A stretch of 43,619 bases of DNA from Desulfobulbaceae bacterium (GTDB lineage Bacteria > Desulfobacterota > Desulfobulbia > Desulfobulbales > Desulfobulbaceae): the NCBI GenBank assembly GCA_012744275.1, contig JAAYIE010000122.1, positions 1-43,619 on the forward strand. Direction: 5' to 3'. A model generated the notes under the pieces. That model ran no database searches and had not been told where the DNA came from. It was given only the letters and a program-made list of their open reading frames with translations. The translations under genes and the position numbers were made by a program. Below, one piece after another: positions 1 through 43,619 of the stretch. Position 1 is the first letter of the stretch; the number at the start of each line of letters is the position of its first letter.

Positions 1-923
1 AGCGTGCCAACGATGGATGCCATCAGCATCAACCGACAGGCACGGGCAATGTCTGCAACCTGCACGGTGGCAAACTCTTTGCCAATCCACGGTTTGTCAA
101 CCAGCACGCCACCGTAGTAATTCGGGCCATTGAGCTTAATGGAAAGCGCACCGGCAAAGGCGGCCTCGGCATAGCCGGCGTTGGGGCTGGAATGGTGACT
201 GCCTTCCCTGCGGGCTGTGCGCCAGGCTTGCCCTGTAAAGGCATTTGGCAGAAGCGCTGCTGCCAGGCTGATAATAATCACGCCCAGCCGCGCGGGCAGG
301 AAGTTGGCCACATCATCAATGCGGGCTGCTGTGCGGCCAAAGTACAGATACCGCTCGCTTTTGTAGCCCACCATGGAGTCCAAGGTGTTGGTCATCTTAT
401 AGGCAAGCGCCAGAGGCGCACCGCCAAGGGCAGCGAAAAAGAGCGGTGCCAGCACACCGTCCACCGAATTCTCCGCCACAGTCTCAACAGTTGCCCTGGC
501 GATATCATCACCGCCGTATTGGCTCACATCGCGCCCCACAATCATGCGCACTGCACTGCGGGCTTCATCAACCTTGTTTTGCGACAGGAGGCTGTGAATC
601 TCCATACCCGCCTGGTTGAGCGAGCGGGCGGAAAAGCAGTAGTACAAAAGCACGCTTTCCACGCTAAAACCGAGTAGTGGGTGAATGGACCAGGTCAGCA
701 AGGTAAGGGCGAGGCCTGTGCCAAATGCAGATAGAATAAGGGCAGGAGCAAAGAAAGCCCCAGCCACAAATGGTGAGGGAAAAACGCTGCGGAACCAGGG
801 CTCTGTACGGGTAATGAGATGGCCCATGAGGCGGACTGGATGCGGCCAATTGGGCGGGTCGCCGAAGAGCAGGTCGAGCAGAAAGGCGCAGGGCAGGGCA
901 GCCCAGTGCAATCCCAATTCCAT
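1..923 (-). CDS. cbiB: Adenosylcobinamide-phosphate synthase CbiB (3' end outside window)
   Basis: Integral membrane enzyme that joins adenosylcobyric acid to aminopropanol phosphate (or the free amine) late in cobalamin synthesis. The protein starts MELGLHWAALPCAFLLDLLFG and continues GDPPNWPHPVRLMG, the family's N-terminal signature. Several hydrophobic segments follow, with conserved stretches such as VAENSVDGVLAPLFFAALGG and SPNAGYAEAAFAGAL. About 307 codons are visible without a stop; the family is about 310-320 residues, so only the tail is missing. The start at 923 matches the family N-terminus. It follows cobD, and the stop of a small ORF (925-927) lies one base before its ATG, so translational coupling is possible. 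Unusually, the start codon lies inside the right arm of the inverted repeat at 914-1035. Upstream Shine-Dalgarno match is weak. Confidence 0.93.
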   Translation of the reverse strand, partial: MELGLHWAALPCAFLLDLLFGDPPNWPHPVRLMGHLITRTEPWFRSVFPSPFVAGAFFAPALILSAFGTGLALTLLTWSIHPLLGFSVESVLLYYCFSARSLNQAGMEIHSLLSQNKVDEARSAVRMIVGRDVSQYGGDDIARATVETVAENSVDGVLAPLFFAALGGAPLALAYKMTNTLDSMVGYKSERYLYFGRTAARIDDVANFLPARLGVIIISLAAALLPNAFTGQAWRTARREGSHHSSPNAGYAEAAFAGALSIKLNGPNYYGGVLVDKPWIGKEFATVQVADIARACRLMLMASIVGT

Positions 924-1035
924 ATCAAAGCCCCATCTGTGTCGGCTTCAGCAAATGCTCCTCAAAGTATCTCAATGTACGTCTGCGTCGCATTTGCTTC
1001 GCCTCCTTGATACATTTTCTTTGATCTGGAACTGG
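914..1035 (-). repeat. Hairpin element, copy A (MITE-like or structured leader)
   Basis: Outer arms on the plus strand are ccaattccatatcaaag (914-930) and ctttgatctggaactgg (1019-1035), complementary at 15 of 17 positions. Inside, on the minus strand, AGCAAATGC and GCATTTGCT form a perfect 9-bp inner stem around a core GCGACGCAGACGTAC. A diverged copy lies at 13196-13320. The right arm includes the ATG of cbiB, so in RNA the stem would hide that start. It could be a relic of a small transposable element or a regulatory leader. Confidence 0.6.
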
Positions 1036-1056
1036 AAGAAGAGCTAGACGGGTCAT
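925..1056 (-). CDS. Small Arg-rich ORF between cobD and cbiB, unrecognised
   Basis: A 43-codon ORF (ATG at 1056; an in-frame ATG at 1077 would give 50 residues) ending in TGA at 927-925, one base before the cbiB ATG. The product begins MTRLALLPVPDQRKC and has a basic run, MRRRRTLRYFEEHLL. GGAGGA lies about 12 bases before the ATG at 1056. I recognise no family. It lies mostly inside hairpin element copy A, whose second copy at 13196-13320 is frameshifted relative to it and lacks a start codon. That weakens the case for a protein, and the ORF may be incidental to a structured nucleic acid. It could still serve as a leader peptide coupled to cbiB. Confidence 0.25.
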   Translation of the reverse strand: MTRLALLPVPDQRKCIKEAKQMRRRRTLRYFEEHLLKPTQMGL

Positions 1057-1097
1057 ATCGTGCTTCCGTTCCTCCATTCTATTTACATGACCGATGT

Positions 1098-2174
1098 TTA
1101 GCCTGCAGCAAGTTGCAACAGTACTTTGGCAAAACGAGCATTACTGGCACTGTCTTTCAAAGCTACTCGGATATAACTGCTGTCCAAACCATGAAAATTT
1201 GTGGCGTTGCGAATAAGCAAGCGTTCTGCAAGCATGGCTACCCGTACTTGCTCTGCTTCCAGGTGCGGTGGCAATTGGATGAGAATAAAGGAGGTGTCGG
1301 AAGGGATCAGGCGCAGGTTGCAGTTGTGCAGACGCTCAAAGAGCAGACCTTTTTCCGTTTGGATGTACTGGTGTGTTTCCTGCACAAACTGCTGCACCGC
1401 CTCCTGATTGGCGTATAGAAAGTGCATGGCTTCCTGGCCCAGGGTACTCAGGCTCCAGGGCTGGGCAAAGTGCTGGAAGCGGGCCAGCAGTTCAGGATGG
1501 GCGCAAAGAAAGCCGGTACGCAGGCCGGGTATGGCAAAAATTTTGGATCCAGACCAGAGTATAAGTAAGTTTTGAGCCTGCAGCGCTGCCAGGCTGCCCT
1601 GCAGTTGCGGTTTGGCAAAGGGTAGATACGAGGCGTCGACAATGCAGCGCAGATGCGGGTGGCGGCGGGCCAGTTCGTTCAGACCGTGCAGCGGGATCAA
1701 CTGGCCGCAGGGATTGTTGGGCGTGCACAGAAACAGCGTATCGTAGTGCGGCAGCTTCGGCTCCAATTCGGCCAGGTCAAGGTGGAACTGTGCTTCCGCT
1801 CGTGTGCAGAAAAAATCTGGCTCAATCCCATGCTGGCGGCAGGCATCGGCATAATCAGCATAGGTGGGTGCCACTATGAGCACCTTGCTGCTCTTGAGGG
1901 CGCTGCAGGCGCTGTAGATGAATTGGGTGGTGCCAGCACCTGCGAGGATATGCGCCGGATTGAGCCCAAGCAAGCCGGCAAGATCAACACAGGCCCGGGC
2001 CGCATCCACCTCGGGCAGCGACTGGATCCTGGGCAGGTGCACCTGCAGGTGGGCCAGCAAACCCGGCACCGGGCCGAGCGGATTGATATTGCTGCTCATG
2101 TCCGTGAGCTCTTCCGGCCGGTAGCCCAGTTCGCGGGCTAGGGCAAAGATGTTTCCGCCGTGACCGTGTATCAT
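1098..2174 (-). CDS. cobD: L-threonine-O-3-phosphate decarboxylase CobD (PLP enzyme)
   Basis: Fold-type I PLP enzyme of the histidinol-phosphate aminotransferase-like group, making (R)-1-aminopropan-2-ol phosphate, the linker attached by CbiB. The start MIHGHGGNIFALA at 2174 is the typical CobD N-terminus and gives 358 residues, a normal length; an upstream in-frame start would run into cbiP. Visible features are SSNINPLGP (28-36), the TPNNPCGQ substrate/PLP loop (151-158), D180 and the Schiff-base lysine K211 in WSGSKIFAIPGLRTG. Its ATG overlaps the cbiP stop (ATGA), so the two are coupled. A minor alternative is a HisC paralogue, but the MIHGHGGN start and cobalamin neighbours favour CobD. 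Confidence 0.9.
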   Translation of the reverse strand: MIHGHGGNIFALARELGYRPEELTDMSSNINPLGPVPGLLAHLQVHLPRIQSLPEVDAARACVDLAGLLGLNPAHILAGAGTTQFIYSACSALKSSKVLIVAPTYADYADACRQHGIEPDFFCTRAEAQFHLDLAELEPKLPHYDTLFLCTPNNPCGQLIPLHGLNELARRHPHLRCIVDASYLPFAKPQLQGSLAALQAQNLLILWSGSKIFAIPGLRTGFLCAHPELLARFQHFAQPWSLSTLGQEAMHFLYANQEAVQQFVQETHQYIQTEKGLLFERLHNCNLRLIPSDTSFILIQLPPHLEAEQVRVAMLAERLLIRNATNFHGLDSSYIRVALKDSASNARFAKVLLQLAAG

Positions 2175-3700
2175 AGCGCAACCTTCTGTAAATGGGGCGG
2201 TAGCAGGGCGGTGATGGCGCTGATATCGAGATGTTGCAGGGCATGGGTGGCCAGTTGTTCGTAAGCCCGGTCGCGCGCAAGGGCGCCATGATCTTTGGTC
2301 ACAGTCACCGCATGCAGACCGATGGCATCCAGCCATTTGCGGGTAATGGCCGGGTTGTCGAAAAGGCCGTGCATATAGGTGCCGAGTACGTGACCGTCGC
2401 TGCTGCGGCAACCATCAGTGTCCTGACAGGCGACACGGTTACGGCTCTGCACCGTCAGCATACTGTCTGCAGCTGGCACTTCGGTGGCGCCCATGTGGAT
2501 TTCATAGCCCGTACCTTCGGCATCATTCCAGGAAAAGCTGGTGCGTGTGGTGGTTTTGGGGCTTTGCAACACTGTGTTTACTGGCAACATGGCAAGGCCA
2601 GTGCTGCTTCCTGCCTCACCTTCAAGACCGTGCGGATCGTGAACCTGTTGGCCCAGCATCTGAAAACCGCCGCAGATACCGAGAATGTGACCGCCTCCTT
2701 GGCGATATGCATGGAGTTGCCTGGCCCAGCCGCTCTGGTGCAACCAATCCAGATCGCTGCGCGTGCTTTTGCTGCCGGGAATAATGACAGCCGCGCAGGG
2801 GCTCAGGTCTTGCGCTTCACGCACATACACCAAATGGCAGCCGCTGAGTTGGTCCAGGGGATCAAAGTCCGTAAAGTTGGATATATGCGGCAGTCGGATT
2901 ACTGCAATGAGTATCTCGTCAATGTTGTGCGGCAGGCGCTTGGTAGGCTGCTCGAGCACCACCGAATCTTCGGCTTCGATGTGAAAATGGGAATACCAGG
3001 GCAACACTCCGAACACCGCCTTGCCCGTTTGCTGCTCAATCCAGTCTATGCCAGGCCTAAACAGGCTGAGATCGCCCCGGAACCGGTTGATGATAAAACC
3101 GCGGATACGGGCCTGTTCCTCTGCCTGTAGGCAGGCCAGAGTGCCAATAATTTGTGCAAAAACTCCGCCCCGGTCGATATCTGCCACCAGAATAACCGGT
3201 GCTTCAGCCTGGGCTGCGGCACGCAGGTTAACAATGTCGTTTTCCAGCAGGTTGACCTCGGCGCAGGAACCGGCCCCTTCCATGATAATAAGTTCGTGCT
3301 GGCTGCGCAGCCTGTCTAGGGCAAGGCAGCTTTCGGCAAACAGCTCACTTTTTTTCTGGTAATAGCTGCGCGAGGTGGCATCCATCCAGGGGCGGCCGTG
3401 CAGCACCACCTGGGAACCAACATCGCTCACCGGTTTGAGCAGCACTGGGTTCATATCCGTATGCGGGGCGATGCGGGCGGCCTCGGCTTGCACAATCTGG
3501 GCCCGGCCTATTTCCAATCCTTCCGGTGTTACCCCGGAATTGTTGGACATGTTCTGTGCTTTGAACGGGGCCACATTCAGCCCCATGTTTGCATAGATGC
3601 GGCACAGGGCCGAGACCACTATGCTCTTGCCCACATCCGAGCCGGTACCCAGCACGGCCAGGCAAGCGGCTTTTTCCAGGTTGGCTGGTTGCTGCGACAT
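2171..3700 (-). CDS. cbiP: Cobyric acid synthase CbiP/CobQ
   Basis: Glutamine-dependent amidotransferase that adds four amide groups to adenosylcobyrinic acid a,c-diamide, cytoplasmic. The 509 residues match the family (about 500). The N-terminal ATPase half opens VLGTGSDVGKSIVVSALCRI (P-loop near residue 20) and continues KAQNMSNNSGVTPEG, the family signature. The C-terminal class I glutaminase half carries the nucleophile cysteine in GHILGICGGFQMLG and the catalytic histidine in TYMHGLFD. It is first in a minus-strand cluster cbiP-cobD-cbiB and overlaps cobD by ATGA. The 182 bp between it and the divergent S1-domain gene hold no recognisable cobalamin riboswitch. Confidence 0.95.
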   Translation of the reverse strand: MSQQPANLEKAACLAVLGTGSDVGKSIVVSALCRIYANMGLNVAPFKAQNMSNNSGVTPEGLEIGRAQIVQAEAARIAPHTDMNPVLLKPVSDVGSQVVLHGRPWMDATSRSYYQKKSELFAESCLALDRLRSQHELIIMEGAGSCAEVNLLENDIVNLRAAAQAEAPVILVADIDRGGVFAQIIGTLACLQAEEQARIRGFIINRFRGDLSLFRPGIDWIEQQTGKAVFGVLPWYSHFHIEAEDSVVLEQPTKRLPHNIDEILIAVIRLPHISNFTDFDPLDQLSGCHLVYVREAQDLSPCAAVIIPGSKSTRSDLDWLHQSGWARQLHAYRQGGGHILGICGGFQMLGQQVHDPHGLEGEAGSSTGLAMLPVNTVLQSPKTTTRTSFSWNDAEGTGYEIHMGATEVPAADSMLTVQSRNRVACQDTDGCRSSDGHVLGTYMHGLFDNPAITRKWLDAIGLHAVTVTKDHGALARDRAYEQLATHALQHLDISAITALLPPHLQKVAL

Positions 3701-3882
3701 GGCTTATGTGCGATGCGTTCCACTCGGCGCGATTGGCCGGCGGCATGCATCTTCTATTGAAAGAATACGAAATTCGGTTTAAGCACCACCGATACCCAAC
3801 AGGTGCGAACAGTACAGCTTCAACCTCTGATCTTTGCCCTGTTTCGCTCCTTAATTCAACACAAACTTTCGTTTGCGCTAAT

Positions 3883-5058
3883 ATGGAAGAGGAACGTTTC
3901 GATCAACTGTTTGAGGAAAAAAAGGCCCAGCATGCACGACTGCAGCCCGGTGACCGGGTGGAGGCAGCAGTCGTCGGCATAAGCGGCGAGCATGTGTTTC
4001 TGGATGCAGGCGGCAAGAGCGAGGGTGTGCTCAATGCGGCGGAATTGCGCGATGAGGCGGGAGAGCTCAAGGTGGCCATTGGCGATCGCCTGCAGGTGTA
4101 CTTTCTCTCCAGCCGCGGCGGCGAAACCACCTTCACTACTCGGCTCGGCTCCGGCCAGGCCAGCTCACGCGAACTGGAAGAGGCCTTTAATGCCGGTATC
4201 CCGGTGGAAGGTACGGTCAGTGCCGAAGTTAAAGGCGGCTTTTCGGTCATGATGGCTGGTCAGCGCTGCTTTTGCCCCTTTTCACAAATGGATATCCGCC
4301 GGGTGGAATCAGCAGAAGACTACCTCGGCAAGACCTTCACCTTCAGGATTATGGAGTTTGGTAATCAGGGCAGAAATATCCTGGTTTCTGCCCGGTCAGT
4401 TTTGGAGGAAGAGCGACAGCAGCAGCGGGAGCGCCTGCAAAAGGAATTGCAGGTTGGTATGCAGATCAGTGGTACAGTCACCTCCCTGCGGGAATTTGGG
4501 GCTTTTGTGGATATTGGCGGGGTGGATGGTCTTATCCCCATCGGTGAGCTGGCCTGGGGCCAGACCGAGCGGGTGGAAGACGTGCTGGAGCGCGGCCAGA
4601 AGGTGGAGGTTATCATCAAAAGCCTGGACTGGGAGCGCGACCGCATCTCCTTAAGTTTCAGGGAGACAACGCCCAGTCCCTGGGAACAGGCCAGCGAGCG
4701 CTATGCTGTTGGTTCCCTGCACCAGGGGCAAGTGGCACGGCTTGCTCCCTATGGTGCGTTTGTGACTCTTGAGCCAGGTGTCGATGGCCTGGTGCACATC
4801 TCCAAGCTGGGAGCCGGACGCAAGCTGAACCATCCGCGTGAGGTACTTGAAATCGGCCAGGAGCTGACCGTACAGGTTGAGGGCGTGGATATGGCGCAAA
4901 AGCGCATCTCGCTTGCGCCCGAAGATTACCAGCCCGGAGAAAGCCAGGGGAAGCAGATGAAGGAGGAATACACGCCGCCACCGCCCAGGGAACCGGTTTC
5001 CATGGGTACCTTTGGTGATCTTTTGGCCAAGGCCCAGAAGAAACGGCGAAAAGGCTAG
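3883..5058 (+). CDS. S1 RNA-binding domain protein with four S1 repeats
   Basis: A 391-residue cytoplasmic protein made of four S1 (OB-fold) RNA-binding repeats at about 20-85, 105-175, 190-260 and 280-345, with a charged, proline-containing tail ending KAQKKRRKG. The third and fourth repeats are canonical (EFGAFVDIGGVDGLIPIGEL and YGAFVTLEPGVDGLVHISKL); the first two are divergent. It is shorter than ribosomal protein S1, which is encoded separately at 27975-29705. The start at 3883 (MEEERFDQLFEEKK) is the first ATG giving an S1-like N-terminus; the longer upstream ORF has no S1 similarity. No clear Shine-Dalgarno is seen. Likely an accessory RNA-binding or translation factor; the exact role is unknown. 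Its stop overlaps the rlmB stop by three bases. Confidence 0.85.
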   Translation: MEEERFDQLFEEKKAQHARLQPGDRVEAAVVGISGEHVFLDAGGKSEGVLNAAELRDEAGELKVAIGDRLQVYFLSSRGGETTFTTRLGSGQASSRELEEAFNAGIPVEGTVSAEVKGGFSVMMAGQRCFCPFSQMDIRRVESAEDYLGKTFTFRIMEFGNQGRNILVSARSVLEEERQQQRERLQKELQVGMQISGTVTSLREFGAFVDIGGVDGLIPIGELAWGQTERVEDVLERGQKVEVIIKSLDWERDRISLSFRETTPSPWEQASERYAVGSLHQGQVARLAPYGAFVTLEPGVDGLVHISKLGAGRKLNHPREVLEIGQELTVQVEGVDMAQKRISLAPEDYQPGESQGKQMKEEYTPPPPREPVSMGTFGDLLAKAQKKRRKG

Positions 5059-5873
5059 TGCGTATCCCTTCTTGCCAGGTCCAGCCTGCGGCGGGCGATT
5101 TCAAACATAATCACCGCTGCAGCTGCCGAGGCATTGAGGGAATTGAAGCTCCCTGCCATGGGAATAGTGAAGAGCTGGTCGCAGCGCTTTTGCACCAGCG
5201 GCCGGATGCCTTTGCCTTCCCCGCCAATAACCAGGCAGGTGGCGTCTGGAAAGTCGACCCTGTAGAGCGAACTGGCGCCTGGGTCAACCACGGCCCCGAA
5301 AATCCAGTACTGCTGCTCCTTGAGCGCCTGCAGGGTTTCGGCGACATTGGCCACCCGGCACAACTTGAGATGGCTGATCGCTCCGGCAGAACTTTGCGCC
5401 ACTGTGCCACTGATTATGGCGCTGCGCTCCCTGGGCAGGATGACGTGGCCGAAGCCCGCAGCCAGGGCAGAGCGCAGAATGGAGCCCAGATTATGCGGAT
5501 CCTGAATACAGTCCAGCACCAGCAGTGGGGGTGGGCTTGCCGATACTCCTTCAAGTAAGGTCTCCAGTGCAATGTAGTTGACCGCCGCCAAACGAGCGCT
5601 CACGCCCTGATGCCGACTGTTCTGAGGTACGCCCAGACGCTGCGCTGGGACAAAACGCAGGGTAATCCTGCGGCTGCGGGCCAGATCAATTACCTCCTGC
5701 AGACGAGGGCCAGCCTTCCCCTGCAGTACCAGCACCTCATGCACCCCTTGCTCCGGTTGGCGCAGGGCCTCCAGCACCGGGTTCAGACCCCAGATCAGGT
5801 CGGCTTTATTTGTATTTTCCTCAGCTACTGGGGGGAGCGGCTCGGATGCGGTTGTCTGCTTCTTTTTTTTCAT
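5055..5873 (-). CDS. rlmB: 23S rRNA (guanosine-2'-O)-methyltransferase RlmB-like (SpoU family)
   Basis: SPOUT-class methyltransferase acting on 23S rRNA (2'-O-methylguanosine) by family. The 272-residue product has an N-terminal substrate-binding domain beginning IWGLNPVLEALRQP (about 30-105) and the knotted catalytic domain. That domain contains the three SpoU motifs: VLDCIQDPHNLGSILRSA with the conserved N and R, VIGGEGKGIRPLV, and IPMAGSFNSLNASAAAAV. The start MKKKKQ at 5873, four bases after the gmk stop, is preferred. The ORF can be extended upstream, but that would overlap gmk. Other tRNA/rRNA SpoU methylases are possible, but domain layout and motifs fit TrmH group 3/RlmB. Confidence 0.9.
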   Translation of the reverse strand: MKKKKQTTASEPLPPVAEENTNKADLIWGLNPVLEALRQPEQGVHEVLVLQGKAGPRLQEVIDLARSRRITLRFVPAQRLGVPQNSRHQGVSARLAAVNYIALETLLEGVSASPPPLLVLDCIQDPHNLGSILRSALAAGFGHVILPRERSAIISGTVAQSSAGAISHLKLCRVANVAETLQALKEQQYWIFGAVVDPGASSLYRVDFPDATCLVIGGEGKGIRPLVQKRCDQLFTIPMAGSFNSLNASAAAAVIMFEIARRRLDLARRDTH

Positions 5874-5877
5874 GCCT

Positions 5878-6492
5878 TCACCGCAGGAGGTGTACAGTTT
5901 GCCCGTCCGGGTTGCGACGATGACGCAAACGTTCAGCAATAATAATGCTGCGAAACCCCTCAACCGCTGTTTCCAGGCGATCGTTAACCAGTAGGTAGGT
6001 GTACTCCGAAGCGCAGGCCAGTTCTTTGCGGGCATTCTCCAGCCTTAAATCAAAGCTGCTCTCCGCTTCGGTCGCGCGGCGACGCAGTCGTTCCGCCATG
6101 ACTTCCAGGGAAGGCGGACAAAGAAAAATGCTGACCACGTCGCTTCGCTGCCGCAGCACCTGCCGTGCGCCCTGCACATCAATATCCAGAAGAATATCCA
6201 CCCCTTGTCGAATTTTTTCTTCTATCTCAGCTACGCTGGTGCCATAGAGGTTACCGTGCACCTCGGCCCATTCCAAAAAGCCCGGAGGCTGCTGGTCGCG
6301 CAGGGCAAGGAAGGTAGCGCTGTCGACAAAGTGGTAGTGCACACCGTCCCTTTCTCCGGGTCGGGCCTGTCTGGTGGTATGCGACACGGAAAAGGCCAGA
6401 CCCGGCAAGTTGGGTAAAACCTGGCGCATGAGGGTCGACTTCCCACTACCAGAGGGCCCGGATAGAATGAACAGCTGTCCCTTCGTTATCAT
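5878..6492 (-). CDS. gmk: Guanylate kinase
   Basis: Phosphorylates GMP to GDP using ATP. The 204 residues match the family. The P-loop ILSGPSGSGKST lies near residues 9-20, the GMP-binding stretch SVSHTTRQARPGERDGVHYH follows, and FLEWAEVHGNLYGT is the conserved GMP-site segment; DIDVQGARQV is also typical. It overlaps the end of remA by ATGA and is followed closely by rlmB, so yicC, remA, gmk and rlmB look like one transcription unit. Together with guaA and guaB further along the window it supplies guanine nucleotides. Confidence 0.97.
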   Translation of the reverse strand: MITKGQLFILSGPSGSGKSTLMRQVLPNLPGLAFSVSHTTRQARPGERDGVHYHFVDSATFLALRDQQPPGFLEWAEVHGNLYGTSVAEIEEKIRQGVDILLDIDVQGARQVLRQRSDVVSIFLCPPSLEVMAERLRRRATEAESSFDLRLENARKELACASEYTYLLVNDRLETAVEGFRSIIIAERLRHRRNPDGQTVHLLR

Positions 6493-6788
6493 GATTCGTC
6501 GTTTTCCAGTCGGTCCAGTTTTAAAGCCGGATTACGCTCTTCCTTGGATAAATTTGTCAATCGTTGGGTAATGGTGTCGGGCTGCACCGAGGAGAGTACC
6601 AGGTGGCCCGAATCAAGGATGAGGATAGACCTAGTGCGTCTGCCTTCGGTAACATCAATAATTTTTTTTTCCTGGCGGGCCTCGTCTTTCAATTTGCGGA
6701 CAGGGGATGAACCGGGGTTGACTACCGCAAGTATGCGGTTGATCTTGACGGCATTGCCAAAACCAACGTGTAAAAGCAAATTATCCAT
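6489..6788 (-). CDS. remA: RemA-like regulatory protein (DUF370)
   Basis: A 99-residue protein with the DUF370/RemA N-terminus MDNLLLHVGFGNAVKINRIL and PGSSPVRKLKDEARQ, then a segment typical of the family, RSILILDSGHLVLSSVQPDT. In Bacillus RemA activates matrix genes by binding DNA; in proteobacteria the function is not established, but the gene is often found between yicC and gmk, as here. The start at 6788 is the family start; an upstream ORF extension to 6956 has no support and overlaps yicC. The tail (KLDRLENDES) extends slightly past the core family. It overlaps the gmk start. Confidence 0.88.
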   Translation of the reverse strand: MDNLLLHVGFGNAVKINRILAVVNPGSSPVRKLKDEARQEKKIIDVTEGRRTRSILILDSGHLVLSSVQPDTITQRLTNLSKEERNPALKLDRLENDES

Positions 6789-6859
6789 GGGATGCTTGGT
6801 CTGGTTTGTACGGGATCCGCCTGCAATTAACCCATATTCAGGCGGCAACAGCGCTGCTG

Positions 6860-7741
6860 CTATTCGATGTTCTGTACCTGCTCCCGGAGTTTTTCGATTT
6901 CGTTTTTCATCTCTACGCCCAACTGGGCGATCTCTGCGTGGCTGATCTTGGAGCACAGCGTATTCACTTCCCGCAAAAATTCCTGCAGGAGGAAGTCTAA
7001 GCGTCGGCCCACTGCCTCATCGAGTTCAAGAAAATTGTGAAACTGCCTGATATGGCTGCGCAGCCGGGTGATTTCCTCGCTGATATCGCTTTTGTCTGCC
7101 ATGATGGCACATTCCTGCGCCAGGCGCATGGGATCGAGATCAACGCCTGCCAGCAGTTTGGTCAGCCGTTCCTGCAACTCACATTGTCGCATGCGCAGCA
7201 GTTCGGGAATTTGATTGTCAATTTGTGCGACCAATGCGTGTATGGTTTCGAGCCGCTGGGTTAAATCCTGCTTGAGTGCCAGCCCTTCCTGCAGGCGCAT
7301 CTGTTCGCAGGCTGTGAGGGCCTGATTGAGGGCGCGGCTGGCCAGGGCCCACTCTGCTTCCAGGTCGGGTGACTGTTCCTCTACACTGATGATATCGCGC
7401 AGGGTGAGCATGTCGGTCAGGCGAATGCCACCATCAATGGTAAAATTGTTTAGTAGTGTTTGCAGGCAGTTGTGGTACTGTCGCGCCAAATCCTGGTTGA
7501 CCGTAAGGCGCGGTTGGACAGCCTGATTGCCGTTTACACTGAGTTGTACCTCCACTCGACCGCGTCCCAGACGCTCGGCCACCAGTTTGCGAGTCGGCTC
7601 CTCAAAATTGGGGAAGGCACGGGGCAGAGTTATTTTCTGGTCAAGAAAGCGGTGATTGACTGTGCGGATTTCTGCAACCCACAGCCGCTGTGGGCCGCCG
7701 GCTTCGCCTCGACCAAAACCTGTCATGCTGCGGGCGGACAT
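6860..7741 (-). CDS. yicC: YicC-family endoribonuclease
   Basis: A 293-residue YicC-family protein. E. coli YicC is reported to be an endoribonuclease that affects small-RNA stability. The N-terminal domain starts MSARSMTGFGRGEAGG, the universal opening of the family, and contains VEIRTVNHRFLD-like residues (here AEIRTVNHRFLDQK). The C-terminal domain (about 205-293) has the conserved LAQECAIMADKSDISEEITR and RRLDFLLQEFLREVNTLCSK stretches and ends in a helix, EMKNEIEKLREQVQNIE. It heads the cluster yicC-remA-gmk-rlmB; a 71-bp gap separates it from remA. Confidence 0.93.
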   Translation of the reverse strand: MSARSMTGFGRGEAGGPQRLWVAEIRTVNHRFLDQKITLPRAFPNFEEPTRKLVAERLGRGRVEVQLSVNGNQAVQPRLTVNQDLARQYHNCLQTLLNNFTIDGGIRLTDMLTLRDIISVEEQSPDLEAEWALASRALNQALTACEQMRLQEGLALKQDLTQRLETIHALVAQIDNQIPELLRMRQCELQERLTKLLAGVDLDPMRLAQECAIMADKSDISEEITRLRSHIRQFHNFLELDEAVGRRLDFLLQEFLREVNTLCSKISHAEIAQLGVEMKNEIEKLREQVQNIE

Positions 7742-7806
7742 GGGGGTACCTCACATGTGTTAAGTTGGGATATATTTAAGGAAACGCTGGCCGAACAAGA
7801 ACGGCA

Positions 7807-8802
7807 TCAGGCCGAATATCCTGCCAGGGCGGTGAGCAGTTCGGGTACGGTCACCGTGGCTGTGCCTACCTTAGCCACTACAATACCGGCAGCATGGTTG
7901 GCGAGCATGGCTGCCTGGGACATACTGGCACCGCTTGCCAGGCCCAGAGTCAGGGTGGCGGCTACGGTGTCACCAGCACCAGTTACATCAAAAACTTCCT
8001 TTGCCACGGTCGGAATCAGCACCATGGGAGCATCGCCTTCCAAAAGTGCCATGCCGGCTTCGCCGCGGGTAATGAGCACCGCAGTGCAGGCAAGTTCATC
8101 CTGAATGGTGCGGGCGGCGGCCAGTAGATTCTCCTCGCCTTCAATGCGCAGGGAAGACATCTGCATGGCTTCATGGTGGTTGGGGGTGATGATACTTGCG
8201 CCCGTAAAATGCGGCATATTGACCGGCTTTGGATCAATCACCAGCGGCAGCATTCGGCCGCTTTTGGACCGTTCCCGGGCCAGAGCGTGGCGCAGGGTTT
8301 GCATGGTGGTTTCGTTAATCATGCCCTTGGCATAGTCGCTGACCATGACTGCATCAAAGCGGTGCAGATTGTGCTCGAGATAATCAACCAGTTGCTGCAG
8401 TGAGTCGGCTGGTGGCTCGCCAGTTTCCTCCTGATCGATACGGACAATTTGCTGGCCTTGAGCAAGCACCCGGGTTTTCAGGGTGGTTGGCCGCTGGCCT
8501 CTGACAATGCCCGTGCCGATATCACCACAGGATGCAAGTAGCTCCAGCACCTTGTCGCCCATGGTGTCCTTGCCAATCAAGCCACAAAGCTCGGCCTTAC
8601 CGCCCAGTGAGGCAATATTGCTGAGCACATTGGCGCTGCCGCCGAGCAAATATTCCTCTTTATGTACGTTGACCACCGGTACCGGTGCTTCCGGCGAGAT
8701 ACGGCTGGCCTTGCCCCTGAGGAAATGGTCGAGAATAATGTCCCCGACCACCAGAACGCGAACGTCGGTGAATCGGGGGACCAATGCTTGTAAAGCCGGC
8801 AT
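7807..8802 (-). CDS. hldA: D-glycero-beta-D-manno-heptose-7-phosphate kinase (RfaE1/HldA)
   Basis: PfkB-family sugar kinase that phosphorylates heptose 7-phosphate at C1 in ADP-heptose synthesis for the lipopolysaccharide core. The 331 residues correspond to the kinase half of the bifunctional E. coli HldE; no nucleotidyltransferase domain follows, so that activity must be encoded elsewhere. Visible are GDIILDHFLRGKASRISPEA (20-39), LLGGSANVLSN (52-62) and the anion-hole motif VTGAGDT (273-279) with catalytic D278. It lies 38 bp downstream of skp, consistent with an envelope operon, and implies a Gram-negative cell. Confidence 0.92.
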   Translation of the reverse strand: MPALQALVPRFTDVRVLVVGDIILDHFLRGKASRISPEAPVPVVNVHKEEYLLGGSANVLSNIASLGGKAELCGLIGKDTMGDKVLELLASCGDIGTGIVRGQRPTTLKTRVLAQGQQIVRIDQEETGEPPADSLQQLVDYLEHNLHRFDAVMVSDYAKGMINETTMQTLRHALARERSKSGRMLPLVIDPKPVNMPHFTGASIITPNHHEAMQMSSLRIEGEENLLAAARTIQDELACTAVLITRGEAGMALLEGDAPMVLIPTVAKEVFDVTGAGDTVAATLTLGLASGASMSQAAMLANHAAGIVVAKVGTATVTVPELLTALAGYSA

Positions 8803-8840
8803 GGAAATACGAGGTTATAAGTGTATTGCTCAGACGCTTC

Positions 8841-9371
8841 TTATTTCATGGCTGCATCGAGCGCCTTGGTGACCTGATCGGTGATATCATGCTTGCCGCT
8901 GGCATAGAGAATGGTGTTGCTGGGCAAGATCAGGTCATACTGGCCACCCTTGGCCACCTTCTGGATTACTTCTTCAAGTTTTTCCAGTACTGGTTGAACG
9001 TGGCGTTCTTGGAGTTTGCGGATTTCCTGATTGGCTTCTCGCTCCTTGGTGCCGAGTTCAGCACTTTTTTTCTGGAAATCTGAGAATTTTTGCTGCTTGA
9101 CTGTATCGCTCCAAGCAGAGCTTTTTTTCTCAATTTCATCCCGCATTGTAACGAGGGAATCCTTGTCTTTCTTGAAGGTGGAGTCGTAGGATTTCATCTT
9201 TTGTTCGATGATGGATTGCGCTTTTTTACCCGCACTTGAGGTGGTGAGCACTTTCTGCATATTGACGACGCCGATTTTGAGCTCCGCAGCCTGCGCCGAG
9301 CCGATGAAACTCGAAAATGAAAAAACTGCCACCGCACACAAACCAGACATGATGTACTTGAAACCGTTCAT
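8841..9371 (-). CDS. skp: Skp/OmpH family periplasmic chaperone
   Basis: Holdase chaperone for outer-membrane proteins crossing the periplasm. The 176-residue product has a signal peptide (1-28, cleavage predicted after GSAQA), then LKIGVVNMQKVLTTSSAGKK, the usual OmpH start. A long charged helical region (about 45-130) fits Skp's coiled-coil arms. The C-terminal YDLILPSNTILYASGKHDIT matches the family's closing strand. A Shine-Dalgarno CAGGAG sits nine bases before the ATG. A good promoter lies at 9426-9454, so skp and probably hldA form a unit separate from pal. Confidence 0.92.
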   Translation of the reverse strand: MNGFKYIMSGLCAVAVFSFSSFIGSAQAAELKIGVVNMQKVLTTSSAGKKAQSIIEQKMKSYDSTFKKDKDSLVTMRDEIEKKSSAWSDTVKQQKFSDFQKKSAELGTKEREANQEIRKLQERHVQPVLEKLEEVIQKVAKGGQYDLILPSNTILYASGKHDITDQVTKALDAAMK

Positions 9372-9425
9372 GCTAAAAAACTCCTGTGGAAAAGAAAGGT
9401 TGGGCTTGGCACTATGCCAGCCCCA

Positions 9426-9454
9426 ATTGTACCAGCCATGTGCTGGCTAGGCAA
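9426..9454 (-). promoter_or_regulatory. Sigma-70-type promoter for skp
   Basis: On the minus strand a -35 box TTGCCT and a -10 box TACAAT are separated by exactly 17 bases. The -10 box ends about 55 bases before the skp ATG at 9371. Lies just after the pal terminator. Confidence 0.6.
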
Positions 9455-9472
9455 GACAGCATGGAGGGAAAA

Positions 9473-9506
9473 GAAAAAAACCGGATGGGGTGGCCCCCTA
9501 TCCGGT
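9473..9506 (-). terminator. Rho-independent terminator of pal
   Basis: A GC-rich hairpin of about 10 bp (CCGGAT paired with ATCCGG plus an inner GGGG/CCCC) occupies 9481-9505. On the minus strand it is followed by a run of seven T. It sits about 25 bases after the pal stop and before the skp promoter. Confidence 0.85.
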
Positions 9507-9530
9507 TTGCAGTTGAGCTGGCTGTCCGAC

Positions 9531-10055
9531 TTATTTAGTGATAACGAAATCGGCCCGGCGATTCTGCGCCCAGGACATTTCATCGTGACCGAAGAGGAGC
9601 AGCTTTTCCTCACCAAAGCTGATAGTGGTCATCCGCTCGGCGCCAACACCCAGGCTGGCAAGGTAATTCTTGGCGCTTTGTGCACGACGCTCGCCCAGAG
9701 CAAGGTTGTACTCCTTGGTGCCGCGAGGGTCGCAGTTGCCTTCCACCCTGATGCTGATCTCGGGGTTGCTCTTCAGGAAGTCGGCATTGGTCTCAATGCG
9801 CGGCACCTGGTCGCCATCGATGCTGGAGCTGTCAAAGGCAAAATATACCGGCACCATGGGGCCGGAGGTGCGTCCTTCCATAACACCGGAATCACCAGTG
9901 CTCTCCAGGGGCTCGGTCATCATGCCGGCATCTGCTTGAGTTTGGGCTGTCGGCTGGACAGGCGCGGTCTTGGCCTTTTTGCTGCAGCCGGTTACACCCA
10001 AACTGAAGGTAAACATCACGGCGAGTGCGACGAACAGTGCTTTTTTCCCTCTCAT
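9531..10055 (-). CDS. pal: Peptidoglycan-associated lipoprotein Pal
   Basis: Outer-membrane lipoprotein of the Tol-Pal system, which tethers the outer membrane to peptidoglycan during division. The 174 residues comprise a lipoprotein signal with lipobox VTGC (cysteine 24), a low-complexity linker, and an OmpA-type domain (about 68-174) with FAFDSSSID, RVEGNCDPRGTKEYNLALGE and RRAQSAKNYL, the peptidoglycan-binding core. A strong Shine-Dalgarno AGGAGGG precedes the ATG. It has its own promoter (10099-10126) and terminator (9473-9506). No tol genes are in this window. Confidence 0.94.
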   Translation of the reverse strand: MRGKKALFVALAVMFTFSLGVTGCSKKAKTAPVQPTAQTQADAGMMTEPLESTGDSGVMEGRTSGPMVPVYFAFDSSSIDGDQVPRIETNADFLKSNPEISIRVEGNCDPRGTKEYNLALGERRAQSAKNYLASLGVGAERMTTISFGEEKLLLFGHDEMSWAQNRRADFVITK

Positions 10056-10098
10056 TTCTCCCTCCTAAGGATAATAGGTAGTAAAACAAACAACATGT

Positions 10099-10126
10099 AT
10101 TGTACTGCGGCCCCAAAGAAATTCAA
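10099..10126 (-). promoter_or_regulatory. Sigma-70-type promoter for pal
   Basis: On the minus strand TTGAAT and TACAAT are separated by 16 bases. The -10 box ends about 43 bases before the pal ATG. Confidence 0.55.
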
Positions 10127-10301
10127 TGATTTTTTGTGGGTTGAAGGTGGTGACGGTCGGGAATTTTACTAGGAAGAGCAAAGAGATATGCTATACATCA
10201 AGGGGTATGGCTGGTATCTCAGCGCACGATTTGCCACCCTGTTGTGGGTCACAGTAAATGAGAGTGGACGCAAAAGGTTGCAGGCGAGGGCCAGTTCTAA
10301 A

Positions 10302-10330
10302 TTGCACAAAGGGCAAACAGTTAATATATA
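10302..10330 (+). promoter_or_regulatory. Candidate promoter for the 10369-12115 gene pair
   Basis: TTGCAC (10302-10307) and TATATA (10325-10330) are 17 bases apart, in an A+T-rich stretch 38 bases before the ATG at 10369. A TATAAT overlaps the right end but at longer spacing. Confidence 0.4.
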
Positions 10331-10368
10331 TAATTTGATTCTTCAAATAAAACATGAGGATATTGCCC

Positions 10369-10791
10369 ATGGCACGCCATATGAACCCCGGCAGCTCCAC
10401 CAACAAAACCATTGACGCCATTGATCGCAAGCGAGAGCGTGAGCGCCGGTATCTTTTGAAACGATCCAGAGAAATGGCACCTGAACTAGCCATTCTGCTG
10501 GTGCAGCGACTGATGGATTCGCATATTATCGAAACGAATTCGGTCCAGGCCATTAAAGAGGTAATGGAACGGCAACTGGAACGGGTTGGTGATCTCGATG
10601 AATTCGACATGCAATTTAAGATTGCACCTATCCGTAATCTCGTGCCCGATCCTAACCTGATCAGTCTCTACCTCACCCAGTATATTACCGAGGATCTGAT
10701 CGATCATAGCAACATCCAGGATGTCTTTGGTGATGATCTGGCCATCTATAATGCGGTTGATTCGGTGCTTTCCCGTATTAGGCTGCAATAG
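10369..10791 (+). CDS. Conserved-looking helical protein of unknown function
   Basis: A 140-residue soluble protein that I do not recognise. The start at 10369 (MARHMNPGSS) has GAGGA eight bases upstream; an ATG at 10354 is possible but lacks such a site. The product is highly charged, with a basic region DRKRERERRYLLKRSREM near 20-36, then helices (PELAILLVQRLMDSH, VQAIKEVMERQLERV) and an acidic C-terminal half. There are no membrane segments, signal peptide or cysteines. It lies 25 bp before a radical SAM gene on the same strand, so the two are probably co-transcribed and may work together, perhaps as partner or substrate protein; that is inference only. Confidence 0.75.
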   Translation: MARHMNPGSSTNKTIDAIDRKRERERRYLLKRSREMAPELAILLVQRLMDSHIIETNSVQAIKEVMERQLERVGDLDEFDMQFKIAPIRNLVPDPNLISLYLTQYITEDLIDHSNIQDVFGDDLAIYNAVDSVLSRIRLQ

Positions 10792-10816
10792 CTAACGGGC
10801 TGCGCGTAGCTCCAAC

Positions 10817-12115
10817 ATGTCGGCTAGGCATCCCAGCACCAGGCCAAGCTTGGTCTTTGCCAACCAGGAGGGTGAAATACTTGATTATGCCGGGCTCCAG
10901 ATGGCCGGAGCCGCAGCCGGTAGGTATTATCAGCCCGATCCCGAAGACCTGATCGAACTACCAGCAGGTAGCGAAATTTTTACCCTGCCCGGTCGTCTCC
11001 CTGTGGGGATCGAGCCCATGGGTGGCGATGCCGCCATGCTTGTGGACAATCCGTACCAACCGGGGGAAGCGGTTCAGGCGGTGGCGGCCTTTATGGCACC
11101 GGCCCACACGGCCCTGTATAGTGCCGCCTTTACCAAGCGGGAATTACCCGATGAAGTCCCGCTTCTGCCCCTGTTTGCTTATGCGGCTGTGGGCTGGGCC
11201 GAAGGAAAGTTTTGGGTGGCGGCTCTCCGCAGTGATGAAGATGTTCGCCAGGATGCCGACCAATTCAATCTGACCACGCTTAAGCGTAGAACCAGAAAAC
11301 AATTGAAGCGGCTCAGTGAGAACCGGTTGGTGCAGCACCTGGGCACCTGCTGCATGATTTACGGCTGCCCAGCGGCGCGCAACTATTTTTTGGGTCGCTG
11401 GGAAGCGCCGCTCCCCTGTTCACCGGTCTGCAACGCGGCCTGCGCCGGATGTATTTCCTTGCAGCCATCGGGCAGCTGCCCTTCCACCCAGGATCGCATC
11501 ACTTTTATACCCACGCCCCAGGAGATTGCCGAGGTAGCAGTGCCGCATCTGCTCAAGGCAGACAGGGCCATTGTCAGTTTTGGCCAGGGTTGCGAAGGCG
11601 AACCTCTTTTACAGGCCCCGGTAATGGAACAGGCGATTCGCCTGATCCGCAGGCAGACCAGCCGGGGCACCATCAACCTGAACACCAACGGCAGCCTGCC
11701 AGCAGCAGTGGAGCGCTTGGCAGGAGCGGGGCTGGATTCGATCCGCCTATCCTTAAACAGCGCGCAGCCTGAGCATCATTATCGCTACTACCAGCCCAAA
11801 GGTTTTACTCTGATCGATTTGTGCACAAGCCTGGATATAATGAAGGATGCAGGTCGACATGTATCGTTGAATTATTTTATTTTGCCCGGTTGCACAGACG
11901 ATGCGCAGGAGTTTGATGCTCTATCCCGTTTGATCGATCGGCACCGACCCGATCTTATTCAACTTCGTAACCTCAATATGGATCCGGACCACTATCGGCA
12001 AGTGATTGGCCATAGCCCGGTTGTACCTCCCATGGGTATGCGTAATTGGCTGCAGGCGCTGCGTACCCGCTTCCCTTGGTTGCGTTTCGGTTATTACAAT
12101 CCTGCGCTCAGATAG
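10817..12115 (+). CDS. Radical SAM protein of unknown substrate
   Basis: A 432-residue radical SAM enzyme. The cluster-binding CxxxCxxC is CNAACAGC (residues 205-212), preceded by CSPV so that C201 is a fourth nearby cysteine; it binds the [4Fe-4S] cluster that cleaves S-adenosylmethionine. Later barrel motifs are visible: VSFGQGCEGEPLL (the GGEP-like segment), NLNTNGSLP and SIRLSLNSAQPEHHYRYY. An N-terminal region of about 200 residues with its own cysteines (CCMIYGC, 178-184) precedes the barrel and is not a family I can name. No SPASM domain is obvious at the C-terminus. It follows the 140-residue protein at 10369 and converges with dusB, 11 bp away. The reaction cannot be deduced from the sequence. 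Confidence 0.85.
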   Translation: MSARHPSTRPSLVFANQEGEILDYAGLQMAGAAAGRYYQPDPEDLIELPAGSEIFTLPGRLPVGIEPMGGDAAMLVDNPYQPGEAVQAVAAFMAPAHTALYSAAFTKRELPDEVPLLPLFAYAAVGWAEGKFWVAALRSDEDVRQDADQFNLTTLKRRTRKQLKRLSENRLVQHLGTCCMIYGCPAARNYFLGRWEAPLPCSPVCNAACAGCISLQPSGSCPSTQDRITFIPTPQEIAEVAVPHLLKADRAIVSFGQGCEGEPLLQAPVMEQAIRLIRRQTSRGTINLNTNGSLPAAVERLAGAGLDSIRLSLNSAQPEHHYRYYQPKGFTLIDLCTSLDIMKDAGRHVSLNYFILPGCTDDAQEFDALSRLIDRHRPDLIQLRNLNMDPDHYRQVIGHSPVVPPMGMRNWLQALRTRFPWLRFGYYNPALR

Positions 12116-12126
12116 CTTTTGCAGTC

Positions 12127-13158
12127 TCAGGCAAAATGATTCTCTGATGTAGCCCGAAAGGCTGCCGCTGCAGTACCAGGATCATGCTGAAGAAAAAATG
12201 CGGCTGCCCGCTCATAAGCTTCGTTAAAGGTGGAGCTTGCCTGAACCTGGCTGGCCAGATGATGGCCGAAGGGATAGTTTTTTGCAAAGTGATGGGTAAA
12301 TTCCTTGAGGCGGCCCAGTTGGCGTTCCGGCGGAAAACGATCGGCGAGGGCTCTGGCAAAGTGTCGGTACACGGCTGGTAGCGAGACAGACACTTCTGGC
12401 AGCGACGCTTGGTACAAATCCCTAGCGATGGCAGCAAAAATCCAGGGAGCTCTTGCCGCCTGTCTGCCGATCATGAGACCATCTGCCCCGGTTATTGCAA
12501 GACAGGTGCGCGCGCTTGACACAGAGTCAATGGATCCGTTGGCCACCACTGGTATCTTGACCCATTCCTTCACCTTTGTAATCCAGTCCCAATGCGGTTT
12601 GCGTGCAAAGGGTTCGCTGCGCAAGCGGCCATGGACGGTGAGCAGATCGATACCCTCGCCTTCCAGCATGCGGCAGAAACTGTGCAGCTTTTCCTGGTTC
12701 AGGGTTTCTCCCAGCCGGATTTTTGCCGACAGCGGTAAACAGGTGTACCGCCGCGCCGCGGCAACAATGCGACGAACCAGTTGCGGCTCCTCCATCAGCA
12801 GCGCGCCGCCACCTGCCTTGCGCACCTGCGGCGCTGGGCAGCCCAGGTTCAGGTCTACCGCATCGGCGCCAATGACATGCAGGCGTTCCATTGCCTTGGG
12901 GATGTGCAGTTCTGTGCTGATAAGCAGCTGATAGGAAAGCGGTCGTTCTTCTTTGGTTCGGATCAGGTATGGCGACAGTTGTTCGTTCTCCGCTGGCAGT
13001 CTGCTTGCCGAGAGCATTTCAGTGCTAAGCAGGCCTACGCCCCCACACTGAAGGATGGTGGTGCGTAAGGCCGAGTGGGTGAGCCCGGCCATGGGAGCAA
13101 GCAGGAGTGGCGGTTGGATGGCAAGCGTGCCAAAGAATAAGGTCGTCCCCTGCTGCAT
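12127..13158 (-). CDS. dusB: tRNA-dihydrouridine synthase (Dus family, DusB-like)
   Basis: Flavoenzyme reducing uridine to dihydrouridine in tRNA. The 343-residue product (start 13158) opens with PPLLLAPMAGLTHSALRTTI, the family's FMN-binding start. The catalytic cysteine is C107 in VDLNLGCPAPQVRKAGGGAL; later LTVHGRL and PVVANGSIDS bind the flavin phosphate. An in-frame TTG at 13185 would add nine residues; the ATG is preferred. The C-terminal region is that of bacterial DusB-type enzymes. It is separated from tyrS by hairpin element copy B. Confidence 0.9.
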   Translation of the reverse strand: MQQGTTLFFGTLAIQPPLLLAPMAGLTHSALRTTILQCGGVGLLSTEMLSASRLPAENEQLSPYLIRTKEERPLSYQLLISTELHIPKAMERLHVIGADAVDLNLGCPAPQVRKAGGGALLMEEPQLVRRIVAAARRYTCLPLSAKIRLGETLNQEKLHSFCRMLEGEGIDLLTVHGRLRSEPFARKPHWDWITKVKEWVKIPVVANGSIDSVSSARTCLAITGADGLMIGRQAARAPWIFAAIARDLYQASLPEVSVSLPAVYRHFARALADRFPPERQLGRLKEFTHHFAKNYPFGHHLASQVQASSTFNEAYERAAAFFLQHDPGTAAAAFRATSENHFA

Positions 13159-13195
13159 GACCGCCGCTAGCTGCGCAATGAACAAAAAAAGAATT

Positions 13196-13320
13196 ATTCA
13201 GTTCCAGATTTAAAAGATGCGCCAAGGAGGGCCAGGCAAAAGCGACGCAGACGTACGTTGCAGCACTTAGAAAACATTTGCCAAAGCCGGCACAAAAAGT
13301 GCTTTGTATGGAGCTTGAAT
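13196..13320 (+). repeat. Hairpin element, copy B
   Basis: Diverged second copy of the element at 914-1035, in the opposite orientation. By hand alignment it shares CAGTTCCAGAT, AAGGAGG, an uninterrupted 17-base core GCGACGCAGACGTAC plus flank, CATTTGC, AAGCC and GCTTTG in the same order, with about five small indels. Outer arms begin ATTCA (13196) and end TGAAT (13320) and pair imperfectly. The inner stem GGCAAA/TTTGCC carries a G-C pair where copy A has A-U. It fills most of the gap between dusB and tyrS and abuts the tyrS stop codon. The reading frame open in copy A is frameshifted here. Confidence 0.55.
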
Positions 13321-14537
13321 CAGCGGGTAAAGTGAACCCGGCAGAAGCGGCGCTTGCCCACCTGAAGCAGCACAGGCTCTAACGTGGGCACATTGGCTTC
13401 AATATCGGTGATCTTTGCCCCATCAATGCTAACCGCCTGCTGTTCAATCATACGCCTGCCTTCGGAAGAGGATTTAACCAGGCCCGCCTCGTGCAGCAGT
13501 TTGGGCACCCAGATGGTGTCGCTGGCTGTGGCAAGTTCGACCTCGTCGATTTCTTCCGGTAATTCGCCTCTGGCAAAAACCTGGTCAAAGTTGCGCTGGG
13601 CAGCATCGGCATCAGCGGCGCTGTGGAAGCGTGCGACCATTTCCTTGGCCAGTTGCACCTTGGCGTCTTTGGGATGCACCTCACCTGTGTCAACTTTCTG
13701 CTTGAGATCTGCAATCTCCGCAAGGGACAGGTCGCTCAGCAGTTCGTAGTAGCGGAACATCAGCACATCACTCACCGACATGATCTTGCCAAAGATGCTG
13801 TCTGGTTCCTCGGAAATGCCAATGTAGTTGCCCAGGGATTTGCTCATTTTGTTGACCCCGTCCAGTCCTTCCAAGAGCGGGGTAGTGAGGACCACCTGTG
13901 CTTCTTGCCCCCAACTGCGTTGCAAATCCCGGCCCATGAGCAGGTTGAAGAGCTGATCTGTGCCGCCCACCTCTACGTCGGCCTTGAGCGCGACAGAGTC
14001 ATAGCCCTGAATGAGCGGGTAGAGAAATTCATGCACGGAAATGGGCCGGTTGGACTCATAACGTTTCTTGAAATCATCCCGCTCAAGCATACGCGCCACC
14101 GTCAGCTGCGAGGCCAGACGGATGATTTCGTAAGGGGTGAGCTGGCTCAGCCAGCTTGAGTTGAAGGAAACCACCGTTTTTTCCGGGTCCAGGATCTTGA
14201 AGACCTGCTCCTTGTAGGTTTCCGCATTGGCAAGCACATCCTCCCTGGTCAAGGGAGGTCTGGTCTCGGATTTCCCGGTGGGATCGCCAATGGTTGCGGT
14301 AAAGTCGCCAATGAGGAAGTTGACAGTGTGTCCCAGCCGCTGAAAATGTCGCAGTTTTTGAATGAGCACTGTGTGGCCAAGGTGCAGATCCGGTGCGGTC
14401 GGGTCAAAACCAGCTTTGATTTGCAGGGGCACATTTGTGGCAATGGAGCGTTCCAGTTTTTTGGCCAAATCTTCCCTGGTATGGAAATCAACGGTACCCC
14501 GCTCGATCAGGGCTATCTGTTCTGCTACAGTTTGCAT
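13320..14537 (-). CDS. tyrS: Tyrosyl-tRNA synthetase
   Basis: Class I synthetase charging tRNA-Tyr; 405 residues, of the TyrRS-like long bacterial type. The HIGH-like motif is HLGH (52-55) within [14 protein letters not shown], and KMSKS is intact at 230-234. [20 protein letters not shown] is the tyrosine/ATP site segment. The C-terminal S4 RNA-binding domain (about 340-405) ends [10 protein letters not shown]. The gene begins eight bases after the rny stop, so rny and tyrS are probably co-transcribed. Confidence 0.96.
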
Positions 14538-14545
14538 CTGTTCCT

Positions 14546-16111
14546 CTATTTGGCGTATTCGACGGAGCGTGTTTCGCGGATAACGGTTATACGAATCTGG
14601 CCGGGGTAAGACAACTGTTCCTCGACCGCCTTGGCAATGTCGCGGCTGAGCAGGATTGCATCTTCATCGCGGACTTTCTGGCTATCTACGATAATGCGCA
14701 GGTCGCGGCCAGCCTGGATGGCATAGGATTTTTCAACTCCGGAAAAGTTGTTGGCAATATTTTCCAAGTCTTCCAGTCGTTTTACATAGCTTTGCAACAT
14801 TTCTTTACGTGCACCGGGGCGTGCGCCTGAAAGGGCATCGGCTGACTGCACCAGTACATCAAGTACGCCTTTGGGCGGCTGATCTTCGTGGTGGGCACCG
14901 ATGGCATAGACAACATCTTCTGCCTCTCCATATTTGCGGGCAAGGTCGCGGCCAATAATAGCGTGCGAACCTTCCACCTCGTGGTCTACAGCCTTGCCGA
15001 TATCGTGCAGGAGGCCAGCGCGTTTGGCTTTTCGCTCGTCCACCCCGAGTTCGGCGGCCATGATACCACAGAGAAAAGACACTTCCAGAGAATGTTGAAG
15101 GATATTCTGGCCGTAGCTGGTGCGGTACTTGAGACGGCCGATCAGGTTGATAAGTTCGGGATGCATGCCGTGGGTGCCCACGTCAAAGGTAGCCTGTTCA
15201 CCGGATTCCCGGATACCGATCTCGATTTCCTCAGTAACTTTTTTGACCACCTCTTCGATGCGGGCGGGGTGGATGCGGCCGTCGGTAATGAGTTGCTCGA
15301 GCGCCATGCGGGCCACTTCCCGGCGAATGGGATTGAATCCGGAGAGGATCACGGCTTCAGGGGTGTCGTCGATAATTAGATCAATGCCAGTTGCTGCTTC
15401 GATTGCCCGGATATTGCGGCCTTCACGGCCGATGATGCGGCCCTTCATTTCTTCGTTTGGCAGGGGCACTACGGATACCGTCTTGTCGGCGACATAGTCA
15501 CCGGCATAGCGGGCGATGGCCAGGGAGAGAATGTTTTTCCCCTTGCGGTCGGCCTCAAGCTTCATGTCGTTTTCGATGCGGATCAGGCGTTTGGCACTGT
15601 CCATACGGGCCTCGTCCTCAATAGCCTCCATCAGTTGCTTTTTGGCGTCTTCCTGGGTGATACCGGCAATGCTTTCCAGCTTGTAGCGCTGCGCCTCCAG
15701 TAGTTCATCGAGTTCTCTGCCTTTGTCTACAACGAGGGTTTCGTGCTCCTCAAGTTTGGCCTGACGCTGCTCCAGCGTATTGAGGCGGTCTTCCAGCAGA
15801 TCACTGTCGCGTTGTACTTCATCGGATTTGCGGTTGAGCCGTCTCTGTTCTTCCTTGAGTTCCTGCCAGTTAAGCTTGATTTCCTTGGCTGCGTCCTGTT
15901 TGAGGTGCAAGGCTTCCTCTTTGGCTTGGAGCACTGCAGCTTTTTTTATTTGTTCGGCCTCATTGATCGAATTTTCAATGATCTGCCGCCCTTGCAGGGC
16001 GATGTTTTCTTGATTGCCCTCCACCAGTTTTTTCCGCAATACAATCCCTACAATCAAGCCTGCTACCAGAGCCAGGCTGATCAAAAGCAAGGTTATGCCG
16101 TTGAATTCCAT
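14546..16111 (-). CDS. rny: Ribonuclease Y
   Basis: Membrane-anchored endoribonuclease that starts mRNA decay in bacteria that use it instead of, or beside, RNase E. The 521 residues show an N-terminal membrane helix ([20 protein letters not shown], 5-24), a long charged coiled coil (about 40-170), a KH domain ([20 protein letters not shown]) and an HD domain ([10 protein letters not shown] and [15 protein letters not shown] supply the metal ligands). The C-terminus [15 protein letters not shown] is the family ending. All features are intact. Its presence argues against a gammaproteobacterium. The leader is long, about 370 bp back to the 6S RNA candidate. Confidence 0.97.
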
Positions 16112-16481
16112 GATTGTTCACCTTTCGCGCTATATATAAAAAAGACCACGCAAGAACTGATGCAGTTCTGGTGGCGGAATCGGGAAAGGTCCGGGGTAGC
16201 CGGTGCTATGGACATTTTGCCATGATCAGCCTGAAAATGCCGTGAGTCCTTTAGGAAACCCATCAAGCATTCAGGCGGCTATGAAAAAAAGATCCTTATT
16301 TCAAGTGTCAAGGGGTTCAGACAGGATTGTCAGTACCTCCTCCTGCAACAGGAAAGGTCTGCCTGCAAAGAGGCTGTGTACTCAGCCAGGTTGAGAGCAG
16401 GACATTGTATCTGAAAAAGCCGAATACGACTCGAAAGCTGCGCCCGTTCCTTCGAACACCACCTGGTGTTGCTCAATGTAC
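16112..16481. other. Non-coding stretch between rny and the 6S RNA candidate
   Basis: I see no gene here. On the minus strand it would be the rny leader. It contains a perfect 7-bp hairpin (agaactg/cagttct, 16153-16169), an inverted repeat GAACACC/GGTGTT near 16454-16470, and a lone TTGACA near 16310 without a good -10 box. In E. coli a folate gene (fau) follows the 6S gene; no relic of it is visible. Confidence 0.5.
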
Positions 16482-16674
16482 AAAAAAAGCCCCGCGCTGC
16501 CGTGTCAGCAAAATGATTAAACCTAATTACATTAGGTGGGCAGATCCAAGGTTGGGGTCTGGTAAGCCTAAGGGCTTTCCATCGTTCAACGGCAAGGCTA
16601 CCCTATCATTAAGAGTTGGCTTAATATTTAACTGATCACCAACAGAGCAGGGATGTTCTCTACTTTTGCTCTGT
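16482..16674 (-). ncRNA. ssrS: Probable 6S RNA
   Basis: Candidate RNA-polymerase-binding regulator directly downstream of zapA, the position of the 6S gene in E. coli (zapA-ssrS). On the minus strand the 5' segment CCCUGCUCUGUUGGU pairs, with small bulges, to the 3' segment ACGGCAGCGCGGGG as a long closing stem. After a large internal bubble that contains small hairpins, GGGUAGCCU pairs with AGGCUUACCAGACCC as an apical stem. Closing stem, bubble and apical stem is the 6S architecture. A promoter lies at 16680-16707 and the transcript would end in a run of seven U. Length, about 190 nt, fits. The primary sequence is divergent, so a covariance-model match is the missing evidence. Confidence 0.6.
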
Positions 16675-16679
16675 TTACA

Positions 16680-16707
16680 ATTATACTCTTTTTCCCGTAT
16701 TAGTCCA
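16680..16707 (-). promoter_or_regulatory. Promoter of the 6S RNA candidate
   Basis: On the minus strand TGGACT (-35) and a perfect TATAAT (-10) are separated by 16 bases. The -35 box overlaps the zapA stop codon, so transcription would begin near 16674. Confidence 0.55.
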
Positions 16708-16987
16708 GATGAGAGACGACCTTGTCAATCATTGTGCCGATAGTGCGTTCCTGTGCTATCCTGAACCTCTGATGCCATTGGCGCTCCTGAACCAGCTTGG
16801 CGGCAACGCGCAGACAGCCGAATACCAAAAGCGTTGTCGAGGGCACTGTGCTGCGGTTTGCCCCTCCCTGATCGGCGAACACTTCTTGAAGCAGGGCAAC
16901 GACCTGTTCAATTTCTTCATCCGGGGCATCGCTGAAAAAGCTGAATTCCTGGCCAAAGAGCTGGAAGGTAATACGTCGCTCCTCCAT
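16700..16987 (-). CDS. zapA: Cell division protein ZapA
   Basis: Small FtsZ-binding protein that bundles protofilaments at the Z ring. The 95 residues begin MEERRITFQLFGQEFSFFSD, the beta-strand FtsZ-binding head, followed by PDEEIEQVVALLQEVF and a C-terminal dimerising helix (TTLLVFGCLRVAAKLVQERQ). Length fits the family. It sits 22 bp downstream of the zapB-like gene and directly upstream of the 6S RNA candidate, the arrangement seen in many proteobacteria. Confidence 0.88.
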   Translation of the reverse strand: MEERRITFQLFGQEFSFFSDAPDEEIEQVVALLQEVFADQGGANRSTVPSTTLLVFGCLRVAAKLVQERQWHQRFRIAQERTIGTMIDKVVSHLD

Positions 16988-17009
16988 GCAGGCTTACCCC
17001 GCTTTAATT

Positions 17010-17315
17010 CTAGTCGACATCGTTGCCCAGCGTTTCTTTCTGCGCATTGCCTCCATCATGGACGCTGTCAGCAGGAGCATCACCTGCTACCTGCTGCCAG
17101 CGCTCAATGCGGCCGAGCAGTTGTATCACACGTCCTCCTACTTCTTCACGTTCAGCCAGAAGCTGTTCCACCTCTCTTTTAAGTCCCTTCACTTCGGCGT
17201 CCCGCTCCTGCAGGCTGCGCTGCAGGGTAAGGTAATCCGCTTTCAGCTGAGCATGCTGGTTGAGCAAGGTGTCAATGCATTTTTCTAAACGGGCCAGGTC
17301 GGCACGATGTTCCAT
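17010..17315 (-). CDS. zapB: ZapB-like coiled-coil cell division protein
   Basis: A 101-residue protein that is almost entirely coiled coil from residue 4 to about 75 (LARLEKCIDTLLNQHAQLKA, LKREVEQLLAEREEVGGRVI), with a disordered acidic tail. It matches the small coiled-coil proteins usually found immediately upstream of zapA and thought to help Z-ring assembly. Coiled coils are easy to mis-assign, so the symbol rests on position as much as sequence. In the leader an inverted repeat (aacgcc 17316-17321 and ggcgtt 17338-17343) places the ribosome-binding region in a small hairpin directly before the ATG. Confidence 0.65.
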   Translation of the reverse strand: MEHRADLARLEKCIDTLLNQHAQLKADYLTLQRSLQERDAEVKGLKREVEQLLAEREEVGGRVIQLLGRIERWQQVAGDAPADSVHDGGNAQKETLGNDVD

Positions 17316-17472
17316 AACGCCTCTTCTTTTTGGTGATGGCGTTTTCCCAACGTCTGCCCTCTAAAGTGCAGTATCTGCGAAGAGCATTGGCATAAGACTA
17401 TACCAGAGTCATGGAAAAGCTCGCAAGACCATTACGCCCCTCGGACAGGTCACCATGCCATGTATGCATTTT

Positions 17473-17955
17473 TTAGCGTCGATAGGTCCACGAAAGTGGT
17501 TTGCCATTTTGGTAGGGCATGTATCCGTGGAACGGACGTGGATCCTGGTCGAAGACCAGGGGGAGGAAATACCGATCGCCTTCCCACATAGAAAGATCCA
17601 ATAGCTTGGTCACCGGATACCAAAGGAGCTCACCCTCCTGATTGCGGGTAAAGGGTGCCCCTGAAAAAGCGGTAACGAGAAAGATAAATCCCAGCCAGTC
17701 TTCACCTGTCGGGCCAAAACCGGTCCAGTTGATCGTGCCGCGCAGTTGCATGTTCAAGCAGACAAGGCCGCTTTCTTCCAGAATCTCCCGCTCCATGCAG
17801 GTGAAAACATCCTCATCGGCTTCCATTTTTCCACCCAACCCGTTATATTTACCTAAATGTTGGTCAGAGGCCCGGGCAGTGCGATGCACCAGTAGGGTTT
17901 CATCACCAGACGGAGAAAGGATATAGCCAAGTGTTCCTATAATCGGCATGTGCAT
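17473..17955 (-). CDS. Nudix hydrolase (MutT-like)
   Basis: A 160-residue Nudix pyrophosphohydrolase. The Nudix box is complete at residues 42-64: G42, E48, then REILEESGL (56-64), giving the metal-binding glutamates E57, E60 and E61. The protein starts PIIGTLGYIL and has FLVTAFSGAPFTRNQEGELLW, typical of the MutT/8-oxo-dGTP-type group, but substrate cannot be read from sequence. Start could be 17955 or the ATG at 17949. It is divergent from the transglycosylase gene at 17980 with only about 24 bp between starts. Confidence 0.85.
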   Translation of the reverse strand: MHMPIIGTLGYILSPSGDETLLVHRTARASDQHLGKYNGLGGKMEADEDVFTCMEREILEESGLVCLNMQLRGTINWTGFGPTGEDWLGFIFLVTAFSGAPFTRNQEGELLWYPVTKLLDLSMWEGDRYFLPLVFDQDPRPFHGYMPYQNGKPLSWTYRR

Positions 17956-17979
17956 GATATTTACCAGGGTTGCGCCATA

Positions 17980-19422
17980 ATGGCCAAAATAAGCTTTGCT
18001 AACAGGATGGCGAATGCGCCGCCGCCTTTCACTACAGTGCTGTTGCGTTGGCTGCGGTGTGTGCTTTGCCTGGCCGTGCTGATTGTCGCAGGTCTTGCTG
18101 CATTACCGGCACAGCTTGCCGCCGGCACCGGCGAACCTTTCCCGCTCTATCCCAGCATCCGACCCAATGTGCTCTTTTGGGAAGATATTTATAGCCGATA
18201 TACCACCAAGCAGGCAGTTTTGCACGATTCGGCCGATCTCAGCAGGGTGTATGCCGTGGTTGAACTGGTGGATCGGGACATGCCCATGGCCAAGCGCATC
18301 AATGAACTGCGCACCAACCAGGCCAAGGACAGGCTTAATGCCTTTTTTGATGCCTTGGCGGCGGGCACTGCTCCCCGCACCCAGAAGGAGCAACAGATCG
18401 CGCAGATGTTCGCTGGGGAGCCAAGGTCGGCCTACCGCAAGGCCAAGGAAACCCTACGAGTTCAACTCGGCCAAAAAGACCGTTTTTATGAAGGCGTCAT
18501 TCGCTCCGGTAAGTATATGCCGTACATCCGCAGTGTGCTGGCCGCCGCAAATTTGCCCCAGGAACTGGCCTATCTACCGCATGTGGAATCATCTTTTCAT
18601 CCCGGTGCCGGGAGCAAGGCGGGGGCCTATGGCATGTGGCAGTTTACCCGCCCCACCGGCAAAGAGTATATGATTATTAACTCTCTGGTGGACGAGCGTT
18701 TTGATCCGTATGTTTCCACCAGGGCAGCGGCCCAGCTGTTGAAAAGAAACTATGAGGTTCTGGAAAACTGGCCCCTGGCTCTGACCGCCTACAATTATGG
18801 TCGGGCTGGCATGGTGCGCGCCCAGCGTGCCCACGGTACTTATGAAGCGATTTTTCAAGATTACAGCCAGGGTTACTTCAAGTTTGCCTCACGCAATTTT
18901 TATTCCAGTTTTTTGGCGGCCATGCGGGTAGCAAAACGTATGGAGAACAGCTCCCTGCCTATGGATAAACCAGATTCTACCCGCACCTACCGTTTGCAGG
19001 AAGAGACTTCGGTCAGTAAGCTGCAGGCCAGACACCAACTGGACAAGGCAGAATTCATCCGTCTGAATCCCGCCTTGCAGACGCCGGTGCTCCGTGGTGA
19101 TCGCAAGGTGCCGGCGAATTTTCTGGTTCGCGTGCCCACCGTCAACAATCTGCGGCAGCAGGCCAAAAAACCCAGTCCAGCGCCCAGGCAAGCTCAGCGC
19201 ATTGTGGCCGCAGCACCACAGCCACGGCTTGAATCTGCAAAGGACAAAAAGTCCGATGTGCTTAAATTCCATCACTATACGGTGGAACGGGGCGATACCC
19301 TCACCGGCATTGCCCGACGCTTCGGTATCAGCAAGGAAGCGATTCTTGTGGCCAACAACAAGGGACCACATAATCCGGTGCGCGTTGGTGACAGGCTCGT
19401 GGTACCGGTTAGACGGCCTTAA
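17980..19422 (+). CDS. mltD: MltD-like membrane-bound lytic transglycosylase with LysM
   Basis: Cleaves peptidoglycan glycan strands to 1,6-anhydro ends in the periplasm. With the ATG at 17980 the product is 480 residues: an N-terminal membrane segment/signal (about 21-48), an SLT domain with catalytic E203 in LPHVESSFHPGAGSKAGAYG followed by MWQF, and LTAYNYGRAGM. The C-terminus has one clear LysM peptidoglycan-binding repeat (about 432-478: YTVERGDTLTGIARRFGISK) and a weaker one near 335-385. A Lys/Pro/Ala linker separates them. Earlier GTG (17950) or later ATG (18007) starts are possible; the Shine-Dalgarno evidence is poor. Twenty-one bases separate its stop from moaE. Confidence 0.88.
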   Translation: MAKISFANRMANAPPPFTTVLLRWLRCVLCLAVLIVAGLAALPAQLAAGTGEPFPLYPSIRPNVLFWEDIYSRYTTKQAVLHDSADLSRVYAVVELVDRDMPMAKRINELRTNQAKDRLNAFFDALAAGTAPRTQKEQQIAQMFAGEPRSAYRKAKETLRVQLGQKDRFYEGVIRSGKYMPYIRSVLAAANLPQELAYLPHVESSFHPGAGSKAGAYGMWQFTRPTGKEYMIINSLVDERFDPYVSTRAAAQLLKRNYEVLENWPLALTAYNYGRAGMVRAQRAHGTYEAIFQDYSQGYFKFASRNFYSSFLAAMRVAKRMENSSLPMDKPDSTRTYRLQEETSVSKLQARHQLDKAEFIRLNPALQTPVLRGDRKVPANFLVRVPTVNNLRQQAKKPSPAPRQAQRIVAAAPQPRLESAKDKKSDVLKFHHYTVERGDTLTGIARRFGISKEAILVANNKGPHNPVRVGDRLVVPVRRP

Positions 19423-19443
19423 GATTTTTTAAGGGAGTATTTT

Positions 19444-19824
19444 ATGGACATATCTCAAACTATCGCTGAGCTGAAAAAGCGACCTGATTTCAATGACCGG
19501 GTCGGTATGTTGCTGATTCACAACGGCACGGTACGTAACTGGTCCCGTCAGGAAGGGCGCACGGTTATCGGTCTGGAAACGGAAGTGGATCACGGAAAGA
19601 TCGAAGCGTTGCGACAGCAGTATCTGCAATATCCCGGTATCTACGAGATTGTGGTTGAAGCTCGTTCGGGCAGGTTTGTGCCGGGTGACGATCTTCTTTT
19701 TATCATCGTTGCCGGTGATCTGCGCGAACACATCAAACCGGTGTTGGCTGAATTGCTGGACCGCATCAAGGCCGAGGCCATCCGCAAGCGCGAACTATAT
19801 GCTTCGCGTCTTGTGGATAAGTGA
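19444..19824 (+). CDS. moaE: MoaE-family molybdopterin synthase large subunit
   Basis: Catalytic subunit that, with MoaD, inserts sulfur into precursor Z during molybdenum cofactor synthesis. The 126 residues show the family pattern: IHNGTVRNWSRQEGRTVIGL, EARSGRFVPGDDLLFIIVAG and a C-terminal LLDRIKAEAIRKRELY that replaces the usual lysine-rich active-site segment. It is somewhat shorter and more divergent than E. coli MoaE, so activity is less certain. AGGGAG lies in front of the ATG. No moaD or other molybdenum gene is nearby. A hairpin terminator follows. Confidence 0.75.
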   Translation: MDISQTIAELKKRPDFNDRVGMLLIHNGTVRNWSRQEGRTVIGLETEVDHGKIEALRQQYLQYPGIYEIVVEARSGRFVPGDDLLFIIVAGDLREHIKPVLAELLDRIKAEAIRKRELYASRLVDK

Positions 19825-19851
19825 AAAATTTCCGTCTGCGACGGATTTTTT
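19825..19851 (+). terminator. Rho-independent terminator after moaE
   Basis: Perfect 6-bp stem TCCGTC/GACGGA with a TGC loop (19831-19845), followed by six T. It starts six bases after the moaE stop. A-rich bases on the left could make it weakly bidirectional. Confidence 0.7.
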
Positions 19852-19922
19852 GGCCACATCGTTTCAGCTTGCGGCGTCTCAGATATAGTGGCCTCCTTTT
19901 GAGGACTTGAACAATCAGGCCG

Positions 19923-21407
19923 TTGCCAGCGCAGGTCACCCTCATCCAGGGCCTTCCCGTGTCTAGGTTTATTTCCGCACCGCGTACCTCTATCTGGCTC
20001 CGCCTGTATGATTGGGTCTTCAACGAGAAGCCAGCTCCATCCCGTGTCTCGGGTTGGTTGCGGAGCTTTTTGCGGGTATTGCTCATAATGCAGCGGGAAT
20101 TTTTTCGCACCAACATCCATATCCGCGCAGCTGCTCTCACCTATAGTTTGGCCCTTGCAATGGTACCGGCCCTGGCGCTCAGCACTGCCATTATGAAGGG
20201 AGTTGGCAGTGATGCGCATATCAAAGAGGTGCTTATCCGCCTGGTTGACCAGTTGGAACCGCCCTCTTCTGCAGTAAATGGAACAACGGCAGAAGGGCTT
20301 GCCCGTTTGCCGGGTATAGGCGATGCTACAGCGGAATCAGAATCAAGGCAGCGGAGTCTGGAAGAGGGTGCTGCAGATGAAGGCTATTTGCACAGAGGGC
20401 TGGATCTGGTCTTCGAGTACGTGGATAAAACTAATTTCGCCGCCCTGGGGCTGATCGGCGTTCTCGGCTTACTCACCATTTTCATCTTGGTACTCTCCTC
20501 CATTGAGGAAGCCATGAACGCTATCTGGCATAGTCAGCAGCGGCGGTCCATGCTCCGTAGATTCATGGATTATCTGGCCCTGGTTATCGTGCTGCCGCTG
20601 TCGCTCAACATTGCCGTAGCCGTCGACGCCATGCTGGCCAGTGATCAGCTCATGGGCCATCTTGAACAGCTCATACCCAGTTCCTGGATGCTGGCTCTGC
20701 TGGTGAAGTTGAGCACCTTTTGTTTTATCGCACTCAGCCTGATGGGTATGTACATATTTTTCCCCAGCGCTAAGGTCAAAACCAGCGCCGCTTTGGCCGG
20801 TGCTGTGTTTGCCACCCTTTTCTGGTTTATCTTCCAGCGTCTCTATATTGTCCTGCAGATTGGGGTGTCCAAGTACAACGCCATTTACGGCTCCTTTGCC
20901 ACCATACCCTTGATTTTAATCTGTCTGAATTTAGGTATTATTTTTATATTGCTCGGAGCTTCGCTCACCCACGCCATCCAGTATCGTAACCTGTACAGTT
21001 CCGTGACCCGCGAACTCTCACCACAGCGGCAACTACAACTCGCCTTTGATATTCTGACCATTGTCTACCATAATTTTTCTCGCCGTATCCCCAGTACCAT
21101 CCATCTCCTCCAGGAAAGCCTGCCGGCATCACGGCCACGCGACATTGAACAAATCGTGGCCGTGCTCATTTCGGGCCAGATTTTACAACAGAGCCATGAT
21201 AATATAGACATGGTTATGCCGGTAACCAGTGCAGAACAGTTGACGGGGAGCGAGGTGATGACCCTGATTCTAGGTAATGAATCCTTGACCACCCCGGGCG
21301 GAATACTGGCGGGGAAGGTCCTGCGTGCAGCCGAAAGCAGCCTTGAGGGCAATTTGCTCGAGGCTGTGAACCAGGTGACTTTTGACGGGGGACAGAAGGC
21401 GGCTTAG
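19923..21407 (+). CDS. YihY/BrkB-family inner membrane protein
   Basis: Polytopic membrane protein of the YihY (formerly RNase BN) family, function unknown. From MQREFFRTNIHIRAAALTYS the usual first helix follows; later helices include AALGLIGVLGLLTIFILVL, ALVIVLPLSLNIAVAV, FCFIALSLMGMYIFF and IPLILICLNLGIIFILLGAS. Between helices 1 and 2 is an unusually long soluble insert (about residues 95-150, rich in Ser/Glu). After the last helix a soluble C-terminal domain of about 130 residues (RQLQLAFDILTIVYHNFSRR onward) resembles the winged-helix-like tail of some family members. The start is uncertain: TTG 19923, GTG 19959 or a downstream ATG. Confidence 0.8.
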   Translation: MPAQVTLIQGLPVSRFISAPRTSIWLRLYDWVFNEKPAPSRVSGWLRSFLRVLLIMQREFFRTNIHIRAAALTYSLALAMVPALALSTAIMKGVGSDAHIKEVLIRLVDQLEPPSSAVNGTTAEGLARLPGIGDATAESESRQRSLEEGAADEGYLHRGLDLVFEYVDKTNFAALGLIGVLGLLTIFILVLSSIEEAMNAIWHSQQRRSMLRRFMDYLALVIVLPLSLNIAVAVDAMLASDQLMGHLEQLIPSSWMLALLVKLSTFCFIALSLMGMYIFFPSAKVKTSAALAGAVFATLFWFIFQRLYIVLQIGVSKYNAIYGSFATIPLILICLNLGIIFILLGASLTHAIQYRNLYSSVTRELSPQRQLQLAFDILTIVYHNFSRRIPSTIHLLQESLPASRPRDIEQIVAVLISGQILQQSHDNIDMVMPVTSAEQLTGSEVMTLILGNESLTTPGGILAGKVLRAAESSLEGNLLEAVNQVTFDGGQKAA

Positions 21408-21551
21408 CAGCACTTCGTTAATTTGCGCCTTTTCCACAGTGCCACAGCACACGCTCTTTGTGTTGGCGTTGGCTTTAGCGCATGCTCCCCTGGAGTTCTT
21501 CCTGTACGCCTACTTGATGCATTGTCTTGATCCAGTCCGGTATATGCAGGC

Positions 21552-22607
21552 TTAAGTTTGGCTGGGAATTGTGGGGTCGCCTGTTTGGACGCGGATCAGG
21601 GCGCGCCGACCGTATTCGCCCGCGCCCAGAAGCGCAGTTTGTCTGTTTTTGATGATGTAAACAGGCGTGTGAGTCAGCATGCTGGAACTGTAATCCCGGC
21701 TGAAGATGCGCATGAAGCGCTCCGGCTGAAGAAAGGGCTGCAGGCGCGGCGCGAGGCCGCCGCCCAGATAGATTCCACCCAGGGCCATGGTTTTTAACAC
21801 CAGATTGGCCGCTTCATCCGCAAGAATATCGCAGAGGAGTTGAACGGTGTGCACTGCCACACCGCAAACCCTCTTCCCTTCCACCGCCCGTCGCGCTGCC
21901 TCAATAATGATCGGGGTGGGGTCCTCCGCCTGCTCCACCTCATGGTTGAGCCATTCTGGCACTGTATGGCGGGTACTCATAAATGCGAACAAATCTGGCA
22001 CCGCCAAGCCAGAGCAAACCTGCTCCACCGAGACGTGTCTTTGTCGCTGTCGCATAAAATCTAAAAGGTCAAGCTGATCGTCGTTTCTGGGAGCAAAGGT
22101 TGCATGACCACCCTCTGATGGGCAGGGTAGATAGTCGTTACCATGGGGGATGAGAAAGGCCTGACCTAGCCCGGTCCCTGGCGCAAGCACGGCCAGTGCG
22201 CCGGCATCGGGCGGTTTGCCAGTATTGATGCTGCTGAGATCGCGGCTGCCCAATAAGGGGATACCCACCGCTGTTGCTACCAAGTCGTTGATCAGGTGTA
22301 CCCGGATGAAACCGTGTCGTTTTTCAAGCGCTCTGGCATCGAGTTGCCAGCTCAGATTCGTCATGGTGGCCTTGTCGTTTAATACCGGCCCTGCAATACC
22401 GATGCAGGCATAGGGTGGAATCAGCCCACCTGGACCGAGAAAGACTGCAAGGACATCATCAAAGCAGGTAAAATTCCTGTTTTGGAAAGTTTCTTCACTG
22501 TGGGGCTGCTTGCCGGGCTGGGCCACAGCTGCGGACGAGTACAGAGCCAGAGTTGTTTTAGTCGCGCCTATATCACCGGCTAACAGGAGCGGTTGCGTGC
22601 TGGTCAT
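21552..22607 (-). CDS. glk: Glucokinase (ROK-independent, E. coli type)
   Basis: ATP-dependent glucokinase, 351 residues. Starts MTSTQPLLLAGDIGATKTTL with the phosphate-1 motif (GDIGATKT), then GPVLNDKATMTNLSW, INDLVATA, LAPGTGLGQAFLI and the hallmark SEGGHATFAPRND. The C-terminal GGIYLGGGLAPRL is the adenosine motif. The ATG at 22607 has AGGGGG just upstream; a longer ORF to 22637 overlaps the NYN gene region and is not preferred. It ends the minus-strand block guaB-guaA-NYN-glk. The 144-bp gap to the convergent YihY gene shows nothing notable. Confidence 0.94.
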   Translation of the reverse strand: MTSTQPLLLAGDIGATKTTLALYSSAAVAQPGKQPHSEETFQNRNFTCFDDVLAVFLGPGGLIPPYACIGIAGPVLNDKATMTNLSWQLDARALEKRHGFIRVHLINDLVATAVGIPLLGSRDLSSINTGKPPDAGALAVLAPGTGLGQAFLIPHGNDYLPCPSEGGHATFAPRNDDQLDLLDFMRQRQRHVSVEQVCSGLAVPDLFAFMSTRHTVPEWLNHEVEQAEDPTPIIIEAARRAVEGKRVCGVAVHTVQLLCDILADEAANLVLKTMALGGIYLGGGLAPRLQPFLQPERFMRIFSRDYSSSMLTHTPVYIIKNRQTALLGAGEYGRRALIRVQTGDPTIPSQT

Positions 22608-22643
22608 GATTGCCCCCTGTCTTCGTGCAGACAGCAATGCATT

Positions 22644-23435
22644 TCAATTCTCCCGCAGCAGGCGGATTTCCCTGGCCTCAGTGCGATCGCAGCTCGCGGG
22701 GTTTTCCATAATGCGGAATTCAAAGACACGGTGCTGTTCTTGAAAATAGTGCTCTGAATGTAGGGTGGATTGGGAGTTGTGAAAAAAAACGCTTTCCGGA
22801 TGTAGACCATTGCCGTCAAGGCGATAATAGCGGAAAAAACCGAAGCCGCGTTCGGTATTGTAGTTGGAAACTATGCCACGCAGCCACCCTTCTTCATCAC
22901 GGGCGCTGTCTGCAAAAGGGAGCAGTCCCGGGATAAGAAAGCCGGAGATGAAGGAGTCCGCGGCTTCGCGCAGTTCTTTGGCTACATTGTTAAAGCCAAT
23001 AACCTCTACGCGGACACCCTGATCCTGCAGGGCTGGAATCAGGCGGATGAAGTCACCATCACCAGTAAGCAGGATAATGCGGTCAAGATTTCTTGCCTGC
23101 AGCAGGGCGTCAATGGCCAAATCCATGTCGGAATTGGCCTTGGTGGTGATATTGCCCTCCTCATCCTTGTAGCGGCGCACATATTTTTTAATGATGCGAA
23201 AACCGCATTGCCTGAGGATGTTGTGATAGGTATATATCTTCTGGCGGTAATCGGAATCGTTTTTGATGCGCTCATGGTCTTCGGCCAGGTAGCAGTTGGC
23301 ACGCAGCATGGTGGAGTTGCCACTGTTGGCGAGATCCACCAGTACGTCGTAACGCATGCCGAAGCCGCCGCTCATTTTGATATTTTCTGCATCTACATAG
23401 ATGGCTGTTTTGAGCATCTGTTCTATTCGTACCAT
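22644..23435 (-). CDS. NYN-domain (LabA/DUF88-type) protein fused to a cold-shock-like domain
   Basis: A 263-residue two-domain protein. The N-terminal NYN (PIN-like) nuclease fold has its acidic residues in place: D15 in IYVDAENIK, D103/D105 in NSDMDLAIDALL and D126/D128 in LLTGDGDFIRLI. The C-terminal part (about 184-262) resembles a cold-shock/OB domain: WLRGIVSNYNTERGFGFFRY and ESVFFHNSQ. Such a layout suggests an RNA-binding ribonuclease, but no target is known. It lies between guaA and glk on the same strand; the 36-bp gap to glk is compatible with co-transcription. Confidence 0.85.
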   Translation of the reverse strand: MVRIEQMLKTAIYVDAENIKMSGGFGMRYDVLVDLANSGNSTMLRANCYLAEDHERIKNDSDYRQKIYTYHNILRQCGFRIIKKYVRRYKDEEGNITTKANSDMDLAIDALLQARNLDRIILLTGDGDFIRLIPALQDQGVRVEVIGFNNVAKELREAADSFISGFLIPGLLPFADSARDEEGWLRGIVSNYNTERGFGFFRYYRLDGNGLHPESVFFHNSQSTLHSEHYFQEQHRVFEFRIMENPASCDRTEAREIRLLREN

Positions 23436-23502
23436 GTGCCGCTACAGGCGGCGAAAAAGGAGATCCTGCAAGCCGGCTGCTCACGCGAAGGTGGCGGGTG
23501 TT

Positions 23503-25053
23503 TTACTCCCATTCGATCGTGGCTGGCGGCTTCGAGGAAATATCGTAGACCACTCGGTTCACTCCGCGTACTTCGCTGATAATGCGGTTTGAAATGCGGC
23601 CGAGTAGTTCGTAGGGTAGTTGCGACCAATCAGCGGTCATGGCGTCTCTGCTGTCAACGGCACGCAGGGCAATCACATGTTCGTAGGTGCGGCCATCGCC
23701 CATAACTCCGACGGTCTGGATAGGCAGCAATACCGCAAAAGACTGCCAGACCTTGTCATACCAGCCGGATGCTTTCATCTCCTCAAGCACGATTACATCT
23801 GCCTGCCTGAGTACGTGCAGCCGCTGGGCAGTGATTTCACCCATGATGCGGATGCCCAAACCAGGCCCCGGAAAGGGTTGCCGGAACACGGCTTCCCTGG
23901 GCAGGCCCAATTCCAGGCCCAGGAGGCGCACCTCATCCTTGAAGAGTTCACGTAGAGGCTCGATCAAAGCCAGGTGCATGCGTTCGGGCAATCCACCAAC
24001 ATTGTGGTGTGACTTAATTGGAGCCTTGCCGCGGAAAACAACCGATTCAATCACATCCGGGTAGAGCGTGCCCTGGGCCAAATAACTTACTTCGCCCAGT
24101 TTTTTGGCTTCTTGTTCAAAAATTTCAATAAAGCCGTAGCCGATACGTTTGCGCTTTTCCTCTGGCTCGGTGATGCCTTTGAGGCGCTCAAGGAAAAAAT
24201 CGGTGGCATCAACGTCGATCAGGTGAAAAGTGCTTTGCCCGCGGAAAAACCGGATGACCGCATCGGATTCGCCGCTGCGCATCAGGCCGTTGTTTACATG
24301 GATGCAGGTGAGCTGTTCGCCGATGGCGCGATGTACCAGGGCAGCGGTGACTGAAGAGTCCACCCCACCCGACAGGGCGCAGAGCACCTGGCCATCGCCA
24401 ACTTGGGTGCGGATGGAGGCTATGGTGCTATCGATGAAAGAGCTGATGGTCCAGTTCGGTACACAGTCGCAGAGATTGAAGATGAAGTTGCGCAAGACAT
24501 CAATGCCGATGGTGGTGTGGGCTACTTCCGGGTGGAACTGGACCGCGAAAAAAGGTTTGTCCATGTGCTGCAGGGCAGCTGCAGGAGAATGGGCGCTGGT
24601 TGCGCTGACAACAAAGCCGGGTGCAGGGGTTGCGATGCGATCACCATGACTCATCCATACCTGGTGCAGCGCCGGAGCAGCCGCAAGCCCCGAAAAAATA
24701 GGCTCGGCCTTTTCAATACGCAGTTCGGCCTTGCCGAATTCTCGTTTCTCTGCTCGCTCAACTGTTCCGCCCAGCTGATGGGTCATCAACTGAGCGCCAT
24801 AGCAGATGCCCAATACCGGCAAGCCAAGCTCAAACAGGCCAGGGTCGCTCAAGGGGGCATCCGCATCGTAGACGCTGGCCGGCCCGCCGGAAAGAATAAT
24901 GCCGCTGGGCTGCATGGCCTGCAGTTGCTCCAAGGGCAGGGTATATGGATGGATTTCACTGTAGACCTTCTGTTCACGAATCCGCCTGGCTATGAGCTGG
25001 GTGGTTTGGGAGCCGAAGTCAAGGATGATGATTTTTTGAGTATGTGTGGCCAT
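23503..25053 (-). CDS. guaA: GMP synthase (glutamine-hydrolysing)
   Basis: Converts XMP to GMP with glutamine nitrogen and ATP. The 516 residues contain the class I glutaminase domain (nucleophile C84 in [22 protein letters not shown] histidine and glutamate), the ATP-pyrophosphatase P-loop [14 protein letters not shown] near 230, and the dimerisation domain with [13 protein letters not shown]. The C-terminus [18 protein letters not shown] is the family's. It begins 27 bp after the guaB stop, so the two form an operon. Confidence 0.97.
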
Positions 25054-25080
25054 GGCTTTCCAGATTGGGCATTGTGGCTG

Positions 25081-26544
25081 TTAAAGTCCTTCGGTGCGGT
25101 AGTTGGGCGCTTCCCGGGTGATAATCACATCGTGTACATGGGATTCCCTGAGACCGGCGGTGGATATCTGTACGAAGCGGGCCTTGGTCTGCAGTTCCGC
25201 GATGGTAGCGGCTCCAGTATAGCCCATGCCGGAGCGTAGGCCACCCAGTAGCTGGTAGATGACCTCGGCAATGGGACCGCGATACGGTACCTTGCCCTCA
25301 ATGCCCTCCGGCACAAGCTTGCTGCTGTTGCTGCCCTGGAAATAGCGGTCACTGGAGCCTTCCTTCATGGCGCCGATGGAACCCATACCGCGGTAACCCT
25401 TGTACTTGCGGCCCTGATACAGGAAAGTCTCCCCGGGGGTCTCATCGGTGCCAGCAAAGAGCGAGCCCACCATAACGGTGTTGGCGCCAACTCCGATGGC
25501 CTTGCAGATATCGCCGGAAAATTTGATGCCGCCATCGGCAACGATTGGGATGCCTTTAGTGGCTGCAGCCCGCACGCAGTCCTGCAAGGCGGTCAACTGG
25601 GGCACACCTACGCCTGCTACAATGCGGGTGGTACAGATTGAGCCCGGCCCAACCCCTACCTTGACCGCATCCGCGCCAGAAGCAATCAGGGCGGCGGCAC
25701 CTTCACCCGTGGCCACATTACCAGCGACAAGCTGCAGGTCGGGATAGGCAGCCTTCACTTCCTGCACTGCCCGCAGGATACCAGCCGAGTGGCCGTGGGC
25801 GGAATCGAGTACCACCACATCCACCTTGGCATCAACCAACGCCGCTGTGCGAGCCAGCATTTCCGGGCCAACGCCAATGGCCGCACCAGCAAGCAGACGG
25901 CCCATGCTGTCCTTAGCTGAGTTGGGATACTGCCGAACCTTTTCGATATCTTTTATGGTGATCAGGCCTTTAAGACGGCCCGCTTCGTCTACTACCAGCA
26001 ATTTTTCAATGCGGTGTTCGTGCAGGAGCGCCTTTGAGTGTGCCTGATCAATACCCTCGGGAGCGGTCACCAGATTTTTGCTGGTCATGACATCGTTGAC
26101 CCGTAAATCCGGGTCGGAAACAAAGCGCAGATCGCGGTTGGTGACAATGCCCACCAACTTGTCGCCATCCAGCACCGGCAGACCTGAGATACGGTAGGTG
26201 GCCATGATTTCCTGTACCTCGGCCACACTCTGGTTGCGGGTGACAGTGATCGGATCAACGATCATGCCGGATTCTGATTTTTTAACCCGCTCCACCTCGC
26301 GTGCCTGTGCATCAATACTCATATTCTTGTGGATAATGCCGATACCACCCTCTCTGGCCATGGCAATAGCAGTCTGGTGCTCGGTAACTGTGTCCATGGC
26401 GGCGCTCAAAAGCGGTGCTCGTAATTCGATGCTTTGGGTAAGCCTGGTGGTGAGATCAACCTGGGAGGGTAGGATGGCCGAAGCCCCCGGCACTAAGAGG
26501 ACATCATCGAAGGTGAGTGCCATGGGTATTTGGTTGGGAGTCAT
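25081..26544 (-). CDS. guaB: Inosine-5'-monophosphate dehydrogenase
   Basis: Oxidises IMP to XMP with NAD, the rate-limiting step to GMP. With the start [17 protein letters not shown] at 26544 the product has 487 residues, the normal length. A pair of CBS domains (about 95-205) is inserted into the barrel. The catalytic-cysteine loop is [18 protein letters not shown], and the flap [16 protein letters not shown] and the [20 protein letters not shown] segment are intact. The ORF extends to 26652 upstream, but family alignment supports 26544. The leader contains a palindrome, ggcattc-gg-gaatgcc, at 26609-26624. Confidence 0.97.
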
Positions 26545-26608
26545 AAAAGGAGCTTCTCCTCTGTGAGATGAAATGGCGGCGTTGCTGTTCGTTGCCGGCA
26601 GTGGCGCA

Positions 26609-26624
26609 GGCATTCGGGAATGCC
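26609..26624 (-). promoter_or_regulatory. Perfect palindrome in the guaB leader
   Basis: GGCATTC and GAATGCC flank a 2-bp centre, 65 bp before the guaB ATG. It could be an operator or a leader hairpin. I see no purine riboswitch. The rest of the 292-bp gap to the plus-strand yciO gene shows no gene. Confidence 0.3.
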
Positions 26625-26836
26625 CTGCCTGCTGACAATGTAATAAACGCATATACTATCATGTTCACGGAGAAAAGAAAATACCACTGCTTCCTCTGGG
26701 GAGGAACAAAGCTTTTTCTTTTTCACTTGAGGGGGTACTATGCGTGTTTCTTAATTACCCCACGGCAAAGCTGGCGGTGAGAGTTGGACAGGATGGGGGT
26801 GGAACCGCTTCTGCGCATTATGAAGGAGGGCAGGGA

Positions 26837-27463
26837 ATGGCAAAAATTATTGAAATCAACCCCATCAATCCACAAGCGCGCTTGATTGAGCAGGTGGTGG
26901 AAGCTTTGCGCTTTGGGGGGGTTATTTGCTACCCGACTGATACCATGTACGGAATCGGCTGCGATATTTTTAACCAGAAGGCGGTGAAGCGAATCTACCA
27001 GATCAAGCAGCGCCCCAAGGATAAACCCTTCAGTTTCATGTGCGCCTCGCTCACCAATATCAGCAGCTACGGCCATGTGGGCAACAGCGCCTACCGGGTC
27101 ATGCGTAAATGTCTGCCAGGCCCATATACCTTTGTTTTGTCAGGAACGAAACTGGTGCCGAAAATTATGCTGACCCGACAGAAAACAGTCGGCATTCGGG
27201 TGCCGGATTATCCCATTTGCCTGGCCCTGATTGAGGCTCTGGGCAACCCGATACTGAACACCAGCGCCCAGACCGAGGAGACGGAAGAGCTGGTGCGAAG
27301 CGCCATGGATGCTGAGGACCGTTTTGGCAGGCAGGTTGATTTGATCATCGATGGTGGTGAGATAGTGCCTGAGCCTTCAACGGTGATTTCACTTTTGGAA
27401 GAAACACCCCAGATCCTGCGCCAGGGCAAGGGAGACAGCAGCTGGTTTGGCCCGGCTTTGTGA
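26837..27463 (+). CDS. yciO: YciO-type Sua5/TsaC-family protein
   Basis: A 208-residue YrdC-fold protein. MAKIIEINPINPQARLIEQ, then GGVICYPTDTMYGIGCDI and KPFSFMCASL, match the E. coli YciO subgroup of the Sua5/TsaC (threonylcarbamoyl-AMP synthase) family more closely than TsaC itself. The C-terminal QVDLIIDGGEIVPEPSTVIS is also YciO-like. Catalysis of t6A synthesis is therefore possible but unproven. The ATG at 26837 has GGAGGGCAGGGA upstream; an earlier start in the ORF is unlikely. Confidence 0.88.
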   Translation: MAKIIEINPINPQARLIEQVVEALRFGGVICYPTDTMYGIGCDIFNQKAVKRIYQIKQRPKDKPFSFMCASLTNISSYGHVGNSAYRVMRKCLPGPYTFVLSGTKLVPKIMLTRQKTVGIRVPDYPICLALIEALGNPILNTSAQTEETEELVRSAMDAEDRFGRQVDLIIDGGEIVPEPSTVISLLEETPQILRQGKGDSSWFGPAL

Positions 27464-27511
27464 ACCGATTTTGGATTCGACTCCAGATCATCGCACAAGA
27501 GCATCTTTTAA

Positions 27512-27544
27512 CAAAAAAACCGGCTTCTTTTAAAAGAAGCCGGT
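27512..27544 (-). terminator. Terminator of the ihfB-like gene
   Basis: Perfect self-complementary 26-mer, 27519-27544 (13-bp arms), followed on the minus strand by a run of seven T. It lies about 28 bp after the ihfB stop; on the plus strand there is no T run after it. Confidence 0.85.
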
Positions 27545-27571
27545 CTGATCTGAACGGTGTTTTATACCCAA

Positions 27572-27862
27572 TCACTCAGCATTGTTATTGATGAGCACCT
27601 CTTTGAGCGACTTGCTCATGGTGAAATGCAGCGTTTTTCTCTCCGGAATGTGCATCATTTTGCCGGTCTTGGGGTTTTTGGTCGTGCGTGGTTTGCGGCT
27701 ACGCACTGAAAAGCTGCCGAAGCCGCGAATCTCCACCCGTCGTTCCTCGATCAGTGCCTGGGAGATTTCCTCAAGGATGATATCCACAGCCTGGGCTAAA
27801 TCCTGTTTGTAATAATCTCCGAGCCGCTGGGAGACTTCATTAACCAGTTCACGCTTTAACAT
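27572..27862 (-). CDS. ihfB: HU/IHF-family DNA-binding protein, probably IHF beta
   Basis: A 96-residue nucleoid-associated protein that bends DNA. The body is typical of the family: MLKRELVNEVSQRL start, VEIRGFGSFSVRSRKPRTTK and NPKTGKMMHIPERKTLHF arm, where the proline that intercalates into DNA lies. Position downstream of rpsA mirrors the rpsA-ihfB order of proteobacteria, which favours IHF beta over HU. The start at 27862 has GGAAGAG upstream; the earlier ORF start to 27892 is not needed. A strong terminator follows. Confidence 0.85.
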   Translation of the reverse strand: MLKRELVNEVSQRLGDYYKQDLAQAVDIILEEISQALIEERRVEIRGFGSFSVRSRKPRTTKNPKTGKMMHIPERKTLHFTMSKSLKEVLINNNAE

Positions 27863-27932
27863 GCTCTCTTCCTTTACGATGCCGCAGTACAACCATTAAG
27901 GCCTTGTGCGACTGCGTCTGTTGGCAAACTAC

Positions 27933-27965
27933 GCCTGGCAGCAGTACGAATTTCTCCTGCCAGGC
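27933..27965 (-). repeat. Inverted repeat between rpsA and ihfB
   Basis: Nine-base arms gcctggcag (27933-27941) and ctgccaggc (27957-27965) with a 15-base loop, ten bases past the rpsA stop. No T run follows, so it is more likely an RNA-processing or stability hairpin than a terminator. Confidence 0.4.
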
Positions 27966-27974
27966 TGGTATTGT

Positions 27975-29705
27975 CTATTTTTGAGAGTTTTCTTCGGCAG
28001 CGGCCTTTAGTAGGTCGCCCAATGTTGAAGGACCCTCTTGGGCTTTGGGCATGTATTCTTCGGGGACAACTCCGTTATTGTCTTCTTTTTCCTGCAGGGC
28101 CTTGATGGAAAGCCCAATTTTACGATCATCTGCGGATACGTTGATCACCATGGCCTGGAGGTTGTCTCCCACCTTGAACATATCTACCGGAGTCTTGACT
28201 TTATCCTTGGAGATCTCGGAAACATGCACCAAGCCTTCAATACCTTCTTCCAGTTGAACAAAAATGCCGAAGTCCGTCACATTAGTAATGCTGCCTTCCA
28301 CTGTGGAACCAATCGGATAGTTGGTTACCGCCGCCTGCCACGGATCGGGCTCCAATTGCTTGACGCCCAGGGAGAAACGTTCGTTTTCCTTGTCGATCTT
28401 CAGCACAACTGCCTGTATGGTCTCGCCCTTGGCATACTTCTCAGAAGGATGTTTAATGCGCTCCGTCCAAGAGAGATCAGACACATGAATCAGGCCGTCA
28501 ATGCCTTCTTCTATGCCGATGAAAATGCCGAAATCTGTGATGTTTTTGATTTTTCCTTCAATGATGGCGCCCACGGGATAGCTCTCCTCAACCACATCCC
28601 AAGGATTGGGCAAGAGCTGCTTCATGCCCAGGGAAATGCGTTTGGTGTCGGCCTCTACCTTGAGCACTTGCACTTCAATAGCATCACCTACGCCCACAAT
28701 CTTGGAAGGATGTTTGGGTTTTTTCGACCAGCTCATCTCAGAGATGTGCACCAGACCTTCCACGCCTTCTTCCAGTTCGACAAAGGCACCATAATCGGTG
28801 ATGGAGACCACCTTACCGGGAACCCGCGCACCGGGAGCGTACAGCTCCGGAACCTGTTCCCATGGGTCGGCTTTGAGCTGCTTGACACCCAGGGAAATAC
28901 GGTTGGAATCCTTATCGTATTTCAGGATTTTGACTTCAAGCTCCTCACCCACGTTGTAGAGTTTGGAGGGATGAGAAACCCTGCCCCAGGACAGATCGGT
29001 GATGTGGCAAAGGCCATCCATGCCACCCAAATCGATAAACAGGCCATAGTCGGTGATGTTGGTGATGGCGCCGCGGATGATTTGTCCTTCGCTGAGCGTG
29101 TTGCGCATCTGGTCACGCAGGGCGGCGCGCTCTTCCTCGAGGATCACACGACGTGAGATGACCACATTGTTGCGCTTGCGGTTAAATTTCAAAACCTTGA
29201 AGGCATAGACTTCGCCGATAAGGGCATCCAGATCCTTCACCGGACGCAGATCAATCTGTGAATAGGGGAGGAAGGCAGGAACGCCAATATCCACCGACAT
29301 ACCGCCCTTGACCCGGCTGTCGATGCGTCCCTCGATGGTGCCGTCTTCCTCTTGGATGCGGGCAATCTCTTCCCAAACTTTGATGGCAATGGCCTTTTCC
29401 CGGGAGAGCAGCAGGCCGCCTTCTTCCTTGCGTTTTTCTATGAAAACCTCAAACTGATCACCAATAACTATCTCCCTGTCCGGATCTTCATGCCGGAATT
29501 CGGTCAGGGGAATGTAACTCTCCGCCTTGTCACCCACATCAATAAGGACGGCATCGCCGGCAAGTCCTACCACGGTACCGAGCGCCACCTCGCCCACATT
29601 GATGACTGTATTGTTGTCGTCCTGCTCAAAAAGCTCGGCAAAACTGATATCTTCAAAGGCGTTGTCGTCGGTCGCCATGCCGGGTTGAATTTCGTTTCGT
29701 GTCAT
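27975..29705 (-). CDS. rpsA: 30S ribosomal protein S1
   Basis: Binds mRNA on the 30S subunit and helps initiation. With the start at 29705 (MTRNEIQPGMATDD; AGGAA five bases upstream) the product has 576 residues with six S1 repeats: two N-terminal divergent repeats (about 45-110 and 125-195) that anchor it to the ribosome and four canonical repeats such as YGLFIDLGGMDGLCHITDLS and YGAFVELEEGVEGLVHISEM. Each canonical repeat ends in the usual RISLGVKQL or RISLGMKQL. Cmk, which often precedes rpsA, is absent here. A terminator-like hairpin lies only 42 bp before the ATG. Confidence 0.96.
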   Translation of the reverse strand: MTRNEIQPGMATDDNAFEDISFAELFEQDDNNTVINVGEVALGTVVGLAGDAVLIDVGDKAESYIPLTEFRHEDPDREIVIGDQFEVFIEKRKEEGGLLLSREKAIAIKVWEEIARIQEEDGTIEGRIDSRVKGGMSVDIGVPAFLPYSQIDLRPVKDLDALIGEVYAFKVLKFNRKRNNVVISRRVILEEERAALRDQMRNTLSEGQIIRGAITNITDYGLFIDLGGMDGLCHITDLSWGRVSHPSKLYNVGEELEVKILKYDKDSNRISLGVKQLKADPWEQVPELYAPGARVPGKVVSITDYGAFVELEEGVEGLVHISEMSWSKKPKHPSKIVGVGDAIEVQVLKVEADTKRISLGMKQLLPNPWDVVEESYPVGAIIEGKIKNITDFGIFIGIEEGIDGLIHVSDLSWTERIKHPSEKYAKGETIQAVVLKIDKENERFSLGVKQLEPDPWQAAVTNYPIGSTVEGSITNVTDFGIFVQLEEGIEGLVHVSEISKDKVKTPVDMFKVGDNLQAMVINVSADDRKIGLSIKALQEKEDNNGVVPEEYMPKAQEGPSTLGDLLKAAAEENSQK

Positions 29706-29746
29706 GGAAGTTCCTGTGGTGATCACTGTCAGCCTGGGAAAAGGTT

Positions 29747-29774
29747 AAAAAAAAAGAGGCTAGAACCCTGCCTC
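29747..29774 (-). terminator. Terminator-like hairpin in front of rpsA
   Basis: On the minus strand GAGGC-agggttcta-GCCTC is followed by nine T. It lies about 170 bp after the end of the decayed pilus locus and 42 bp before the rpsA ATG. It may end upstream transcription or act as an attenuator of rpsA. Confidence 0.6.
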
Positions 29775-29944
29775 AGCACAATAGAACGCTTATTTACCAG
29801 ATTGTGAACGTGAAAACAACTGTTTCTTGGTTTTGCCGAAACAATCACACTGGTGGCGCATGCCGGCAAGACTCTGTGGGAGGTGGAATAAAAAATGGTG
29901 GCGAATTTGTAGGGTCACGGGCTTCTGGTCAGCTTTTTTTGTTT

Positions 29945-30438
29945 TTATTTGTGGACCCCCAATTTTTCCAGGAGAGGACTAAACAACTCCTCATATGATT
30001 GAAATGCCTTGCGCCACACCACCAGGAGCTTTGGCAGATCCTTGCTGTTGACGGTCAAGTTGGCACTGAGTGCCAGGGCTTCGGGGTCGTACAGGGTATG
30101 CAGGCTGTCCCGGTAAGGATGTAGAAGGTGTGGCGACGGTGCTCCATGGCCATGGAGCACATGGTGGCATGGAAAGGTGAGGTGTTGAGGCTGCCGTGCA
30201 TGTCGGCCTGGTAGGCAATGCAGGCAAAGCGGACAAAGAGCATGCGTTCCTGCGCCTCCTGTATGTTGTCGGTGCTGAGCATCTGGTAACCGAAAGTCTG
30301 CAGGTTCTCCTGGATAGTATCACGGTCCGGGCCAGCGGGGCAGGTTACCAACGCCATGGGTACGTCCTCCACCTTGTCGGTACCAGTTACTCCACCTGAT
30401 GTCAGCCAGTCCAGGGGTGGTAGCGGCGGTGGTTGCAC
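29945..30438 (-). pseudogene. Decayed companion of the pilus ATPase gene
   Basis: A conserved-looking coding relic in two frames. The first frame (GTG 30438) reads through LDWLTSGGVTGTDKVEDVPM and ALVTCPAGPDRDTIQENLQT to HRRHTFYILTG. Near 30100 the frame shifts by one base, after which DSLHTLYDPEALALSANLTV and KLLVVWRKAFQSYEELFSPL lead to a TAA at 29947-29945. The central part (LVTCPAG...TFGYQMLSTDNIQEAQERM) looks like a degenerate receiver-type fold without a phosphorylation site; I do not recognise the family with confidence. It follows the broken pilT/pilU-like gene and shares its fate, so the two probably formed an operon. Confidence 0.6.
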
Positions 30439-30495
30439 CTTGGCTGGGCCAGCCGTTTTTGGGGTTGGTTGTGGTTGAGCTGCTGCCTTGCAAGG

Positions 30496-31354
30496 TCAAG
30501 CACAACGCTGCATTTCGGTTATTTGAGTTGCAGTATAGCCCCTGGAGGCAGTTTGCTAAGTGTTGGTCAAAGGTGCGCATATTGCGGGTTGCGCCCTCCT
30601 TAACCACGTTGCAATAGGTTTTGTCCTCGGATTCGCCCTTGATGATGAGGTCGCGCACCCGCAGGCTGGTGTGCACACCTCCATGGCCGCCACCGTCCGT
30701 TGCCGACTTTGGGCAAGAGCCGCTGGCTGACAATCCAGCGGATGGTATCGGCCAGGCGGTTATGGATCTGCGGCTGTTCATTGGTCTCAAACATGCCGAG
30801 GATACGGTTGATGGTTTGGCCGGTATCAATGGTGTGCAGGGAGGAGAAGGCTAAATGGCCGGTTCCCGCGGCAGTGAGCATAATTTCAATCGTCTCCCGG
30901 TCCCGAATTTCACCCACCAGAATAAGCTTAGGCGCCTGGCGCAGGGCTGCGCGCAGGCCACTTGAAAGGTATCGAAATCTTCGCCCATCTCTCGCTGGTT
31001 GAAGGTGGCGCGTTTGTGCGGATGCACATATTCGATGAATAATATGGATGTCCCGCTGTTCGTTGATGCTGTTTAAAATGGCGGCCATTGAAGTGGTTTT
31101 GCCGGTTCCGGTGGCGCCGGTGATCAGGATTAGGCCGTTGTGTTCTTCTGCCATTTAAGGAGAAGCTGGGGGAAGGCTGGAAGGTCTTGAAGGATGGGAT
31201 TGGAGTCTCCAACTTCCGGGGTGGCGTCAACCGGCACCAGCACGCCGTCACTTTCTACCTGCAGGCCTTTCTCCACTGCCAGGTTGAGGTCGGAAACCCG
31301 CTCATGCTAGTTGAGCATGGAGGTGATCCAGTAGTTAATCTCCTGTTGTCGCAT
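30496..31354 (-). pseudogene. Broken PilT/PilU-type pilus retraction ATPase
   Basis: Clear relic of a type IV pilus retraction ATPase. Reading ATG 31354 onward: the 16th codon is TAG (MRQQEINYWITSMLN-stop-HERVSDLNLAVEKG); an internal deletion of about 90 codons joins VDATPEVG to a segment just before the Walker A motif; then GATGTGKTTSMAAIL is intact. About 11 bases are missing where the family's aspartate box (TIEDP) should be. Single-base losses occur at about 30961, 30694 and 30670, and a gain near 30540. In between, QAPKLILVGEIRDRETIEIM and HLAFSSLHTIDTGQTINRIL are well preserved. The remaining 859 bp would encode about 286 codons against roughly 350 in the family. Six or more lesions of different kinds rule out recoding and make this a true pseudogene. 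Confidence 0.92.
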
Positions 31355-31461
31355 GGCTGTTCCCGGGATAGAATACTGTGGTTCAGGCATATCTTTCAAT
31401 CTCATCTTGGATCGGCAGAAAAATTCAAGCAAGAATTTATTGACAATACAATGGAGCAGGT

Positions 31462-33285
31462 ATGAAGCAGAAATTGCGCAGTGCCACCAGCACGGAAGGC
31501 AGGCACATGGCCGGAGCCCGGGCGCTGTGGCGAGCCAATGGGCGCAGTGAGGAGCAGATGTCGCGTCCGGTTATTGCCGTGGTCAACTCCTTTACCCAGT
31601 TCGTGCCGGGGCATGTGCACCTGCACGAAATCGGCCAGCGAGTGAAGCGGCGCATAGAGGAACTGGGCTGTTTTGCCGCCGAGTTCAATACCATTGCCAT
31701 TGATGACGGCATTGCCATGGGGCATTTGGGCATGCTCTACTCCTTGCCTTCACGGGAGCTGATTGCCGACTCGGTTGAATACATGTGCAATGCCCACACC
31801 GTGGATGCCATGGTGTGCATTTCCAATTGCGACAAGATAACGCCAGGCATGCTTATGGCAGCCATGCGCCTGAATATACCAGCAATTTTTGTCTCCGGTG
31901 GGCCCATGGAGGCCGGCCGCGGCCAAGGCCGTTCGCTAGATCTGATTGATGCCATGGTCATGGCTGCAGATACTCAGATCAGCGACAGCGAGGTGGATGA
32001 AGTGGAGCGCAGCGCCTGTCCGACCTGCGGTTCCTGCTCAGGTATGTTTACTGCCAACTCCATGAATTGCCTCAATGAGGCTCTTGGCATGGCCTTACCC
32101 GGCAACGGAACAGTAGTGGCCACTCATGTGGCCCGGTTCGGACTCTTTGATGCGGCGGCAGAACGTATTGTCGAGATGTGTCGCGCCTGGTACGAGGATG
32201 GCGACGCCAAAGTACTGCCCCGTTCCATTGCCAGCCATACTGCTTTCACCAATGCCATGGCGCTTGATATTGCCATGGGCGGCTCAACCAACACGGTGCT
32301 GCATCTTTTGGCTGTGGCCCAAGAGGCTGAGGTGGACTTTACCATGAATGATATCGATGCACTTTCGCGCAAGGTGCCCAATTTGTGCAAGGTGGCGCCC
32401 AGCTCCACTTATCATGTGGAGGATGTGAATCGAGCCGGCGGCATTATGGCCATTATGGGCGAGCTGGACAGGGCCGGTTTACTGGACACCAGCGTATACC
32501 GGGCCGATGGCCTTACTCTCGCCGAGGCGCTTGCCCGCTACGATCTGATGCGGCCTGGCACAAGCAACGAAGCCAAACAGCTTTACCGCAGTGCACCTGC
32601 GGGCAAACGCAACCTGGTGATGGGGTCACAGGAAACCTTCTACGATGAGTTGGACCTTGACCGGGAAAAGGGTTGTATTCGGGATTTGGCACACGCCTAC
32701 TCGAAGGATGGCGGCTTGGCTGTGCTTTTCGGGAATATCGCGCCACGGGGTTGTATCGTTAAAACTGCCGGAGTAGACGCTGCTATTCTCCGTTTTTCCG
32801 GCACAGCCCGTGTGTACCACTCGCAAGAGGCGGCCAGTGCGGGGATTCTTGATGGTTCGGTCAGGGCGGGCGACGTGGTTTGTATCCTCTATGAAGGCCC
32901 CAAAGGTGGTCCAGGCATGCAGGAGATGTTGTATCCTACCTCATACCTCAAATCCCGCCATTTGGGTGCGGCCTGTGCCCTCATTACTGACGGCCGTTTT
33001 TCCGGTGGCACTTCCGGTCTGTCCATTGGTCATGTGTCTCCTGAAGCTGCAAGCGGTGGACCCATTGGCCTGGTACGTGATGGCGACCGCATTGATATCG
33101 ATATACCCGGCCGCGCCATTGTCCTGATGGTGAGCGAAGAAGAATTGGCCGCACGCAGGCGGGAAGAAGAGCGACGTGGCGCACAGGCCTTTACTCCGCA
33201 GAGAGACCGGGTAGTTTCCAAGGCCCTGCAGGCCTATGCCCGTTTTGCCGCCTCGGCCGACAAGGGGGCGGTGCGCGAATTATAA
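31462..33285 (+). CDS. ilvD: Dihydroxy-acid dehydratase
   Basis: Iron-sulfur dehydratase in valine, isoleucine and leucine synthesis. The 607 residues match the long E. coli type. Cluster cysteines are visible in [13 protein letters not shown] and [31 protein letters not shown] and [20 protein letters not shown] are the substrate and metal loops. GGAGCAGG precedes the ATG. It starts the operon ilvD-cmoA-cmoB-SLOG-like protein; cmoA begins two bases after its stop. The upstream 100 bp is shared with the decayed divergent pilus ATPase gene. Confidence 0.97.
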
Positions 33286-33287
33286 GG

Positions 33288-34055
33288 ATGAGCACCTTTG
33301 CAAAGAAGAGTGGTGGGATAGACGTAACTCCTGCCAACCGTGACGAGATCTTCCGCGATAAGCCGATTCGGGAGGATTTTGCCTTTAATGGGGAGGTGGC
33401 TGCGGTTTTTGATGATATGCTGCAACGATCTGTGCCCTGTTACCACCTGGTGATTGACGCCATGGCGCAGATTTTGGATCGTCGTCTGGCCAATGGCGCC
33501 TTAGTATATGATCTGGGTTGTTCGATCGGTACAACCTTGTGTTTGTTGGCCGAACGCCTGGCAGAACGTGGTTTTCACTATACCGGCGTGGATAAGGCGC
33601 CAGCCATGCTTGAGCAGGCTCGCCGCCAGAGCTTGACTACGGCGAAGGGAAGGGTGCGTTTTTTGGATGACGATATTACCACCTGTCCACTCAGCGATGC
33701 AGGAGCGGTATTGTGCAACTACACCCTGCAGTTTCTCCGGCCGGTGGCGCGCCAGGCCTTCGTGAACAGGGTTTTTGCTGCTCTGCCGCCTGGCGGTGTC
33801 TTTTTACTCAGCGAGAAAACCATTGGCCATGCCCCCTCCTTGAACCGGGATTTTATCGCCATCCACCACAACTTCAAAAGGATGCGGGGCTATTCGGAAT
33901 TGGAAATTGCCGCCAAGCGCGAAGCACTGGAAAATGTTCTGATCCCCTTTTCATTGCAGGAAAACATGCAATTGCTGCAAAAAGCCGGCTTTGTTGAAGT
34001 GGAACCTTTTTTTACCTGGTTTAATTTCAGCTCCATTGTGGGGCTGAAGCGGTAG
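33288..34055 (+). CDS. cmoA: Carboxy-S-adenosyl-L-methionine synthase CmoA
   Basis: Makes carboxy-SAM from SAM and prephenate for wobble-uridine modification (cmo5U34). The 255 residues have the CmoA signature FNGEVAAVFDDMLQRSVPCY, SAM motif VYDLGCSIGTTLCLLAERL, TGVDKAPAMLEQAR and the tail FTWFNFSSIVGLKR. The start overlaps nothing; GG of TAAGG sits directly before it, so translation is probably coupled to ilvD. cmoB follows four bases after its stop. Confidence 0.94.
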   Translation: MSTFAKKSGGIDVTPANRDEIFRDKPIREDFAFNGEVAAVFDDMLQRSVPCYHLVIDAMAQILDRRLANGALVYDLGCSIGTTLCLLAERLAERGFHYTGVDKAPAMLEQARRQSLTTAKGRVRFLDDDITTCPLSDAGAVLCNYTLQFLRPVARQAFVNRVFAALPPGGVFLLSEKTIGHAPSLNRDFIAIHHNFKRMRGYSELEIAAKREALENVLIPFSLQENMQLLQKAGFVEVEPFFTWFNFSSIVGLKR

Positions 34056-34059
34056 CAAT

Positions 34060-35025
34060 ATGGTGACTCCACACTGGCTCAGGTATTGTCCCGGGGCTGA
34101 TGAGGAACGGCTGCGCACGCTTCTAGCTGCCAAGGCAGCCTGGTTTGGCCAGGATAAAAAAGGTTTTCTCCGCTACCGCCAGCCTGCAGCAGCCGTGGCC
34201 CACCTCAGGGCCACAAGCTGTGATTTCAGCGGCGATGTGGTGCGCATCGGCAGTGCCGTCGATATAAGTCCTGTGGAGCGAGCACTGCTACAGCAAAGCC
34301 TGCAGGCTTTCATGCCCTGGCGCAAGGGGCCTTTTTCCGTATTCGGGGTTGAGATTGACGCCGAGTGGCGCAGTGAGCGCAAGTGGAATCGTTTGTTACC
34401 GGAATTACCGGATTTGCGCGGTGCGGTGGTGGCCGATATCGGCAGCAACAATGGTTACTATATGTTCCGGATGGCAGCCCACCGTCCTGCCCTTGTGCTT
34501 GGTTTCGAGCCCTTTGTTCAGCACTATGCTGCCTTTCGGCTGTTAAATGGCTTCGCCGGGCAGGAGCGCTTGTGTACGGAACTGCTGGGCATAGAAGATC
34601 TCGGCCTTTTTAATGCGAGCTTTGATGTCATTTTCTGCATGGGCGTGCTCTACCATCGGCCCTCGCCCCTGGAAGCGCTTAAAGACCTGCTCACTGCACT
34701 CAAGCCGGGCGGTGTTCTGCTGCTGGAATCCCAGGCGATTCCTGGTGAAGAATCTATTGCCCTTTTTCCAAAGAAGACCTATGCGAAGGTGCCAGGCACC
34801 TGGTTTGTGCCCACAGCCTTGTGTCTTAAAAACTGGCTTGAACGCTCCGGGTTTCAACAAGTGCGGCTCTTTTGCAGGCACCCCATGAGCAGCGAGGAGC
34901 AGCGCCGTACCGAATGGATGTGCTTTGAATCGTACCAAGATTTCATTGACAAGCATAACCCGTCGCGTACTATAGAAGGGTATCCTGCACCATGGCGGGT
35001 TTTTTTCAAGGCGATTAAACTGTAA
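34060..35025 (+). CDS. cmoB: tRNA U34 carboxymethyltransferase CmoB
   Basis: Transfers the carboxymethyl group from carboxy-SAM to 5-hydroxyuridine at tRNA position 34. The 321 residues match E. coli CmoB. Motifs: PWRKGPFSVFGVEIDAEWRS with SERKWNRL, ADIGSNNGYYMFRMAAHRP (SAM motif), FCMGVLYHRPSPLEALKDLL, and WFVPTALCLKNWLERSGF. It forms a coupled pair with cmoA. The small hairpin gcgcca/tggcgc (35034-35050) just after the stop has its T run in the loop and is at best a weak terminator. Confidence 0.94.
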   Translation: MVTPHWLRYCPGADEERLRTLLAAKAAWFGQDKKGFLRYRQPAAAVAHLRATSCDFSGDVVRIGSAVDISPVERALLQQSLQAFMPWRKGPFSVFGVEIDAEWRSERKWNRLLPELPDLRGAVVADIGSNNGYYMFRMAAHRPALVLGFEPFVQHYAAFRLLNGFAGQERLCTELLGIEDLGLFNASFDVIFCMGVLYHRPSPLEALKDLLTALKPGGVLLLESQAIPGEESIALFPKKTYAKVPGTWFVPTALCLKNWLERSGFQQVRLFCRHPMSSEEQRRTEWMCFESYQDFIDKHNPSRTIEGYPAPWRVFFKAIKL

Positions 35026-35082
35026 TGTAGCCAGCGCCATTTTTTGGCGCCTTAATTGTACACCCTAACCGAAAGTACCTGT

Positions 35083-35634
35083 ATGCAAGCAAAAGATTGC
35101 ACTCTCTATCACGGCGGCCTCAAGGGCGCGGAAACGGTTTTTGGCGAATATGCCGAGCAGTACGGAGTACACGAGGTAGTGTACACCTTTGAAGGACATA
35201 AATTGGAGCGCGACCGCAACACTGTGCTGTTAAGTGAAAGTGAGCTGCAACGCGGCGATATCAGCATGGAATTGGCTTCCAGGATGATGAAGCGCACCTA
35301 CTACGAGACAGAGAAAATCCGTCGGGTTCTGCAAACTATTTTCCACATTGTCAATAAGGGACATCAGGTCTTTGTGATTGGTGTTATCCTTGATGATGAT
35401 TCGGTCAAGGGTGGCACTGGTTGGGCTGTAGAACTGGCCAAACTCTTTAATCGGCCCCTGCACGTATATGACCAGAACAAAAAAAACTGGTTCACCTGGA
35501 AAGACGGTTCCTGGCAGGAAGATACGCCAGCCATTCACTATTCCACTTTTGTCGGTTCGGGCACCCGCTACCTGAGTGATGATGGCATTGCCGCCATTGC
35601 CAAATTGTTTGCCGACAGCTTCAAGCAGTCCTGA
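35083..35634 (+). CDS. SLOG-like Rossmann-fold protein, function unknown
   Basis: A 183-residue cytoplasmic protein. The start at 35083 (MQAKDCTLYHGGLKGAETVF) is preferred over an earlier TTG at 35056. HGGLKGAETVFGEYAEQYGV, YTFEGHK and later VFVIGVILDDDSVKGGTGWA followed by VELAKLFNRPLHVYDQ resemble the nucleotide-binding glycine-rich patterns of SLOG-superfamily (DprA/LOG-like) proteins; KNWFTWKDGSW is a conserved-looking tail. No catalytic assignment is possible. It follows cmoB by 57 bp on the same strand, so it may be part of the ilvD-cmoAB operon or have its own regulation. Confidence 0.7.
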   Translation: MQAKDCTLYHGGLKGAETVFGEYAEQYGVHEVVYTFEGHKLERDRNTVLLSESELQRGDISMELASRMMKRTYYETEKIRRVLQTIFHIVNKGHQVFVIGVILDDDSVKGGTGWAVELAKLFNRPLHVYDQNKKNWFTWKDGSWQEDTPAIHYSTFVGSGTRYLSDDGIAAIAKLFADSFKQS

Positions 35635-36210
35635 TTTCAGCTCCAGACCAAAAAGCTATATAAAATGTAAAGGGAACAATTGAGCAGGCGTACCTTAATG
35701 TGTACGTCTGCTCAATTGCTGCCCTCCTAGACCGATAGCGTTTTGATCAGGAATTGGAATAACCCTCCCCTTACACATGCAGCTATCTTTTCAGCGGCGA
35801 CTATTGTCCGCACGTGGAAGCTGTGTTATGCAGATTTTTTTAGGCGGGCATTGAGACTGGTGCATTACTGATTTTTTTGCAGCCGGCGCTGTTTTTATCG
35901 GTCAATTCCTTGCAAACCGGATTGGTAGCAGGTATAACATTCGATCATTGCAGTTTGGCCTGATAGTATTGGCTGCAATCCTGCATTGTACCTGCTGGGC
36001 AAGCAATGCAATGACGCTGTGTTGACATGGCCGGATGAGCAATGCTTCCTCCCTTGCACTACCGTGCCCGCTTGAAAACATTGCTTTGTGCTGGAGCGTC
36101 GGGACAGCGACAAAAGGGCCTGCATGCACCACCAGAATGAAAGAGCGAATCTGTTTTGTTGCAATTTTTGCGCAGCAGCTTCGTCTGATCCTCTGAACCA
36201 AAAAATACAC
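35635..36210. other. Long non-coding gap before the M23 peptidase gene
   Basis: This 576-bp stretch has no convincing gene; ORFs here are short, out of frame with the neighbours and without motifs. It contains the long hairpin at 35671-35724, a second inverted repeat (TGCATTG 35982-35988 with CAATGCA 36004-36010) and a lone TTGACA near 36023 that could be a -35 box for the M23 gene. Confidence 0.5.
35671..35724. repeat. Long near-perfect hairpin
   Basis: Arms 35677-35693 (caattgagcaggcgtac) and 35702-35718 (gtacgtctgctcaattg) pair at 16 of 17 positions, the exception being a possible G-U in RNA, with an 8-base loop. An outer AGGG/CCCT extends the stem. No T run follows on either strand, so a simple intrinsic terminator is unlikely. 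It could be a processing site, an mRNA 3' end protector for the upstream gene, or a palindromic mobile relic. Confidence 0.55.
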
Positions 36211-37236
36211 ATGCCTACTCTACCTGCCTCAAATACCACTAACACCCTTAAAATATACTTCTTTTGCGCCCTGGCCACTGGCTTACTGCTGCTGCCCGCC
36301 GCCACATCCCTCCATGCGGCAACCAAGTTGAGTGGTGGGGTAAAAAAGGCTCCGAAACATACGATTACCCGTCAGGTCAGTAAAAAAAGCGTTGCACTGC
36401 AGCCCGTCAAAAAAGGCCAGACAGTACGCTTGCAGGCTGATTCCAAGGAGCAGGTGGCCAGCCACAAAGTGAAGCCAGCGCAAAAGCAGGTAAAAGGGCG
36501 CAAGCAGCCGAGCAAGCCAGTTCAGGTAGCCAAAAAATCGCGTTCTCCAAAAGGGGCGCGGACGGCGCAGGTGCGTAGCGCGAAATCCAGTCGCACTGTA
36601 GCAAGTGCTTCTGCACAACCGGCGACGGGGGCTCCCTTTCTTAAGAAGAAAGCTACCTTGGACGAACAAACCCGTTTAGCAAACACTTTGCAGGATCAAC
36701 TCGGTGTTGAGGTGCTGGTGCAGGAAGACCGCGCCCATAGCGGCGGTTTGTTTATAGCTCCTCCTAACACAGAATCAGGTGCAGATAATGCAGACAAGGC
36801 CTTGGACTTGCTAGCTAACCTGCCCTTGGGCATGCCGATAGCGAACGTTTCGATCAGCTCTGCGTTTGGAGGCCGCCAAGACCCAATTAATGGCCGCCGG
36901 GCCTTCCATGAAGGCGTTGATTTCAGGGCAAAGACCGGGGAGAAGGTATTTGCTACCGGCAAGGGCCGGGTAGTGAGTTCAGGTTATTCCCCGGATTATG
37001 GTGAAAATATTATTATTTCGCACGGTAAGGGTTATGAGAGTATGTTCGCCCATTTGAACAAGCGTTTGGTGCAAGTCGGTGATAGTATAACTCCTGGGGA
37101 CCTTGTTGGTTTGGTGGGCAATTCTGGCAGAAGCACAGGCTCACACCTGCATTATGAAATTCGCTATATGGGTGCTCCCATCAATCCCATGGATTATATG
37201 CGGGCAACACAGCAGGCAAGGTTGCAGAAAAAATAA
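36211..37236 (+). CDS. M23-family peptidoglycan peptidase (LytM domain)
   Basis: Periplasmic zinc metallopeptidase or activator of murein hydrolases. The start at 36211 (MPTLPASNTT) gives a signal peptide with hydrophobic core FFCALATGLLLLPA and cleavage near SLHAA (36). A very basic, Lys/Gln/Ser-rich linker (40-145) follows. The M23 domain (about 210-330) has SSAFGGRQDP, FHEGVDF (H233 and D237), FAHLN (H281) and GSHLHYEIRY (H312, H314), all ligands and the catalytic pair, so an active enzyme is likely. Earlier ORF starts at 36088 would add cysteine-rich sequence before the signal and are rejected. A strong terminator follows. Confidence 0.88.
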   Translation: MPTLPASNTTNTLKIYFFCALATGLLLLPAATSLHAATKLSGGVKKAPKHTITRQVSKKSVALQPVKKGQTVRLQADSKEQVASHKVKPAQKQVKGRKQPSKPVQVAKKSRSPKGARTAQVRSAKSSRTVASASAQPATGAPFLKKKATLDEQTRLANTLQDQLGVEVLVQEDRAHSGGLFIAPPNTESGADNADKALDLLANLPLGMPIANVSISSAFGGRQDPINGRRAFHEGVDFRAKTGEKVFATGKGRVVSSGYSPDYGENIIISHGKGYESMFAHLNKRLVQVGDSITPGDLVGLVGNSGRSTGSHLHYEIRYMGAPINPMDYMRATQQARLQKK

Positions 37237-37302
37237 CCGTATCTCTTACTTGCAAGCATCACCTTTTCAGCCTGTGCGTGCAAGTATTACAGTGCACAGA
37301 TC

Positions 37303-37337
37303 AAGCCTTTTCCTCGTTATGATGAAAAGGCTTTTTT
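37303..37337 (+). terminator. Rho-independent terminator after the M23 gene
   Basis: Ten-base arms aagccttttc (37303-37312) and gaaaaggctt (37324-37333) are followed by TTTT (six T in a row counting the arm end). It lies between the converging M23 and mnmE genes. Confidence 0.85.
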
Positions 37338-37405
37338 ATGTCTTTAAACCGATTCAGCGACGGTTCTCGGTGCCGGCACTGGTCGCACTTTGATAAGAAT
37401 CAGAG

Positions 37406-38809
37406 TTACTTGCCGATGCAGAAACGGCTGAAAACTGCGTCAAGCACCTCATCGGAGGCGGCGTGACCACCTATTTCTCCAATACTCTCCAATACGGTCT
37501 GCACATCCACGCTGAGCAGATCCAGTGGTGCGCCTGCAGCAAGTGTGTCCAGGCAGGCAGTGCAGGCAGCCTCGGCTTGGATTAAAAGGCTGCGGTGCCT
37601 CCTGTTGGGCGCAAAACGAGCTGTTTCAACGAGGGAACTCTTCCCAGGAGTTATGGCACGCAGGATTGCTTTGTGCAATTCTTCCATCCCATCGCCGTTG
37701 CGTGCAGATATGCTCACAACCGGCTCTTGGATTTTGCCCAGAAGTGTCCGCAGATGCTGTTCCTGCTCTGCTGTAATCAAATCCCGTTTGTTGAGCACCA
37801 GCAGTCGGCGTTTGTGGGCAAGGCTTGTGTACAACTGTCGATCTGCCTCGGTGAAACCAGTCTGGGCGTCAACAAGGAACAGTACGCAATCAGCTGTGTC
37901 GATCATCCTGTGGGCCCGGTCCACACCAAGCGCCTCCACCTGGTCGGCATGATCAGTGCGAATCCCGGCCGTGTCGATTACCTGCAGTGGAATGCCGTGC
38001 AAGGTCATACCTTCTTCAATGGTATCCCGGGTGGTGCCGGGAACAGGGGTAACCAGGGCCCGATCCTCACGCAGCAGCGCATTCAAGAGGCTGGACTTGC
38101 CCGCATTAGGCTGTCCGGCTATCACCAGCCGCGCCCCTTCTCGGAAGATACGTCCATGGTCGGCATTGCTAATCAGCATCTTAATCGGTGCCATCACACG
38201 TTCCTGCAGGATATGAGCAGCCTCATGTCGATCAAAGATGTCTGCATCCTCTTCCGGGAAGTCTATGGCCACCTCAAGTCGCGCCATCAGCTCGATGAGA
38301 GCGGCGCGAATGGCATCGATTTTCCTTGCCAGCGCTCCCTGCAGCTGGGCCGCGGCTAAACCAGCACCGGTTGCGCTGCGGGCTTCCAAAAGGTCAATGA
38401 CTGCCTCGGCTTGGGAGAGATCGATGCGTCCTGAGAGAAAGGCGCGTTTGGTGAATTCCCCGGGCTCCGCAGGACGCGCACCCAAGGTAAAAAGGTGCTC
38501 CAGCAGCTCCTGCAGGACAAGAGGGGAGGCGTGACACTGAAATTCTACCACATCCTCACGGGTATAGGTGTGAGGGGCACGCATGTATACCGCGAGGACC
38601 TCATCCAGCAGAATGCCGCTTCTGGCGTGGATACTGCCATAGTAGAGGCGATGGCTGGTAAAGGAGGAACGGGGATGTAGCGGTACAAACAGTTGCTTAA
38701 AAAGGGGTAGGGCCTCGGTGCCGGAAACCCGAACGATACCCACCCCGCCTGCACCGGGTGGGGTGGCGATAGCGGCTATGGTGTCAGTCGTTGCTCTGAC
38801 GCTCATCAT
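37406..38809 (-). CDS. mnmE: tRNA modification GTPase MnmE (TrmE)
   Basis: With MnmG, modifies the wobble uridine of certain tRNAs (cmnm5U). The 467 residues start near TDTIAAIATPPGAGGVGIVR, the formyl-THF-binding domain. The G domain has P-loop AGQPNAGKSSLLNAL, VPGTTRDT, DTAGI and NKRD. The C-terminal FCIGK motif, carrying the catalytic cysteine, is intact. Its start overlaps the end of jag by 26 bp. Partner mnmG begins at 43516 on the other strand, so the pair is split around the rpmH cluster. Confidence 0.97.
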   Translation of the reverse strand: MMSVRATTDTIAAIATPPGAGGVGIVRVSGTEALPLFKQLFVPLHPRSSFTSHRLYYGSIHARSGILLDEVLAVYMRAPHTYTREDVVEFQCHASPLVLQELLEHLFTLGARPAEPGEFTKRAFLSGRIDLSQAEAVIDLLEARSATGAGLAAAQLQGALARKIDAIRAALIELMARLEVAIDFPEEDADIFDRHEAAHILQERVMAPIKMLISNADHGRIFREGARLVIAGQPNAGKSSLLNALLREDRALVTPVPGTTRDTIEEGMTLHGIPLQVIDTAGIRTDHADQVEALGVDRAHRMIDTADCVLFLVDAQTGFTEADRQLYTSLAHKRRLLVLNKRDLITAEQEQHLRTLLGKIQEPVVSISARNGDGMEELHKAILRAITPGKSSLVETARFAPNRRHRSLLIQAEAACTACLDTLAAGAPLDLLSVDVQTVLESIGEIGGHAASDEVLDAVFSRFCIGK

Positions 38810-39776
38810 TGCTGCTTTGGGCTTTTGCAGGTGCAGATCTACCTTCTTTGCCCGGTTTGTAGATCAGAATCTTTTTAAAAAGGCCTGAGCCAACCGAGCG
38901 GCTCCTTATCTCTTCATCCTGCTGCAGTAGTAAATGAACCGCACGTCGTTCGGACGGATTCAGACCACTGATGGTTCTGGTCTTGCCGCTCTGTCGCACC
39001 TGTTCGGCGATGTCACTGGCCTGTTGTTTCAGACGCTCAAGCCGTTGCTCCCTATATCCGGCCGCGTCCAAACTTAAGGTAGCCCTTTCCGGCAGATGTG
39101 GGCCGATCATTTTGCGTAGGAGATACTGGAGGCTGTCGAGGATTTTTCCGTCCTGACCAGCCAGATACTCCTCGTGCTCACCACTGATGCTGCAGAGGAT
39201 AGTGCTGTCTGCGTATTCAACCCGTACGACCGAGGGCAGGCCCATAAGGGCGAGCAACCGACTCAACTTTTCTTCGATAAGTACGAGATTTTCAGTGGTT
39301 GGTGTCGAACTTTCCAGTTTTTCTTCTGCCTGCGCAACTATCGGGCCAGCTCCACTGCCAACGCTGGATGCTCCAAGCACCCCGCTGCCATTTGCAGGCC
39401 CTGGAGCAGGAGCAGTGACGGATTCTGTGTCACTTGTTGTACCATTTCCAGCAGCTGATTGTTTGCTGGTTCTTTGGTGGCGTTCCCTGCTACTCTGGCG
39501 TTTGGCTCGGGGCCGCTTTGACTGGGTTGATTGTTCGGCTGCTGTGGCGCTGCCTTTGCTCTCTCCCTGGCCTTTGGGGCTGCTATTGGTCTGGGCTGCG
39601 CTTGGTTTTACCTGTACTCGGATATGCGCCTTTTTTTTACACAGGCCAAAGATGCCGGTCGACCCGGTCTCGAGCACGGCGATATCAAGCTGCTCACGAG
39701 GGAGGCCCAGTTCCTTGCAGGCCTGTTCGATTACTTCGGCTATTTCTGTTCCATAAAAGTCTTTTCCTTTGGCCAT
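38784..39776 (-). CDS. jag: Jag (SpoIIIJ-associated) RNA-binding protein
   Basis: A 330-residue protein of the Jag/EloR family. The Jag-N domain (1-50: KDFYGTEIAEVIEQACKELG ... GIFGLCKKKAHI), a long low-complexity Ser/Gly/Thr linker (about 55-155), a KH domain (about 175-250, with YLAGQDGKILDSLQYLLRKM) and an R3H domain (SGLNPSERRAVHLLLQQDEE) appear in order. Family members bind RNA and affect cell-wall elongation or membrane protein assembly. It lies between yidC and mnmE, the conserved order. The linker is longer than usual. Confidence 0.92.
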   Translation of the reverse strand: MAKGKDFYGTEIAEVIEQACKELGLPREQLDIAVLETGSTGIFGLCKKKAHIRVQVKPSAAQTNSSPKGQGESKGSATAAEQSTQSKRPRAKRQSSRERHQRTSKQSAAGNGTTSDTESVTAPAPGPANGSGVLGASSVGSGAGPIVAQAEEKLESSTPTTENLVLIEEKLSRLLALMGLPSVVRVEYADSTILCSISGEHEEYLAGQDGKILDSLQYLLRKMIGPHLPERATLSLDAAGYREQRLERLKQQASDIAEQVRQSGKTRTISGLNPSERRAVHLLLQQDEEIRSRSVGSGLFKKILIYKPGKEGRSAPAKAQSSNDERQSND

Positions 39777-39805
39777 AATGAATACGATCCTCTAATGCGA
39801 ACCAA

Positions 39806-41458
39806 TCAGGCCTTGCTGGAGCTGCGGTTGATCAGATACTGCTGCAGCATGGAGAGCAGGTTGTTGATAAACCAGTACAGTACAAGGCCCGAGGCAAAAT
39901 TAAGAAACATGAAAGTGAAAATAATGGGCAAAAATTGCATGATGCGCGCCTGCATCGGGTCTGCGGCAGTGGGTGTCATTTTCTGTTGCAGATACATTGA
40001 TCCGCCCATGAGCAGGGTCAGGACCGGCAAACCATGCAGGTAGGGAATGTCGAAACCGATCCAGAGCCGGTCTGGCATGGACAGGTCGTTAATCCACAGC
40101 ATAAAGGGGGCGTGCCGCAATTCAATGGCGGCCATCAGCACCTGATACAGGGCAATGAAGAAGGGAATCTGAATCAACATGGGCAGGCATCCGCCCAGGG
40201 GGTTGATCTTGTAGGTTTTGTAGAGACTCATCATCTCCTGGTTCATTTTGGCTGGGTCATCCTTGAATTTTTCACGCAGCTTGGCAATTTTGGGTTGCAG
40301 CTTCTGCATGTTTTTCATGGACTTCATGCCCTTCTGGGTAATGGGCCAGAAGGCCAGCTTGATGACAATGGTCAGCATGATAATGGCGAGACCATAGTTT
40401 CTGGCAAAGCTATGAAAGAAGTTCAGGAGCCAGAGCATGGGCTTGGCGATTAGATCAAGCCAGCCATAATTAACGGCATGCGCCAGATTGTGGCCTACCC
40501 CCTGGAGGATGGTGAGCTTCTTCGGGCCCATGTAGAGGGTATAGCTGTAGTCTTTGCTGCTGTTTGGCTGCAGTGTCTCCAGCCCCTGTGACAGGGTGCT
40601 GCGACTCCCTGAGCCTGATCCCTGAACGGTCAGGGTGAGGGGGGCAGTGCTGTCCGGCATGATGGTGGTGATGAAATAGCTGTCGGTATATCCAGCCCAG
40701 CTGACCGTACCTTGTCGGATAAAGGGCCCCTTGTTCAGTTCCTTGCCCTTGATCTCCTCGCGCTCGTTATTGACAAAGGCAATCGGCCCAGCAAACAGAT
40801 AGGAACTCGGTGGATTGATGTGGGGAAAGGGGGTATTGTTCCAGATCAGGGCAGGGGACACTTGCACCGGTCGGTTGGTGGTGTTTTTCAGTGTGTATTG
40901 TACGGGGATAAGATAGCTGTCACTGGAAAAATGCATGGTGCGCACCACCTGTACTCCTTCAGGCATGGTGGCTGTCATGACCAGTTCGCTCTTGCCTTGT
41001 TGAATCTGCAGCTGGGTTTCGTTGCTTGCCGCGTTGTACAGGGGCAGGCTGGTGGTAGTGCCGTTATCCAGGGAAAAAAGAAGTGACCTTGCAGCTGGAT
41101 TGGCCGCCGGAGCCAGCTCCATTGGGCCCGAATCCACCTTGATGCCGGCACGGTATTGTTTCAGCAAGAAACTCTTGATGGCGCCTCCCTGTTCGGAAAT
41201 CACCGCCGTGTATAGCGGCGTATCCACTGTGATATCTCTGGCATTAGGATCAACCGTTGCTTCAGCCACTGTTGCTGTAGTAGTGGGCGCTCCTGGTGTC
41301 CCCGTTGCTGTTGTTTCTGTTGGGTTCTGGCTTGCCTGCTCTGCCGGTTGAGCAGGCGTTGTCGGCTGTTCAGGTGCGGGCGGCGCAAAATAGTACTGAT
41401 AGCCCAGCAGGATGATAAAGGAGAGCGCTATGGCCAAAAAGGTCCGGTAAAGATCCAT
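39806..41458 (-). CDS. yidC: Membrane protein insertase YidC
   Basis: Inner-membrane insertase/chaperone, 550 residues, Gram-negative type. MDLYRTFLAIALSFIILLGY is the first membrane helix, followed by a Pro/Ala/Thr-rich linker and the large periplasmic P1 domain (about 75-330). The conserved C-terminal core begins NYGLAIIMLTIVIKLAFWPI and contains MLIQIPFFIALYQVLMAAIE and the last helices ITFMFLNFASGLVLYWFINN. It is preceded by yidD and followed by jag in the conserved rpmH cluster. Confidence 0.97.
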   Translation of the reverse strand: MDLYRTFLAIALSFIILLGYQYYFAPPAPEQPTTPAQPAEQASQNPTETTATGTPGAPTTTATVAEATVDPNARDITVDTPLYTAVISEQGGAIKSFLLKQYRAGIKVDSGPMELAPAANPAARSLLFSLDNGTTTSLPLYNAASNETQLQIQQGKSELVMTATMPEGVQVVRTMHFSSDSYLIPVQYTLKNTTNRPVQVSPALIWNNTPFPHINPPSSYLFAGPIAFVNNEREEIKGKELNKGPFIRQGTVSWAGYTDSYFITTIMPDSTAPLTLTVQGSGSGSRSTLSQGLETLQPNSSKDYSYTLYMGPKKLTILQGVGHNLAHAVNYGWLDLIAKPMLWLLNFFHSFARNYGLAIIMLTIVIKLAFWPITQKGMKSMKNMQKLQPKIAKLREKFKDDPAKMNQEMMSLYKTYKINPLGGCLPMLIQIPFFIALYQVLMAAIELRHAPFMLWINDLSMPDRLWIGFDIPYLHGLPVLTLLMGGSMYLQQKMTPTAADPMQARIMQFLPIIFTFMFLNFASGLVLYWFINNLLSMLQQYLINRSSSKA

Positions 41459-41539
41459 GGTTGAACACCTAGGGAGAATGCGGCGCAGTGACTGGCCGGA
41501 AGAGAAGTTCAGTTGCAGTAATAGAAGACTGGTTCGTTT

Positions 41540-41851
41540 TCAGGGTACAGGGTCGTAACCGCCGCGGCAGAAGGGGTTGCAGCGGAACAGCCGCCAGCAG
41601 CTCAAAAGCGAGCCCTTGAAAATGCCATGCCTACCCACTGCCTCAATGGCATATTCGGAGCAGGTTGGGGTGAAGCGGCAGGAGGGCGGCAACAGGGGAG
41701 AAAGAAAGCGTTTGTAAGCGCGCAAAAGGCCGATCAGGACAAGGCGCGGCCATTTCCATGGCGCGCCGAATGAACTGCACCAGCTGCCAGCCTGTCCGGT
41801 TGCGCCGGCATCAGCTGGCGGGAGTGTTGGCGCCGGGGTTGCTGCGTTCAT
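41540..41851 (-). CDS. yidD: Membrane protein insertion efficiency factor YidD
   Basis: Small membrane-associated protein helping YidC. The core [20 protein letters not shown] then [19 protein letters not shown] with [13 protein letters not shown] is the family signature, including the conserved cysteines. At 103 residues it is longer than many homologues because of an Ala/Pro/Thr-rich N-terminal stretch of about 30 residues, so a start nearer the core cannot be excluded. Its ATG overlaps the rnpA stop (ATGA), which supports the longer form. Confidence 0.92.
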
Positions 41852-42198
41852 GCTGTACCACCCCGCCGCAGGAGCAGGGCAATTTCCTGTTCAAGGGCTG
41901 TGAGGCTGTTCATAGCAAAATCGGGACGTACGGCAACTACAATATCGCTTGCCGGGGGGAATCGTTCCTGATTGAGTCGAAAGGCCTCCCGAAAAAGCCG
42001 TTTTATGCGGTTGCGCCGCACGGCTGTGCCTGCTTTGCGCTGCACGCTGATACCCAGACGGCGTATCTGTGCAGTGCCCGGAGCAATGATAATACTAAAC
42101 CCCATGCCATGCCGCCTTTTTCCTTTTTTGTAGACCTGCTGGAATTCACGGTTCAGACGCAGGCGCATAGGACGAGGAAAGGTGCAGCTGCCAGGCAC
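41848..42198 (-). CDS. rnpA: Ribonuclease P protein component
   Basis: Protein subunit of RNase P, needed for tRNA 5' maturation. The body [20 protein letters not shown], with [20 protein letters not shown] and [11 protein letters not shown], holds the family's RNR signature. I choose GTG at 42198, four bases after the rpmH stop, giving 116 residues, a typical length. A GTG at 42255 would add 19 residues overlapping rpmH, and ATG 42170 would cut into the conserved FPR start. No Shine-Dalgarno is seen, so coupling with rpmH is likely. Confidence 0.9.
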
Positions 42199-42202
42199 GG
42201 GC

Positions 42203-42340
42203 TTACGATGCCAATTGCTTGCGGCCTTTGGCCCTTCTTCTTTTGATAACAGCACGCCCCGAACGGGTACTCATGCGGACAAGAAAGCCGTGGGTGCGGG
42301 AACGTGAGGTACGGCTGGGCTGAAAAGTTCTTTTACTCAT
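42203..42340 (-). CDS. rpmH: 50S ribosomal protein L34
   Basis: A 45-residue, very basic protein that begins [20 protein letters not shown] and ends [12 protein letters not shown], matching L34 over its whole length. It opens the minus-strand cluster rpmH-rnpA-yidD-yidC-jag-mnmE. The open frame continues upstream to 42925 against the methyltransferase gene, but that part has no L34 similarity. A strong promoter lies at 42484-42513. Confidence 0.96.
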
Positions 42341-42483
42341 AATCGCTATCCTATATGATGCCTGTTGGGTTGAGGGCCGCAAGGCCTGTATGCTGCTCCC
42401 GTGGAAGAGTATCACCCGTAAGGTGGCTGCGCCTGCTAGGAGACGAGCTGGGAGAGCCGGAAAAGCCTTTGGCCAAAAGAAAA

Positions 42484-42513
42484 ATTGTACTCGCTGACAA
42501 GGTTTCCTGTCAA
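42484..42513 (-). promoter_or_regulatory. Strong promoter for the rpmH cluster
   Basis: On the minus strand a perfect -35 TTGACA and a -10 TACAAT are separated by 18 bases, about 145 bp before the rpmH ATG. The -35 region lies close to the start of the divergent methyltransferase gene. I found no DnaA boxes here or before mnmG. Confidence 0.7.
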
Positions 42514-42549
42514 CGTATTTCCCTGTTTTGAGGAAAAGGAGTGAGCTCG

Positions 42550-43353
42550 ATGCGCTACACCGACATTGATTGGGGCCTCTTGTGGCAGCAGGCACAGGAC
42601 GAAGCCGGCTGGAAACCACGCGAAGCCCGGGTATGGGATGAGCGCGCCGCCTCCTTTGCCGAACGCGGAACCCACTCCACTTTTGAACGGCAGTGCCTGG
42701 AACTGCTTGCACCTCAGGCTGAGTGGACGGTGCTGGATGTGGGCGCAGGCCCCGGTACTCTGGCGGTTCCACTGGCTGCACAGGTTCGTCACGTGACCTG
42801 TATGGATTTTTCCGCCGCCATGCTGGCAAAGGCGCGGCAACGGGCAGAGGAAGAGGGGAGGGTAAATCTCTCCACGGTTCACGCCTCCTGGAGCGATGAC
42901 TGGGAGGCGCTGGGCATTGCTCCACATGATGTTATTATTGCCGCTCGTTCCCTGTCGGTGCGGGATATCATGGCGGCGCTTCGCCGCCTGAGTGTCTATG
43001 GTATCCGCAAGCGGGTGGTGGTGGATCGGGTTGGCTCAGGTCCCTTTGATCCGGCGGCCTTTGCCGCAGTGGGCCGTCAACCCCGCCGCGGGCCGGATTA
43101 CATCTATACGCTCAATGCCCTCTATCAGTTGGGCTATCATGCTACGCTAGCCTATGTATATACTGACAACAGCCGTTGTTGCAGCAGCCTCGAGGAGGCC
43201 TGCGCAAGTTACAGCTGGATGCTGCCGGATCTGAACCGCCAGGAGCAGAAGGATTTACTGAGCTACCTTCGTTCCATCGGCACCAGACAGGAAGACGGCT
43301 CCATTTTGCTGCAGCCAAAGCACCGGCCAACCTGGGCCTTTATCAGTTGGTGA
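42550..43353 (+). CDS. Class I SAM-dependent methyltransferase, substrate unknown
   Basis: A 267-residue methyltransferase. SAM motif I is [20 protein letters not shown] (about 61-80), followed by [20 protein letters not shown]. The start at 42550 ([20 protein letters not shown]) has AAGGAG eight bases upstream; the GTG at 42541 lies within that site and is not preferred. The C-terminal half ([20 protein letters not shown] and a tail ending PTWAFISW) is not a family I can name. It sits between the rpmH promoter and mnmG, both of which belong to RNA-related clusters, but there is no direct evidence for an RNA substrate. Confidence 0.85.
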
Positions 43354-43515
43354 GTTGCTTTGCAGATTGACTCCTGCTGTGGCTTTGCTGCTTGCGGAAC
43401 AATACGCTTTTCCGTATAGTTGCTGCCCCCTAGCCTGGTTTGAGGCTGTACGTGCCGATCGGATACAGTTCAATTAGTCTTTTTTATACGTATTAAATGT
43501 AAGTAAAGCGCGAGT

Positions 43516-43619
43516 ATGCTTGATTTTGATATAGCCGTTATCGGTGCTGGCCACGCCGGCTGCGAGGCAGCCCTGGCAGCTGCTCGTCTTGGCTGCCGCA
43601 CTCTGATCTGTGTCATGAA
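43516..43619 (+). CDS. mnmG: MnmG (GidA) N-terminus, cut by the window edge
   Basis: Only the first 34 codons are present. The product starts [20 protein letters not shown] and continues [10 protein letters not shown], the FAD-binding GxGxxGxE dinucleotide fold typical of MnmG, the flavoprotein partner of MnmE in wobble-uridine modification. Association with the rpmH/mnmE cluster supports the call. A 162-bp leader separates it from the methyltransferase gene. Confidence 0.9.

Follow-up and report, generated by a model that had tools for sequence, protein, structure and literature searches.

A palindromic repeat at the tyrS stop codon of a Desulfobulbaceae bacterium is probably an eroded member of an ERIC-like mobile family

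The window, the whole stretch of 43,619 nucleotides that was analysed, comes from a 2.83-Mb draft genome of 159 contigs (G000) and contains two copies of a palindromic element, A and B. Copy B lies between tyrS and a dusB-like gene; copy A lies between cbiB and a gene for a CobD-type decarboxylase. The features at the two loci are given below, with model matches to R1, a covariance model built from 13 copies in the same genome.

3..923, − strand: cbiB (TIGR00380, above cut-off)
912..1037, − strand: copy A, the better preserved element (R1 match 910-1039; arms found)
1098..2171, − strand: CobD-type threonine-phosphate decarboxylase gene, upstream of copy A (TIGR01140, 245.1 bits, below the cut-off of 290.55)
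12127..13185, − strand: dusB-like gene, on the opposite side of copy B (TIGR00737, 208.3 bits, below the cut-off of 293.3)
13194..13196, no strand: left target triplet TTA of copy B (3-base duplications shown for other copies)
13197..13319, + strand: copy B, body of the palindromic element, an eroded member (R1 match 13195-13321)
13197..13216, + strand: left arm of copy B, pairs with 13299-13319 in the family structure
13242..13256, + strand: core of 15 bases common to copies A and B (exact match)
13299..13319, + strand: right arm of copy B, pairs with 13197-13216 in the family structure
13320..13322, − strand: right target triplet TCA of copy B, complementary to TGA, the stop codon of tyrS
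13320..14537, − strand: tyrS, its stop codon adjoining copy B (TIGR00234, 405 bits, above cut-off)

The tyrS gene is full length, aligning over 405 of 405 amino acids with its relatives in genomes G004 and G021. The ATG of cbiB (921-923, −) falls within the right arm of copy A. Among the 141 R1 matches of this genome, copy A ranks seventh (132.6 bits) and copy B 27th (89.0 bits). A 6S RNA at 16485-16656 on the − strand (RF00013, 53.2 bits) was the only match when the window was searched with the Rfam covariance models at the gathering threshold, and none was obtained for the element. When four loci of the family were searched at E ≤ 5, only tRNAs were matched.

The window has two exact matches to the core GCGACGCAGACGTAC, at 977-991 (−) and 13242-13256 (+); allowing up to three mismatches there are five matches, compared to 0.68 expected. 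In a blastn search of the genome the copy B region finds copy A with 76% identity (E=1.3e-13). The original prediction, made from the window alone, held that copy B is a diverged copy of A with an uninterrupted core of 17 bases; the measured run of identity is 15. It also held that both paired regions are kept in copy B. The outer arms do pair, whereas the inner stem has broken pairs. The compensatory pair it placed at the base of the inner stem, A-U in copy A and G-C in copy B, is present (columns 44/95 of alignment A1). The body of the element is 13197-13319, within the predicted span of 13196-13320. The observation is confirmed in part. A single A-U/G-C pair between two copies is insufficient for a claim of structure; the family-wide data described below suffice.

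The element is about 126 bp long and is dispersed in more than 100 places of this genome. The R1 scan gave at least 141 matches at E ≤ 10 and at least 122 at E ≤ 0.01, both lower bounds since 150 of 1013 candidates were scored. The arm TTCCAGTTCCAGATTAAAG, at up to three mismatches, was found at 88 sites as against one for the reversed control. These counts bear out the expectation of further copies in the genome and exclude the case of two copies only, which, combined with a lack of covariation beyond chance, had been named as the result that would reduce the pair to an ancient duplication. With copy B as the blastn query, nine places were found at E ≤ 5e-6, including A and B, along with weaker ones. 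The family has terminal inverted repeats, and short forms of 53-91 bp retain both arms. The reading frame is broken in copies of the element, and the length of the hairpin loop, among the folds listed, is variable and not a multiple of three, which shifts the frame; coding is therefore unlikely. Loci L054 and L082, on contigs C159 and C146, have similar gene ends with an element exactly on the stop codon in each; their right flanks read TCA-GTTGCGTTGC and TCA-GTTGCGCTGT, perhaps reflecting a duplicated stretch.

Intact copies fold end to end into a single rod. Compared to shuffled sequences the fold of copy A has a z of −8.52, and two other copies give −7.4 and −8.9. Copy B folded alone is little better than its shuffles (z −1.87), and is therefore a decayed member of the family. 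Among the 13 copies from the window's genome, double compensatory changes were seen in 11 of 36 pairs. In 26 diverse rods, a hand-chosen alignment (A3) drawn mostly from a core-pattern scan, they were seen in 25 of 34 pairs; 91% of cells are paired as against 68% after shuffling, and doubly changed cells number 206 versus 56. The covariation score of these rods is 0.627, compared to a shuffled mean of 0.197 (sd 0.015), and none of 500 shuffles reached it. Shuffles ignore relatedness; structures slid along the alignment keep it, and these scored 0.07-0.17. Arm sequences differ between genomes yet remain complementary, with up to six pair types per arm pair.

The inner loops of the 26 rods have 13 invariant and 18 nearly invariant columns, and mismatched blocks, CAAGGCGGCAAGG facing GACGAAGCCAACGAAGA, recur across phyla. 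The invariance of the innermost core is partly by construction because most of the rods were fetched by the core pattern; that pattern contained neither the arms nor the outer blocks CAAGGCGGCAAGG and GACGAAGCCAACGAAGA. From folds read by eye, the loops consist of short G.A and A.A mismatches with single standard pairs between them. A process that perfects palindromes would erase such mismatches, so selection on the fold appears to be the simplest account. Such selection presumably acts on a folded strand, be it cruciform or single-strand DNA, or RNA.

The elements have moved: their sites differ between close relatives, and a 3-base duplication brackets the young copies. In five other genomes with young copies, identical 3-base flanks were found in 28 of 40 copies, a count that takes in all the copies fetched; the shuffled mean was 13.1 and the maximum 22 in 2000 shuffles. 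The duplicated triplets were TTA (18), TAA (7), TTT (2) and TTG (1), and none of the 28 duplications extends to four bases. In the window's genome 19 of 69 copies have identical 3-base flanks (shuffled mean 8.5, maximum 18), and in G004, 11 of 20 (shuffled mean 5.2). The flanks of copy B itself, TTA and TCA, differ in one base. Its site between tyrS and dusB is empty in G004 and G021, where the matches to the two genes lie 34 and 48 bases apart. The site of copy A between cobD and cbiB is empty in G004, G021, G005 and G022, four of the five relatives searched; in the fifth, cbiB has diverged. In those four relatives there is no rod and hardly any gap between cobD and cbiB, whereas in the window's genome the start of cbiB is inside the rod. 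Judged by flanking ORFs, none of 20 copies in G004 shares a site with the 69 copies of the window's genome.

Many copies adjoin the end of a gene. In the window's genome the target triplet is the exact stop codon of an ORF reading into the element in 28 of 69 copies; the triplet is the right-hand one in 24 of these and the left-hand one in 4. Such stops make up 66 of the 1485 intergenic TTA, TAA, TCA or TGA triplets of those loci (p=3.8e-20). This test used ORFs of at least 150 amino acids, so that unrecognised short genes may lower the control. Of the 73 matches with the highest scores it covered 69; the four omitted were one on C97 and three that lie at a contig end or close to one. In G004 a stop codon was hit in 8 of 20 copies, all on the right side, versus 17 of 300 control triplets (p=7.2e-6), the 20 being those of the 21 best matches that remained after one near a contig end was omitted. 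Thus in this genome and one close relative about 40% of the tested copies sit precisely where a long ORF has its stop codon. Copy B is among them, sitting on that of tyrS. The stop codon predates the insertion because the gene-side triplet is original sequence.

In other genomes this placement is weak or absent. In mixed taxa the proportion was 6 of 40, compared to 88 of 2787 in the control (p=0.0015), and 11 further right-hand stops lay at −2 to +6 bases. This test covered 57 of 103 matches to a second model, R2, built from the 26 diverse rods; duplicates and partial and low-scoring matches were omitted. By group, the count was 3 of 12 in G329 and 3 of 9 in the window-genus group, which overlaps the G004 test; none of 8 rods in G144 and none of 8 in Eisenbacteria was on a stop codon. 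The orientation of genes into the right end may follow from the preference for TTA over TAA, and the exact placement on stop codons may reflect targeting or selection. In the open-licence literature searched, no report was found of this insertion pattern or of an ERIC-like core shared across phyla.

Rods are also found well beyond this genome. At E ≤ 0.01, R1 matched 11 of 35 relatives, or 12 of 36 genomes when the window's own is counted, with at least 96 matches in G004, and it matched in other families of the order with arms unrelated in sequence. Within the window's genus, G004 and G021 have many rods like G000, whereas none was found in, among others, G005, G022, G009 and G014. A core scan of named genomes gave 77 stretches in Geobacter, Syntrophus, Smithella, Desulfarculaceae, Desulfobulbaceae and others and, outside these, in Auribacterota, Eisenbacteria, Thermoanaerobaculia, Bdellovibrionales, Bacteroidia and Raoultibacter. 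R2 matches 76 of the 77, the Bacteroidia stretch only over the pattern-selected core. Raoultibacter was rejected as a carrier, as its pattern match arose by chance and its genome has no model match. R1 fits 44 of 46 chosen loci over the full length; many of these were fetched by model or core pattern, so only the fit beyond the core counts as independent. Single genomes had 27 R2 matches in Eisenbacteria, 33 in Auribacterota, 13 in Thermoanaerobaculia and 9 in Bdellovibrionales, and the Bacteroidia genome had four weak ones. Among 297 sampled genomes of the window's phylum, 108 had a match at E ≤ 0.001, and a hand count of the table puts 57 of them at 1e-10 or better and 23 at 1e-15 or better. 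The phylum to which the Bacteroidia genome belongs was taken as background; there 10 of 148 genomes reach 0.001, the best at 1.3e-9. The weak matches in these phylum counts were taken as scored and may include other palindromes. The conserved folded core is common to elements in several other bacterial phyla. The exact core pattern had no match in viral_contigs, where carriage by phage was looked for.

Rods vary in form. In G144, loci L245, L246 and L247 have rods of 155-187 bp that contain additional inserted GC-rich hairpins. Clusters of two or more rods, closely spaced or in tandem, are found at L180 (6584-6831, Eisenbacteria), L115 and L118. Another type, at L089-L093, L104 and L105 (in G035, G001, G028, G030 and G025), has unrelated arms, mostly TGTCTGTCCAxAAATG, with an AT-rich inner stem and a similar core.

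Among known repeats the closest in form is ERIC, also called IRU or RU-1 (MITEEc1, MITEPlu5), of Enterobacteriaceae and Vibrionaceae, which has long been used in DNA fingerprinting. Like the rods, ERIC elements are 123-127 bp long, form an end-to-end rod, and are intergenic and present in high copy. When 11 ERIC loci were compared with a motif built from ERIC-free rods, ten scored at ≤3 per 1000 shuffles and one at 35 per 1000; the 11 loci are relatives, so the test comes close to one observation. The 3′ loop block was at the corresponding place in only 6 of the 11. The full-length rod model matched one ERIC weakly, at 15.9 bits and with a shifted register, the next best match in the same 2.1 kb having 9.3. 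For 4 of 21 distinct ERIC loci an annotated stop codon is no more than 3 bases away, a count without a control in which spans and CDS coordinates were entered by hand and the plasmid gene table was incomplete. ERIC is described as duplicating TA (PMC6267812), whereas the rods duplicate three bases, mostly TTA or TAA. The same account likens the ends of ERIC to those of IS630-type elements (PMC6267812). Effects of ERIC on mRNA decay have been reported (PMC2229807), as has the loss of a stop codon through copies at the 3′ ends of genes (PMC2759123). In the sections of two articles that deal with ERIC, no transposase is demonstrated and no internal motif is known (PMC2229807, PMC6267812). Taken together, it is well supported that the rods work like ERIC. 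Identity of the two is not supported; a common origin is plausible but unproven, the similar loop blocks being suggestive.

Other repeats have been described in related groups. The Chunjie MITE of Geobacter uraniireducens is a dispersed inverted repeat of 178-235 bp, one copy of which lies in an undisturbed operon (PMC10969869). By description, on which alone the comparison was made, it resembles the rods as a dispersed inverted-repeat element and is longer. Multicopy palindromic sequences in Geobacter metallireducens and G. bemidjiensis are described as predicted short RNA elements, and a 24-copy Geobacter family with a central GRCGTAGCGCTGCTACGCC is reported also in Desulfotalea (PMC2700814, PMC2996986). 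The central GRCGTAGCGCTGCTACGCC, likewise compared by description only, recalls the central hairpin of the rods. REP and REPIN are, like the rods, high-copy extragenic palindromes; they are not known to make a target duplication. The rods are unlike them in their size of about 126 bp and their 3-base target duplications. REP sequences are given as 20-40 bp with a tag at one end (PMC3733652). The rods have several features of bacterial MITEs: they are short, non-coding and dispersed in many copies, with terminal inverted repeats and a target-site duplication.

The mobilising enzyme was not found in searches of G329 units, rod-neighbour ORFs and IS110 candidates. In G329, a genome on one contig, there was no longer unit bounded by rod arm pairs at up to two mismatches. 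No recurrent transposase was seen among the 25 ORF clusters listed near 89 rod loci; the largest, at 13 loci, looks by eye like response regulators. A longer unit in the window's genome (C58:3560-5012) was rejected since its long ORF, which we take to resemble an SbcD-type nuclease, is by eye not a transposase. In G144 an IS110-family gene is enclosed in units of about 1.7 kb that begin and end with rod arms. Two of these have different rods, and their sequences coincide only beyond a single point in the right arm, which indicates that an IS110-family element inserted into rods, using them as its target. The insertion point is seen in the right arm at L239 and L240 (C64 and C41), where AGCGCYTT is followed by CCCCAG..., and further right ends of the IS110-family element stand at contig ends at L241-L243.

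With a probability of about 0.8, we conclude that the palindromic repeat is a mobile, non-autonomous one of the ERIC/MITE type, that selection acts on its folded core, and that copy B is an old member of the family that has eroded. The strongest competitor is an ordinary MITE, an internally deleted insertion sequence whose transposase reads only the ends, with the core as a passenger and the rod a by-product of the inverted repeats. Arms, a target duplication of a few bases and scattered copies without coding function are what a MITE would show, and the 53-91 bp forms keeping both arms accord with recognition of this kind; such an element would, however, hardly have arms that are wholly different between genomes while the inner loop blocks recur, and the one-contig genome G329 has no longer unit with the same arms at up to two mismatches. 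This reading is improbable. It is very unlikely that the rods are a dispersed family of non-mobile RNA structures or cis-regulatory signals that serve the host: conserved loops and covariation as strong as this would be expected of these, but not target duplications, empty sites and the absence of any shared site between the 20 copies of G004 and the 69 of the window's genome, and there is no Rfam match.

The G144 units raise the further idea that rods derive from IS110-family elements, as their non-coding, guide-RNA end left behind without the transposase gene. The two-unit comparison, which looks like insertion into rods, and the finding of a match to the G144 IS110-family protein (E ≤ 1e-10) in just 3 of 28 rod genomes largely refute this origin, and we hold it to be very improbable. 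Ancient duplication on a local scale can practically be dismissed, and so can a small coding sequence. Copy A is readable as a 22-codon frame from its ATG, but the frame is broken in other copies and the loop length is not a multiple of three; a duplication is contradicted by the 122 genome-wide matches and by sites that are empty in relatives. The original prediction had preferred two explanations to protein coding, namely structure under selection and movement as a palindromic unit, and it is upheld by copy number and by the covariation, target duplications and empty sites that it had named as tests.

If copy B belongs to such a non-autonomous mobile repeat, a transposase acting in trans would move the rod by a cut with a 3-base stagger, mostly at TNA sites. 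A rod on a stop codon would be nearly harmless because the stop triplet is kept. Once in place it would become a rod-shaped stretch of RNA between genes, here tyrS and dusB, and may affect mRNA decay as for ERIC. A bolder extension, which we consider unlikely, is that the rods form one bacteria-wide mobile superfamily of which ERIC is the enterobacterial branch, recognised by the shape of the fold and the loop sequences and not by the ends. Its machinery would itself target stop codons, possibly via translated mRNA or the terminating ribosome, beyond the tolerated TNA sites.

An ERIC-like rod with similar loop blocks, found in several phyla and with recent activity in certain genomes, provides material for questions of the function of the loops and the nature of the mobiliser. 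The precise coincidence with stop codons, which two related genomes show over a measured background, would make it easier to understand why more than 100 insertions can be tolerated in one genome.
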